From: Benincasa hispida
Taxonomy: Eukaryota; Streptophyta; Magnoliopsida; Cucurbitales; Cucurbitaceae
Assembly (NCBI RefSeq): GCF_009727055.1
Contig: NC_052359.1
Coordinates: 8,663,733-8,727,732 of the forward strand
Reading direction: 5' to 3'
Length of the DNA stretch: 64,000 nucleotides
In this document: one piece after another, positions 1 to 64,000 of the stretch
Position numbering within the stretch: position 1 is the first letter of the stretch
Layout of the letters: each line of letters opens with the position of its first letter
Notes under the pieces: generated by a model
What the model saw: the letters and a program-made list of their open reading frames with translations, nothing else
Database searches by the model: none
What the model was told of the DNA's origin: nothing
Translations under genes and position numbers: made by a program

Positions 1-1344
1 TTTTGTTATACTATCCTTGAGATATCTATTTTGCGGTCGTATAATTTCTGTTAAACGACATGAGAATTTCAAGCCTCAACATACTACCTCCCCTGACTCT
101 TGAATTATTATTGGCCGTTAAATTTGAGTGTTTTGTGATTGTGAACGTTAAGATCATAGTGAGATGAAGCTTACAATCATGTTATTTTTCAATAGACCAT
201 CACTAACAGACTTTTATAGACTTCCATCATTATCTATCAATGATATAATTTATGATGTAATAGAATTACATTAAACATATATTTGGTCTAAACTTTGTAC
301 ATTTTCCTTTTTCTGCAGCTTCAACAACCTATAATAACAGTAACATGAAATGGACCTAAATAGAAAAATGTTGGGGAAGATGAATCAACTTCGATCGAAG
401 AAGCATCGCGAAGCAGTATGATGGAAAATAACCAAGTTGACGTGAAGTAGCGTGATGGAAGAAGAATAGTGAACGAAGTCGATTTGAAGAAGGAGATGAA
501 ATGTTGGAGGAAAAAAATCGACTGGAGAGGAAAAATCGGGTGAGACTTTTTTGATATTTCACACCATTTTTGGGCTTTGGTTGGACTGCAACTTTCCGTA
601 AGTTTTTTTGCTACAGATTTTGATTATTTTGGCCCGGTTTTTTTATATTTAAAAATCGCCATAATTCAAATCCAATTTAACTTTAATTACTCATACAAAA
701 AAAAAAATAATCAAAAGAATATTTTTTTATATATATAGAATTTTGAAATCATTGAAATTCCAATTTTATTTTATTTATTCTTTTATAATTCGATATTTTA
801 ATTTTATGCGTTTTAAAATAAAATTGTAATATTATATTCCCTTATATGTAAAACTTAAAGATGGTAGTGTAATATTGAATATTATCCGGATGACATACGA
901 GAGAATCATGTTTAAGAACCAATTTAAACGTCTATAGTATATAGAGAAAAATAGGATGTATTATCACAGAAATCAAACACATTAGCCATGAGAATTTTAG
1001 AAAGGAAAACTAAACTCATTCCAATTAATTGTATTTCAAATCCAAGCTCATTCAGATTTACTACTTGTCATTATTGAGTAGATAATTTTTTAGGTCTTAT
1101 TTGGTAATCATTTCGTTTTTTCGTTTTTTATTTTTGAAAATTAAGTTTATTTTCTCCATATTTCTTACAATAATTGACATCTTTATTAAGTATAATGATT
1201 GAATTTTTAGCAAAATTCCAAAAATAAAAACAAGTTTTTAAAAGCTTATTTTATTTTTTATTTCATTTTTTTGAGTTTTCGAAATATGACTTGATTTTTC
1301 TAATCATTGTTGAAACGTAGATAACAAAGTAGAGGTGTTTAAAA
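1..1344. other. AT-rich intergenic stretch
   Basis: No coding region with codon structure or splice logic is visible. From about 1093 to 1290 the sequence resembles the arms of the 'TTTGGTAACCATTT' MITE family seen cleanly at 40936 and 43284, but here it is decayed and no second terminal repeat is clear. The remainder is low-complexity A/T sequence with nothing I can name. Confidence 0.5.
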
Positions 1345-1960
1345 AATCTGATAACTTGAAAAAATCGATCAACCCAACTCAATCTGTGCGGTTTGGGATG
1401 AGTTATCAATTCATTTGGGTTGAGTTCGAATAAATGAAAATTTGATGGGTTGGTCGGTTCATGAGTTCACTTAATATAATCCAAACCAACTCGAATTTAT
1501 TATTAACTTTAAAATATATTTTTTATTACTTATAACATAATTATGAGTTCACTTAATATAATCCAACCCAACACATTGATTTTAATTTTATTTAATTTTA
1601 ATATTGTTTGAATAATTTATTCTTCAACAACTTCTTTGCCTTTTAGAAAGAAAAATTGCACTATATAAATTGAAATTGAGTTGTTAATGTTAATTCAATA
1701 TATGAAAATAATTAAATTAGATTTTTACATATTTACGTTTTGCTTATTTTTAGAACAAAATTTTAAATAAATGACCCGATTAACTCGAACCAACTCAACC
1801 TAAATATTTATTAGTTGGGTTGGGTAGGATTCATTTTTTAATAAGGTTATTTGGGTTGAAAAAATTTACAACTAGAACAATTGGATTGAGTCTAAATAAA
1901 AGCTTCCAACCCAACCCGCAAAAGTCGAACAATTCCTCAAGACCAAACCGAAAACTCGGT
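1345..1960. repeat. degenerate dispersed repeat rich in 'aacccaac/gttgggtt'
   Basis: The block opens near a short 'agaggtgttt' motif and contains scattered copies of 'caacccaac' and its complement 'gttgggtt', closing with 'ccaacccaacccgc'. Such paired sense and antisense motifs at the two ends are common in non-autonomous plant elements. No terminal inverted repeat or target-site duplication can be fixed, so class and exact ends are open. Confidence 0.4.
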
Positions 1961-2345
1961 GAAATGGAAAAATGAGGTTCGTTCTATTAAAAAAAAACTT
2001 TGAAACTAAATTAATTCAATTTGGTTCGGTTTCGATTTCAAAAACCAAATTTGAAACCAAACATATGTGTGTGCGCGCGTGCGCGTGCATGTATGTGTGT
2101 ATATATATGTATTGTATACACATATTTATGTATATATATTTTTTTAAAAAATAGTAAAACCGAATTTAAAAGTGAACCAAACATAATCACTTTTTAATTT
2201 AAAAAAAAAAATATTTTTAAAAAGACCAAAATCAAATTGAAACCGCATATATGTGGTTTGGTTCGATTCAGTTTGAACCAATAAATTGGTTTGATTCAGT
2301 TCCACATATAGAAAATTTAAAATTTTCAATTTGGTTCGGTCTAAC
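1950..2345. repeat. degenerate 'ggttcggttt' repeat with embedded microsatellite
   Basis: Copies of 'ttggttcggttt' and its complement 'aaaccgaa' flank an alternating purine-pyrimidine microsatellite (about 2064-2145, tg/cg/ta steps). The motif content matches the 535-bp insertion at 6642-7176, which suggests related elements. Limits are approximate. Confidence 0.4.
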
Positions 2346-2592
2346 CATCTATTTATAGAAATTTAGAAGTGAAAATAGTATATAGGAAGAAATTTTAAAG
2401 CGAAAATAGTGTAAACTTAATTTTAAAAAGAAAGAAGTAAACTAATTATCAAATGAGACCTTAATTATAAGAATAAGATTAACTCAACCATGGATCAAGA
2501 AATTTATAGTTTGAATCCCCTTCCTTATTATAATGAGAAAAAAAAGGAGCTCTTAGTCTCGCACGTACAAAGCAAAGTAAAATGAAGAATTT

Positions 2593-2755
2593 CACGTGTG
2601 GCGTTACGCTTACACACGACACATCCATTATGTATCTAAAAAAATAAAATAAAAATAAAAGTATAAAACCATGATAACGACATGTCGTATAATAAATGAT
2701 CCAGTCCACCCACTAGCGATTTTCACTTTCTCAAACAGACCAAAAACGACACGTG
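2593..2755 (+). promoter_or_regulatory. two G-box (CACGTG) sites upstream of the RING gene
   Basis: Perfect palindromic CACGTG hexamers lie at 2593-2598 and 2750-2755, about 475 and 318 bp before the start codon at 3068. G-boxes are known binding sites for plant bZIP and bHLH factors, and the second one (cACGTGg) also matches an ABRE core. Their use here is inferred from position only. Confidence 0.35.
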
Positions 2756-3067
2756 GTTTCGATCCAATCGGCCATGTCCCACAGGTGAAGAGAAAGACAA
2801 AATAATTTACAAAGAAACCGCGATCACGGGAAAACCATAACAGGACGACGAAAAACGGTATCCCCAACCCACAAATCCCGTTTCGCACCACGACGAAATT
2901 TCTAATCTCCAATTCTTCCCCCAATTTTAGCCGGAGCTTCAAGGATCCTTCAGCTACCCTTTGTTGTAGATTCATTTTCCCGTTCGAATTTGGTTGTTTT
3001 CTTGTTCGGGATGATGCAAGTCAATTCAAGTACTTAGGGTTTGATTCATTGTTTTTAGGAATTTCAA

Positions 3068-6000
3068 ATGGCATCTTCAAGGTCCCCAAATGGATCTTCC
3101 GATGATATTCTCGATAATACGACCCCTTTGATGGGGAATTCGAACCGGTCGCTGGACGATACGCATTCGGGTCGGAGATTTGTGCAGAGGCAAAGTTTGC
3201 GTCAGGCGGCGAGGTTTCTCAGGCAGGCTAGTAGTCGGAGGACGATGCGTGAGCCATCTATGTTGGTTCGAGAGACGGCTGCGGAGCAATTGGAGGAGAG
3301 ACAGAGTGATTGGGCGTATTCGAAGCCGGTTGTGATTCTTGACATCGTTTGGAATTTCGCTTTTGTTGTTGTTGCTGCTACCGTTTTGGTTCTCAGCCGC
3401 GACGAGTCTCCTTCGATGCCTTTGAGACTGTGGATCGTGGGGTATGCGTTTCAATGCATTCTCCATATGGTGTGTGTTTGTGTTGAGTATCGTCGCCGCC
3501 AGCAGCTACGATATTCGACCTTCAATTCAATGGATGAGGGAAATTCTGCACGCGGGATTTCGGGTTTGGGGTCGAGAGCAAACTCGAGTCATTATGTATC
3601 GCTGGCTCAATTGGATGATAACGATAGCAGGTTGGGTTATCTATACGTTCTTACATTATGATTTATATATGATGTCATCTCTTCCAGGAAGTCTGTTTTA
3701 TGATGCTTGGCATGCAGGTTTCGTAATTGTTCTGTTAGGAATTGTAAGGAACCAAAGGAGAGATTGTTTGTTTGATAGAGATGATATGTTTGGTTATATG
3801 CAGCATGTTCAAGGACGTAGATACTGAATTTGATTTTCACTGAGAAGTGCTAGATTATTAGGATGATTACATCAGCTGACCTTGTGCTTAGCTCAGTTGT
3901 ATTATCATAGTGTGGTTTATTGCCTTCTGGTTCAGCTGCACAGTTGCTTAGAAAATCGAAATATTAGGTTAACTTTAGTACTTTACTATCTTGGACTTCA
4001 ATATATGTCATCATTCTTATCTCCAGGCACCATTCCTATTTTCATCAAAACCATCTGTGGTATCAAAGCCTCATAAAGGCTGAAGTCGTCATAGCCTCCT
4101 TGTTGTCGAAAGTCTCTTTGAATGGAATTAATATGTTCAGTGTGAAGACAACTCGTTAAAGCTATCATTGTTTGTTGGTTGTTTAGTCTATCATTAATTG
4201 CTAGATGGTTAGTCCTTGGTGAGGTTTCATGTTTCTCTTTGAACTTTGATTTCAAAGACTTTTTGTAATTACTCGATAGATAACATTTTACTTTAACTTA
4301 GTCAGAACCCCTATCTTTAGTGGAATTTTTGGTGGGTTTGGTTTTTTTTATTGGTCCTTGAATAAACGCAGTTGTTTCTATAATAAAAAAAAATCATTGA
4401 AGTGTTAAGGACTGGTTTTTAATCAAGTAGTTCATTGTTAGTATATTTGTACTCCAGTGTATCATATTGTATGAAAGAGGTGTGAGCGGGAATTTTTCCT
4501 CGGCCTATATTTGTGACTGCACTTACACAATTTAATAAAGAGAAAGTGCCGAAAGGCTTTTCCTTCGTTTGTCTGGTTTCTTTGTTTTCGTTTTGACTGA
4601 GCTCAACACAATCAAGGAAATATTCCATATCCAATTGCATTAATGAACTCTACTCATCTTCCAATCCAAGCATAGCTTACACATATATTACCATCCCAAA
4701 AGTTGATGCTCATCCTTTTAATTGTTGAACTGAAAGACAATAACTACTCAGAACCTTCCACCTACGATAAAGCTTAACAATGGATTTACATTGCAAAATT
4801 TGTTGGGTTATCATTCTTGCAGATGATTTGGGGTGGGTAGATTGATGTAACAAGACCTTATCATCCTCAGTTTCTTGATGATTTTTGTGATTAAGTGAAT
4901 AAAAAGATGTATGATGTGGCAGAAGAATATTGACTTGTTATGAGCTAGCTTTATGCATCTCTTAGATAGCATGATGGCTAGGATAGTAAATTATAATGCT
5001 GCTTGCTCAATTTGGTCCCTAGCTAGCATATCTGAGGAAATACATGCCAAACAAAACTCAGCTAACTATTGACATCAAATAAGTGACTTCAAGATGTTCA
5101 TGAAATGTTACCTCAAAACTGAAAAGTTGGTCTAAAAGATGCTACAACTTCAAGGCAGGCTCTCGCTATATAGAATCACAATATTTTGATAGAAACAACT
5201 ACTTTCATTAAGAAAGAATGAAAGAACACAAGGGTATACAAAAAATCAAGCCCACAAAACATAAAGTTTGAAGAGATTTGGTGTCAAGTTTTCTAGCTAT
5301 AAGGGGATCTTGGTTGCTTTCAGAATTTGTAGATTGATCTCAGGTTTTGGTGTGTTGAAGACGGGACTCATTCATCCTTCTGCTGTATTGGTTTCCACCA
5401 CTAAGCGTTTTGGTTTATTTATTCCTGCTCGAGTTTGTTGCTGTTTTGTTTTGTTTTCTGTTTTGCATTTTGCATTTTGCATATTATATATTCTTTTGTT
5501 GTTTATGAAGGTCACAAGCAGATAGGTTTTTGTGTTGTTTAAGTGCGGGCATATTGTTTTTGTGATATATTGGGGTGTAAAATTGCCTAGCTGCCAATTA
5601 CGTATTTGGGTTTGCCTCAATCTATATTGTATTTCTTTTATTTTTCTCAATGAAATTGACTTCTTCATAAGAGAAAAAAAAATCACATTAGCTTTAACAA
5701 CAGCAGTACAGGGGAGCTTGCTCACATGCTTTTCTTTTATAAGAAACAGAAGGATGTATATTATAAACAAAAAAGGGTGAAATATTCTTATGGCCAAGGT
5801 TTAGGAAACCGTTCCCAAAAAGGACGATGCAATGAGAGCCTTCCAATTACGTGCAACATGTGGAGACTATAATTAGAAAGAATTTATTGTGATTCATACA
5901 CCAAGAAAGAGTATGCTGTACAAACTAGGGAAATCCACAGGTCGAAAGGGCCTTTTGTAAATAACTAGTTGAAAAGGATAGGAGTTAGTTAATTGCTAAT

Positions 6001-9000
6001 TTTTAGTTGTTATGATAGTTAGTTAAACCTCTTGTAACTAATTTCCTCTATAAATAAGATTCTTCTCTCCCATTTTGAAAGAACCATTTCATTAAAAAAT
6101 TAGTCTTTTGGTATTGTACCAAATTTTGGTATCAGAGCACTCCAAGAATCTAGGCTGATGGTGGGAAGAAGGGCTGCCCACCCCAGAGGAGGAGATGTTT
6201 AAGCGCAAGACCAAGAGGTGGAAGAAACCCCCACCCTCTCTCCAAGAACTACAACGATACGCTTGCTATCTGTTGAAGATTCTGTGGAGGGAATTCATGG
6301 ATCATTGAACCACCTTCAAGAAACGGTGGCGACGCTTGTAAGAAGGTTGGATGTATTGACAACACCACCCCAACATGATGAAAATGCCTTGACATTCAAT
6401 CAAGTTTGGGGAAAAAGAGGTAGACGTGGTGTTGGACAGCCAAGAAATTTTAAATTTCAGCGAGAAATTCATCAAAAAAGGGCTCCAAGATTGCATAGGC
6501 AGTTCCAAGAAGATCCAAGAAGATGTTTGAATAGGCAAGAAAGGAAACAAGAATTCCAAGATTGGGATTCTTTGACTGAGTATGATCAAGAAGAAGACTT
6601 TTATGCCCCAAGAAGAGGACGAGATAGAAGATATGAAGCTATGGAATCGGTTCGGTTTGATGGCCAAACTGAACCGGTTCAATTCGGTTTCAAGACTCAT
6701 TTTTTTTTTTTTTTTTAAAAATTAATTTTAAATTTTAAATAACCGAAACAAAGAAGAACTCTGGTTCACGAAAGAAGAAGTGAACGGCGTCCATCAGGCG
6801 TGAGCGGCGGTCTAGTCGACGAAGAAGAACAATGACGGCGGCAAGAAAAGAAACCCTAGTTGGTATAGATCTGTGAGGGTGGAGGGGCGCTCGCTTTTGG
6901 TTCGTGAGGGTGGAGACTGGAGGGGCGCTCGCTTAAATTAGGTTATTTATTTATTATTATTAAATAAATATTAATATTATATATATATTTATATATAAAC
7001 GGTTCGGTTCGGTTTAGAAATCGGTTTTCAAGCTTTGATCCAAACTGAACCGTTTAAATTTGGTTTCAACAGTCCAACGAACCACATCGAACCGAAAAAT
7101 TCGGTTTTGCTTATAAATTGGTTCGGGTCGGTTTTGCAATTCGGTTCGGTTTGAGCAGTTTTTTTGTCCACCCCTAGCTAGAAGTTATCAATACAACTAC
7201 AAAATGAAGATTGACTTACCATTCTACAATGGTAAGTGTGACATTGAATCATTTCTTGATTGGATAAAAAAACACCGAGAAATTTTTCGGTTACATGGGC
7301 ACGCAGGATCACAGGAAGGTACGTTTGGTAGCATTTAAGTTGAAAGGGGGAGCTTCCGTTTGGTGGGACCAATTGGAGGTCAATCAACAAAGATAAGGTA
7401 AAAAACCTATTCGAACGTGGGAAAAAGTGAAGAGGTTGATGAAAGAAAGGTTCCTTCCTCCCAACTATGAGCAAACATTGTATAATCAATATCAAAACTG
7501 CAGGCAAGATCCTCGAACAGTAGAACAGTAGCTGATTTTGTGGAAGAATTCCACCGGTTGGGAGCAAGAACTAATTTGGCCAAAAACGAGTAAAACAATT
7601 GCATGGTTCATTGGCGGGCTAAGAATGGACATCAAAGAGAAGGTAAAGCTTCAACAATTTCATTGGTTAGTTGATGCAACTTCTTGTGCTGAAACAGGGG
7701 AAGAGTTAAATGAAATTCGCTCCAAGAAAATTTCAAGAAAGGTTTCTAGGAATGCTTCCCTTATTAGAAAAGCTAGCACTTCGAATTACGCTTCTACTAA
7801 TCACTCTTCCCCACCAACAGCAACGGAGGAAAAGGAAAAGGAAAAGCAAGAAGAGGTTGGTGATAAGGAAACAAAGGATGTTTACAAGAAGAAAGTTCAA
7901 AATCCTTGTAACTGGCCTACATTGGGCAAGTGTTTTAGGTGTGGCCAAGTAGGTCACTTGTCTAATGAGTGTCCCCAACAAAAAACAGTAGTATATGTGG
8001 ATGAGGAAGAGGATTCCTTGGCTGAATGCAGTGAAGATAATGAGGAAGAAGCCAATTATATTGAGATGGATAAAGGTGACAAGGTGTCTTGTGTTCTTCA
8101 AACGGTGTCGGTTGCTTCCAAAGGAGATTTTGATCTTCAAATACATTGCAAGATGTTTGTTAAGAGAGAGAGAGACTGATGTATTGGGCCTTGTTGTTGC
8201 TGAAAGACAAAAAATACAAAAAACAGTGAAGACATTGAACACCATATTGACTTGGTTCTGGGTGCTACAATCCCTCATCATCCTCACTATAGAATGAGTC
8301 CGAAGGAATATGAGATCTTCCACCAACATATTGAAGAATTGTTAAAAAAGGGCATATTCAACCAAACCTTAGCCCATATGCAGTGCTAGACCTACTCATG
8401 CCTAAAAAAGTTGGTACTTGGAGGATGTACGTTGATAGTAGAGCTATCAACTAGATTATAATGAAGTATAGCTTCCCAATCCTTAGAATAGGTGATTTAC
8501 TTGATCAATTTCGAGGAGCCTTGATTTTTTCGAGAGTGGACTTGAAGAGTGAATACCACCATATTCGAATAAGACCAAGGGATGAGTGGAAGACTGCATT
8601 TAAGCCCTACTTCTCATTCGTAGACCGACGGCCAGACCAAATTACCGATTGAGTTGCTTTGTGACCTACATATTAATCCAGTCTTCAATATTGCTGATTT
8701 GAAGCTTTATTATGCTCTGGATGACTTTCATTTAGCTTCTTAGCTCACTCGAGGACAAGTTTGATTTTGGGAGGGGTGGATTGGTGTAAGGCCGAAAGGG
8801 CCCTTTTGTAAATAACTAGTTAAAAAGTATAGGAGTTAGTTAATTGCTAATTGTTAGCTAATTATTAGTTGTTGTAGTTAATTGCTAATGGTTAGCTAAT
8901 TATTAGTTGTTATAGTTAATTGCCAATTGTTAGCTAATTATTAGTTGTTATGATAGTTAGTTAAACATCTTGTAACTAATTTCCTCTGTAAATAAGATTC

Positions 9001-12000
9001 TTCCCTCTCTCATTTTGAGAGAAAATCATTTCATTCAAAAATTAGTCTTTCGGTATTGCACGTGCACCACATTTAATTTCCCACCCTTCTGAAAGTCCTT
9101 GAATAATTTCAGGAGGATTCACTTTTTTATTCACTTATGAAAGCCCAAGGATCCGTCCAAGCAGATTTGCCTCCTGACCTAACTTAAAAATTCAAGAATG
9201 TGCGTCTGTTTCTATCCAAATCAACCCTTGGTTTTCCCTCCACAACTCCTTTAGTTTTTTTCTTCATCCAGACCATGGGCTCCACACCATAAATTGCTCC
9301 AGTAACTCTTTTCAAAAGACTATTTCCTTCCATATAATCTCCAAAGCCACTTAGAGAGTCAACACTTAATCCCCCATTTTGGGTTGGGAGAGAGGACCAA
9401 CACCATCTATCCATTCCATGGGGGAGTTGTTTCCGCTGATCCAAGTGAAATCTCTCATTTTCTCTTTCAGCTTTTCTATTACTTTTTTAGGGACTTTCAG
9501 CAAAGAGAAGAAATATAATAATGATACTATCGGGAATAGCTTGAGCAAGAAAAAATCTACCACCTTTTGAGAGAGTCAACCCTCCCAAACGGTCAAGTAT
9601 AGCTCTGATCTTATCCATCAAGGATCCAGAAAAAAAATGGATTTCTTATTTCTACCCGGGCAATACCCAAATGATAAAAAGAGAAGTTTTTCACTTTACA
9701 GCAATTGAGTTTGCCAAAGAAGGCAGCTCCACTCTACTGAAAATGATCCTAACGAGGGCTGTTTTAGAGATATCTAGAGACAAGCTTGCTTCCAAGAAGC
9801 AAGCTGAGAGTATCCCACCTAATCTGAAGCTGGCCAGCATTTGAGCAAAAATGAGAACATCATTGTGTATTGTAGGTGAGAGATCCCGACGGTATCCCAT
9901 CCACCCTAAAGCCCCTCAGGATATTCCTTTCACAGCAGAAGTAAATTGCATTGCTGAAGAAATCCCCAATAATAGTGAAAAGGAAAGGGGATAGGGTATT
10001 TTCAGGAGCTTGCCCACTTGCGTTCAATTCATCAGTTTGGCATGTATGGAGGAGGTAGCTAGAGATTTAGAAAGAAAATACATATTTCCTTTAGGATGGA
10101 AATAAAGGAAGCAAATGAAGTCATCCTGTTAATCAAGAGATAAATTTTACTGCTTGAGAAATTGACTTTGGAAAGCACAGGGATCGATATGGGATGAGTC
10201 TGAAATTACAAAAACCAAAATGGTATTGTAATATAGTTTTTTATTTGATTTCTTCACCTATTGAACTTTACGTTTTACTTGCAAAACAAAGAACTTGATT
10301 TAAATGCTGAATTGAAGTTCTAAGTTGTGCAAAATTGTGAATGGTAGCTCTTCCCTTGATGTAGATGTGGTACTATATTCTTCCTGAAAATAATACATTC
10401 TTTTTATTTACTATATTCATTTCTTCCCCTATTATGCCAGTGTACCAAAGCACCTTGAATCTGCAAATACAATGTTCTCCTTCATCTGGTGGATTATTGG
10501 ATTCTATTGGGTATCTGCAGGAGGGCAATCTTTAGCACATGTCTCTCCTCTGCTTTACTGGTTTGTGATTACCCCTTTATTGTATTGGATTTTAAAGTTG
10601 ATGGATTATGTTACTGTCTTCAAGATTCTAACTTTTAGTAATGTGGTTTGAACTGCAGGTTATGTATCATTTTCTTGGGTTTTGATGTGTTCTTTGTGGT
10701 TTTCTGTGTTGCTTTGGCATGTATCATTGGAATTGCTGTTTGCTGCTGTCTTCCCTGTATCATTGCACTTTTATATGCCGTAGCAGACCAGGTAATCGTG
10801 TGGTATTCCTGAATCTTTTTATGCTTTCATTGAAGGGCAAATATTATTGTCTGTAATTATCTTGCCTCCTTTTTTTTTGTGACATTTCCACACAATAAGA
10901 TCCTGTATAAAATTCTTCTACTTTGTCCATAGTAAAACCATTGAAGTAACCATACGAAAGGGAGAGAGACGAGATTTATCTCCTTTTCATTATGTGAATT
11001 TTTCATGTATTGGGTCAATAGTCCCGCATTAGAAATGTGTATAAAAAAGCACGTGAGAAAGAGGGTGGGCTGATGTCCTTAGTTAAGGAGGGACCCACAG
11101 TTTTGTTACTAGATTTTGGGGCTGCCGACACTGATCAAGGGGTGTAAGTCAGCGTAATTTTTTCAATGTCCTTTTGCTGCTAATTTTTTGGTGTACTTGA
11201 GAGAGGCGGAAAGCTCTAGAATTCTTCTCAACCAGCTCTCATCAAAGATTCTGTTATGAAGTTCTGCTTTGTCTTAGCTTGAAATCCTTCTTGTTTCTCC
11301 TAGTTTGTCTTGAGGTTATTCAAGCTTCCTTGCAGAATTTAGGAAGCAAGGGGTGGGGTCCTTTGTACTCGGTTATTACAAAAGGGGAAAAAGAGGAAAA
11401 AGGAAAATGAAAAAAAGAAAGCGAGATTATTGAAGGCTTTTTAGTAGGTAAAGAGCAAGTTCAAGTCTCCATACTCCAATTCGTAGATGATACCTTACTG
11501 TTTTGCAAATATGACAGCACTATGCTGTTAAAACTTAAACATGCAGTGGAGCTTTTTGAATGGTGTTCAGGGCAGAAGGTAAATCGGGATAAATCAGCCC
11601 TCTATGGCATTAATGTGGACGACAGCGATCTCTATAATACAGCAGCTTCTTTGAATGTTTCGGCTGACCACCTTCCTTTTTATTATCTAGGGTTGCCTCT
11701 AGAGGTTACCCGAAAAGAGCCTCCTTTTGGCAGCCGGTCCTAGACAAAGTACAAGGTAAACTTGACAAATGGAGGAGATTTAATCTATCTAGGGGTGGAA
11801 GAGCCACTCTATGCACCTCAATCCTCTCAAACCTTCCAATTCATTACTTGGCCATCTTCCTTATGCCCGAAGGAGTAGTATCTAAAATGGAAAGGATAAT
11901 ACGAAGCTTCTTTTGGGAAGGCAACAAGGGCAACAAGCAAAATCACTTGGTTAAATGGGAATTGGTTCAAAAACCTATAGCAGATGGTGGTCTAGGCCTT

Positions 12001-14045
12001 GGGGGTTTCAAATCTATGAATATTGCACTCCTTACTAAATGGGGATGGAGATTTTTCAATGAGAAAAACTCTCTTTGGGACAAAGTTGTTAGAAGTATTC
12101 ATGGTAAGGATGCTTTTGATTGGCACACGGCAGGAAAAGGTGGTAAGAGCTGGATTAGCATCTTAAAGACATGACTTAAGGTAGAATCCTTGGCCACTTT
12201 CAAACTTGGTAATGGCAGCCGAATTGCTTTCTTGTTAGACACTTGGGAAGGATCTTCCCCCTTCAGCATCCTTTATCCAAGCTTATTCAGAATTTCCATG
12301 CTCCCCAATGGCTCAGTTGCCGATCATTGGGACAATAGCATCGAAGGTCGCTCAAAGATGAAGAAGTGTTGGCCTTCCAAGACTTGTTGAGGAAAATTGT
12401 AAGTAGAAGCCCTTCTCTCTCTTTTGATAAAAGAGTGTGGTCCATCTCAACCACTGGCCAATACACCGTTAAATCCCTTAAAGTTCCCCTAACACCATCC
12501 TCCCCTTTGGAAAAGCCCCTCTTCTCGGCTATTTGGAAAACAAAGAGTCCAAGAAGTGTCAACATCCTCATTTAGATTATGCTTTTCAGTCAGCTGAATG
12601 TAGCCGAAGTTCTTTAGAGAAAGCAACCAGCATCCTCCCTTTCTCCCACAATTTGCCCATTCTGTCTACAATATAGTGAGGACTCCCTTCACCTCTTCTT
12701 TACACGCCCCTATTCAGATTGGTGTTGGAAGAAACTGCTGTGTTTCTTCAACTTATCATGGATCTTGTGCAATGATTTCAAAAGTAATGTGTTTCAACTC
12801 TTTGCCGGCCCCATTCTCCACAATTCCATCCGTCTGTTATGGTGTAATGCAGTAAAAGCCTTATTGACAGACCTTGGTTTGAAAGAAATCAAAGGATTTT
12901 CCATAACAAAGCTACTAGATGCCAAGACCGCTTTGAAGCCGCCTGCTGTCAGGCCTCCTCCTGGTGCATCCTCTCTGCTCCCTTCCTTGCCTATAGTCTT
13001 TCAGATTTCAACCCCAACTGGGGGGCCTTTATTTCCACCCCCCCTTCGGATAGCATTAAACACTACCGGATTTCAGCACTACTCATTGAACTTTTTATTT
13101 ACTTCCATAAGTTTTAGACCACTGTTTTGGCTTTATTATTAAATTTTCATATTCGATTGTTCTTTGGTTATTGTCCTCTCATTTTGTAATCTTGTTGATG
13201 TCTCTCCCATTTATGGGTTTGAATTGGAAATGATGTGGATATTAAGGGAGTGTCAACCTAGTTGAGACGTCCAGGTGCATCTCCTGATCCTTTTAGAAGC
13301 ACTTGTATTTTCACTTTGCTTATTGTATAACTCTCTTGTACTTTGAACTTTAGCTCCTCTCTATTTATTAATATAATGAATTGTTTCCTTTTTTAAAAAA
13401 AATAAAAAGAAAGTGAGAAAGAGATAGAACCTTTTGTTTCTCTTAGAGGGTTTAGGACATGGGTTAGGTAGCAAAACCTTTCTCCCTAAACAAAACCATC
13501 TAAGATGGATAGTATGTTTAGTTTGTTTACGAGGCCAACCTTACTGCCTTTTGATGCATATAATTATATACATGCAGGAAGGAGCAACCAAAGAAGATGT
13601 CGAGCAGTTGTCAAAATTTAAATTCAGAAAGGTTGACGAGGCCGAGAAACTCTCCACTGATGTACAGGAACCTCTTGGTGGGATAATGACCGAGTGTGGT
13701 ACGGATTCACCCATTGAACGCGCCCTTTCGCAGGAGGATGCGGTATGTATGCCATACCATGATCATCATATACCAAACCTGCAACTTTGTAGGATCTTAT
13801 TTTGTTACAAACTAAAATTGGCTTGTTCTGTTCTCAAGTTGATGACATTTCATGGAAATCTTGTCTTTCAGGAGTGTTGCATCTGCCTTTCTGCATACGA
13901 GGATGGTGTCGAGCTACGAGAGCTCCCGTGTGGTCACCACTTCCACTGTGCCTGTGTCGATAAATGGCTGTATATTAATGCCACCTGTCCTCTCTGCAAG
14001 TACAATATCCTGAAAAATAGCAATCTCGCTCAAGAGGAAGTTTAA
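3068..14045 (+). CDS. RING-H2 E3 ubiquitin ligase, membrane-anchored (At1g12760/At4g11680-like), 5 exons
   Basis: Five exons join in frame to 384 aa: 3068-3630, 10441-10560, 10659-10791, 13578-13742, 13872-14045. All introns are GT-AG. The N-terminal half is Arg/Ser-rich and cytosolic-looking. Hydrophobic segments lie at about residues 88-110, 119-141, 202-218 and 229-268. The C-terminus is a textbook RING-H2 finger: C329-x2-C332-x14-C347-x-H349-x2-H352-x2-C355-x10-C366-x2-C369, with W359 at the E2-contact position. The length agrees with the Arabidopsis family (about 380-410 aa). The start is the first in-frame Met of exon 1 and gives the expected family N-terminus. Family knowledge indicates transfer of ubiquitin from an E2 at a membrane; the substrate is unknown. 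Intron 1 (6.8 kb) and intron 3 (2.8 kb) are swollen by retroelements, yet every splice site is intact, so the gene looks functional. Confidence 0.93.
3631..5935. other. first part of intron 1 of the RING gene, no named element
   Basis: This intronic sequence runs before the gypsy-type element. I see no exon of a second gene, no paired terminal repeats and no coding homology. Open frames here have no family resemblance and are interrupted by poly-T/A stretches. Confidence 0.6.
5936..6118 (+). repeat. left LTR of the gypsy element
   Basis: It matches the right LTR from 'cgaaaggg' through 'ttagtctt(t/c)ggtattg'. It contains a TATA-like 'ctataaataag' near 6050. It lacks two of the three 38-bp repeat units present in the right LTR, and its first bases have drifted, so the left boundary is approximate. 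Confidence 0.75.
6127..6138 (+). other. retrotransposon primer-binding site (initiator tRNA-Met)
   Basis: TGGTATCAGAGC is complementary to the 3' end of plant initiator methionine tRNA. It lies just inside the left LTR and supports both the LTR assignment and the plus orientation. Confidence 0.85.
6218..8180 (+). pseudogene. gag of the gypsy element (broken by insertion, stops and frameshifts)
   Basis: The Arg/Gln-rich N-terminal part reads open from 6218 to the insertion point at 6641. After the insertion the frame resumes with the conserved '[19 protein letters not shown]' region (from about 7203). Stops then break it until a long frame at 7538-8179. That frame ends in a CCHC zinc knuckle, C-x2-C-x4-H-x4-C (cysteines of '[14 protein letters not shown]', about 7930-7971), followed by an acidic tail. 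This is Ty3-gypsy nucleocapsid architecture. Not functional. Confidence 0.85.
6642..7176. mobile_element. 535-bp non-autonomous insertion inside gag, 5-bp duplication AGCTA
   Basis: AGCTA occurs at 6637-6641 and again at 7177-7181, and removing the segment between them restores the gag frame. Both ends are crowded with 'ggttcggtt/aaccgaac' motifs, the middle has a poly-T run (about 6698-6716), and the right end is 'ttgtccacccct'. I see no terminal inverted repeat and no coding capacity, so the class is unassigned. Confidence 0.7.
8281..8652 (+). pseudogene. truncated gypsy reverse transcriptase fragment
   Basis: It reads '[20 protein letters not shown]' followed, after small frame breaks, by a '[11 protein letters not shown]'-like stretch and '[15 protein letters not shown]'. 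These are RT fingers and palm motifs (RT box with the first catalytic Asp in 'RVDLK'). The frame is lost after 'DEWKTAFK', before the YVDD box, and jumps to sequence just before the right LTR, showing a large internal deletion. Confidence 0.8.
8782..9060 (+). repeat. right LTR of the gypsy element with 38-bp tandem repeats
   Basis: The LTR runs from TGGTGTAAGG to GGTATTGCA (279 bp). Three tandem units of about 38 bp ('aattgctaattgttagctaa...') lie at 8842-8879, 8880-8917 and 8918-8958; the left LTR carries only one shortened copy. Tandem units in this part of an LTR (U3) often vary in number between copies. Confidence 0.8.
9065..10200 (-). pseudogene. LINE (non-LTR) reverse-transcriptase fragment, antisense in intron 1
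   Basis: On the minus strand, short frames give recognisable LINE RT pieces in the right order: '[20 protein letters not shown]' (RT box of the 'GDPLSPFLF' type, about 9960-10015), a degraded YADD-like site read as 'HNDVLIFA' (9691-9900 frame), then '[14 protein letters not shown]' and 'KMGDGGL', which match the region after the RT domain (9184-9563). Stops and frameshifts are frequent, so it is dead. Both ends are approximate and no target-site duplication was found. Confidence 0.75.
11427..13403 (+). mobile_element. 5'-truncated LINE insertion in intron 3, with 15-bp target-site duplication
   Basis: The body starts just before the RT catalytic box 'QFVDDTLLF' (FVDD at 11480-11491), so everything upstream is missing. 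It continues through 'YYLGLPL' and '[16 protein letters not shown]' into a C-terminal zinc-binding-like region (Cys/His cluster about 12655-12730) and ends in an A-rich tail at about 13395-13403. A 15-bp repeat 'aaaaagaaag(c/t)gaga' flanks it at 11412-11426 and 13404-13418, with one mismatch. 5' truncation, a tail and a variable-length duplication are the hallmarks of target-primed reverse transcription. Stops break the frame. Confidence 0.85.
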
Positions 14046-14307
14046 ATTTAAATATACTTTTCGATCTACATGTATGAATGTTTATACAGGTGAGTTGTGT
14101 GTAGTTGTGAAAGAGATCAATCAGCAAACTCAGTATAGGGCCCTTTCTTTTGCTGCAGTTGCTATTGTTGTTGTAGTGGTTATTATTCTTTGTTGTAGTT
14201 CTTGCTCTGTTCAGGTTGGTCGTGTAAATGGCGATTCGAAGGTTCTTTGTAATGATCCCAAGGCATTCCCTTCTCCCTAGTCCTCAACTTCTGTAATCTC
14301 ATTACTC

Positions 14308-14313
14308 AATAAA
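14308..14313 (+). other. candidate poly(A) signal of the RING gene
   Basis: AATAAA lies 263 bp past the stop codon at 14043-14045, a normal plant 3'-UTR length. Plant signals are loose, so this is a candidate only. Confidence 0.45.
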
Positions 14314-14329
14314 TTTAAGTTACAAATCT

Positions 14330-15180
14330 TTTGTTTCTCTTCTAATTTTGTTGCTGCCTTTGAGAATTCGTGTTTTGCTTGTATGATTAATAGTTCGAGG
14401 ACTGATGTGATGCACGTAGTTAAAAATCTTTAGAAGTAAGTTCTTAAATGAATTTACTCTTATTTAAATTTAAATAGTAAATATTTTACAAAGTAATAAA
14501 AGAGATAATAGGTAAAATTATAAATATATGTTTTATTTGGTTAATTTATAATGAATTTGAAATGTGTTAGATGTGTTGGAATTATTTAAAATTTTTATGT
14601 TAAAAAGATAAAAAATAGATCTAAATACGAGTAGATAATAAAATTTAGATTCAAATCTTGAAATTTATGAGTAATAGACTACATCGTTAGTATTAAATGT
14701 GCTACATATTGTAATTGCTATAGTTTTTAATGGTCAATATTGAACATAAAATTTAAAAATATTAAAAGAGATAAAATGAAGTAAAATATTTTTATTTATA
14801 ATTTTAAACTAAACGTTCTTGAAAAAAATTAAATAAGACATTAAGCACATTTTTTGAATGATAAAAGGCAAGGTTGCAAGAAAAAGAGAACACAAAATGT
14901 TGTTATGGATTTGTATTTGATGTTAAAAAAAAAAAAAAAAAGACAAAAAAGACAAAAAAAAAACCCTACTTACGAGGGGGGTGATTTTGAGGGTAAATTA
15001 GGAATTATAAAAAATGTAAGGACAAATAGAAAACTTAAAAATTCTTTTCTCATGACAGACTAATTTGATATTACGCGTGTTATATAAATTTTAAAAAGAA
15101 AATTTAATTATAAAATTTCAACACTACAACTTTAATTTATGAATAATAAAATCTTATTTTTTAAATAAGTCATGAAAAAA
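14330..15180. other. AT-rich intergenic DNA, no gene seen
   Basis: Low-complexity sequence with poly-A stretches. The lysine-rich open frame near 14854-15063 comes from those A runs and has no family resemblance. Confidence 0.6.
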
Positions 15181-15368
15181 TATTTATGAAAATTTTAGAA
15201 GTTGGATGAGGAAAAATAATAGTTATTTTAGTGGAGTATAGAATGTATTATAAAAGAATATATAAATTAAAAATTATTTATGAAAATTTTAGAAGTTGGA
15301 TGAGGAAAAATAATAGTTATTTTAGTGGAGTATAAAATGTATTATAAAAGAATATATAAATTAAACGT
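15181..15368. repeat. 94-bp tandem duplication
   Basis: Two head-to-tail copies, 15181-15274 and 15275-15368, start with 'tatttatgaaaattttagaa'. Over about 90 bp I see a single clear substitution (gtataGaatg versus gtataAaatg). The near identity marks a recent event. Part of the unit recurs once more just downstream ('gtataaaagaatatataaa'). Confidence 0.9.
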
Positions 15369-15569
15369 GTATAAAAGAATATATAAACTAAAATATTTGC
15401 ACTATTTTTTTTTAAAAAAATTGTAATAATTATCGTCTTAGTAAAAAAAAATTGTTCTATTTTAATCGAGTTAATTTGATTATCTCCCTAATTTCAAACT
15501 TCAATATAAACAAAAATATTATTATTACTATTATTTTTTAAATTCGTGGTCACAAAATTGTATTTGATA

Positions 15570-17389
15570 TGTAACGACCGGATCCTTACATATTATGGTC
15601 CGATCGCTACGACATGCATACTTAAACTTTTCTATCATGAGATGAGTTTTGACAAAAATCTCAAAAGAACATATCTAAGATTTTATTAATTAGGTAGAAA
15701 ACTATATAAAAAGTTTATTTTACAATACACCAGGTCCATAAAAGTAGTGATACAAAAATGCATATGCCTATAGTAGTGAGTTTGATGGTTGACCATTTGA
15801 GCAACGTCCAGTTCTGCCACCTACGCTGTGTCCTATAAATTCTGTAAAAATAGGATGAGTATATAATATAGCCCGTAAGTAGTTCTCACATAGGGTAGTG
15901 ACCAAATGCACAATCACATGCAACATGTCCTGAAAACATATTATTGGGACCGAAAACATATGATAACATGTGGTGTTCGTTATGCTTCTAATGTAAATTT
16001 CTCCGCCCTGATAGGAAGATGAGGATTTAGGCGGAAACTAACCCATCTAATGATTAGCGGGTCATATAGTCAGTAGGACCAGAGTCGCATCCAACATCAA
16101 CCATTAACATAAACGTAAGATTGGACTAGAGGGGTGCAACCATACATACTTTGTTAGTCCCTAGCATAAACTTACATAGAATTGGGTCTAGAAGGGTGCA
16201 ACCATATATGCCCTGCTAGCCCTAGAAGCATAACCTTTATCTAATTAAAATTTAATCTTATGACAAACATAATGCATGAGGTCCCTTGTTGATAAACATA
16301 TTTTAAACATGTAATGCAACATAACAATAACATAATTATGCAACATATTAAAGGTACACTACCGTGAAACACTTAAAAGAGAGGGTGAGATAAACTAATT
16401 ACCTTGACTATGATCCTAATTATTCCTTATTATTCCTTATGGTTTATGGTTTAATCCGTAGAGCTTTCCCTCTTAAACCAGAAGGAAATTTGGGCAGCAC
16501 TTCCCTCGCGTTTCCTCCTCCAAACTAACAGAATTACTTCACACTTTTCACACGATTTTTACTACTGAGTTTTATTTGAGAATGAGTTTAACTTCCAGCC
16601 TAAAGCCTCCTATTTATAGCCGTTTCCAGCTCTTTTTTGTGTGACAACTCATCCTACAAATGACTTTTTTAAAATTACTTAGGTTTAAGAATTTCTCTTA
16701 ATAAGATACCTAATTTTGGCTAACGTTTGCCCTTACGTCATCCATCTTTGTTTGTATTCCATTTTAGGGTTCTTCATGTATAATCTATAAGATCGTAGCC
16801 AAATTCAATGCATAATCCACGCTTCTATCCAAATCTCGCTCTTTCTATTCTCAGAATCTCGCTTTCTCCAGCTTTCTCGCTCATTTGGCTGTCTCTTATA
16901 CACATCTAGATGTGTATAAGAGACAGGTCTAGTTGAGAATCTCGCTCTCTCCAATTTTCTCTTCAATCTCGCTAGTTTTCACGCATGGGTTGCCTTCACT
17001 GCTTGTGGATTCCACTTCCCTTTTTAACTCTTTCAAATTTTAAGAGTATATGGGTAATTAATTCACCTCCAATTCTTCCAATGAGCAGTGCCCAAACAAA
17101 AAGTCATCTACTCGTCCAACTTCTAATTAAGCCTCCCTGATTCTGCCCCTTATTCATTATTTTTGGATAATTAATAAATTTCTTATTTTTTTTCAATTCT
17201 AAATTTCCACCCGATTTTCCTATTAAGTTTATATATTTTCATTCTTAATTATATATTTAATTTGTTTTCTTGCTTTCTAAATTAGGGTTAGGGTATTACA
17301 TTTACCACCCCTTTAAATAAAATTTCGTTCTGCTTAACATTTGACATTTAATTTCCTGTAGTGTATGCGTACAAATTTGGGTTGTTACA
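15570..17389 (-). mobile_element. solo LTR (probable Ty3-gypsy), 1820 bp, TSD TGATA
   Basis: The segment begins TGTAAC and ends GTTACA, the short inverted ends typical of LTRs. The same 5 bp, TGATA, precedes (15565-15569) and follows (17390-17394) it. No internal coding region is present, so it reads as a solo LTR. Minus orientation is inferred from its likeness to LTRs that begin 'TGTAA.ACCC'. It carries several 'atctcgct' motifs (16840-16975) also found in the solo LTR at 53118-56134. A synthetic adapter junction lies inside it at 16889-16926, so its internal length is not to be trusted. Confidence 0.85.
16889..16926. other. Nextera mate-pair junction adapter (two Tn5 mosaic ends) left in the assembly
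   Basis: The 19-bp Tn5 mosaic end CTGTCTCTTATACACATCT (16889-16907) is followed directly by its exact reverse complement (16908-16926). The resulting 38-bp perfect palindrome is the junction sequence of the Nextera mate-pair protocol. It is an engineered hyperactive Tn5 end and not a plant sequence. It marks where two DNA ends several kb apart were ligated in the library, so the flanks may not be contiguous in the genome. Confidence 0.97.
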
Positions 17390-17394
17390 TGATA

Positions 17395-17990
17395 TTTGGA
17401 TTTGAATTATTTGATTATCCTCTTAATTTTGTAATATTCTTTTTTTAAAAAAAAAAATCGTGATAATTATCACTTAGCCAATTTAATCTTGAAGATATGA
17501 TTATCTTTTTAATCTCAAATTTTGATATAAACCAATATTTTTTAAAAAAGATTTTTGTGATAGTTCTTTCTTATTTTTGTATAAATTTTTTTATTGGATG
17601 ATTTGACTATTTCTTTTAAATTTTAAATTAAGCCAGAATTATTATTATTATTATTATTATTTTAGATTTTGTTATAGTAATCTCATAGTTTGATTTTTTT
17701 TTAATTTGATTATCTTGTTAATTTCCAATTTTGATTTAAACTAATATTTTATTTTGTAAAAATATATCTTGATATTTTTCTTATTTAATAAAAAAAACTT
17801 TTTATTGGATGATTTGATTAATCTCCTACTTCTAAAGTTTAAATTAAACAAAAATATTTTTCTATTTTTTAAATTCATTTGAATTAGATGATTTGATTAT
17901 TCTCCTATTTTTAAATTTTAGTTAAAACCAAAGTATTATTATTCTTTTCTTTTCGTTATAATTATATGTATATTAGTTTTTTTCAATTAG
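17395..17990. other. AT-rich intergenic DNA with (ATT)n microsatellite
   Basis: No gene is seen. A run of ATT/TTA triplets lies at about 17637-17662. The sentence-like repetition of 'ttggatgatttgattat' around 17590, 17807, 17887 and 18240 suggests degenerate short repeats. Confidence 0.5.
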
Positions 17991-17992
17991 TT

Positions 17993-18235
17993 GAAAAATT
18001 ATTTTAAATGACAAAACTGCTAAAAATATTTACAATTAATGACAAAATATTAGTCTATCTGTGATAGACCGTGATAGATAGCGATGGACTACTATTTGTG
18101 TCTATCTATGTTATGATAGACACAGTAATAGTCTATCGATGTCTATCGCAGTTTATTACAGATAGATTGTGTTATTTTTGTTATTAGTTGTAAATATTTA
18201 GTTTCATTTTCCTATATTTAAAAATAGCTCTCAAG
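17993..18235. repeat. MITE-like element, copy 1 ('tctatc/gatagac' palindromes)
   Basis: The arms are inverted: 'aaaactgctaaaaatattta' on the left pairs with a 'taaatatttag...' arm on the right. The centre is rich in 'agtctatc/gatagact'. Three related copies occur at 35800, 45658 and 45893. The size and long imperfect inverted ends suggest a non-autonomous Mutator-like MITE, but no target-site duplication was resolved. Confidence 0.6.
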
Positions 18236-18239
18236 AAAT

Positions 18240-19008
18240 TGGATGATTTGATTATCCTCCTAATTTTTTTTTTAACTTTTAATTTCAACAAAAATATATA
18301 TATTTTTCTATGCAAACAGGAACCACAAACTTAATCTCGTTTGATTTGCAACAATATTCTTCTTGATTTTAAATTTTATTTCATTTTTTTTTTTTATGAA
18401 TTGGCATATACTTACAACAAATTTGAAAAGAGAAAAAAAAAACATTAAAAAGGATGAAACTAGTAGAATTTATTATAAACCCCTAAACTCTTTGGTATGC
18501 ATTTACCGTGAAAAAATTAGAAAAAGATTAAAACAATCATTCTATTCTTTATCACTTTGTCGGTCTCTAAATTGCTTGAACTTTGAAATTTTTCTTAAAC
18601 TTGAAAATTAATACAAAGTCTTTTCTCCACACTATTCTATATGTCTATTGCGTGTATAGAAAAAACTACAAAAACATATAAAAAAGTTACATTAAACCAC
18701 TCTACATGTTTTTACAAAATTGAAAAGTGAAAAAAAAAAAAATGAAAAAGATGACATATGTTAAGCAATAGAAGAGAGAGGTGATATCTTCTTAAGGAAG
18801 ATAGAAGGGATACTTGAAACAGATAAATTAAACTTAAGGAACTAACAAAATTAAAAAAAATATATCTACAAAAAAAATTCTAAAAAAAAAAGCAAAGAAG
18901 TTAGAGAGAGTGAGTTAACAAAATTAAAAAAAGAAAAAAAGAAAAAGAAAAAAAGAAAAAGAAAAAAAGAAGGGAGAGGAAATGAGGGAGGTTGAAATTA
19001 GTTATTTG
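18240..19008. other. A-rich intergenic DNA with (GAAAAA)n repeat
   Basis: No gene is seen. A purine microsatellite of gaaaaa/gaaaaaaa units lies at about 18925-18970, directly before the left LTR of the next element. Confidence 0.5.
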
Positions 19009-19287
19009 TGTAGGATCGACAACCTAGAAGGGAGTGAATAGAGTTTAAGTAAACTAATTGAAACTTTTTACTAAATGGGCCAAATTAAATATATTATTAT
19101 ATTTTTTGCTAAATAAGAATTTACGCAAATAATTTCTTTTTGAGTTAAATAAGAAATTAACAAACACTTTAAAATACCCTAATTGTCAATAAATAAAAAT
19201 AACTTTGTTATCATCAAAATATTGATTAGTTAATTAATTAATTAACTAAAATTAATTAATTTGATGTTAAGGGTAAAAAAGCCAACA
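19009..19287 (-). repeat. left (3') LTR of the gag-only element
   Basis: 279 bp, bounded TG...CA on the plus strand. It shares 'aagtaaactaatt(g/a)aaactttttact' and the terminal 'aattaattaatttga' region with the right LTR. Confidence 0.8.
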
Positions 19288-20735
19288 ATCTCTCCATTTT
19301 CTATGATGACAAACAAGTCAACAAAAATGAAATCCAAATAAGTGTGTAATATGATATATGTTCTTGATACTTAATACACGCAAATAATTTCAATTCACTT
19401 GAACACAAATAATATATTCAATAACATGTTTTCATTTTTCTTATTACCTCTCCCCCTCTTGGAATCAATAAAAAAAGGATAATTAAAAATAAATAAATAA
19501 TAACATGAAAGTTCTCTGTAAAACGTGAACACGTAATTTGCATTTCTTCTTCTATCTACATGTCTTCTAAAATAAATATAACAAACAACAACATTGTAAA
19601 TTCTAGAGACATAATAAAGAATCAACCAAGTTTAGGCTAATTTTATTTAAGACTAATTTCACAAATTTCTCTGCCTTTTGAAATCAATTGAACACTCCCC
19701 TTAATAAAGGGACAAAAAGACATTAGCACATAATTCAATTTGAGGGTAGAAATATCAAATAAATTTTCAAAACATAATTTTACTGGAAGTACAATAACTT
19801 CCCCTAAAAAGATAAACAATAAGAATAAGAAAAACACACATCACTAAACTAATATGGAAATGATTTTCATTCCAACATGAAATTCATATATAAAAATGTA
19901 TAACTCCCCCTAGAATCAAACAATCTCCTTCTAATAGAAATATGTTAATAAAAACCAAGGAGATGAAATCGATCATGTAAAATTCAAACAATTGAGATAC
20001 TGAAATATCAAATATTATAACATAAACACCAATTATTAAAAAAAAGTAATGATACCAAATAAAAGCAAAACAACATTAGCAAATACAAATGTAAACATGA
20101 TATCAACAAAGCAAATTTTGAGCAAACATGTCAATGGAAATCAATAAAGTGACAATTTTATAAAAACTCCTCCTAGAAGAGGAATTTAACAACTCTTCAA
20201 AACAACATACTCTAAATACATTCTTTTCAACAATGTAAGTAATAGAATATGCATAACTTCATGCCCAAAAGACATTTAATAAAAACTTTAATCAATTTCA
20301 TCCAAGAGTATAAACAACATATATTAATCATCAAAAAAATGACAATCTCTTACAAGACTCAAAATTATTGCTCAAAACTTATTTTCGAGAAAAAATACAA
20401 GGATAGAGCAACTAATTGACCAAAATGCCAAAATATAAGCAATAAAGATAAATGTCACATAGATAAATTTACAATAAATTCTTATGGTATTAAATCTAAT
20501 AACCAAGGCAAGAAATCAATTTCATACTTTTTCAAAATCATATAGAAATATAATTTCCATAAAGATATCAAAAGAATAAATATCTCTATAATTCCAAAAA
20601 AAAAAAAAAAAAGAAGTTACCAAAGATGCAATTTTCTTTGTTGGATTCAAGCAAGCTATAAGAGTTACTTCAGTTTGAAATAATTTCTCATTTGAAGTCC
20701 AAGCAACAATTGCTTCTTAAATCAACCTACAACTA
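19288..20735. other. non-coding internal part of the gag-only element
   Basis: This lies between the 3' LTR and the end of gag. Pol should be here in a complete copia element, but I find only AT-rich, stop-filled sequence and no RT, RNase H or integrase motif. Confidence 0.55.
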
Positions 20736-20739
20736 AAGC

Positions 20740-22428
20740 TCAACCGAAAGATTTTGATACCCATTTCTTGGGTCCTTCATTGTTAGTGAGTAAAGATTTT
20801 GAAACCCATTTCAAATTAGTTCCAAAATTAGTAGCATTCATTTTTAGCAAATAACAAGCATGATATTTATGACCAGTTTTGCCACTAGAATAACATACAA
20901 CATCAGGTAAGAATTTCTTTCTAACTAATTGATTTTTCACAATTTTTTTCTTAAAGATTTTTTTCTTGGAGCATTTTTCAATTGAAAACAATTTGGTCTA
21001 ATATGACCTTTAACTCCACAATAAATGACAAGTAGTACAAATTTTGGTTTTACATGGATATCTCTAGTCTTTTTATGATTAGACACAAGTTTAGCACAAT
21101 TCATGCAATGAGTTTTAGCAAGTGAATGTCTAGATCTAAACTTTGATTTTTCAAGCTTATTCATAAAGTTCACATTATGAGCACAATTTGGTTTAGCATG
21201 AAATTATTTATGCACAAACTTTGAATTTTCATGAATACGTTTAACTTTTTCATGCTTCAACACAAAGTTAGATACATTAAGCAAAGCATATTGAGACATA
21301 TAAGGGATGTCTTTAACAAAAGTAATGCTTTTAAAGTAGATAAACAATTTTTATTCATATAACCTAATCCCTTTTCACCACTAGAAGATTTACCTTTATC
21401 AAATCTTTGTGCATCAAAAGTTAATTTCTTAAGAGATTCTTTTGCAAGTTCAAGCTCTTTAGTAGCAAACAATTATTTTTCTTTAACACATGGAAAATAT
21501 CATTTTTCTCATGATTGTCATATTCAATAAACTTTATTTTATCAACCGAAGAAAATTTATCTTTTTCTAAAGATGTATTTCTATTTTCCAAAGTAAGAAT
21601 TTTATCTTTCAAGCTAGCAATTTCATCTTTCAACCCTAAAAAACAAGATCTAATTTTCTTATTTTCATCTCTCAAATCATTCAATTCAATTTTCATTTCA
21701 CATGATAAAGATTCGAGTTCATTATTCTCATTTTCAAGTAACTTAATTCTATCATTCAAAATATTTTTCTCGTCACAACAATCATCATTTATTATGCAAC
21801 ATCACATTATTAACTTTATTTTTCAAGCATGCATTTTTATCAACTAAAGATTTATTTTCTATAGATAATGCTTTAAATTTCTTAGATAATTTGAAATATT
21901 TAGATCCAAGCTTTTCAAGATCACGTTGCATGCTTTCAAATGCATTACAGTGAGAGATTTTTGAATTACCTCATTTTTGTCATTTTCATATGTGGAATCA
22001 TTATCCAAATGAGATATTATGCACAAAGAGGACCCATCACATTTTTCTTTTTCCCTTTTGTAGATTTTCCCTTCATTTTGAGAATTGTAATTCTCCTTCA
22101 CATCAAATAAATCATTAATACTACAAGGAGAATTTTCTATGCTATACATATTGTCAATAAAATTCTACATATCATATGCATAATCAAATTGTGAAATTTT
22201 ATCACATATTTTATTATCCAAAGCACTACATATGATATTTATGGCTTGGGTATTAAAAGAGAGTAATTTATCATTCAAATTTAATTTAGACAAATTATGT
22301 TTACAAACATACAAGATATTAAAATCAATAGCAAGCAAAAATGTTTTCATTCTCTTTTTCCAAATATCAAAATTTTGACCATTAAATAAAGGAGGTGTAT
22401 CAACACATTGACCTTCTAGAGTCGACAT
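20740..22428 (-). pseudogene. copia-type gag, decayed
   Basis: The minus-strand reading begins MSTLEGQ..., then 'PPLFNGQNFDIWKKRMKTF', the conserved start of copia gag polyproteins. It continues through an 'SLCIISHLD' segment, a Lys/Glu/Asn-rich coiled-coil stretch (21421-21759), and two zinc-knuckle remnants: 'YCGVKGHIRPNC', about 21010-21045, with the first Cys lost; and 'CYSSGKTGHKYHAC', about 20850-20895. At least five stops or frameshifts separate the pieces. Not functional. Confidence 0.8.
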
Positions 22429-22807
22429 AAAGCTCTAGCAATTAAGCTTTCAAATAAAATTTTCAAAATATTAGTAAGATACTTTTAGTACCAAAATAAT
22501 ATTTCAAAAATATTTTTATCAAAGGAGCATCCTCTTTAATATCAATTGTTAGAGTAAATAAATCAATAATAGGTGTCAAATGAAATAGCTTGAGATAAAA
22601 ATTTGATTAAAAACAAGAGCGACCTTGCTTTGATAGCAGTTGTAGGAGTGAGAAACTTAAACAATAGGTATCAATCTAAAATGATTTATAAATTTTTTTT
22701 ATCACAAACAAGAGAACAACCAGCTTGGATACCAATTGTAGGATCGGTATGACAACCCCAGAGGAGATTGAATAGGGTTTAAGTAAACTAATTAAAACTT
22801 TTTACTG

Positions 22808-24871
22808 TTGGGCTAGGTATCCTAATTCTCCCGGAGTCTCGTAGTTTGTAATATATACACATTGTTATGAATAAAATAAGAGTTATTTTATTTGGCATTT
22901 ACTCATATCCAATAAACAAAGCTTCATGGTTATCATATATAAACTTAAGCATATATATAAGATATACAAGTGGATCATGCCTTAAGTGATAACCTAAATA
23001 GGTCTATAGTATAAGGATTAAGGAGGGATACCTGATCCTTGTGACACTATGGATACGACCCGCTTTGTAGAGGTTTGCAAGTGTTGTGAAATACTACTGA
23101 TGGTAGATCCTGACCATTCATGTAGAGACATGCGAGTGGGGGTGTCCTATACAAAGAGTTTGTATAAGACTGGGCCACGAGATAACTAGTTTCTGTATAT
23201 AACGTCGTTGATACTGGAGACTTACATCTCACCTAAACGACCATAGGTGACATGACCTCCATCCTGAATGTTTTGTGAACTCCTGCCTTTGGAGGCGGTC
23301 CTTTAATTAGTATGGGTGAGAGTGGCCAGATTGCTAACTCAACATGTTTACCTTTTTAGGGCTTTGTTTGATTTGGGAGCTGAGAACTCAATTATACAAT
23401 ATGGAATTCACTCTTTCCCCGAAGCAGAGGTAAGTAGATAGATTGCTCTCTTAAGGGCTGATTCCGGGTCTTGAACATAGTAGCCACAACTTCTCTTTGG
23501 AAGAGAGGACTCAATCATAGTAGAACTATGACTTATGTTCATTAGAAGGATCAGTGGTACTTAAGGAGTTAGATGTAATTAAAGGGGCATAACAGTTATT
23601 ACTCAGATGTACTTACCAGCGATCTGTGAAGGGTTATTGCACTGTTGATTGGTTGATATAGACACATAAAATATTTATAGTTAGGAAAGTTCATCTGTCA
23701 GTCTTTAGTAGAGTGTCTGAAAGTTAATGAATGGTGGATCTCTGACTAAAGAGTTTAGTTAGTTATTCACGTACTGTTGGAGCTTCGAGCTACAGGTTCA
23801 TTAGGTCCCCTTGGTAGCTCAATGGATTCAAGTTGATAATCAATTCTTGGTATTGATTTGAAATGTTCAAATTGACAAGAGAAAATTCAATTATTATGAT
23901 ATGATTGGTATGGTGTATGAGATACATCTAGTGGAGGATTAATGTAAATAAGATTTACATTAAGGGCCATGAAATAAAACAAGAACTATGGTTTATATGT
24001 TTCATGAGATGAAATATTAAAACTATGGGTTATAAATATAGTATGGTAAGTTGGTCATTATATATATTTATAATAATATTAATTATTGGATAATTATATC
24101 TTTTTCTCTAATAACCAATTGAGTAGGAGGTTATTGGTAGTTTCATGGTAACCATGAGATAAAAGGAAAAACGTTTTCCTAAATTTAGCATGATTGAGAT
24201 TTTCCATTCTCGGAATTACTCACGGAAAGGAAAGTTGTTAAGTGGATTAGATTCACTAAACGATAGCTGAAGAGAGACTAAACGATCGTGGAGTGACACT
24301 ACACGATAGTTCACTCAGCTGACCTTTAGCTAAACGATCACATAGCATTTGTTAAACAATTGGACATCATCTATATGATAGACATTTGTCATCTCCCACT
24401 AGCTCAATTATTTATACGATCATTCTTCCTCCGGTCTCTTCCTCTAACCAAGTCCACACAGAGCCCACATTTTTGGATTCTCACACTGAGAATACCAAGG
24501 TAACCATTGTGGTGATGTCGTACTCAACTCGACTAAGTCGAGGTTTTTAGAGGTTGTTCGCTGTGTTCGTGATCTTGGAGATCGCTGTGTTTGTGGTCGC
24601 ATTGATCGTGCAGTGTAGCAATTGAAGTGTTCGAGCATTCGTGATTGCTGTCTTGCTGATTGTACGAGTGGAGATCGAGGGTGTTTGAAGATGAGTCTTC
24701 AAAGGTATGTTAATTTTTTCCTTGATTTTGTTAATAGCATGCTGTAATTTCGTATGTTGCATGACCAGTTAGTTTCCGTTTTTGTGCTGTAATTGCTTAT
24801 GTTCAAATACGAATGAAATTTGAAATGATCATTCCGTTGCTCACGAAAATCCCCATATCTAATTTCCTTCA
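22808..24871 (+). mobile_element. 2064-bp solo LTR inserted in the right LTR of the gag-only element, TSD TTTAC
   Basis: It begins TGTTGGGC and ends TTCCTTCA (TG...CA). TTTAC flanks it exactly at 22803-22807 and 24872-24876. When it is removed the host LTR reads straight through ('actttttac|taagtgggcc'), as in the left LTR. The sequence is related to the LTRs at 57673, 59692 and 63276. No internal region is present. Confidence 0.92.
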
Positions 24872-25050
24872 TTTACTAAGTGGGCCCAATTAAACAAATT
24901 AATATACTTTTTGCTAAACAAGAATTTTATGCAAATAATTTCTTTTTGAGTTAAACAATAAATTAACAAACACTTGAAAATACCCTAATTATCAACAAAT
25001 AAAAGCAGGTTTGTTATCATTAGAATATCAATTGATTAATTAAAATTAAT

Positions 25051-27430
25051 TAATTTGAGAAGGAAAAAAAAAATTCAAATCATAACTGGATTTGATTTTT
25101 TTTTTTAAATTTCTTTAATTAATGTGAAGTAGAGATTATTAGAAACAATATGTGATTTAAAAAAAAAATTGTGAATAAGAGATTAGAGGATTCAATGTGA
25201 TTTGTATTTTTATTTATACATTTATTTCAATTGAAGTAGATACTAGAGATAAAATGTGACTTTTAAAAAATATTTTTTGTGAATAAGAGACTAGAGGATA
25301 AAATATAATTTTTTTAAAAAAAATTTCCTTTATTTGTAAAGAAGTAGATATATATATATATATATTGGAAGTAAGAGAAGTAGAAATTGTTGAATATAAG
25401 ATGTGATTTTTTAAAATATTGTTCGGGAATTAGAGAGTAGAGAAAAATATGTGATTTCAATTTTTTTTATTTAATGTGAAATAGATATTAGTGATAAAAT
25501 GAGATTTTTTAATGATTTAAATGTAAAATTACGTAAGATATCTTAATTACCATCAACTAAAAAGGGCAAAAGGAAAAATTAAGCCTCGTTTGATTACTAA
25601 TTCGAAAAATTGTTCTAGAATACAAAGAATTTAGTAGAAAACAAAAATGAAAATACCTTTGTCACAATATTCGGAAACATATATGGTTATAATTTAAAAT
25701 TTTGAAATTTGAACTCAAAATTTAAAATTTTTGTTTGTTGTGAATTTGAAAATACAATAGAAGATTAATTTGGGTTTGATAAAATTCATTATTCTAGGTA
25801 ACAATAATAAAAAGTTATAATATAGCCTTTTGTTATTATTATGAATTTTAATTTTTAATAAGGGAAAGAAAGATAATGGAGAGATTACATGATGGAAAAA
25901 AGTTTTTTGATTGGTTAAAATACAATTGATAAAATGTATGAGAGATCAATAAATTTTTTCCGGAGAAAATAACATAAATAATTTTCATAAAGATAAAATA
26001 AAAGAATTATTTTATCAAAAAAGAAGATCCTATAAAATTGTAGGATTAATCTTGATAAGATGTTGCACCAGTTAAAATAATAGTAAGTATATTAATCTTC
26101 CATAAGATATTTTACAATAGAAATGGATATGAGATACACACTTTGTCGATGAGATGCTTCTTGGCTTTTAAAAAAATATATGTAATATCCAATTTGTAAT
26201 TTGTGTAGTAGGACATGAACATGTCTTGCAAAACGTGTGTTATGCTTTCATAATTTTTGAAAATAAAGAAAATGATAATTTATAGTTTTTAAAAATGAGT
26301 TATTTTTAGAAATCTTTTTTGAAAATAATTATACCAAACACATTTAATTATTTTTCTTATATTTTTATTTTTAAAAACATAAAATAAAAATGAATCACGA
26401 ATCAAATCGAACCCATATATTTTTTCCTATAACCTTTTTTAGATAGTATAGATATAGATACATCAATTTAATTTATGGCTATTTCCTTTAAATTGAATAA
26501 ATATAATCAATTGACTAAGATTGATTCAAAGCCCTTTAGTCAAATTGGCTTGCTTATAGTCACAATGATTACGAGTTGAAACTTATGACTAATATTTTCT
26601 TTAAAATAATAAAGTACCGAAGTTCCAATAGGATATTTCTCTTGGAAAAGTGATGGTTTTTTCTAATTAAACTCGAAAATAATATTATGCTTATATTAAA
26701 AATTGTAGATCGTGAACGGTAACAAATATCTCGACATTTTGTCAAAATTAGCCTAATTAAAGCTAATATTAAATTTGTACTATTTTAAAATTAAAGGCAG
26801 ATTCAATCTCTCCATACATCGAAAAATGATATTTCAATATTTAAACTAATTATATAGAAAACAATAAATAATAAAATAAAGGAAAGTATTTAGGTACCTT
26901 GTAGTATCTATCTTTTTGTATTTCATCGAATTGTTCAATCATAATTTGATTCGTTATAAATTTTTCTTACTTTTTTTTTAAAATAATTTTTTTTATAACC
27001 GATACATAAAGATGAATATATCTTGAAATGCATCGCTAAATATATAAATGAACTAAAAAAATCATAAATATATTCCATGTTCATAAGCAACCGTTATTAA
27101 TCTAAAATTCATCCATTCAAGAACTTGATGTAAATAAATTAAGTAAAGATATATTTTTTTTAAAACAAAAATAATAATATTCTTGAAATTATTTATTGCA
27201 ACTAGTATTTTTTTTTTAATTTTTTTTTTTAACAATTGTTTTACAAAGTCTCCTAAAAAGCCAAGCCCGTCCAAGGGGCATATCCGTAATAATCCCTCGC
27301 CGATATCGAAATTCAAGTTGTCGGAAGAAATTTGGAAAACGTTCCCAAAATAATAATAATAACAATAAAAAAATAAAATAGAAGAAGTTGACCTCACTAG
27401 GCGCTGACCGTCACTAAAATAATAGTTTCC
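25051..27430. other. AT-rich intergenic DNA upstream of the PATROL1-like gene
   Basis: No gene, terminal repeats or coding homology are seen. 25100-25510 has loosely repeated 'gaagtagatattagagataaaatgtgattt'-like units of about 80-100 bp, suggesting old tandem amplification, and a short (TA)n run near 25350. Confidence 0.5.
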
Positions 27431-27431
27431 A

Positions 27432-27631
27432 ATGGCATATTACGTAATTCACGAAACTCTCAAGGGCAAAATCGGAATAACGAAATGTGAAATCTTCGAC
27501 TTCTATTACAAAGGCCGTTATACATTACAATCCATTTTTTCGCGCTCCTTAAAGAAGCTTTGCTTTGCTTCCATCTCTGATTCTTTACCGTTTCTTCTTA
27601 ATCTTCTTGCATTCCATCGTGCTGGTCGGCG
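27432..27631 (+). promoter_or_regulatory. probable promoter and 5' UTR of the PATROL1-like gene
   Basis: The base composition shifts from AT-rich to mixed, and a pyrimidine-rich leader ('ctttaccgtttcttcttaat') lies before the ATG at 27632. No convincing TATA box is visible; the transcription start is inferred only. Confidence 0.4.
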
Positions 27632-30600
27632 ATGGGGTCGAGTTCTCTGTTGCAGCGGTACCGTCGTGACCGGCAAAAGCTGTTGGCATTCTTGCTGTCC
27701 TCGGGTTTGATCAGAGAGTTGAGGACTCCGGCCGGTCCTATCACTAATCTCTCCGCTGTCGACCTTGACTCTCTCAGTGCTAGCTATGTTTTGGAGTGCA
27801 TTAAATCCGGTAATTCTGCCTCCTCGTGTGTGAGAGATGAGTGGTAGTTCTTGTAATCTCTTTAGCTTGGTTTGAGTGAAAGATATGGTATCGAATTTGT
27901 AGCTTAATCTATAGCTAACACTCGGAACGAAGCTGGAATTCGTTTTTCGGTTCTTTTAGTTTTGTTTTTCAATGGAGTGGATTCGACTTCCTTGTTTGGG
28001 ATTGGAATGTTTGTGTCAACTGTTCTGTGGTGGAGTGTTGGCTGTTTTCCATTTTTTTAAGTGCGGTCTCTGTTTTTTAGTTGACCGAATAGCGTAACTG
28101 CGAACACTTGTGATGAATTTAATTTCGTTGTTATTTTCTTGTTTAGGTGGAGTTATCGACATTTCTACAGCAGCTAAGATGAAACTACATGAATCTTCTT
28201 ACCCGATTATAGTAAGAATATGCTTGTGAGAAGTTATTTGAATTTGTATTTTCTTTGCGATTAACATTCCGCTGCGTTGTTGTTCTATCGAAAGAAAATA
28301 TATCGTGCTAATGCTCCGAGCAATTTAGATTCTGAAGCGGAATGTTTAGTTTATGCACTATCTGAAAATGCTGGATTGAAACTTAAGCTCCGCCGAAGTT
28401 TCTGGTGATTTCGTTTTTTTATATGACGATTAGCAAACATTTTTCTTCCGGACTATCTCCGTTGCATTTAACGACGCATTTATTTTCTGTGCGCCAGAGT
28501 GACTATCGGCGTCTTTACTTTGTTTGGGTAGTTGATCATATACCTAGGAAGGTGCGACTTCGACAAATTTGACTTTCAAGTTTTACCAAAAAGATTTCGA
28601 TTTTGTGCGTGTTTTTCTTCACGAAGATTTAACTGTAATTAGTAGTGTAGTGACTTTGTTTCAGGAAATTTTATTTCATTAGAATTGATAGAAAGTTTGT
28701 ACGTATGTTTGTATTACTTACTAATTTGATTTATGAATGCAGAGACAATCTCGATTCCAGACTTCTTATTTTCTACATTCTCATCCAGATTTTTCTGGAG
28801 CACCTCCTAGCCGTGCACCACCACCTATTATGGTTGAAAGGTCCTGTAGTAGTGACATGTCATGTTCATCTAGGTCGCTTGAGTCTTCATTTGATGACAA
28901 TATTGCAAGCTCTAGTGATGACTGTGGTCCTCGATCTAATGAAACAACAGTCACACCTTCGAAACTTGGGAAAGATCTCGAAGTTCCGGCTTTAGGACTA
29001 CCGAAATTGTATACAGGTATTTGGTGCTTTTATTCTTCTATTAAAACGAGGTTTCGTTTCAGAATGTTTCAGAAACTGACATGATTAACCTTTCATGTTT
29101 ATCCATGAAAGGGAACTATCTGCTAGTCGTTTTGGTTCTGGTTACATTTTCTTTCTGTATAATTTTCCAAAACAATATCCCAAGGTGGGATATCTCATCT
29201 CCTCTCTTTTGTAATTTTCTTTTGATAAGGAAATGCTTGTTTCATATAAAAAGAAAGTTATCCAAAACAATATTCCAAAGCTTTCCCTTCTCCCATCAGT
29301 TATATTGAAAATTGAAATTGATTCATGGTTTTATGATGATTAAAGGATTGGCAGATGATGACTTGAATGAAACAGCATATATAGTCTTGCTAGCATCAAT
29401 GGCATTTTCCAGGTGCGCTCTCTTCTTATGGGAATGCTGTTTTAGTGTTTTATTTATTTTATTTTATTTTTTTCCTGCTTATACTTGCCAGATTTTACCG
29501 TTCCTTTCCGGAAAACCTCAACATGAATATGTGTTCATGTCTCTTTCTTGTTTTCTTTTTCTGAAAGTGGTTGGGAGCATAAAATGTAGAGGTCTTCTTT
29601 ATCATTTATGTGTTCTCTCTCTCTCTCTATAACCAGGATCGAAATCTATTCATTTGAGGACAAAAAGAAAGAAAATGTTATTAAACATAGTGCAGGGATG
29701 AAAAGTACAAGGGATGAAGTAGATGTTCAATCAGAAAATTTTGAAAGACATTTGAATTTGCTTCACGCTGTCCACAACCAGATGCAGGCAAGGCATAGAT
29801 TCATTCTCTAAAATGATCTTATAGCAATTTCCTTTTTACATTGAGGTCATGTGTCTTAAACTTTACAATCCATTAAATAAATTATAATTAGAGCCATTTT
29901 GCTGCATATAGGGACATATTTTCTGTTCTCAAGAGGTTAACAGAAGTTTTCTAATTCATATATGTTGATGTTTCTGAGGTAAAGCATATGGTTTCTCTTT
30001 TCTAACTCATAGCTTATGCCATATAGTTGTTTATTATACATGTATAGATGACACGCCGATATTGCATGGTAAATAGTGAATGCAATTGTCTTGTCACATG
30101 CTGGCCTGGAATGGCTCATAAAGCAGGATAAATATATTAATAGATGTTCCCTGTCCTCCCTGTTCCCCTTCCTCTCTCGTATCTCTTCCCCTCATTAACT
30201 TGGCCAATAGCTGATCTTAACTCGGTATTTATATCATTTGACCAGATTTCAGCAATTGCTGATGCATGCATGAGGAAACGGTTAATGGAATTGGCTGCAA
30301 GGAGAAACTGGGGGCAAATTAATGTTCCTCAAATTTTGTTGGCCCTTTTGCATGGTGTTTTCAGATCAGATTTTCCTAGTGAGAAATCTTATATCCAGTG
30401 GAAGCTCAGACAGGTAATCAACTATGGACAATTGAAGGAGAAAATCTTTGCATTTCTTACCGTAGTTAAAATTGCTCAAAAGCTCTCTAGTTCTTTTTTA
30501 GGCATTGCTGTTTCTAATTTTGGACCACACACATCTAGTAGGGAGCAACCAATTGTATTATCTTGGGTGCCTTATGACCACACAGCTGTAGAGGCTCAAT

Positions 30601-33600
30601 TATGGATACCTTCTGAGAAAAAAGAAACCGTGTATGTATATAACATATATTGGAAACCATATATTCAAAAACGGAGAAGTGAATAACCTTCCAATCTAGG
30701 TCTTTACACCTTCCTTAGGTTGTAGTCCAGACTTGGGCTCTTGAAACTCTGAAAACCTTGATACTTCCGTTGAGATTGACATATCTGTTGGGGCCTGCAA
30801 CTATGAGATGTTGATTCGGTGGCAATAAAGTGAAGGGCTTATAGTAACTGCAGTTTTATGACTAATGCTTGTCCAGCACTAGAGATGTGCATAATAGATC
30901 CTTTCTTTTTCGGTTTTTTAGTTGAAAAACTTTTATGCCATAGATGTTGGCTAATTTGAACTGTATGTTGAATTAATCAAGGCTGTTACTAGAACAGATG
31001 GCTGAAGGATTTTGTATTGGATTCTGAGGTTAGATAAAAGCATTTCAGATCACAGTTGTGGTCTGTGTCATGACATTACAGTGTTGAAGGAAGTATATGT
31101 GATTTGATATTATGTAATGGGTAGCATTGGTGTGGATTTCTTCAAAGTACTTGTACAAAAAGAAAAAATGAAAAAAAAAACTCCTTACACGTAAGAGTGT
31201 ACAATTTTGAAAAAATTGTAAAATAAATTAACTAAATGTGGTTGTTTATTATTATTTTTGATTAACTGAATGGGGTTGGAAGTTACACCAGTTGATTGTA
31301 AATTTTCTTAAAACGATGAGGTATCATGTAAGAGTAGGAATGTGAGTACAGTTTGATATAGACATAAAATCTCTTCTCCTTTCTTTAACTATAAAGTTTG
31401 GTATCTACGACCTGCATCTATAGGTCAATATTTTGGAAGAATTCTGTTTCTCTGCTAATCTCGTGGCATCTGAACGTCGAATCTGTGAAAGCTCTCTTAT
31501 GAAGATCAGAAGTACCAAGGTTGCATTTCTTTTTGTTTACTTTAATCCAATACAGAGTATTTAATGCTAGTTTAGAGTGGCTAGCTTTAGAGTTTTCAAA
31601 ATTTCCTCTATGATCAATCTTACAAAAGAATCTGAATTATTTCATTTTTGAACATGGTAGGAATGGGATATCAATATGGTTCCATCTGAGCGTGCTAAAA
31701 TTTTGTCGGGTATTGCACGAGTACTGTCAAAATTGTCAGCCGTTGCTGCATATCACTTTAACATCAGATTATATGAGAAATTGCTTTTTGGCATACTTGG
31801 TGCTATTAATGACAACCATCCCATTATGGTACGTTTTTCTTCTAATTTTTGTTTGAGTTGATTTTGCATGTGTTGTTAATTGAGGCTCATAACATATGAT
31901 GATTAGTTTCTTTCCTTGGTACAGGAAGTGGATGACAGTCTCGTCCTTGTAAAATTGACTTGGCCTGTTTTAGGAATTACTTCGGAAGTACACAGTGTGA
32001 TCCATGGGTGGGTTCTTTTCCAGCAGGTACTCTTTGAAGTGATTAGATGGCTCATTTTCTTATAACAAACTGCACAATTGAATCCTACGTCAACAAATTG
32101 AAAATTTAAATTAATTTTTTTGTTAATGATTTTTCACTGTAATAACTTTTTGTTATGGTAGGATAGGTCAGACATGCCATGTAATTGTTTCTTTTATCCT
32201 CGAGCCATTGTTGATTATTTCTACTAGAAAACCTATTCTTTTTTGTTGCATACCTGCAGGCACAATATTTTCATTATTTTTTCTTCCTGATTGCATAAGA
32301 TTTCTTTACATGTCAGTAGAAGTTCCATTTTTCTTCAATGGTTCATGGTTCATGTTGAGATATTTTGGTCGAAGATGTTTAGAGCATGAATAAAAAATTA
32401 ACATGCCAAAGTATTAATTTAAACTTTTGACTTTAGAAGTGACTCAACATGGAATCAGAGTGGAAGATCTTGTGTTCTATACTAATATTATATGTCCCAC
32501 AGAAATGAAATATGTCTTATCGTCTAGTTATTAGGCAAAAAAAGGATTTAGCTATATGTTTAGGAAAATATTTTTTGCTGTATTTCATCTAATTTAATTT
32601 TTCCTATTGAAGTTTGTCAAGACAGATGAAATTTCATTCTTGGACGATGCTATTATTGAGTTACAGAAAATTGCATCATCTAAAAATGATGATGGGAAGG
32701 AGGAACAATATTTGCAAAGCCCATCATGTTCAATTACATGCAATGGCAATGAAATGAAGTTAAGTTTGGCAGAGGCCGTCTTCTTCTTAATTAGCAGTTG
32801 GTGTGACATTAAACTACAAGCCTATCATTTGCATTTCCTTAAGGTGAATTTCAATTATTAATTATCTTTTTCCCTCTGATATCCTGTTAGCCCCATAAAT
32901 ATCTTTTAGATTACCCAGGTTTCTTAATGTAAGATCCCGAAATCATCATACCTCCATTATTATTTCAAGTGTATCATTGCCCTCATATTTCTTTCAGTTA
33001 TCACGTCCCTAAATGTTCTACATACCCGTATCGTTTCTCTATACTAATTTAGCATTTTTCTTTTAAATCAGAAACCTTCTTACTTTGGCAAAGTGGTGAG
33101 CGTATTGTCCACCGTTGGAGTTATTACTTCTTATGATGGTGATACTGTAAAGGTAGGTGGTAATTCCCCATTGTACTTGAATAGATATTTATTTTGTAGA
33201 TATTTTGTGCTTCTTTATGTTTTCATAAAATTACATTTTAGCCAGTTCATGTCTCGAAGGTAATTTGCTCCCAGCATAAATTCAACAGGAAAAATCCAGT
33301 CTCCTAATTATTTTTACTATTTAGCAAAAAAAAAAAAAAAAAAAAAAAATTCATTGATGATTGGGAAGTTACTAATATCTACAAAGACAAAAATTCTCTT
33401 GCGAGTAAGATGAAAAATTATAATGGCAAACCCCTTACTTCTTAAAACAAAGACTTCAGAGTTCTGAGTATAACATACCTGAATTGTTTAGTCATGTGGA
33501 GTTTTGCTTGTTTATCATGTTATGATGAGGGCATTAAGGGATTGGAGGTAATAATTTCCTGATGGTATATGGAATTTTTAAACTAGCTTTAGTTATAATT

Positions 33601-36600
33601 TTGTTTTGGAATAAGAAACATTTTATTGATTAATGAAATATGGATACCCCAGAAGCCAATAGGCTATTACAAGAAACATTTCCAACTGAAGACTAAATAA
33701 GACAAGCTGAAAAGATTAAATAGGCGCTTATCTTTGCACTAATAAAAAAAAGCAATAGACAAAACCAAATCCATAGACCCATCAAAAGAGGAAAAAGAGC
33801 TAGCAAAGTGACGTTGCAAGCTTTAGTTATAATGTTGCCAACTGAATTAGCAAAATTTTAGGAACCTGCTGGTGCTTGCATAATTAAGTTTGAGGATTGT
33901 TTCAATTTCTTTTAATCACGTATTATAATGAACAAAAACGAAAATTGAGCTCATCTGACCAGCTTATTCTTTTTATCGATGGTAGTTGCTTCAAATAGCT
34001 TGTTTTTTCTATCATCTGGTGTGGTGCGTTCTTTGCTATTGTTTGAGGGATTTGGTTACGAAGGAATAGGAGAGCTTGTGAGGGGTTCAAGAGATCTAGA
34101 AAAGAAATGTGTTCTCTTATTAGATTTAATGCGTTTCAGTGAGCGTTTTTACTAGATTCATTTTTGTAGTTATCCTTTAGGCCTTGTCCTTTTGAATTGC
34201 ATTCATATTTTGTACAGTTAGTCCCAAGTCTGGGTTCTCTTTTGTTGGACGTTTTCTGTATTCCTTTTGCACTTTTCACTTTATCCTAATGAAATTAGGC
34301 TTTCTGATGGGAAACAAGTATAGTTATTCCTCATAGATCATTTGTTAGGTAAAGAAACAAAAAGTTATTAGGTATGCATTTCAATTTATTTTAATTTTGT
34401 TTTATATCAATCGGAATTAAAATAATACTTTTGAGGGCAGCAGGGTTTAGTTTCCAGATGGTGTGAATTTCATGTTTTTTAAATGTTCAAATTGGGACTA
34501 ATCAGGCATGTGATATTTATTTGTTTATTTTGAAAGGAAGCTACCTTTCCATAGATATTAGAAAGTTATAGACGAAATCACTGTAGAAAACTCCTTTTTT
34601 GGAGACTGCAACTATGACTGTTTGGCATAATAATATCCCTCGTTTAAGGGAAGAGGGTTTTCCTCCTCCATTTTCCTCGACTTTACAACTAGACTGATAT
34701 TAAGGGAAAGGATAGGGAAAGCATTATAAAATTGTCCTTTTTACTCATTCTTTTGAATCTTATTCGTCAATAATTTTCTTCAGTTAACAAGATTGGATGG
34801 TTTGAAAGCGAGTGGAGCTAGAAAACTCAGAACCTATGTTGAGAGGTCCATTGAAGCTGCTTACAAAGCAGTAAGTCTCATTGGATATGACAAAGACAGT
34901 ATCCTGATATGATGAAGTGAGAAAGCATTTTTTCACTACTATACATTATAGTGTTCTCAATGATTTTAATCTGCTTATTTGGTTAGGTAGAGAATAGTGT
35001 AAATTCTGAATCCAAAGAGACTACACACCCTCTGGCTCTGCTTGCCAATAGACTACGATTGGTTGCTGAGAAAGAAATTACTGTATTCTTCCCAGTGTTA
35101 CGTCAATTATGTCCTGATTCTGGGATAATTGCAGCCATGCTATTGCACCAATTTTATGGAGAAAAATTGGTTTGTTTCGTTAATTCCTTCTGTAAAATTT
35201 AGTGTTTTGCCGATGCTGTTTTCTTCTTTCTTCTTTTTTATTTTTTATTTTATTTTATTTTTCTTTTTTACTTATTCTGGGTATTTATTTCATCAAATTG
35301 CAGAAGCCATTCTTAAAGGAAGTATCAAATCTTTCTGATGATGTAAGGTCAGTGCTTCCAGCTGCTTATTCCTTAGATCGTGACCTAACTCATCTGTTTA
35401 CTTCTGCTTCCAAAGAAAGTAGATTAAGTCCCCTTCTCAAGGAAGACCTTGAGCATTATCCGGTCAGCCCATTTTTTCCCTTTTTACTCTGTCACATTTG
35501 GTTGTGTAATGCTTGTATTTGAATCTTTTATTTTGTTTGCTTGTGGTCATTTTGAACTCAAGAGAACGTAGTCAATTATCCTTCCATTGTTAAGAAGATT
35601 ATGCATATCAATTTGGATCATGTTACAACTCTCTGTCCTATTTGAAGTAGCGCATTGTTGAAACTACTTAATTGTAACTTTTATGGATCACATTTTGAAT
35701 AAGTTTTCACCTCTTGTCCAATATGTTGAATTATGGTTTTGATTAGATACTATCTAGTGTGAGGTTTTGTTCCATCGTCATGTTTGTAGATTATATATAG
35801 GGTTGTTTTCAAATATAGTAAAATGAACCAAAATATTTTCAAATACAGCAAAATGTACAGCCTATCAGCTTTGACATTTTGCTATATTTGTAAATATCTT
35901 CAATAGTTTTGTCATTTATAACAATTTACCTTACATCTATGCATCTTATGCATCCATATTTGATCTTTTTTCATATGGTATCCATGTACTAATTTAGTGA
36001 ACACAATCATGTGTGGGTGTGTCATGTATTATATTCGTGTTGTCTCTTCTGTTTGTAATCTATATTTCTTAGGCGCTGTTTATTTCAACAGGTAAATATA
36101 CAGCAAGTAAAGAAAATAATAATAATAATTAAAACCCCAGAAAAGGAACGAAAGAACAATAACTCCTCGCAGACAATGAAAAACCCAAGAAAAAACCACC
36201 AACATAATCAAACCACAAACTAAAGAACCAAAGCTTGGGAGCAATACCTTTTTAGTTCATGAGGTCTTACAATAGTTGCCTTTAGTCTCTTAACTTCTGA
36301 AATCATACAATTTAATCCCTAGGCTTTGAAACTGTTCCAAATAAGACTTTGATTTTAATTTTTAGTAAGGCATTTCAACAGAAATATGACAGGACATTTT
36401 TTAACTGATTTTACTGATGTCGAGGAAAAATAGCTATTTTATTATGAATATTGTAATTAGTAGATGTTCATAAACTCCCATAGCCACGTATCCATGTTCA
36501 CTTGGCAGCCTCATAAATAGGGGTTTGTAGAGATCTTTTGTACATGTAATTCAACTTATAAAGAAACATTTTACTCTCTAATCTCTCTCTACTCTCTTTT

Positions 36601-39600
36601 GTGCTCTTTTTCTTCTTTGTTTGCCCATTTTATTACATATTTTACAATATTTTTAGGATGACGTGGCAATAATATAAAAATATTCTCTTTTGCTTCTGTC
36701 GCCACCTCTCATCAATGCTTTGCTTCCCTTCCCCACTTTTGTCACCGCACCCTTGCCGCACCTTTCACCCATGTCATCATGGCATTGCCTCACCTCTCTC
36801 TCCACTCATATCAGTGAGTGTAAAAGCATACGTTTGAGATTTGAATGCAAGGGAGGGGTGAGCATTTTATCTTTTCTCAATCCAAATAAGAAAATTGCTT
36901 ATGAGGGTATGGGGGTTGTGATGGTGGCAGTGGCAGCGTGCGAGTAACAAAAATGGGGTGGGGCTTATTTTAGTAAGATGACTCTTTCTCTCTCCAAACA
37001 TTTTACCCATCTCATTATTTTTTTGGAGTCTTAATTTCATTTACTTTTACGATATCTTCTTTCCTTATAAAATATTTTACCATTGCTTATTTCCATTCGG
37101 AAGCTCTTGGTATCTTTGTATTTCTTAGGCTATAATCTTCTGATTTGTATATATGAAATTGATTGGACTCTTCATCTCTTCATTAACGGCTGTGTTACAT
37201 CCATGTTTAGCGTTGTATGTACTTGTAGATGCATACTACATCACACATGTAAGCTATTTGTTTATTCCTCCGTCTTTTGGCAGATTGTACAAATTGCCAA
37301 GCCTATAATTCTTGACTGGATGATCGATCAGCTGGAACAAACCTCTGAATGGACTGGACGTGCTTTCAAGTTAGAGGTCAGTTTTTTGCAGAGTGATTTT
37401 TCTGGTTGAAGAATTTAGCAGTATGTAATATGATATTTGTCTGAGTGAAAGCAGTAGCTTGGCATTTTTTTAAAAAAAAATATGTAAAAGATAGTGAAAA
37501 TTTCCAATATCTCATTATTTACCACCAATAATACGTCATGTGTAAGGCCTCAAAGAAAGGTAATATAATCTACCCTAAACAAAATCTTAAACTTTAGGTC
37601 TAGAAGATTACAAAGATAAAAGAAAGATATCTTTCTAATTTGTTATTTGTAAGAATGTCCTAACGTTGAAGATGAGCATATCATATAATCCGAACTTGTC
37701 ATTCAAATTTATAAGATAGGTCATGGTAAAGGCTTGGTGAGGATATCCACCAACTATTTCTTTGCAAGAACATAGTTGAGTTTAACTATTTGTTCATTGA
37801 CTTTTTTCTAAGATGAAGGGGACGTCGGATCAATGTCAACTTATCTTGTCCAATCATGATCCACACATTCTTGACAATTTGTATTGCAACTTGATTTTAA
37901 CACGTCACATGCATAACAATCTTTGTAATATAGGAATAAAAAATGAAGATAAAAAAATCTAAAATAAAAAACAATTTTAACCTTAAAATAAAATAATTGG
38001 AACCAAACAAACTGAGGAAAAAATAGAAATAAAAATGGCTAGGTTGTTTCAAATTGGTTTTTGAGTTTTTAGTTGCTGAGTTCAATTATGATTAACAAAA
38101 TATCTATATATTATCTCTTCTTATATGGATTTAAACAACTGGACAAAGAATAGAATTATCACATTAGATTTATATATCTTTTTACGTTGCATTCATACCT
38201 CTTAACTAATATTTTTTTTGGGAAGTGAAGGATTGGGAGCCGATATCATTTCAGCAAAATTTGGCAGCATCAGTTATTGAAGTTTTTAGAATAATTGAGG
38301 AGGTATTATTACTGTAAAGATAATTACTTCAGTTATTCCTTTTTTTAGTTTACTCATTGAGTTGTCTGGATTTATCTAGTTTTATAACTCGCTATTTCTT
38401 TGCTCTTTTTGTCTTCTTTATTTATATTATTGTGTTGTGAGCATTAGTCTCTTTTCATTCCCTTAATGAAAAGTTCCGTATCCTTTCCAAAAAAAATTGC
38501 TTTTGTTATGTCCTAAAGACAAGAATTTTCCATATCCTTTCCAAAAAAAATTACTTTTGTTATGTCCTAAGGACAAGAATTTTGGTCTGTTCCTATAAAT
38601 TGTAATGATACTTTGGTACAAAAGTATTTGAAATTGGGGAGTGAATGAACTATTTATAGAGATATTGTTTCATATACTGATTGATAAATTTTGAGCACTA
38701 GGGCTTATATTCTACCTGGAAATTTGTCTAAGGTGTTAGTGGTCATTCTTGTTGGTTTCTCCTGCGTTCTTCTCAAATAATCAATACCATATGCAACTGG
38801 TGTAGTATTAGTTTGCTTGTAGCTACCTTTTCTTTTCCTTTTGAATTTACTACTGAGGGTTAGCTTAATAAAGTTTTTTTAATATTATGGAATTATAATG
38901 GAAAACTTGCAGACTGTTGATCAGTTTTTTGACCTGAACCTCCCGATGGACATCACACATTTGCAAGCTCTCCTGTCCATTGTCTACCACAGCTTGGATG
39001 GCTATTTATCTGGTCTGCTCAACCAGTTAGGTAAGCTATGAATTCTGGAATTAGGAAGAATATGGGTTGATAGCAAATTGCAATCACGCTAACGCACACG
39101 AACATATATATTTATACATTTGTTAAATATTATCTTAAACAAGTGTATGTATAACTAGTGCTTTCATGTAATCCTTTCCTTCAGGGAGTTAGAAGATCAA
39201 GGTCATGCACGGTTAAGTTATTGGTGATTTGATCATATTATCTTTTCATTACAGTTGAGAAGAATTGTTTGTATCCACCAGTACCTCCATTGACTCGTTT
39301 TGTGGAGACTACTACAACAGGAAAGAAAAAGTTGCCTGAATGTCATTTAGACGAGCATGTGACAAGAAAATTGAATGGCTTGACAATATCAAAGCTTTGT
39401 ATAAAATTGAATACCCTTGGTGTAAGTGATGCTTAAAGCTAATGGAGAACATGCACTGCCAATTGGTGGTGTAAACATGCATTCTTAATGACATTGCCAA
39501 TTGTTAGTCTTATTTTGTGTTACGTCTCTTTTCTCTTCATGCAGTATATTCAAAAACATATTGGAACACTGGAGGATGGAATAGGAAAATCTTGGGCACT

Positions 39601-42600
39601 TCTTGGAGGATCGACTAAGCATAAACAGGGTACAATATGTGTATTTCACTTGATTTTTGCGTTCAATAGGCATAAGATTAATGATTGATAAAAGACAGAA
39701 ACTAGTGATTTGAATTCATTTTGCACTTCTTAAAGATGGGTTCATGTTTAGCTTTCGGATTTTGATTTCGTTTTAATTTTCTTTTTCATTAAAATAGAAG
39801 TGTTTGTTTGTACTATATATTGAGAAATGTGTGGAGAAAGTGTGAGAGACCTAGCGTAAGATGTAGCTGGAGTCTACTTAGAGAGGGATGAATATGTAGT
39901 TTATGCTTCGTTCCTTCCAAGTCGATATTAAAATTTTGTGCAAAATACACTTTTTGTCTGTGATGTTTGAGTTTAGTGTCTATTTGGTTCTTAAGATTTC
40001 GAAAGGGGCATTTTCTTTTTTCTTTTTCTTTTTTTTTTTTTTTTTAAAAGAAAAGAATTGCAAGGAAACATATATTTCATTGGTGTATGAAATATCACAA
40101 AAGAGAAAGGGTAAAAAGTGAAAACCCAAGTGCCTGGAAATGGAGTTACAAAAAGGATATCCATTTGGCCAAGAGGTATTGTAAGGCTAATCAGAAAAGG
40201 AAGGACATTTTACATCAATAAAGAGCCATTAAGAGAACATTGCTAAGCAAATAAACCTAAGCAGTTTCAGTACCATTAAGGGTTCTTTGATTTCTCCCCA
40301 GCCATAAGTTCCATAAAAAAAGCCTTAACAAGGTCGAGTCGAAGAGTTTGCTTCCCATTCTTGAAAGGATGTCCAAGGATAATTGTGGAGATAAAATGTG
40401 ATATGTTTGTTGGAAGAACTGCGAACCAGGTGGAGATTTTCACTAATTTATTATTGTTGTTTTGGATTATATGGCTTTTTCCTTTTCTCTCTCTTCTCTT
40501 CTTTATCTCTCCCCTCCTTTTCCTACTTCCTTCTTTTAATCTTCTCTGACGGGTGTTTGATGCTCGTCGGCTGTTGACCATCCTAAATTACAACCCATCC
40601 ATTATTCCGGTAGGCATCTCAATGTTCATCTCCGTACCACAAGACTAAAATGAAAACATATTGGAAGTTAGAAGAGGAGACCAAGGCAGTAACAGAGAGG
40701 CTCTTGGAGAACATTACCAAATTCTCATTGCAATCTCCAGTGAATTTATGGCCATGGTTGTGGTGTGTGTTAGAGTTAGTTATATTTTCCATCCACTAGT
40801 AAGATGCTCCCTCCAATTTTGATTCATGTTCACAACGAGAGAAACGACATCTGGACACCTTCTTGAATTGAAGCAGTTTCATTTGTTATGCCTATAATAA
40901 TTTTAGAACGGTTGTTATCAAAGTTATTAGCCTTAGGTTCCGTTTGGTAAACATTTTATTTTATTTTTTTGTTTTTGAAAATTAAGGTTAAGAATTCAAC
41001 AATTGTACTTAAGAAATATGCAAATCAATGTAAGAAATGTGGATGAAATAGACTAAATTTTCAAAAACAAAAATAAAAAACCAAATGGTTACCAAACGGG
41101 GGCTTAGTAATTTTCCAACATATTGTCTCTGCTTCATTTAATTTCAATTAACCTCAAAATGATTCTTTATGTGTACACTTGATGACAATATCTATAATAT
41201 CATCCATTCAGCCCGGGTAGAGGTTTCTACGACTGCAAATGGTGGTATTGGTACTTGCAGTGACGAAGCTAACGAGTTGTTTGCCACCACTTTCAACAAC
41301 ATTAAGAGTTTCATCGCAAAATCTATCAGCAAGTTCTGTGACTTTACTGGTGAGTTGCTAAAACTGTACATCGGTCAAGTCTAGCAATCAGTTTTATGGT
41401 GTCTTGAAAATTTATGCAGTTAGTGAGATTAAGATATATTAAACATATAGTTTGTTGACCCTAAGAGATGCATTTTCTGATTTCCGTATTCTCAATCTAA
41501 GCATCCTCCATAAACGAACTGGGAAGGATATAGCTAATTGTTATTCACAAGTGGTTTAGTTTATCTCCTGAAATTTCTCATTTTGTTTGGATCAGGATGA
41601 AGTCCTTTTGACACTTCTATTTTTGGTTTATTTTTAAACTGTATTGAAAGATGACTGTAGAATGGTTATATCAAAATCCATATTTTTACAGCATTTTCCT
41701 CTCTGACTGAGTTCCTCTCATACTTGAAAGATGACACTTTAGTTCAAATTCTACTTTCCAGGCATAAGAGTTATTTTCTCGGATCTCAAAGATGAGTTCC
41801 TCTCATACTTGTATCGTGGCAATGTTGAGGCTGCTCGATTAGAAGGCTTTCTCATGCATCTTGATGTTGTAAGCTCTCACTCGCTAAATGTGATATTTTG
41901 GTCAGTTTATGTCGTGCATATGTGTGTATGTGTATTGTATATTTCTTTATAATTTTCATTTGTGGGTTGTATTAATCTAAGGTGTCTCTTACAGGTCCTG
42001 AATAATGTATGTGGCATGATCGATGATACTCTTAGGGATCTTGTGGTATTAAGCATTTGTCGAGCATCAATGGTACGCTGATGCTAGTTCTATCTATTAC
42101 CGCTCTGTAATTTCATCCAATCAATGAAATTATAGTTGAAACATTCTTTTGTAATTCCGAGGACATGGGCAATATTTCCTGTATAATTTCATCGTATCAA
42201 TGATATTATTATTGTTTCTCTTCCCCCCCCCCCCCCCAAAAAAAGAGAGAGAGAGAGAGAGAGAAGAAAAGAAAAGGAAAAACTACCTTTCACTCTTTCC
42301 TCCTGAAATGTATTGTTTTCCAGGAAGCCTTCACATGGGTGATGCTTAGTGGAGGCCCTTCACGTGCATTTTCTGATTCAGATATTGTTCTCATTAAGGA
42401 AGATCTTGGTATATTGAAGGTATGTGCACCAAGTTAAATTTACTTTTCTAGTTGTAGTTTGCGATTTAGAATTCCTGTAAGATGTAAGGCCGTAACTTTG
42501 CTTGTAAGTGGGGAAAAATGGCTGTATGAACTTGTGGTTTGTGATAAAAGATTCCGACAATATTGCTCTTGCATCTGTCAATTCCAGGACTTTTTTGTAG

Positions 42601-44371
42601 CTGATGGAGAAGGTCTTCCCCGTACTCTTGTTGAGAAGGAAGCAAAATTTGCTGAAGAAATATTGGGATTATATTCACTTCCGGTTAGTTTATCTTATTG
42701 GTCAAGTTTATATGATAAGTTCCTTATAGTGTGGGCCGCGTTTTCAAATTGTTAAATTTTTCTGCAGACTGAAACTATTATCCAATTACTGATAAGTTCA
42801 AGTGGGAAAATTTCTACTGAATTGGATCCATGTAGTAATAATGGCAGTCTTCAATTTAACGATTCCCAGACATTGGTACGAGTCTTGTGTCATAAAAAAG
42901 ATACGGAAGCTTCCATGTTCCTAAAGCGAAAATATAATCTCCCTGCTTCTTCAGGTAACTTTTTCTCTCCATCATTGAGATCTCATAACCTTTGGACATA
43001 TTATTTCTTCCTTCACAATTGTCGAGGAAAAATGAAAGATAGATAAAGATATTGCAGAACCAATAATCATAATAAATGCTCGTTGAACATAGAGAGAGTG
43101 AAATCCAATAGATGAAAGAAATTCTAATTGAAATGATTCAAAAATTAGTATTACAAACTTCATATCAAAGTACACACTTGTATAGGACTACTAAAGATCT
43201 ACCAATTTAAAACTCCAAAACTTCAAAACATTAATGGTAGATGTTTACAATTGAAACTTAAACGACAGTAAACTGAAAATTTAGGCCCCGTTTGGTAACC
43301 ATTTGGTTTTTGATTTTTTGTTTTTGAAAATTAAGCCTTTAGACACAACTTCCACCTTCAAATTTCTTTTATTGTTATCTATTTTTTACCGGTAGTTTAA
43401 AAAACCAAGCCAAATTTTGAAAAGTGAAAAAGTAGCTTTTAAGAACTTGTTTTTGTTTTTGGTATTTGGCTAAAAATTCAACCTTTGTACTTAAGAAAGA
43501 TGCAAATCATTGTAAAAAACGGGAAGGAAATAGGCTTAATTTTCAAAAGCCAAAAACAAAAAACGAAATGGTTACCAAATGGGGCCTTAATATTTAACTT
43601 AATGAAAGAAATTGAAAATTAAATCTAATTTAAGTAAATATGAAAAAACTCAAATCTCACCAGTAATAATGCAATGGCTAGTATATTTCGAATGTCAGTG
43701 GACATCCTTTGCAAGAAAGCTACAATGTAGTGATCTAATGCTATGGTGGAAAATTTTATATGATGAAGATTTTATTGAGCATAATTATTTCCGTGCTTTT
43801 TAAGGTTGTGTTTTATAACTATCTTTCTCGATTTAAGTTAATCCATTTTTACTCTCTTCCTCCTCCTTTTATCAACCCTTTCCTATAAAAGTTTGTTACT
43901 ATGATTTTCACTCAAATTTATTACTGTGGCATGAAATCGCGCAACTAGCTGTGTTCATGGAGAGAATGGATTCATTTGATGGAACTTAGTCTATATTTGC
44001 TTCTTAATATACTCAATATCATATAGCTTATGGAGTTCACTATTCAACTTCATCCTACCAAATTTCATTGAAGACAATTCCTACCGTTCTTGTTGCCTGA
44101 GAAGTGAAAAATACGTTTTGCTAAGATTTACAATAGCATTTTGCAGAGAACTATGCCTTCATTTAGAACTTGACAACAACTGTTTTCCTGTCCTGTATTC
44201 GGCATTCATTTTTTTCATCAAACATAAGTTGCTGGTTTCTTTAGAACTTCTTGTTTTCGAGAAAAATGAGTGCATTTTTCTTGCTTAGTTCACTAATATC
44301 ACTTTAACTTCCGTGAAATTGTTGCAGATTATGACGATACTCCACCGTTGAAAGACTCAACTCCAACATGA
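27632..44371 (+). CDS. PATROL1-like MUN-domain (DUF810, Munc13-related) protein, 26 exons
   Basis: Exons: 27632-27809, 28147-28211, 28743-29016, 29346-29412, 29637-29787, 30246-30413, 31424-31519, 31661-31828, 31925-32026, 32613-32843, 33072-33152, 34784-34870, 34987-35169, 35304-35462, 37284-37376, 38231-38302, 38913-39030, 39255-39421, 39545-39629, 41212-41349, 41762-41868, 41995-42072, 42324-42419, 42588-42683, 42768-42954, 44328-44371. They join in frame to 1096 aa. The N-terminus (LLQRYRRDRQKLLAFLLSSG) and a 'HLNLLHAVHNQMQ' segment are family signatures. MHD1-like sequence spans about residues 671-764 and MHD2-like sequence about 880-1030. The relative PATROL1 directs plasma-membrane delivery of the proton pump AHA1 in guard cells; At4g11670 seems the closest Arabidopsis gene (recalled). 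Transport or tethering of vesicles is the inferred role. Intron 5 has a GC donor; the others are GT-AG. No frame break is seen, so it is probably functional. Confidence 0.93.
33600..33870 (-). repeat. LINE 3'-end-like fragment in intron 11 of the PATROL1-like gene
   Basis: 'taagaaacattttattgatt' at the left and a short purine-rich right part resemble the reverse complement of LINE 3' tails ('aatcaataaaatgttt'). No coding motif remains. Assignment is by pattern only. Confidence 0.4.
34005..34320 (+). repeat. LINE C-terminal and 3'-tail fragment in intron 11
   Basis: The translation gives a stretch of the 'WCGAFFAIVWGIWLRRNRRA' kind, the conserved end of plant LINE ORF2 seen also in the intron-3 LINE of the RING gene ('[13 protein letters not shown]'). 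It is followed by stops and 'atcctaatgaaatt', a common LINE 3' terminus. Confidence 0.6.
35800..35930. repeat. MITE-like element, copy 2 (intron 14)
   Basis: The left end is 'gggttgttttcaaatatagt'. The right arm, 'ttgctatatttgtaaatat' then 'gttttgtcattta', is its imperfect reverse complement. It belongs to the same family as 17993, 45658 and 45893. Confidence 0.65.
36418..36640 (+). repeat. possible short solo LTR in intron 14
   Basis: It begins TGTCGAGG and has an LTR-like layout: a TATA-like 'cataaatagg' at about 36512, then a downstream 'ataaagaaac' and a pyrimidine-rich 'ctctctctactctc' stretch, ending near 'ttattaca'. No target-site duplication was found, so the boundaries and the call are weak. 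Confidence 0.35.
38474..38581. repeat. 54-bp tandem duplication in intron 16
   Basis: Two copies, 38474-38527 and 38528-38581, start 'ttcc(g/a)tatcctttccaaaa' and differ at about three positions. Confidence 0.85.
40015..40580 (-). repeat. LINE-like 3' fragment in intron 19
   Basis: A poly-T run (about 40020-40045) followed by 'aaaagaaaag', and the phrase 'cataagttccataaaa' further right, look like an inverted LINE 3' tail plus 3' UTR. No RT motif is preserved. Open frames here do not match the host protein. Confidence 0.4.
40936..41103. mobile_element. Tourist-like MITE in intron 19, TSD TTA
   Basis: Inverted ends 'GGTTCCGTTTGGTAA...' and '...TTACCAAACGGGGGC' are flanked by TTA at 40933-40935 and 41104-41106. 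168 bp with no coding capacity. A TWA duplication and these ends fit the PIF/Harbinger (Tourist) group. The right end lies 108 bp before exon 20. Confidence 0.75.
42224..42275. repeat. poly-C / (GA)n low-complexity run in intron 22
   Basis: About 15 C residues, then 7-8 A residues, then repeated GA dinucleotides. Such homopolymers are mutation- and assembly-prone; the length may be unreliable. Confidence 0.8.
43284..43586. mobile_element. Tourist-like MITE in intron 25, TSD TTA
   Basis: 303 bp. The left end GGCCCCGTTTGGTAACCATT and the right end AATGGTTACCAAATGGGGCC are near-perfect inverted repeats of about 28 bp. TTA flanks both sides (43281-43283 and 43587-43589). It shares terminal sequence with the 40936-41103 element. 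Confidence 0.88.
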
Positions 44372-44427
44372 TATCTATTTGTGATAGATATCCATTAGAT
44401 CCTAATTCATAGAAAATAGAATGATCC

Positions 44428-44662
44428 AAGTCTTGTTTGATAATCATTTTGACTTTTTAAAGTTAGACTTTTTACCACTATTTACTATACTATTTTCAAA
44501 ATCTAAGTCAAGTATTGAAAACTAAAAACGTAATTTTTAGCAATTTCTATTTTCTTTTGAATTTGACTTAAAAATTTAAATATTTTTCTAGAAATTGTGA
44601 GAACTAAACACCCTTTTCAAAATCTAAAAGCTAAAAATGAAATTATTATCAAATAAGATCTC
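44428..44662. mobile_element. MITE in the 3' UTR of the PATROL1-like gene
   Basis: The left arm 'tcttgtttgataatcatttt' pairs with the right arm 'aattattatcaaataagatc'. It starts about 57 bp after the stop codon (44369-44371) and ends before the candidate poly(A) signal, so it should be transcribed as part of the 3' UTR. Exact ends and duplication were not resolved. Confidence 0.6.
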
Positions 44663-44867
44663 AACAAAGGGATAAAAGATAGAGTCGTGGCCACTTTGCA
44701 TGGTGGCAAAGAAACAGAAGGGGAAAGGATAATGGATTTAGCCTCATGTGGATAAATTCTACTTGCCAAAGGCAAGTTTTATTGATGATTCATTCAAGAG
44801 TAAAGTTTTGTCGGTTTTAATATTCATGTATATTGTACATAATATATTGCGTTGTATTTCATTTTAT

Positions 44868-44873
44868 AATAAA
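44868..44873 (+). other. candidate poly(A) signal of the PATROL1-like gene
   Basis: AATAAA in a cluster of 'ataataaaataaatt', about 497 bp after the stop codon. It is a candidate by sequence and position. Confidence 0.4.
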
Positions 44874-45657
44874 ATAAATTTGTAACTGTATTGTATATTG
44901 ATTATATTCTTAATATAGAGTAATCAGTCTCAAAAAAAAAAAAAAAAAGGGATTATGATTTGTTAGGATTTCAATTAGATCACGAGCTGGGACATTTGTT
45001 TAATGTTGAGGAAGAAAAAGGTATAAACATTGTTTCTGTTCCCTCGTGATCCATGCAATTTTAAACGCTCATACAATCATTTCTATGGACAGTTGTGATT
45101 TTATGGTTGTGTTATATTTTCATTCTTGTGTAGTCTAGTATCTTTTCTATTTTAGTTGTATATATATTTTGATTTATTTCTCTTTCAATTCAACATATGA
45201 GTAGCAGATTCTGATACAATCGTATTTTTATTTATCTTGGTCCAAGTTTCCTTGTTTCTTTGTCTTAAAAACGCAGATTCTGATTGTCTTAACCAAGAAT
45301 TTGATCTTTAGTAGTCCTGTATCAAAATTAGTATTACAAACTTTATCAAGGACTTACTAGTCAACGTTTAAAAAATTTAGGCACCAAACTTATATTTTAA
45401 CATTCATAGAATTATAATTTTAAATACATTGATATATAATATATAGATTTTTATTTTAGTATGACAATTGCAAGATGGAGGATCAAACTTCCGATCTTAA
45501 TTGAGAAAGTACATGTAAATCATCACTTAAGTTTATAGAGTAACTTTAAAAAAAAAATCATGAAATTTAAAATTATTCATAATTTTTTTTAAAGAAATAG
45601 AACCATATTTTTCTTATACAATTAATAATCTCAAAATAGTTTACTAAAGATTAAAAA

Positions 45658-45866
45658 AGGGTTGTTTTCAAATATAGAAAAATGAACCAAAATATTTACA
45701 AATAATAGTAAAATATCACAGTCTATTTGTGATAGATTGCCATAGAAAATAATAGTTGTTTGTAATAGACACAGGTAGTAGTCTATCGCTATCTATCACA
45801 GATTGATTGTGATATTTTGCTATTAGTTGTAAATATTTTTAGCAGTTTTGTTATTTAAAATAATGT
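45658..45866. repeat. MITE-like element, copy 3
   Basis: It begins 'gggttgttttcaaatatag', has central 'gatagat/tctatc' palindromes, and ends with the matching 'gtaaatatttttagcagttt' arm. It lies between the convergent PATROL1-like and helicase genes. Confidence 0.65.
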
Positions 45867-45892
45867 CATTAAAAATAGATATAATTATTAAA

Positions 45893-46054
45893 TAATTTTT
45901 GAAAAATTATTTTAAATGGTAAAACTGTCGAAAAATATTTACAGATATAGTAAAATTTTAGAACTATCAATGATAGACGCTATAAATGGTTAGTTTTAAA
46001 ATTTTATTATATTTTGTAAATATTTTATTTTATTTTTCTATTTTTAAAAATGAC
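45893..46054. repeat. MITE-like element, copy 4
   Basis: It shares 'attattttaaatgg(t)aaaact' and 'aaatatttacagatatagta' with copies 1-3 and ends in the inverse arm near 46050. It lies directly beside copy 3. Confidence 0.55.
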
Positions 46055-46460
46055 CCATAATTTTTTCTGAAAAAAAACAAAAAGGTATTTTTGTTATGTA
46101 CAAGCATACATGTGTGAAAAAAAAAGTATTTTAACCAGTACAAAAAATTAAAATAATGTATAATTATACATGTTTGAAAATTAGAAAATGGCTTAAAAAC
46201 GTTGCATTAACACTCTACTGCAATTTTGTTTTTTTTAGTTCAACGTAGCAGAAATTAAAGCATACAAGGTTAAGTTAAAAGGGGTCGAGAGATCATATGC
46301 CAAATCATGAATATACCCATAATTTAGATCGAATTCGAGATAACTTCTGAGAGCTATAATTCTAAATGAAGCACTTTTTATATAAAATATTTTCCCTAAC
46401 CAAACATAAAGAATTTTGAAAAGTGCTTCCAATCGAACATACATAATTTCTATTGTGCTT

Positions 46461-48131
46461 CTATATTTTCTCTCCTTCATTCACAACAAGCTTTCCCTCG
46501 TTAAAATCACAGGCTAAAATGGGCACACCAAGTTGTTTCTGCAGTTTCTTCACCACAAACACTTCTGGCTCCTCACAAATACTCACCACTGTTCCCATCC
46601 TTCCGAGCCGACCCGTCCGGCCAGCTCGATGTGCATAGTGAATTGAATCTGTAGGCAGATCCAGATTGACTACAAGATCGCATTCAGCAATGTCCAAACC
46701 CCTAGCTGATAATTCATTGGTCACTAAAACTCTCAATTCACCATTCTTGAAACTTTTCAACGTAGTTGATCTTGCAAGTTTTCCCAGATCCCCATGTAGC
46801 TCTGCCGCAGTTATCCCACGAGCCTTTAACTTGAAGACGACGTCCCTTAGTTGCTTTGTGTGGTTCATGAAAACCATCACGAATTTCGCATCAAGTGCAT
46901 GAATGCATCGTCTTAACACATCAACCTTATGCTGCAACCTTGATGTACAATAGTAGTGTTTTAAAGAGGGAGGTAGAGTGTCAATGGCAGTTTTACTCTG
47001 CAAAGTTGAATTCAACGTTGATCCAGAAGAAGGCACTCTCAGATTAACAGGTCCCGAGAGAGGAACTGATTCGAGGGGGGCAACCTTGTTGGCCTTGACA
47101 AGAAGAGGGTCACACCCCCAGCTTTTAGCTGCCCTTACTACGGAGAATGGCACTGTTGCAGACACCATGACTAACCGTCGCTCTGCCCTTCTTGCTTGAG
47201 TGTTTTCTGATCCTGGTGAATTGGCACCTGATCTTCTTCCAACATGTTCCAATATACGATGCATGTCTTCCCGGAAATTAAAGGAAAGTAGTTCGTCTAC
47301 CTCATCTAAGATCAAGAAGCTACAACCATGGGTGTGAAGCTTCCCTGCTGCACTAATCTCTGCAATCCTTCCTGGTGTCCCAACCACAATGGCAGGTTTG
47401 TTTTTCTTTAAAGCTTCCTCCTGTCTTGATCGGTTCGCACCTCCAACAAGCTGCTGAACTACTTTTCGATTTGCAGGTCCTAATATCTTCTCAACCTCTC
47501 TCACAATTTGCATTCCCAACTCCCTTGATGGAGCTACAATAACTGCTTCTATCTCCTTTTTCTTTCCAGGATCATCATTGTAACTCGAAACTGTATTCTT
47601 AAACGGACCTATTTCTGAAAGGATGGGAAGAACATATGCCAATGTTTTCCCAGAACCCGTGTAAGATTGAATGACAACATCATGTTTTTTCAAAATGGTG
47701 GGAATTGATGCAGATTGAATGTCAGTAGGAACTGTGAATCCTTCACTCTCTAACCTCTCTATCAATGAATCTGCCAGACCAAGCTCAGAAAATGACTTGG
47801 CAGCAAATGGAGCCATCTGTGTTTCTACCAAATTTCTCGCTCCAACAACCTTCTTTTCATTGTTCCGTACAATCTTTACTCTACTTTTCGAGATATCCTG
47901 TGGAGAATCCAACTCGGTAACTTTATTATTCACTTTGCTCTTGCCTGTCTTCTGAAACTCACTTTTGAACCCAAGGCTGGCAAGAGTAAGGGGTCCATGG
48001 TTCAGCTCAGCCTTGTTAAGACAAAACACACCACTGTGAAACAAAGTCGATCGACAAACTTGCGGTAACTTATGGAAGGGAAACGACTCTCCAGCAAACA
48101 GAAATAACCTGCCTGGTACTAAAGCATTCAT
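46461..48131 (-). CDS. RH47: DEAD-box-family RNA helicase, mitochondrial RH47/ISE1 type, single coding exon
   Basis: A 556-aa uninterrupted frame. The first 40-60 residues are basic and hydroxylated with few acids, as in a mitochondrial presequence. Helicase motifs are in order: Q motif with Q139, motif I SYTGSGKT (156-163), Ia PSRELG (201-206), GG (230-231), TPGR (252-255), motif II DEVD (276-279), SAT (324-326), motif IV around 418-424, TNELSARGLDI (471-481), and HRAGRTGR (501-508). The protein should unwind or remodel RNA using ATP. Arabidopsis RH47 (ISE1, EMB1586, At1g12770) is a mitochondrial helicase needed for embryogenesis, and its loss changes plasmodesmatal transport. Motif II is DEVD rather than DEAD, and motif I has SY where AQ is usual; all catalytic residues remain. 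It converges with the PATROL1-like gene; the stop codons are 2.09 kb apart. Confidence 0.95.
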   Translation of the reverse strand: MNALVPGRLFLFAGESFPFHKLPQVCRSTLFHSGVFCLNKAELNHGPLTLASLGFKSEFQKTGKSKVNNKVTELDSPQDISKSRVKIVRNNEKKVVGARNLVETQMAPFAAKSFSELGLADSLIERLESEGFTVPTDIQSASIPTILKKHDVVIQSYTGSGKTLAYVLPILSEIGPFKNTVSSYNDDPGKKKEIEAVIVAPSRELGMQIVREVEKILGPANRKVVQQLVGGANRSRQEEALKKNKPAIVVGTPGRIAEISAAGKLHTHGCSFLILDEVDELLSFNFREDMHRILEHVGRRSGANSPGSENTQARRAERRLVMVSATVPFSVVRAAKSWGCDPLLVKANKVAPLESVPLSGPVNLRVPSSGSTLNSTLQSKTAIDTLPPSLKHYYCTSRLQHKVDVLRRCIHALDAKFVMVFMNHTKQLRDVVFKLKARGITAAELHGDLGKLARSTTLKSFKNGELRVLVTNELSARGLDIAECDLVVNLDLPTDSIHYAHRAGRTGRLGRMGTVVSICEEPEVFVVKKLQKQLGVPILACDFNEGKLVVNEGEKI

Positions 48132-48960
48132 CTTTCCTAAAGTTTTCCCTAGAAATGATTACATAAGCTGTGATAACTCAACTCAGATAACCCAGCAAGG
48201 AAAATTGCAACCAAAATTCTCTGAACAAGAATGAATTCCAATTCAAGTTGATGATTTTATATAAATCTGAAACAAGCAAATGCAAAAATCAGCCAAGATA
48301 ACAATGATGCTGCAACAAAGTAATATTCAATTTTTATCAAAGATTAAGAACCACACATCTGGCTTTCTTAATATATCGAATCAACAAAAATGATAATGGA
48401 CTGAAGATTTTAATGAAACGTGTATCATTAATTTTGTTTACAAATAGAAAGAACCCAAAATACAAGTTGGCATTTTCTCAAACATCTGGTGGGCAAAGCC
48501 ATGTGAGAATATCAAAACGCTCGCTACCCAGCTGAATTAATGCATATCCAACTGCAAGACTGGTTCCAACACAGACAAACAATTAAAAAGACGACCATTG
48601 ATTTTCTACACATTAATGAAGCGCAACTCAAATTTTTCCCTCAAGTACGAGCCATGTAAATTTTATTGGGGCAAAAGATATGAAAAACATTGGAGCATGG
48701 AAGGTATTTAACTTTGAAATTTGACGAAGCAGAAGCTCAAGAAGGAGAATGGAAGAGAAATTAAGTGTGAAAAAAAATATGAAGAAGAAACTCCACTTAC
48801 AGAACAGTCCAGATGAGGAATTCGGTGGAGGAAAAAGAAGAAGAAGATGTAGATTCCGGCGATAGTTACTGCAATAGATCTCCGGCGAAGATCGACGGCG
48901 GCGGCGACCCCAGAACGGCGGAACAGAAGCGGATTTGGGCGACAATAAAAAATTAGCAGG
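48132..48960 (-). promoter_or_regulatory. probable 5' UTR with intron, and promoter, of the RH47-like gene
   Basis: On the minus strand a strong donor (T|GTAAGT, intron from 48800) is followed by good acceptors, the best being 'ttgcttgtttcag' (AG at 48267-48268). Splicing would join an upstream leader (about 48801-48950) to sequence just before the ATG at 48131. The 105-codon frame 48628-48945 crosses that donor and is therefore more likely leader and intron than a protein. Inferred without transcript data. Confidence 0.45.
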
Positions 48961-49039
48961 CGGAAGTGTGGGAGTGCCGGAAACTGCAGTGCTATCTAAA
49001 GAAAAAAAAAGTAAAGCTAAATAATAATAACAATAATAA

Positions 49040-49330
49040 TAATTTTTTGGGTTAAATTATACAAAATCCCTCTAAACTTTGTAATTTATGTCAAAAATAC
49101 ATTTGAAGTTTCAAGAGTTTAAAAAATACCTTTAAACTTTAAAGAACAGTTCAAAAGTACCATTACCGTTTATTTTGGATGGAAACTGTTAGTATTTATT
49201 TTCAAAAATACCTTTGAACTTTTAAGAAGTTTAAAAAATACCCTTGAACTTTCAAGAAGTTTAAAAAATACACTGAATGATAGATATGAACACAAACTAT
49301 TATACTCGTTTTAAATATCTTTAAATTTTA
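49040..49330. repeat. degenerate 'aatacctttgaacttt' repeats
   Basis: Five to six imperfect units of the form 'aaaaaatac(c)ctt(t/g)aactttcaag' follow one another. This is a common kind of plant dispersed repeat; no ends can be fixed. Confidence 0.45.
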
Positions 49331-49358
49331 AACAGTTGCATTAATACTCCTAGAGAAT

Positions 49359-49577
49359 GTTTAGGAGTGATTTGAAAAATAGTTAAAATCACTTTTGCAT
49401 TTTTAAAATAGTTCTAAAACATTTTCAATAATTCAAAACCAATATTGATAATATAAAAATTGTATTTAAAAATGAAAAATCAAATAGTTTATATTTTTGA
49501 ATAAGTAAAAGTGTGTTACAGAGAAATTATGACTATGACAAAAATGATTTTAACAATTGTAAAATCACTCACAAACA
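49359..49577. repeat. MITE-like element with 'TGTTTaGGAGTGATTT' inverted ends
   Basis: The left end 'tgtttaggagtgattt' matches the complement of the right end ('aaatcactcacaaaca'), and the subterminal 'gttaaaatca' is also inverted. About 220 bp, no coding capacity. The duplication is unclear. Confidence 0.6.
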
Positions 49578-50170
49578 TACACTTGGCCTTACAAAAAAAA
49601 GTTTAAAAATGATCATGTGATTAGTGTAGTGATCAATTTGTTTGAGATTTTTTCAAGTTCGAAAAGAACCAAATTTAAAACAAATTATAAAGATATTATT
49701 TTTTATAGATAGATAGATAGATACTCTTATTTCGCTCTCATTTGTTTAATTCTTACACCAGTTTTGTCACGACAAGATATAAACCAAAACTTCAAGTTAA
49801 AGTATCCTATAAGATTCCAAAAATAAAAACAATCTTCTCTTAAAACTTATCAAAACTATAATTAGTCAAACACAAAAGAAACGTGATTGATTATGAGATT
49901 TCTACATAAAAGGCTTATGACACATATTACGTTAATATCTTGAACATTTCATTTTTTACAAAAAAAATATCCATTGACCTCCCTATTTTTACTAATATAA
50001 GTGGCTGTTTACAATTTAGCCCTCACCTATGTTATTAATAACTATAATATATATATATATCTCATGCATATTCTCTCCCTCCCATGCATATGTTATCTCT
50101 CCCATAATTCACACTCATTTCTTCTTCCTTCTTCTCTTTTCTCCTTCCGACGGTGTGAGTTGCAGGCAGT

Positions 50171-50452
50171 AGACAATGGCGTGGGGAGAGAGAATCTTCA
50201 GTGTGGGCTCGAGCAGACAACAACGTGGTTGCAGACGGACGACGTGAGACAGCATGATGCGAAGCGAAGCTTTCGGCACCAGGCACGAGAAAATTCAACG
50301 TGGACTTAGGCAGATCCAATCGACGGTGGCGCATGCTTGAGCAAACGGACAACATGGCAAAGCTTTCGACACCAGGCACGAGCAGATCCGCGCGCGGACT
50401 CGGACAGATCCAGTCTACGGAGTTAGGCAAGAAGATCCGGTCGATAGTGGGG
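50171..50452. repeat. GC-richer block with a 93-bp imperfect direct repeat
   Basis: 'gcgaagctttcggcaccagg' at 50264 recurs as 'gcaaagctttcgacaccagg' at 50357, each preceded by an 'acggac.ac.tg' phrase and followed by 'cagatcc'. The block stands out in base composition from the AT-rich DNA around it. Open frames on both strands cross it without family resemblance. Origin unknown. Confidence 0.6.
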
Positions 50453-50459
50453 GTTTAAT

Positions 50460-51505
50460 ATAAACGATGATGATATAACTGTGATATATATAATCGTTTA
50501 TTTTGTATAAACAATGATGATTTTTGTATTTAGATTTCTTGTTTCGTGATATATGTTCTATGTTGAACATCAAGTCCACTTGTGATTTATATATTATGGT
50601 AGATATTTTTTTTGTTAATTTTTGACTACCTTGAATTTATGATATATGATATATACACACTTGTATATATGTTTTAAATTTCATGTTCTAAGGTATATTT
50701 AAAAATAACCATAAATATTTGAGTAGATATCATATGTTCTAAGGTATAATTAAAATTAACTATGAATATTTGAATAGATATCAAATATATTTACCAATAT
50801 ATTTCATAAATATTTTTAGAATGTTTCCAAATAAACAACGAAATATATTACATGTACAAGTGAACAAACAATAAAACATTTCACATAATAACAAATATTG
50901 ACATGAAAAACAAAATGGGAAATAAAATCATATTTAATTTCATTTTCTCTCTCCAAATGAAGATGGAAAAAAAATATATCAAATGCATTTTATCTCTACA
51001 ATTGAAAAAAATGCATTATATGATGATTTATATAAAGCATTGAATTTATATACTGTGGTATACTTCATTTATTGGTTAGAATATTTTTAAATACCTAACA
51101 AATGTTCTGAGGTATATTTTAAATGACCATGAAACGACATAAAAAAAAAACGTGAAACCAACAAAAATAGAAAAAAAATTCATTAAATGCATTTTCTCTC
51201 TCCAATTAAATTAAATAAAATGAAAATCTCAACAAATAAATACATTTTCTCTCTCCATTTGAAAATATGAAAAAAAATCATATTAAATGAATATTCTTTC
51301 CATAATAAATATAGTTTCTCTCTCCATCATTAAGAAAGTTTTGAAAATAGGGAAATATATATATAAATTGAGAATAAAAATAATAAAAAGGGTAAAATTG
51401 TCCAAAAATAATAGTAAAAGTATTTCTTGAAAAAATTCAAATTTAAACACATTTTTTAAATATAGAGCTTAAAGAGGGTTTTTATGTAAAAATCCCTTTA
51501 GTTAT
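50460..51505. other. AT-rich intergenic DNA with short repeats
   Basis: A 51-bp imperfect direct repeat starts at 50684 and 50735 ('tgttctaaggtata'). 'tttctctctcca' recurs near 50943, 51192, 51249 and 51314. No gene is seen. Confidence 0.5.
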
Positions 51506-51510
51506 TAACA

Positions 51511-52010
51511 CATGTTGGAAATGACTTTTGGACTTAGGCCCATAGCAAAAGTTGAGAGAGTGGGAAAGTTTTGTTCCACATTGGAAAATTTAGCAATGCC
51601 TAGAGGGTATAAATACCAAGACATGCTAGATGTAAATCCAAAGTGTGTTGGTGATGGAAGTATAACCGTTTTACTACATGCATGTGTCTTGTTTAGTCAA
51701 GTATAATTGCACTTGTGTGAAAAAGAACTAATTAAATGTTTTATTATTTTGCCAGTTTATGAGTGTTTTATTATTTTGCACATTTATGTTTGTGAACGCT
51801 TCCTCTTCTCCAAATCCTAGTCGTTCCGTTTCCATTCTTCTTATTCTTAACAGGTTCATCAGGTATGGGAGAGACAGATCTATATGTTCATACTATTGTT
51901 TTCTCATTCGTATTCTATTATGAGCAAACTTTTCTTCGATTCTAGTCCATTTTCTAGCGAGTGCACGCCTGAATTCGGAGGCTACTTTAACCTTGAGGAG
52001 CAACCGACAT
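51511..52010 (+). repeat. probable left LTR of the copia host element
   Basis: It starts TGTTGGAAATG, has a TATA-like 'ggtataaatacc' near 51609, and is followed by gag. The right end is approximate and no clear primer-binding site was found. Confidence 0.5.
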
Positions 52011-52079
52011 AGTGATTAACACCAAGGTCACATCACAATTTCTTTTAGGGTAGTGGTTCCTCCATGGCACAACAACTCT

Positions 52080-53112
52080 TCACGACATCTGCTCTAACAA
52101 TCAGAAAGCAATTATTTCCAGATGTCGATAAAAAAATGGTAAGGTCCTCCTCGATCTTTCGAAGCTCGAACCACTCGATGGAGCGAACTACCGCTACTGG
52201 TCTCAGAAATTATTGATTTTTTTTGAGCAGTTGGAGGTTGATTATATCCTCATCCCAAAAGTGCCAGTTAATATCAATAAGGTGACAAATGCCTCTGATC
52301 CAAAATCCTCTAAAGAACCCCTTGCTGTTTCTGACCAACCAAAATAGTCCTCCACCATCGATCCTAATAAATACGAGAAAGACAATAAAATGGTCCATGG
52401 CCATCTGGTGAATCATATCACAGATTCGATGTTCGATCTGTTCATGGTCTAACAGTCAGCAAAGGTAATTTGTAATACGTTGGAGTCCCAATATAGAGGA
52501 GATGATGCAGGCTACAAGAAGTACATCGTTGTTAAATGACTACAATTTCAGATGATGGACGAGAAACCTGTAGTGAAGCTGATTTATGAATATGAAAATT
52601 TGGTGGCCAACGTTCTGTTTGAGTGCATGAAAATGTGTGAGGTTCTCTAAGCAAATGTACTACTTGAGAAATTTTCCCCATCCTGGAGCGGCTACAAAAA
52701 CCATCTGAAACACAAAAAGTAGGATCTGACACTCTAGAAGCTGATCAATCACATGTGCACGGAAGAAGCCAACAAGCTAAAAGATAAGCTAATTTCTAGA
52801 AATTTGAATTCAATTATGCTAACTTGGTTGAATCTTCTACTATTAAAAAAGACAGGTTAAAAAATAACAAGAAGCAGTTTTGAAAGAATAATTCCTCTCA
52901 GAAGAAGGGACATCACGCAGTTGTTGGTGGGAAGATTGAAAAGAAGAAATTAATTTGCTATGTCTGCGGGAATCCTAGGCACAAATCCTACCAATGCAAT
53001 CAAAGGAAAGGAAGCCAAATTGGTGACCCACACCATAAGCTAATCTTGCTATGACATAATAGCTGCTATTGTGGAAGCCAAGTTGATGGAAAAATGAAAT
53101 TGACTGGATACT
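52080..53112 (+). pseudogene. copia gag with zinc knuckle, decayed
   Basis: It reads 'LDGANYRYWSQKLLIFFEQL' in the family's N-terminal domain, then 'MFDLFMV' and 'EEANKLKDKL'. After several stops it has a CCHC box C-x2-C-x4-H-x4-C (of 'CYVCGNPGHKSYQC', about 52957-52998) and 'DWILD', the start of the protease, at the very end. Not functional. Confidence 0.8.
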
Positions 53113-54414
53113 TGACATGTCATATCCCGCTCCAGATTACCTTCCTAACCTGGATGGAATGGTGACTACAGCAGTTACCAACCCTTTTGCTGGCACTTAT
53201 TGCCTATCTTACCTATTAAATATTGCTCAAACCCTGAATACATACAAATTAACTCAGAACTTAACACATTTACACTACAGGGTTTCACAGCACTGTTCAC
53301 ACATGGACATTACAATCTAGTGAGCCCCATCAAGAATACTAGTCACTAGACAGACACATGTGTACTAACTAACATAGGTCTTCAATTATGCTTCCTTCAA
53401 CCTGTTTCTTTAAGTGGCAGAGCAGCAGCAGAATAGTCTTTTGGGAACTGACCGCTACCTGAAAGAAAACATTTAAAAACGTGAGCTAGGAGCCCAGTGA
53501 GTGACTTGATAAAATGTAAATCTCATTCTTGAAAACATAATACTGGGACTTAAAATATACCAAAAAAACGTGTACATAAAATCTTCTAAACCATTGTATC
53601 TGAAACTTGAATCTTAGTTCAGAATGAACATTCACTGCTCCAATTCCCAACATCAAGTCATGGCCAGATGAAACCTCTACCTCAACCTGTTTATATTAAA
53701 CTATGGCTAGAAGAGATCCCTACGTCGATCTCTTAAAACATACCGATGGCATCTCGAGCAACATCTTTAAAACATAAACGTTGATAACAACTCTTAAACA
53801 TCAATAATCATCATTAATCCCTAGTTGAGAACGAGCATACACTGCTCTAGCTCCCAACGTCTATTATCGGCCAAGACCCATACCTTGGCCTCTCATTCAG
53901 ACCCACCTATATACACATGGAGATTGCTATGTACCGTCAACACCCTAGGTACATTTATTCAGATACCTTCCCTACCTTCAGTATCCCTATTCATTATGTT
54001 TAGAAATACCAACGCATGTATTTTGGAAACCTTAGGTATTTAAAACATAGTACGTCAAGCTTCATTCAACCTTAGCTTTAACCCTAATGCATGTTTCATA
54101 CTTTTCGAAATAAGTTGGCTTAAAACATATTGAACTAGCATGTAAAACCACTAGCATGCATTAGACATGGAAAACATACTTGGAAACTCATACATTAGTA
54201 AACATCATGCATTGATAAACATTCATAAGTATTAGAAATTTCAAACTATCCTTCTAGTGTAGAAGAATATACGACTGCATTTATCCTTAGTTGAGAGTGA
54301 ACTACTAGTTCTAACCTTCAACATCAATCTTAGTCGGGGAGAACCCCTTTTGCTCAGTCCCTTGACGTTGTATTACCTACGTGCACGTGATTATAGCTGA
54401 GTACTGTCGTACCT

Positions 54415-54695
54415 TATGTACCTAACTAGGATACCTTCTCATTGTCCTTCAGTATCCTCAGGTACTTGACTAGGATACCTTCTCATTGTTCTTCAATATC
54501 CTTAAGTACTTGACTAGGATACATTCTCATTGTTCTTCAGTATCCTTAGGTACTTCTGCTTAGATACCTTCTCAAACGTTCTTCAGTATCGAGCTGCTAA
54601 GATACCTTCTCAAATGTCCTTTGGTATCAAGTTGGTCCGGTACCTTCTCGAATGTCCTTCGGTACCAAGTTGGTCAGATACCTTCTCAAATCATA
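54415..54695. repeat. short tandem-like units inside the 3.0-kb solo LTR
   Basis: 'gataccttctcat(t)gt.cttcagtatcc' recurs about every 50-55 bp, seven or so times, with drift ('ggtaccttctcgaatgtcct' in the last units). Confidence 0.7.
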
Positions 54696-55039
54696 AAATG
54701 GAGTTACTTAAACATGCTGAAAGTATTTGGACAAAATAACATATTTAAATCATATCAATTTCATGGAAAACATGCTTTACTTAGCATGAGAAACAGTTTC
54801 ACAAACACGTTGCTTGACACTTCATTTAAACACTTAGCATGAGAAATATCTTCAAGAAATCACAGTTTCTAAATCATTAAAACAGTAAGTCATCACATAG
54901 TCACTCACAGCTCGTTGGCCTCTTAACGGGTTATACGCCTCTTCTAGCTCTTCTTTGATTGAAAGAACATAATTCCCAGTTAAACTACTTAGAATTCTTA
55001 GCAAAATACCTCAAATAGTTCATTTACTAATGTAACTTT

Positions 55040-55290
55040 TATCAACAAAATCAGCATGACTAGCGAGAAAATCATCATGAGCAAGATCACCCACATGAGC
55101 GAGATCATCCTTATGAGCGAGATTTACCATTCCCAGCGAGATTTGGCACTTTCCAGCGAGATTTAGCGCAAAACCACCGAAATCCAGTGCAAACTAGCGA
55201 GATTTCTGTCCCTAGCGAGACCCACCTCTCGCTCTCGCTTTCTCTCTCTCATTCTCGCTCCCTCTCGCTCTTGCTCACTCTCGCTCTTGA
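55040..55290. repeat. 'gcgagat' / 'tctcgct' motif cluster in the 3.0-kb solo LTR
   Basis: At least seven copies of 'agcgaga' on the plus strand are followed by about ten 'ctcgct' motifs in the next 100 bp, so the two halves can pair with each other. The same motif marks the solo LTR at 15570-17389. Confidence 0.75.
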
Positions 55291-56187
55291 GCTTCCTGCT
55301 TAATCTTCCTAAGCAGCTGTCTGCTTATGCCCAGATCCTCTGTTACAACTTTAAAAATTCATAACTCAAAATCCAGCTCTCATGAAGAAATTTTCTTCTA
55401 CAAACATGTTTAGAATTGAGTTAGCAACATTATTTTAAAATTTTAGCTCAAAATTTCTCGTCCTTTAATCTAAAGATTCAAAATTTCATCATTGGCCTAA
55501 TTCAAGTAGCTGACTGCTTGTTCAACAATTTCCAGTTCAACTTTCAAAATTATATAACTCGATTTTCAGGCCTCATCTTAAAAAGTTTGATTCTACAAAG
55601 TTGTTTATAACTGAGTTAACAATATTACCTCAAATTTTTATCTCAAAACGCTTCGTAATTCGTCCTAGAGCTTCAATTATTCACTGATGGCCTAGATTCA
55701 CCTAAGAAACGAACCCTTCGTTTTTATTTTGCCCCCCCGGCCTTATTCCGGCAAGTTTTCCTTCCAGCAGCCTAGCCACAGAAATTAGACACATAGAGCT
55801 TTCGAATACCACTAGAATTATATAAATAGCCTAAGTAGTCTATCCAAACCGACCCAATGAATTTGACCTTCTTGCTTATATTACCGCCCAAAATCCAGCA
55901 TGAACCCTCCTTATGCCACCTAGCCCACTATTGGTGATGAAGGGCTAGGATTTAGAAAATTTCCTTTTGTAACTTCACTCACAATATTACTTCAGCACTA
56001 CTTCTTATTAGATGGCATTGTCTCATTCATATGCTTATTATGCATTCCATCTTCTATCCTTCCCGAGATATGACATTATTTAGCTCATTAGAAGACATCA
56101 CATTACTTAAAGTAATTAGGGTTCGGGTTTTACATGACACTGGAGCTTCAAGACACTTACTCAAACTGAGAGCTCTTTCTGATGGAG

Positions 56188-59100
56188 TTAGCATGTAATA
56201 AGCGGAAGAAATCAAGATCATTAAGCACTCTAATTCATCAATTTTAGCATCTAAGTAAGCATGTTCATAAGATAGAAAAAGGGTTTCAGAAAACATACAT
56301 TTGAAGACTTTAAATTGTTCAAAATTGAGCTTGAATCCCCATTCCAAAGTGTTGTAGACCACCACTAGATCTTCCCTACTATTCTCTAGGACCTTAAATT
56401 GAATTGTGGGAATCAAAATGAACTGAATCTAGGGAGGATCTTATAGAGAAAGCTTGGTTTCTCTTGCTGAGAAATGAATAACCCTTCTTCAAGATATTTT
56501 CAACTAAAAATAGGATTGCATGGGCTGGAATCTCAGTTGTTGAAGCTGGCTTTTGTTCACATCTAGCATACATTCAGAATGCATTAAATCAAGACACCTC
56601 GTACTTGAAGAAATTGATAGAATTTTGAGGGGAATTAAAGTTTGAAAGTGGGATAATTCCATTTAGTGGAATTGATTTAAAATCAATTTCTCATTAAAAT
56701 CAAATTTCACATTTTCAATTTAAATTTCTAAAACTTAAATTAATCAAAATTGATTTTATTTATTTGAATTTTCATAAAACTCAAAATTTTAATTTTAAAT
56801 AGAATTAATTCAAACAATTAATTTTAGTTAAAATTAATTTTATTAATTAAAAGAATTTAATATCCAATTTTAAATTATTAAAACACCAATTCCATAAACA
56901 TGAATCTCTATTCATATAACTAATATTTAAATCAAATTTAAATATCATCCAATTCTCCAATTTCATTAATTCGATAATTAATGTATAATTATATCATATA
57001 TAATTACTAATTCTCTTAATTCGAATTTGAACGTCTCAAATTTACTTATCACTCTATTATAAGATTTAATCCGTTTATGAGCTAGTCAGGGGACCTAAAG
57101 GACTTGCAGATCATGGGCTTTAACGATCCGAGATTAATTTAATAAACTCTTTAAACCAAATTAATCAACATTCATTAACTACCAAATCACTCTACTAAAG
57201 CCCAGTAATTGCACTCCCCTCACTATAGATATATTTTTGTCCACTTGATTTAATCGTAATTAGTAAGGTGATCTTTCACAGGTTGTTCGTATTAACGACT
57301 AGGTCAAATGTTGTTTTACCCCCGAGATTCCATTTTGCTCCTTAAGTTTTGTGGATCCTGTAATGAATAATTGGTTTGTGATCCAATCATCAAACCGAAT
57401 CCCTCTTGGGCCAATGAGAGGGTGGGGCTCTTTGTTCAAGACCTATAATCAGTACTTAGAGAACAATCTCTCTACTATCCATTAAAAATGGGTAGGAGTG
57501 AATTCCGTCTTGAACCTTATGTCTCCAACTATCTACTCGGTCTTACCCCTGAAATGAGAGGCTTATTGAGCCGACACTGTTGAGCCAACACTCATCTATG
57601 AAAATCTAAGGATAGTCATGAATAAACAGAAGTTCATAGTTAGCTCAAGATTCAAGCAAGTTACCTAGGTCATGTTGGGGTTGATGCCCTAAAGTCTCGT
57701 GTCATGTAGTTTGTAAACACTTTGTATGAACGTTGTGATGTATAATATATGATATTTTACTTCACTTCTTGATTTTGCTCAGTTGGTTGTTTTAATTTGC
57801 TTTACCACAAACCAATAAACCTAAAATCCCTAGTTATCTGGATGTAACTTAAACATGTATATGGTGACATACAAGTGGATCATGTCTTAAATGATAACTA
57901 AAATGGTCTGTAGTATATGGATATAAGAGGGAAACCTTATCCTGGTAACGCTACGGATGCGGCCTGCTTTTTGGAATGGTCACAAGTGTTGTAACTTGTC
58001 ACAGATGGTCTGATCCTAATCATTCGTGTAGGGGACATGCGAGTAGAGGCGTCCTATACAAAGAGTTTGTATAAGACCTGACCACGAAGTGTTAACGTCT
58101 CGTTATATAACACCGTTCATGACAGAGACTTCACTTCACTAGGATGACCATAGGTTACATGACCTCAATCCTGTGTGAGTTAGGAACTCCTGCCATTGAG
58201 GGGGTCCTTTGATTTGTATGGGTGCGAGTGGCCAGGTCGCCGACTCAAACCTACCATTTTGGGGATTCATTTGATTTGAAAGTTGGGAACTCAGCTATAC
58301 AAGATGAAATTCACTCATTCTTCGAAGCAGGGGTAAGTAGATAGATAGCTTCCTTAAGGGCTGATTTCAGCGCTTGAACGATGTGGCGCCACACACCTTC
58401 TCTTGGCTCGAAAGGTGTTCACACATAGTTGAACTATGTTGTATTATTCATTAGAGGAATCAGTGGTACTTAAAGAGTGAGATGTAACTATAGGGGCAAA
58501 ACGGTAAATTGGCCTAACTGTACTTACGAGCATCTGTGAAGGGTCATCGTACTCATGATTGGTTATATTCGATGGACACTGAAATATATCTGTGGTAAAA
58601 AGAGTTCAGCTGTTGGTCTTTAGTGGAATGCCTGGCAGTTAACGGATGGTGGATCTCATGACTAAAGAGTTCAGTCAGCTATTCACGTACCGTTGGAGCT
58701 TCGAACCACAGGTCCATAAGGTCTCCTAGGTAGCTTGGATAAAGTCGAGAATCAGTTTTTGGGTCAGTTTGAAATGTTCAAATTGACAAGAAAGAGTTCG
58801 ATTATATATGATATAATTGAACTGGTTAATTATATATGATATAATTGACTAAATGTATGTGATACATTATTTTGGAGGAAATTAGCTATAAATATGGATT
58901 CTCACTTCGAGAATACCAAGGGCTTCGAGTGGTGGTGTCGTCCCCGGTTTCTATTTACTGGTAGCCGACTGATTGTTGGGCGATAAGGCAGTAGAAGAGT
59001 CGCTTTCGCTGGATTGAGTTCGAGTGAAGACAGTCTTCAACTTGTATGTTTGCTCAATCTGTTGTATTTTATTTGTCAAAGCATGCCTATAATTAGTGAG

Positions 59101-59614
59101 AAAATGTATACCTATTTGTTAGAATGTGTGTGTGGTAATTTGATCACAATGAAATAGGAAAGATCCGAACGTGCTCATGGATACTCTTGTATAAGAGTTC
59201 CTTTAGGTTATCGCTTTGAAATGGTTAGTCTTAAACAATAAACAACGTTATAAAGTAAGAGTGACTTGTTTCTAGGTTCGGTCTTACAAAAATTCATTGG
59301 ATAGGACACCCCCACTCATATGTTTCCACATGAACTATTCAGGACCACATCGTTTGTATTAAATACAAAGTGAGCCGCATCCGATAGTGTTACCAGAATA
59401 AGATACCCAACCCCATTCGTATACTATAGACTGTTTTGGCTATCTACTTGAACTTGATCCACATAAAATCCAAGTATTCATATAATAGCCATGGATCTTA
59501 GTTTATTGGATTTAGGCTTTTACAAGTACAATTTACATATTCAATAACATATTTATTGAATAAACCTCAATAACATCTTTATTTCAAATAGAATATGTTT
59601 AAATTTATAAATTA
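56188..59614 (-). mobile_element. LTR in reverse orientation inside the copia element, TSD TGGAG, itself interrupted
   Basis: TGGAG precedes (56183-56187) and follows (59615-59619) the segment. Without it the host protein reads S-D-G-E-C-V-Y across the join. Read on the minus strand, the segment is related to the LTR at 63276 over most of its length, but it lacks that LTR's first 25 or so bases and the usual TG...CA ends. It is cut in two by the solo LTR at 57673-59205; the halves are 56188-57672 and 59206-59614. Confidence 0.78.
57673..59205 (+). mobile_element. solo LTR inside the reversed LTR, TSD GGTCA/GGTTA
   Basis: 1533 bp from TGTTGGGGTTGATGCC to TTCCTTTA. GGTCA (57668-57672) and GGTTA (59206-59210) flank it, with one mismatch. 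Skipping it joins the two halves of the reversed LTR, and the join follows the order of the LTR at 63276 ('gatgacctatggttactc'). It is a relative of the 22808 and 59692 LTRs. Confidence 0.82.
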
Positions 59615-59691
59615 TGGAGAGTGTGTGTACATGGGAAACTCTGCCACTACAGAAGTAGTTGGAAAAGGGAAGGTTTTTTTTTGTTGGGGTT

Positions 59692-61601
59692 GATGCCATA
59701 AATCTTGTAGGGTCTTATAGTTTGTAACTGTATTATACAAACATTTTATTTATTTAATAAAATATATTATGTTTTATTAGACATTTAGTAGCATTAAACT
59801 CATAAACCAATAAACTAACATCCAAGGTTTTCTTTTTTAGTTTAAACATGTATGTAGAGACATACAAGTGGATCATGTTTAAGTGATAACTTAAATGGTC
59901 TGTAGTAGATGGATAAGGCTGGATACCTTATCTGTGTGACATTACGAGTATGACCCGTTTTGTAGATGTTATAATTGTGGTAAAGTGCTACAAATGGTCT
60001 GATCCTGATCATTCATGTAGAGACATGTGCACGGAAAAATTCTATACAAAGGATTTTGTATAAGGTCGGACCATGAAATGACTAGTCTCATTATATAACA
60101 CCGTTTATAATAGTGACTTACATTTCACTAGGATGACCATATGTGACATGACCTGAATCCTGAGTGAGTTTTGAACTCTTGCCTATGAAGTTGGTCCTTT
60201 GATTTGTATGAGTGAGAGTGGCTAGGTCATCGACTCAACAAGCCTACCATTTTGGGGATTCGTCTGATTGAGAAGCTAGGAACACAACTACACAAGAAGG
60301 AATTCACTCATTCTTCAACATTGGGGTAAGTAGATAAATTGCTCCCTTAAGGACTGATTCCAGGGCTTGAACAATATAATGCCACACCATCTCTTCGCTC
60401 GAGAGGGGTTTGATCATAATTAGACTATGATTTATTGTTTATTAGAGGGATTAGTGGTACTTAAGGAGTTAGATGTAACTATAGGGGAAAAATGGTAATT
60501 TTGGCTCAGTTGTACTTACGAGCAATTTTTAAGGGTCATCGTACAGTTGACTGGTTATATCCAACGGACACAGAAATATATCTGTAGTGCGAAGAGTGCA
60601 GCTATCAGTATTTAGTGAAGTGCCTGACAGTTAACAGATGGTGAATAATTTAATTAAAGAAGTTTAATTAATTATTCACGTACTGTTGAAGCTTCAAGCT
60701 ACAGGTCCATAAGGTTCCCTCTATAACTCAACAGTAATTAATGAGAATCAATTTTTGGATTAATTTGAAAATTTCATATTAATTAACAGAATTAATTATA
60801 TGTGATATAATTAATTTAATCTAATTATATATGATATAATTACTAGTACATTATAATATAAAGTTTATTTGAGAGGAAATAAATATTTGAATATGATTCA
60901 AATATTAATTATGTGAATTGGATTCATATAACTAAATTTAATATAAATGTGGTTTATATTAAAAGTCATTGGTGAGAGAGAATTGAAACTACATGTTATA
61001 TTGTACTATAGGTTATATGTTGTATTTGAGATAACATATAGTTTAATATATATATATATATATATTATATGATAAGGTAGCTATCATATAAATATATATT
61101 AATTGATTTATTAAAAATAATTTAATTTAATTTTTAAAAATTATTTTTGGGAGGGAGTTGTAACTTCTTCCCCTTCTTTTCTCTCTAATACGTGATAGTG
61201 GGGCAAAAGAGAGGATGTTTCTTCTTCTTGGTGTGTTTTCACAGAAATAACACAGATTCACATAAATGTTATGAGAAAAATCTAAATCTCCTCTCCTCTG
61301 TTAAACTCCCTCTTCCAAAATAGCCAGAACCCGCACACTCCTGGATTCTCATCTAGATAATACAGAGGTTTTTTCCATGGTGGTGTCCATTTGAAAGAGG
61401 GTTTTCTCTTGAAGGTTGGTCTTCGAAGGTAAGGGTTTCTTGAACCCATTTTTTCTCTTATGTATAATTCTCTTTATATGATGTAAAATTAATTAAATTG
61501 CATAATATTCTGTTTGTTCTCTGTAAATAATTTTTTTTTTGTAAATTTTGGAATTTGGGTTCGATCCTATTTCCGCTCAAGGACCTTCAATGATTCCTTT
61601 A
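59692..61601 (+). mobile_element. LTR inserted between the protease and integrase parts of the copia element
   Basis: It starts TGTTGGGGTTGATGCC, like the 57673 LTR, and ends at 'gattccttta', matching that LTR's 'agttccttta'. It separates 'GKGKV' from 'SRKTSSLSNVLYVPS', which are close together in copia proteins. No target-site duplication was seen (TTTTT versus ATCTC), so recombination or drift at one end is possible. Confidence 0.72.
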
Positions 61602-62510
61602 ATCTCTAGAAAAACATCATCCTTAAGTAATGTATTGTATGTACCTTCCTTATATAGGAACATGGTGTCTGGGAGTCTATTGAATCCAACTGGGTTTAAG
61701 ATTGTACTAGAAGTTGACAAGGTTGTCCACATAAAAAATGGAGACTTTATTGGTAAGAGGTATTTGGCTAATGGCCTTCTTATATTGAATACTGTCCTTG
61801 TTGTGAATATGATGAATGCAAGTGCTTCTAATTTTGCTTACATAGTTGAGTCTCTTGATGTGTGACATGGTAGACTAGGTCATGTGAATATTGCATTATT
61901 TAAGAAACTTAAGGAATTAAAACTAATTAATGCATCTGAAACACATGAAACTAGTAAATGTTCTATTTGTGAAACAAAATTTATCAAGAAACCTTCTAAA
62001 CCTTGTACAGAATTGCTTGAATTGATTCACTTTGATTTAGCTGATTAAAATACCATAAATAGAGGCGGGAAAAATTGCTGCATATCTTTTGTGGATGATT
62101 TTTCTAGATATACTAAAATTAATCTTTTAAAAACAAAAGATGAAGCTAGTAGTATGTTTTTGAAATATAAAGCAGAAGTATAGAATCAATTAGATAAGAA
62201 AATCAAAAGGTTAAGGTTATATAGAGGTGGTGAATACAATGATAATTTCCTTAAAGAATTTTGTGAATCAAATGACATTATTCATGAATTTACTGCACTT
62301 TATTCACCATAACAAAATGTTATAGCAGAAGGTAAAAATAGAACCGTTAAGGAAATGATGAATGCTATGTTGTTGAGTTATGGGTTGTTTGATAATATAT
62401 GGGGTGAAGCTGTGCTTTCTGCCTATTTTATTCTTAACAAGGTACCTCACAAAAAAGTAAGACACCTTACGAACTTTAGAAACGCTACACACCTAATCTC
62501 ACTTACCTGA
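61602..62510 (+). pseudogene. copia GAG-pre-integrase and integrase core, decayed
   Basis: The frame contains 'NVLYVPSLYRNMVSG', the pre-integrase signature 'WHGRLGHVN' (partly lost to a stop at about 61863), the zinc-binding 'C-x2-C' of 'CSICETK', then the integrase core with Asp in 'HFDLAD' and Asp in 'FVDDFSRYT'. The expected Glu region follows near 'NRTVKEMMNAM'. Several in-frame stops. Not functional. Confidence 0.82.
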
Positions 62511-62512
62511 AG

Positions 62513-63275
62513 GTGTGGGGATGTTTGGCTAAGGTACCATATCCTGCATTCAAGAAACCTACGATAGGATCTAAAACTTTTAACCATGTTTTTATTAGTT
62601 ATGCTCAAAATAGTGCTGCATATAGATTTAGGTGCTTGAATGATAGATCTATACGTGTATATAGGGATGTAGAATTCTTTGAGCATGTTTTTCCATTGAA
62701 AAGGGAAAAAATTGAATCTATTAGAACATCTAATATCGAAAATGTATTTGTTTCTATGTCTTATTCGTTTAATAGTATGCATGAAACAGGAAATAATATA
62801 GCTTCGGGTAGTATGTCTGAAACTAAAGATGTTAGCACTTCTGATAGAATGCATTATATAGAACCTAAAAGAAGTAAGAGACAAAGAGCAGAGAAAAATT
62901 TTGGTCCTGATTTTTTTACTACTTTTTTAGTTGAGAGGCCAACTAATATTGATTGTCAGTTTGCATATATGTATATAATAGATGAGGATCCTAAAATTTA
63001 CCAAGAAGCCTTAAGTTTTGTAAGCTCCAACTTATGGAAGGAAGTCATTAAGTATGAACTAGATTCTTTAACCATGAACCAAACTTGGGACTTAGTAGAT
63101 TTTCCCAAATGAAGTAAACCTATTAAGTACAAGTGGATTTTCAAAAAGAAAACAAGGTTAGATGGTTCAATTGAGAGATATAAGGCTAGATTAGTAGTAG
63201 TAGGTATACATAAAAACAAGGTATTGATTATTTGACATGTATTCCCTTGTGATACATACTATAGAGCCTTGATTG
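62513..63275 (+). pseudogene. copia linker and N-terminal reverse transcriptase, cut by an LTR
   Basis: A 199-codon frame (62513-63112) covers the post-integrase region ('YRFRCLNDRSIRVYRDVEF') and the start of RT ('NLWKEVIKYELDSL', 'NQTWDLVDFPK'). After a stop, 'KYKWIFKKK' and 'YKARLVV' continue it. The frame then slips and ends at 63275, where another LTR begins. The RT catalytic YVDD box is not in the window. Confidence 0.82.
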
Positions 63276-64000
63276 TGTTGGGAATGCCCTAAAATTCGCA
63301 GTTTGTAATTTTGAAAACATATTCTATTTATCAATAAAAGTATTATTGAAATTTCATTCTGTTATAAAATCCAATAAATGAACCCATGGCCATAGTATGA
63401 ATTCTTTAACTTTATGTAGAGACATAAAAGAGGATCAATTTATAATATATAGTCTAAAAGGTCTACAAGTATATAGATGAGATTGAGTACCTTATCCTAG
63501 GGACACTATGGATGCGACCCACTTTGTATACTGATACAAACGATGTAATCCTGAAATCGTTTATGTGGAGACATACGAATAGGGGCATCCTGTGTAAAAG
63601 ACGTTTGCATAAGATTGGACCACGAAATAATCACTTTTTCTTTATAATGACCGTTTACACTTAAAACTGACTATTTCAATTCGATGACCTATGGTTACTC
63701 GATCTTAATCCTGAGCTAACTATAAACTTCTGTTTATTCGGGTTTATCCTTTGATCTGCATAGGTGAGAGTAGTTCAACAACACTGCTCAATAAGCCTCC
63801 CATTTTGGGGATAAGACCGGATAGATAGCTAGGGACATAATTCTACAAGATGAAATTCACTCCTACCCAATTTAGGGTTAGTAGATAGGTTCTTCCCTTA
63901 AATATTGATTCCTGGCCTAGAACAAAGTGGCCCCGTCCTCTCATGATAGAGAGAGACATGGTTTATTAGTTGGACTATAAACCAATTATTCAATAGAGGA
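63276..64000 (+). mobile_element. LTR interrupting the copia RT, truncated by the window end
   Basis: It starts TGTTGGGAATGCCC and shares phrases with the LTRs at 57673 and 59692 and, inverted, with 56188-59614. If it is an insertion, its target-site duplication should be GATTG (63271-63275), which cannot be tested because the right end lies outside. Confidence 0.72.

Follow-up and report, generated by a model that had tools for sequence, protein, structure and literature searches.

A double Tn5 mosaic end within assembled plant DNA, very probably an untrimmed mate-pair junction

The window analysed here, a whole stretch of 64,000 bases that contains no N, is plant nuclear DNA judging by its genes. 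A DEAD-box helicase (Pfam) is encoded on the minus strand at 46461-48158, and its best named relatives are plant proteins, several of them annotated as 'DEAD-box ATP-dependent RNA helicase 47, mitochondrial'; the three closest proteins are 96, 92 and 89% identical to it, and those of Carya, Liquidambar and others 72-74%. A RING finger frame occupies 13428-14045, and pieces of retroelements are represented by a CCHC zinc knuckle in 7532-8179 (Pfam), a weak reverse transcriptase match in 11411-11743 that falls below the Pfam cut-off, and an SH3-like domain of retroviral polymerases in 62480-63112 (Pfam). The region 3059-14045 is perhaps a single RING finger gene with introns that hold retroelement pieces, the CCHC and reverse-transcriptase-like frames lying in between; the frame at 3059-3661, which has no Pfam match, was assigned to this gene by eye.

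In intergenic sequence about 2.8 kb beyond the end of the RING frame, two 19-bp Tn5 mosaic ends abut in opposite orientation at 16889-16926. No visibly broken gene was seen at this position, nor was there any stop-to-stop frame of at least 110 aa that spans it. The mosaic ends and the repeats that surround them are as follows:

15470..15533, plus strand: AT-rich repeat family, left-hand member (E=1.4e-9 when the model comprised just the seven right-hand copies)
16834..16972, plus strand: cluster of five TCTCGC copies with the adapter inside it (from motif positions)
16844..16878, plus strand: diverged direct repeat, left copy, starting 45 bp before the adapter
16889..16907, minus strand: Tn5 mosaic end, genome-joined end towards the left flank (exact 19-mer)
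16908..16926, plus strand: Tn5 mosaic end, genome-joined end towards the right flank (exact 19-mer)
16928..16961, plus strand: diverged direct repeat, right copy, starting at the second base after the adapter
17402..18309, plus strand: AT-rich repeat family, seven right-hand members (profile model)

The match to the mosaic end is exact. The 19-mer CTGTCTCTTATACACATCT reads on the plus strand at 16889-16907 and on the minus strand at 16908-16926, with 0 mismatches in either, and the 38 bp form a perfect palindrome with 19-nt arms, 100% complementary, and a spacer of 0 nt. The earlier note had described two 19-bp ends lying head to head as a 38-bp junction at 16889..16926, and both the arrangement and the coordinates were reproduced to the base. 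These two were the only matches with up to three mismatches in the 64,000 bases, and 100 shuffles of the window gave a mean of 0.01 mosaic-end matches, with no shuffle containing two, which rules out a chance origin for the double end. The other adapter and linker strings tried had 0 matches in the window, so that of all these strings the mosaic end alone was matched.

Several published descriptions bear on the identity of these bases. The 38-mer is printed, identical in every base, in PMC7357533, where it serves as a ring adapter labelled with biotin for the circularisation of ultrasound-sheared fragments of about 4 kb, and PMC3046479, which describes the Nextera system, gives the 19-mer as the mosaic end in reverse complement. 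According to PMC4248319 and PMC3347997 the mosaic end is engineered, the latter describing it as a chimera that combines the natural outside end with the inside end and was optimised for in vitro use. Long mate-pair fragments from Nextera libraries, according to the Skewer paper (PMC4074385), contain junction adapters in mid-fragment and need trimming; the passages concerned do not show the 38-mer itself.

The window agrees with the Nextera mate-pair junction adapter in each of the 38 bases and in how both ends are oriented, and the flanks also score high on a profile derived from other copies (see below); what differs from such a junction in a raw read is only the setting, since the copy in the window sits in assembled, N-free sequence. 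The natural ends of Tn5/IS50, outside (OE) and inside (IE), are related 19-bp sequences, but the window has no element between its two ends, which differ from OE at 3 of 19 positions and from IE at 4 of 19. Natural Tn5 ends were rejected as the identity on these differences.

Library adapters left over in assemblies are a known kind of artefact, and the 38-mer is found well beyond this plant. In the GTDB species collection it occurs exactly in at least 120 stretches, with at least 147 copies from at least 19 assemblies, and the flanks differ. All of these are minimum values, dominated by a few assemblies, two of Enterococcus and one of Ideonella; the sources among the matches listed include cyanobacteria, Enterococcus (two), Streptomyces (two), Collinsella, Flavobacteriaceae and others. 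The exact 38-mer also occurred in seven IMG/VR stretches and in five plasmid records out of 72,556, but neither in complete E. coli genomes (20,395 records) nor in phages (50,697 records). As a control, the palindrome of the natural outside ends was found in 0 viral contigs, which is a weak control given that the engineered one occurs there in only seven stretches. A search for papers that connect six of the prokaryote assemblies with mate-pair libraries found none.

Some of these records deserve mention in their own right. The 38-mer is internal in records titled 'chromosome', one of them also 'complete sequence': L108 (CP017948.1), L122 and L127 (CP051236.1), and L032 (CP051244.1). In the plasmid record NZ_MT039157.1 it forms the final 38 bases, as if the circle had been closed via the adapter, and in the loci L048, L051, L092 and L096 two to four junctions lie within a few hundred bases and share flanks, as if junction reads had been strung together.

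The single mosaic end, frequent in viral contigs, behaves differently from the internal double end of the window. Across 95 whole-contig viral loci (25 of 120 having been excluded as parts of longer contigs), 101 of 102 copies of the single 19-mer were at most 100 bp from a contig end and read outward; this is ordinary read-through.

We then asked what the flanks say about the chemistry of the junction, using a profile of 14 positions built from 275 unique ends (279 of 294 being usable) of the 147 copies among the matches listed. The profile favours G at position 1, T at 2, T at 4, A or T at 5, A or G at 6 and C at 9, a pattern that we take to be the Tn5 target preference, and it separates flanking ends from background with an AUC of 0.83 when the ends are scored leave-one-out. 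In the window the right flank scored above 99.7% of sampled positions and the left flank above 82.6%, so that the left half is unremarkable; the summed score exceeded that of 99.4% of sampled pairs. In PMC7357533 this 38-mer is ligated to sheared DNA, so that the junction could also come from a chemistry other than tagmentation. The flank score nevertheless favours ends cut by the transposase over ligation of a ring adapter to sheared ends, which is the less favoured origin, with the modest weight that a single site can carry.

Taken together, the exact 38-mer, the published adapter, the recurrence with differing flanks and the flank profile bear out the earlier note, which had read the sequence as a mate-pair junction and as an artefact, and the plant relatives of the helicase in the window agree with its description of an adapter embedded in a plant genome. 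We are nearly certain that the 38 bp are an untrimmed mate-pair junction, that is, an artefact of the sequencing library; the 38 letters are a laboratory adapter and have no biological content.

How the two flanks relate to each other is a separate matter, on which the local repeats give some indications. The best match between the two sides of the adapter is that of 16844-16878 with 16928-16961, in which 29 of 35 columns are identical and a 26-nt core reaches 88%; such a direct-repeat score was reached by 2% of random 60-mers compared with 6 kb elsewhere in the window. This divergence makes the flanking repeat too different for two readings of one fragment, and the repeat fits the TCTCGC-rich patch in which it lies. 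With the 38 bases of the adapter left uncounted, the five TCTCGC copies are spaced by 23, 18, 27 and 27. The same motif forms a second cluster in the window, at 55063-55284, where seven GCGAGA are followed by five TCTCGC with the strand switch about midway; the other six copies are scattered.

The AT-rich family consists of eight diverged copies of about 70 bp, unevenly spaced, and within the 64-kb window it is confined to 15470-18309. The model built from seven copies found no further member in the window at E up to 10, and a model of all eight gave one further match there, at E=1.4. Its presence on both sides of the adapter hints that the flanks belong to one neighbourhood, as far as the 64 kb examined go.

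No near-identical copy of either 4-kb flank was found elsewhere in the window by blastn, with 16.9 kb available on the left and 47 kb on the right, and this places the window in the class of junctions without a flank copy. The left 4-kb flank itself contains a tandem pair of 94 bp at 97% identity, and the strongest outside match of the right flank, over 184 columns at 86%, joins sequence about 2.1 kb past the adapter to 24872-25055.

To judge how such junctions enter assemblies we turned to the 147 prokaryote copies among the matches listed (the listed copies). A run of N was at most 300 bp away in 53 of these 147, as against 7.6% of the positions that served as controls within those loci, and 31 of the 147 listed copies had a second copy within 500 bp. 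Reading frames were in phase across the adapter in 4 of the 14 testable listed copies and out of phase in the other 10, whereas 556 of 659 random uncut points were in phase (p=7e-6), as were 70 of 208 mispaired flanks; the flanks, where they can be tested, therefore mostly do not read on. The test left out 133 of the 147, of which 29 were near a locus edge and 86 had a long frame on neither side or on one side only; in the other 18 the longest frames ran on opposite strands.

Copies of the flanks, defined as exact adjoining 25-mers within loci of up to 8 kb, could be sought for 130 of the 147 listed copies, 17 being dropped for flanks that were short or contained N or adapter. Unlike the window, 59 of the 130 classifiable copies among the matches listed had a flank copied in the same locus: 15 showed a symmetric arrangement and 44 other copies, and 71 had none. 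By class, again among the matches listed, a run of N within 300 bp accompanied 21 of the 71 without a copy, 17 of the 44 with other copies and 0 of the 15 symmetric ones.

On these grounds, and given the artefact, we regard it as probable that a gap in the window was closed through the shared palindrome, a reading drawn from the prokaryote assemblies for a window that itself has no N. Tn5 transposase carrying mosaic-end adapters would have fragmented and tagged the plant DNA, and circularisation of the tagged fragments end to end would have placed two mosaic ends back to back between genomic ends. Junctions left untrimmed in the reads before assembly or gap closing would then have offered a palindromic 38-mer common to all junction reads, producing a false overlap of reads from both sides of a gap, and a gap in the TCTCGC-rich patch may thus have been closed through the 38-mer with loss of sequence. 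The earlier note had raised gap closing with a 'perhaps'; it now appears as the likeliest route, by analogy with the listed copies found near N. We infer that what belongs between 16888 and 16927 has been lost or misplaced.

A second reading, that a single junction molecule was built into the assembly, would place the real right flank upstream of the left one, by anything from tens of bases for a tiny circle to kilobases for a normal mate pair; given the artefact, we consider it unlikely, though worth weighing. The prokaryote copies lend it examples: the 15 symmetric ones (of 130, among the matches listed) have an exact duplication of 27-158 bp on the two sides of the adapter, the pattern expected of a tiny circle, and of the 44 cases with other copies 32 consist of one flank with one copy (among the matches listed), 21 of them with the sign that circularisation predicts, the right flank recurring upstream or the left downstream, eight at 1.9-5.3 kb. 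The sign rule is weak, however: the remaining 11 of the 32 run the other way, three of them at 2.9-4.1 kb, and a count of 21 in 32 does not clearly stand out, so that the sign gives circularisation no more than suggestive support. The right flank in the window does resemble, from its second base, the sequence starting 45 bp before the adapter, but 29 of 35 columns is too diverged for one fragment read twice, and the exact form of a tiny-circle duplication was rejected on this account. Nor does the window contain what a tiny circle or a kilobase mate pair would leave, a near-identical copy either of the right flank on its upstream side or of the left one on its downstream side, the adjoining 60 bases giving at best the same 29 of 35 columns. 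The earlier suggestion that the flanks may have been kilobases apart is possible in the light of those prokaryote flanks that recur kilobases away; in the window, though, neither flank has a near-identical copy, and the repeat family shared by both sides hints that they are neighbours.

The third reading, which for the same artefact we rate as distinctly improbable, is that the 38 bp were inserted into continuous sequence and nothing was lost. It is consistent with the TCTCGC spacing once the adapter bases are taken out and with the AT-rich family on both sides, but among the prokaryote copies without flank duplication only 1 of 6 testable was in phase, as against the 556 of 659 controls (Fisher p=5e-4, on small numbers). 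A natural or engineered Tn5-derived insertion in the plant DNA, finally, is scarcely credible: the sequence itself is all that was found in its support, there are 0 nt between the two ends, the end is described as engineered in PMC3347997, and the bases on either side, CTCATTTGG and GTCTAGTTG, agree at only 4 of 9, so that the 9-bp target duplication is absent and ordinary transposition of Tn5 or of a mini-element is rejected.

Returning to closure of a gap via the palindrome as the preferred reading, we lean slightly towards a broader view, without claiming that it is unreported: internal double mosaic ends would constitute a recognisable class of misjoin in public assemblies, including chromosome, complete and plasmid records, in which one built-in molecule leaves duplicated flanks, the right one belonging upstream of the left, and a gap closed through the palindrome leaves sequence missing. 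The window would be of the second kind, with plant sequence missing at 16888/16927. Because runs of N lie close to many of the listed copies and most testable frames among them are out of phase, the internal 38-mer can serve as a cheap marker of a suspect join, and its presence in this plant shows the need to screen the whole assembly for it. Since an adapter was left in the assembly, the join at 16889-16926 is not to be trusted, and it is unfit for the analysis of gene order, promoters or repeats.
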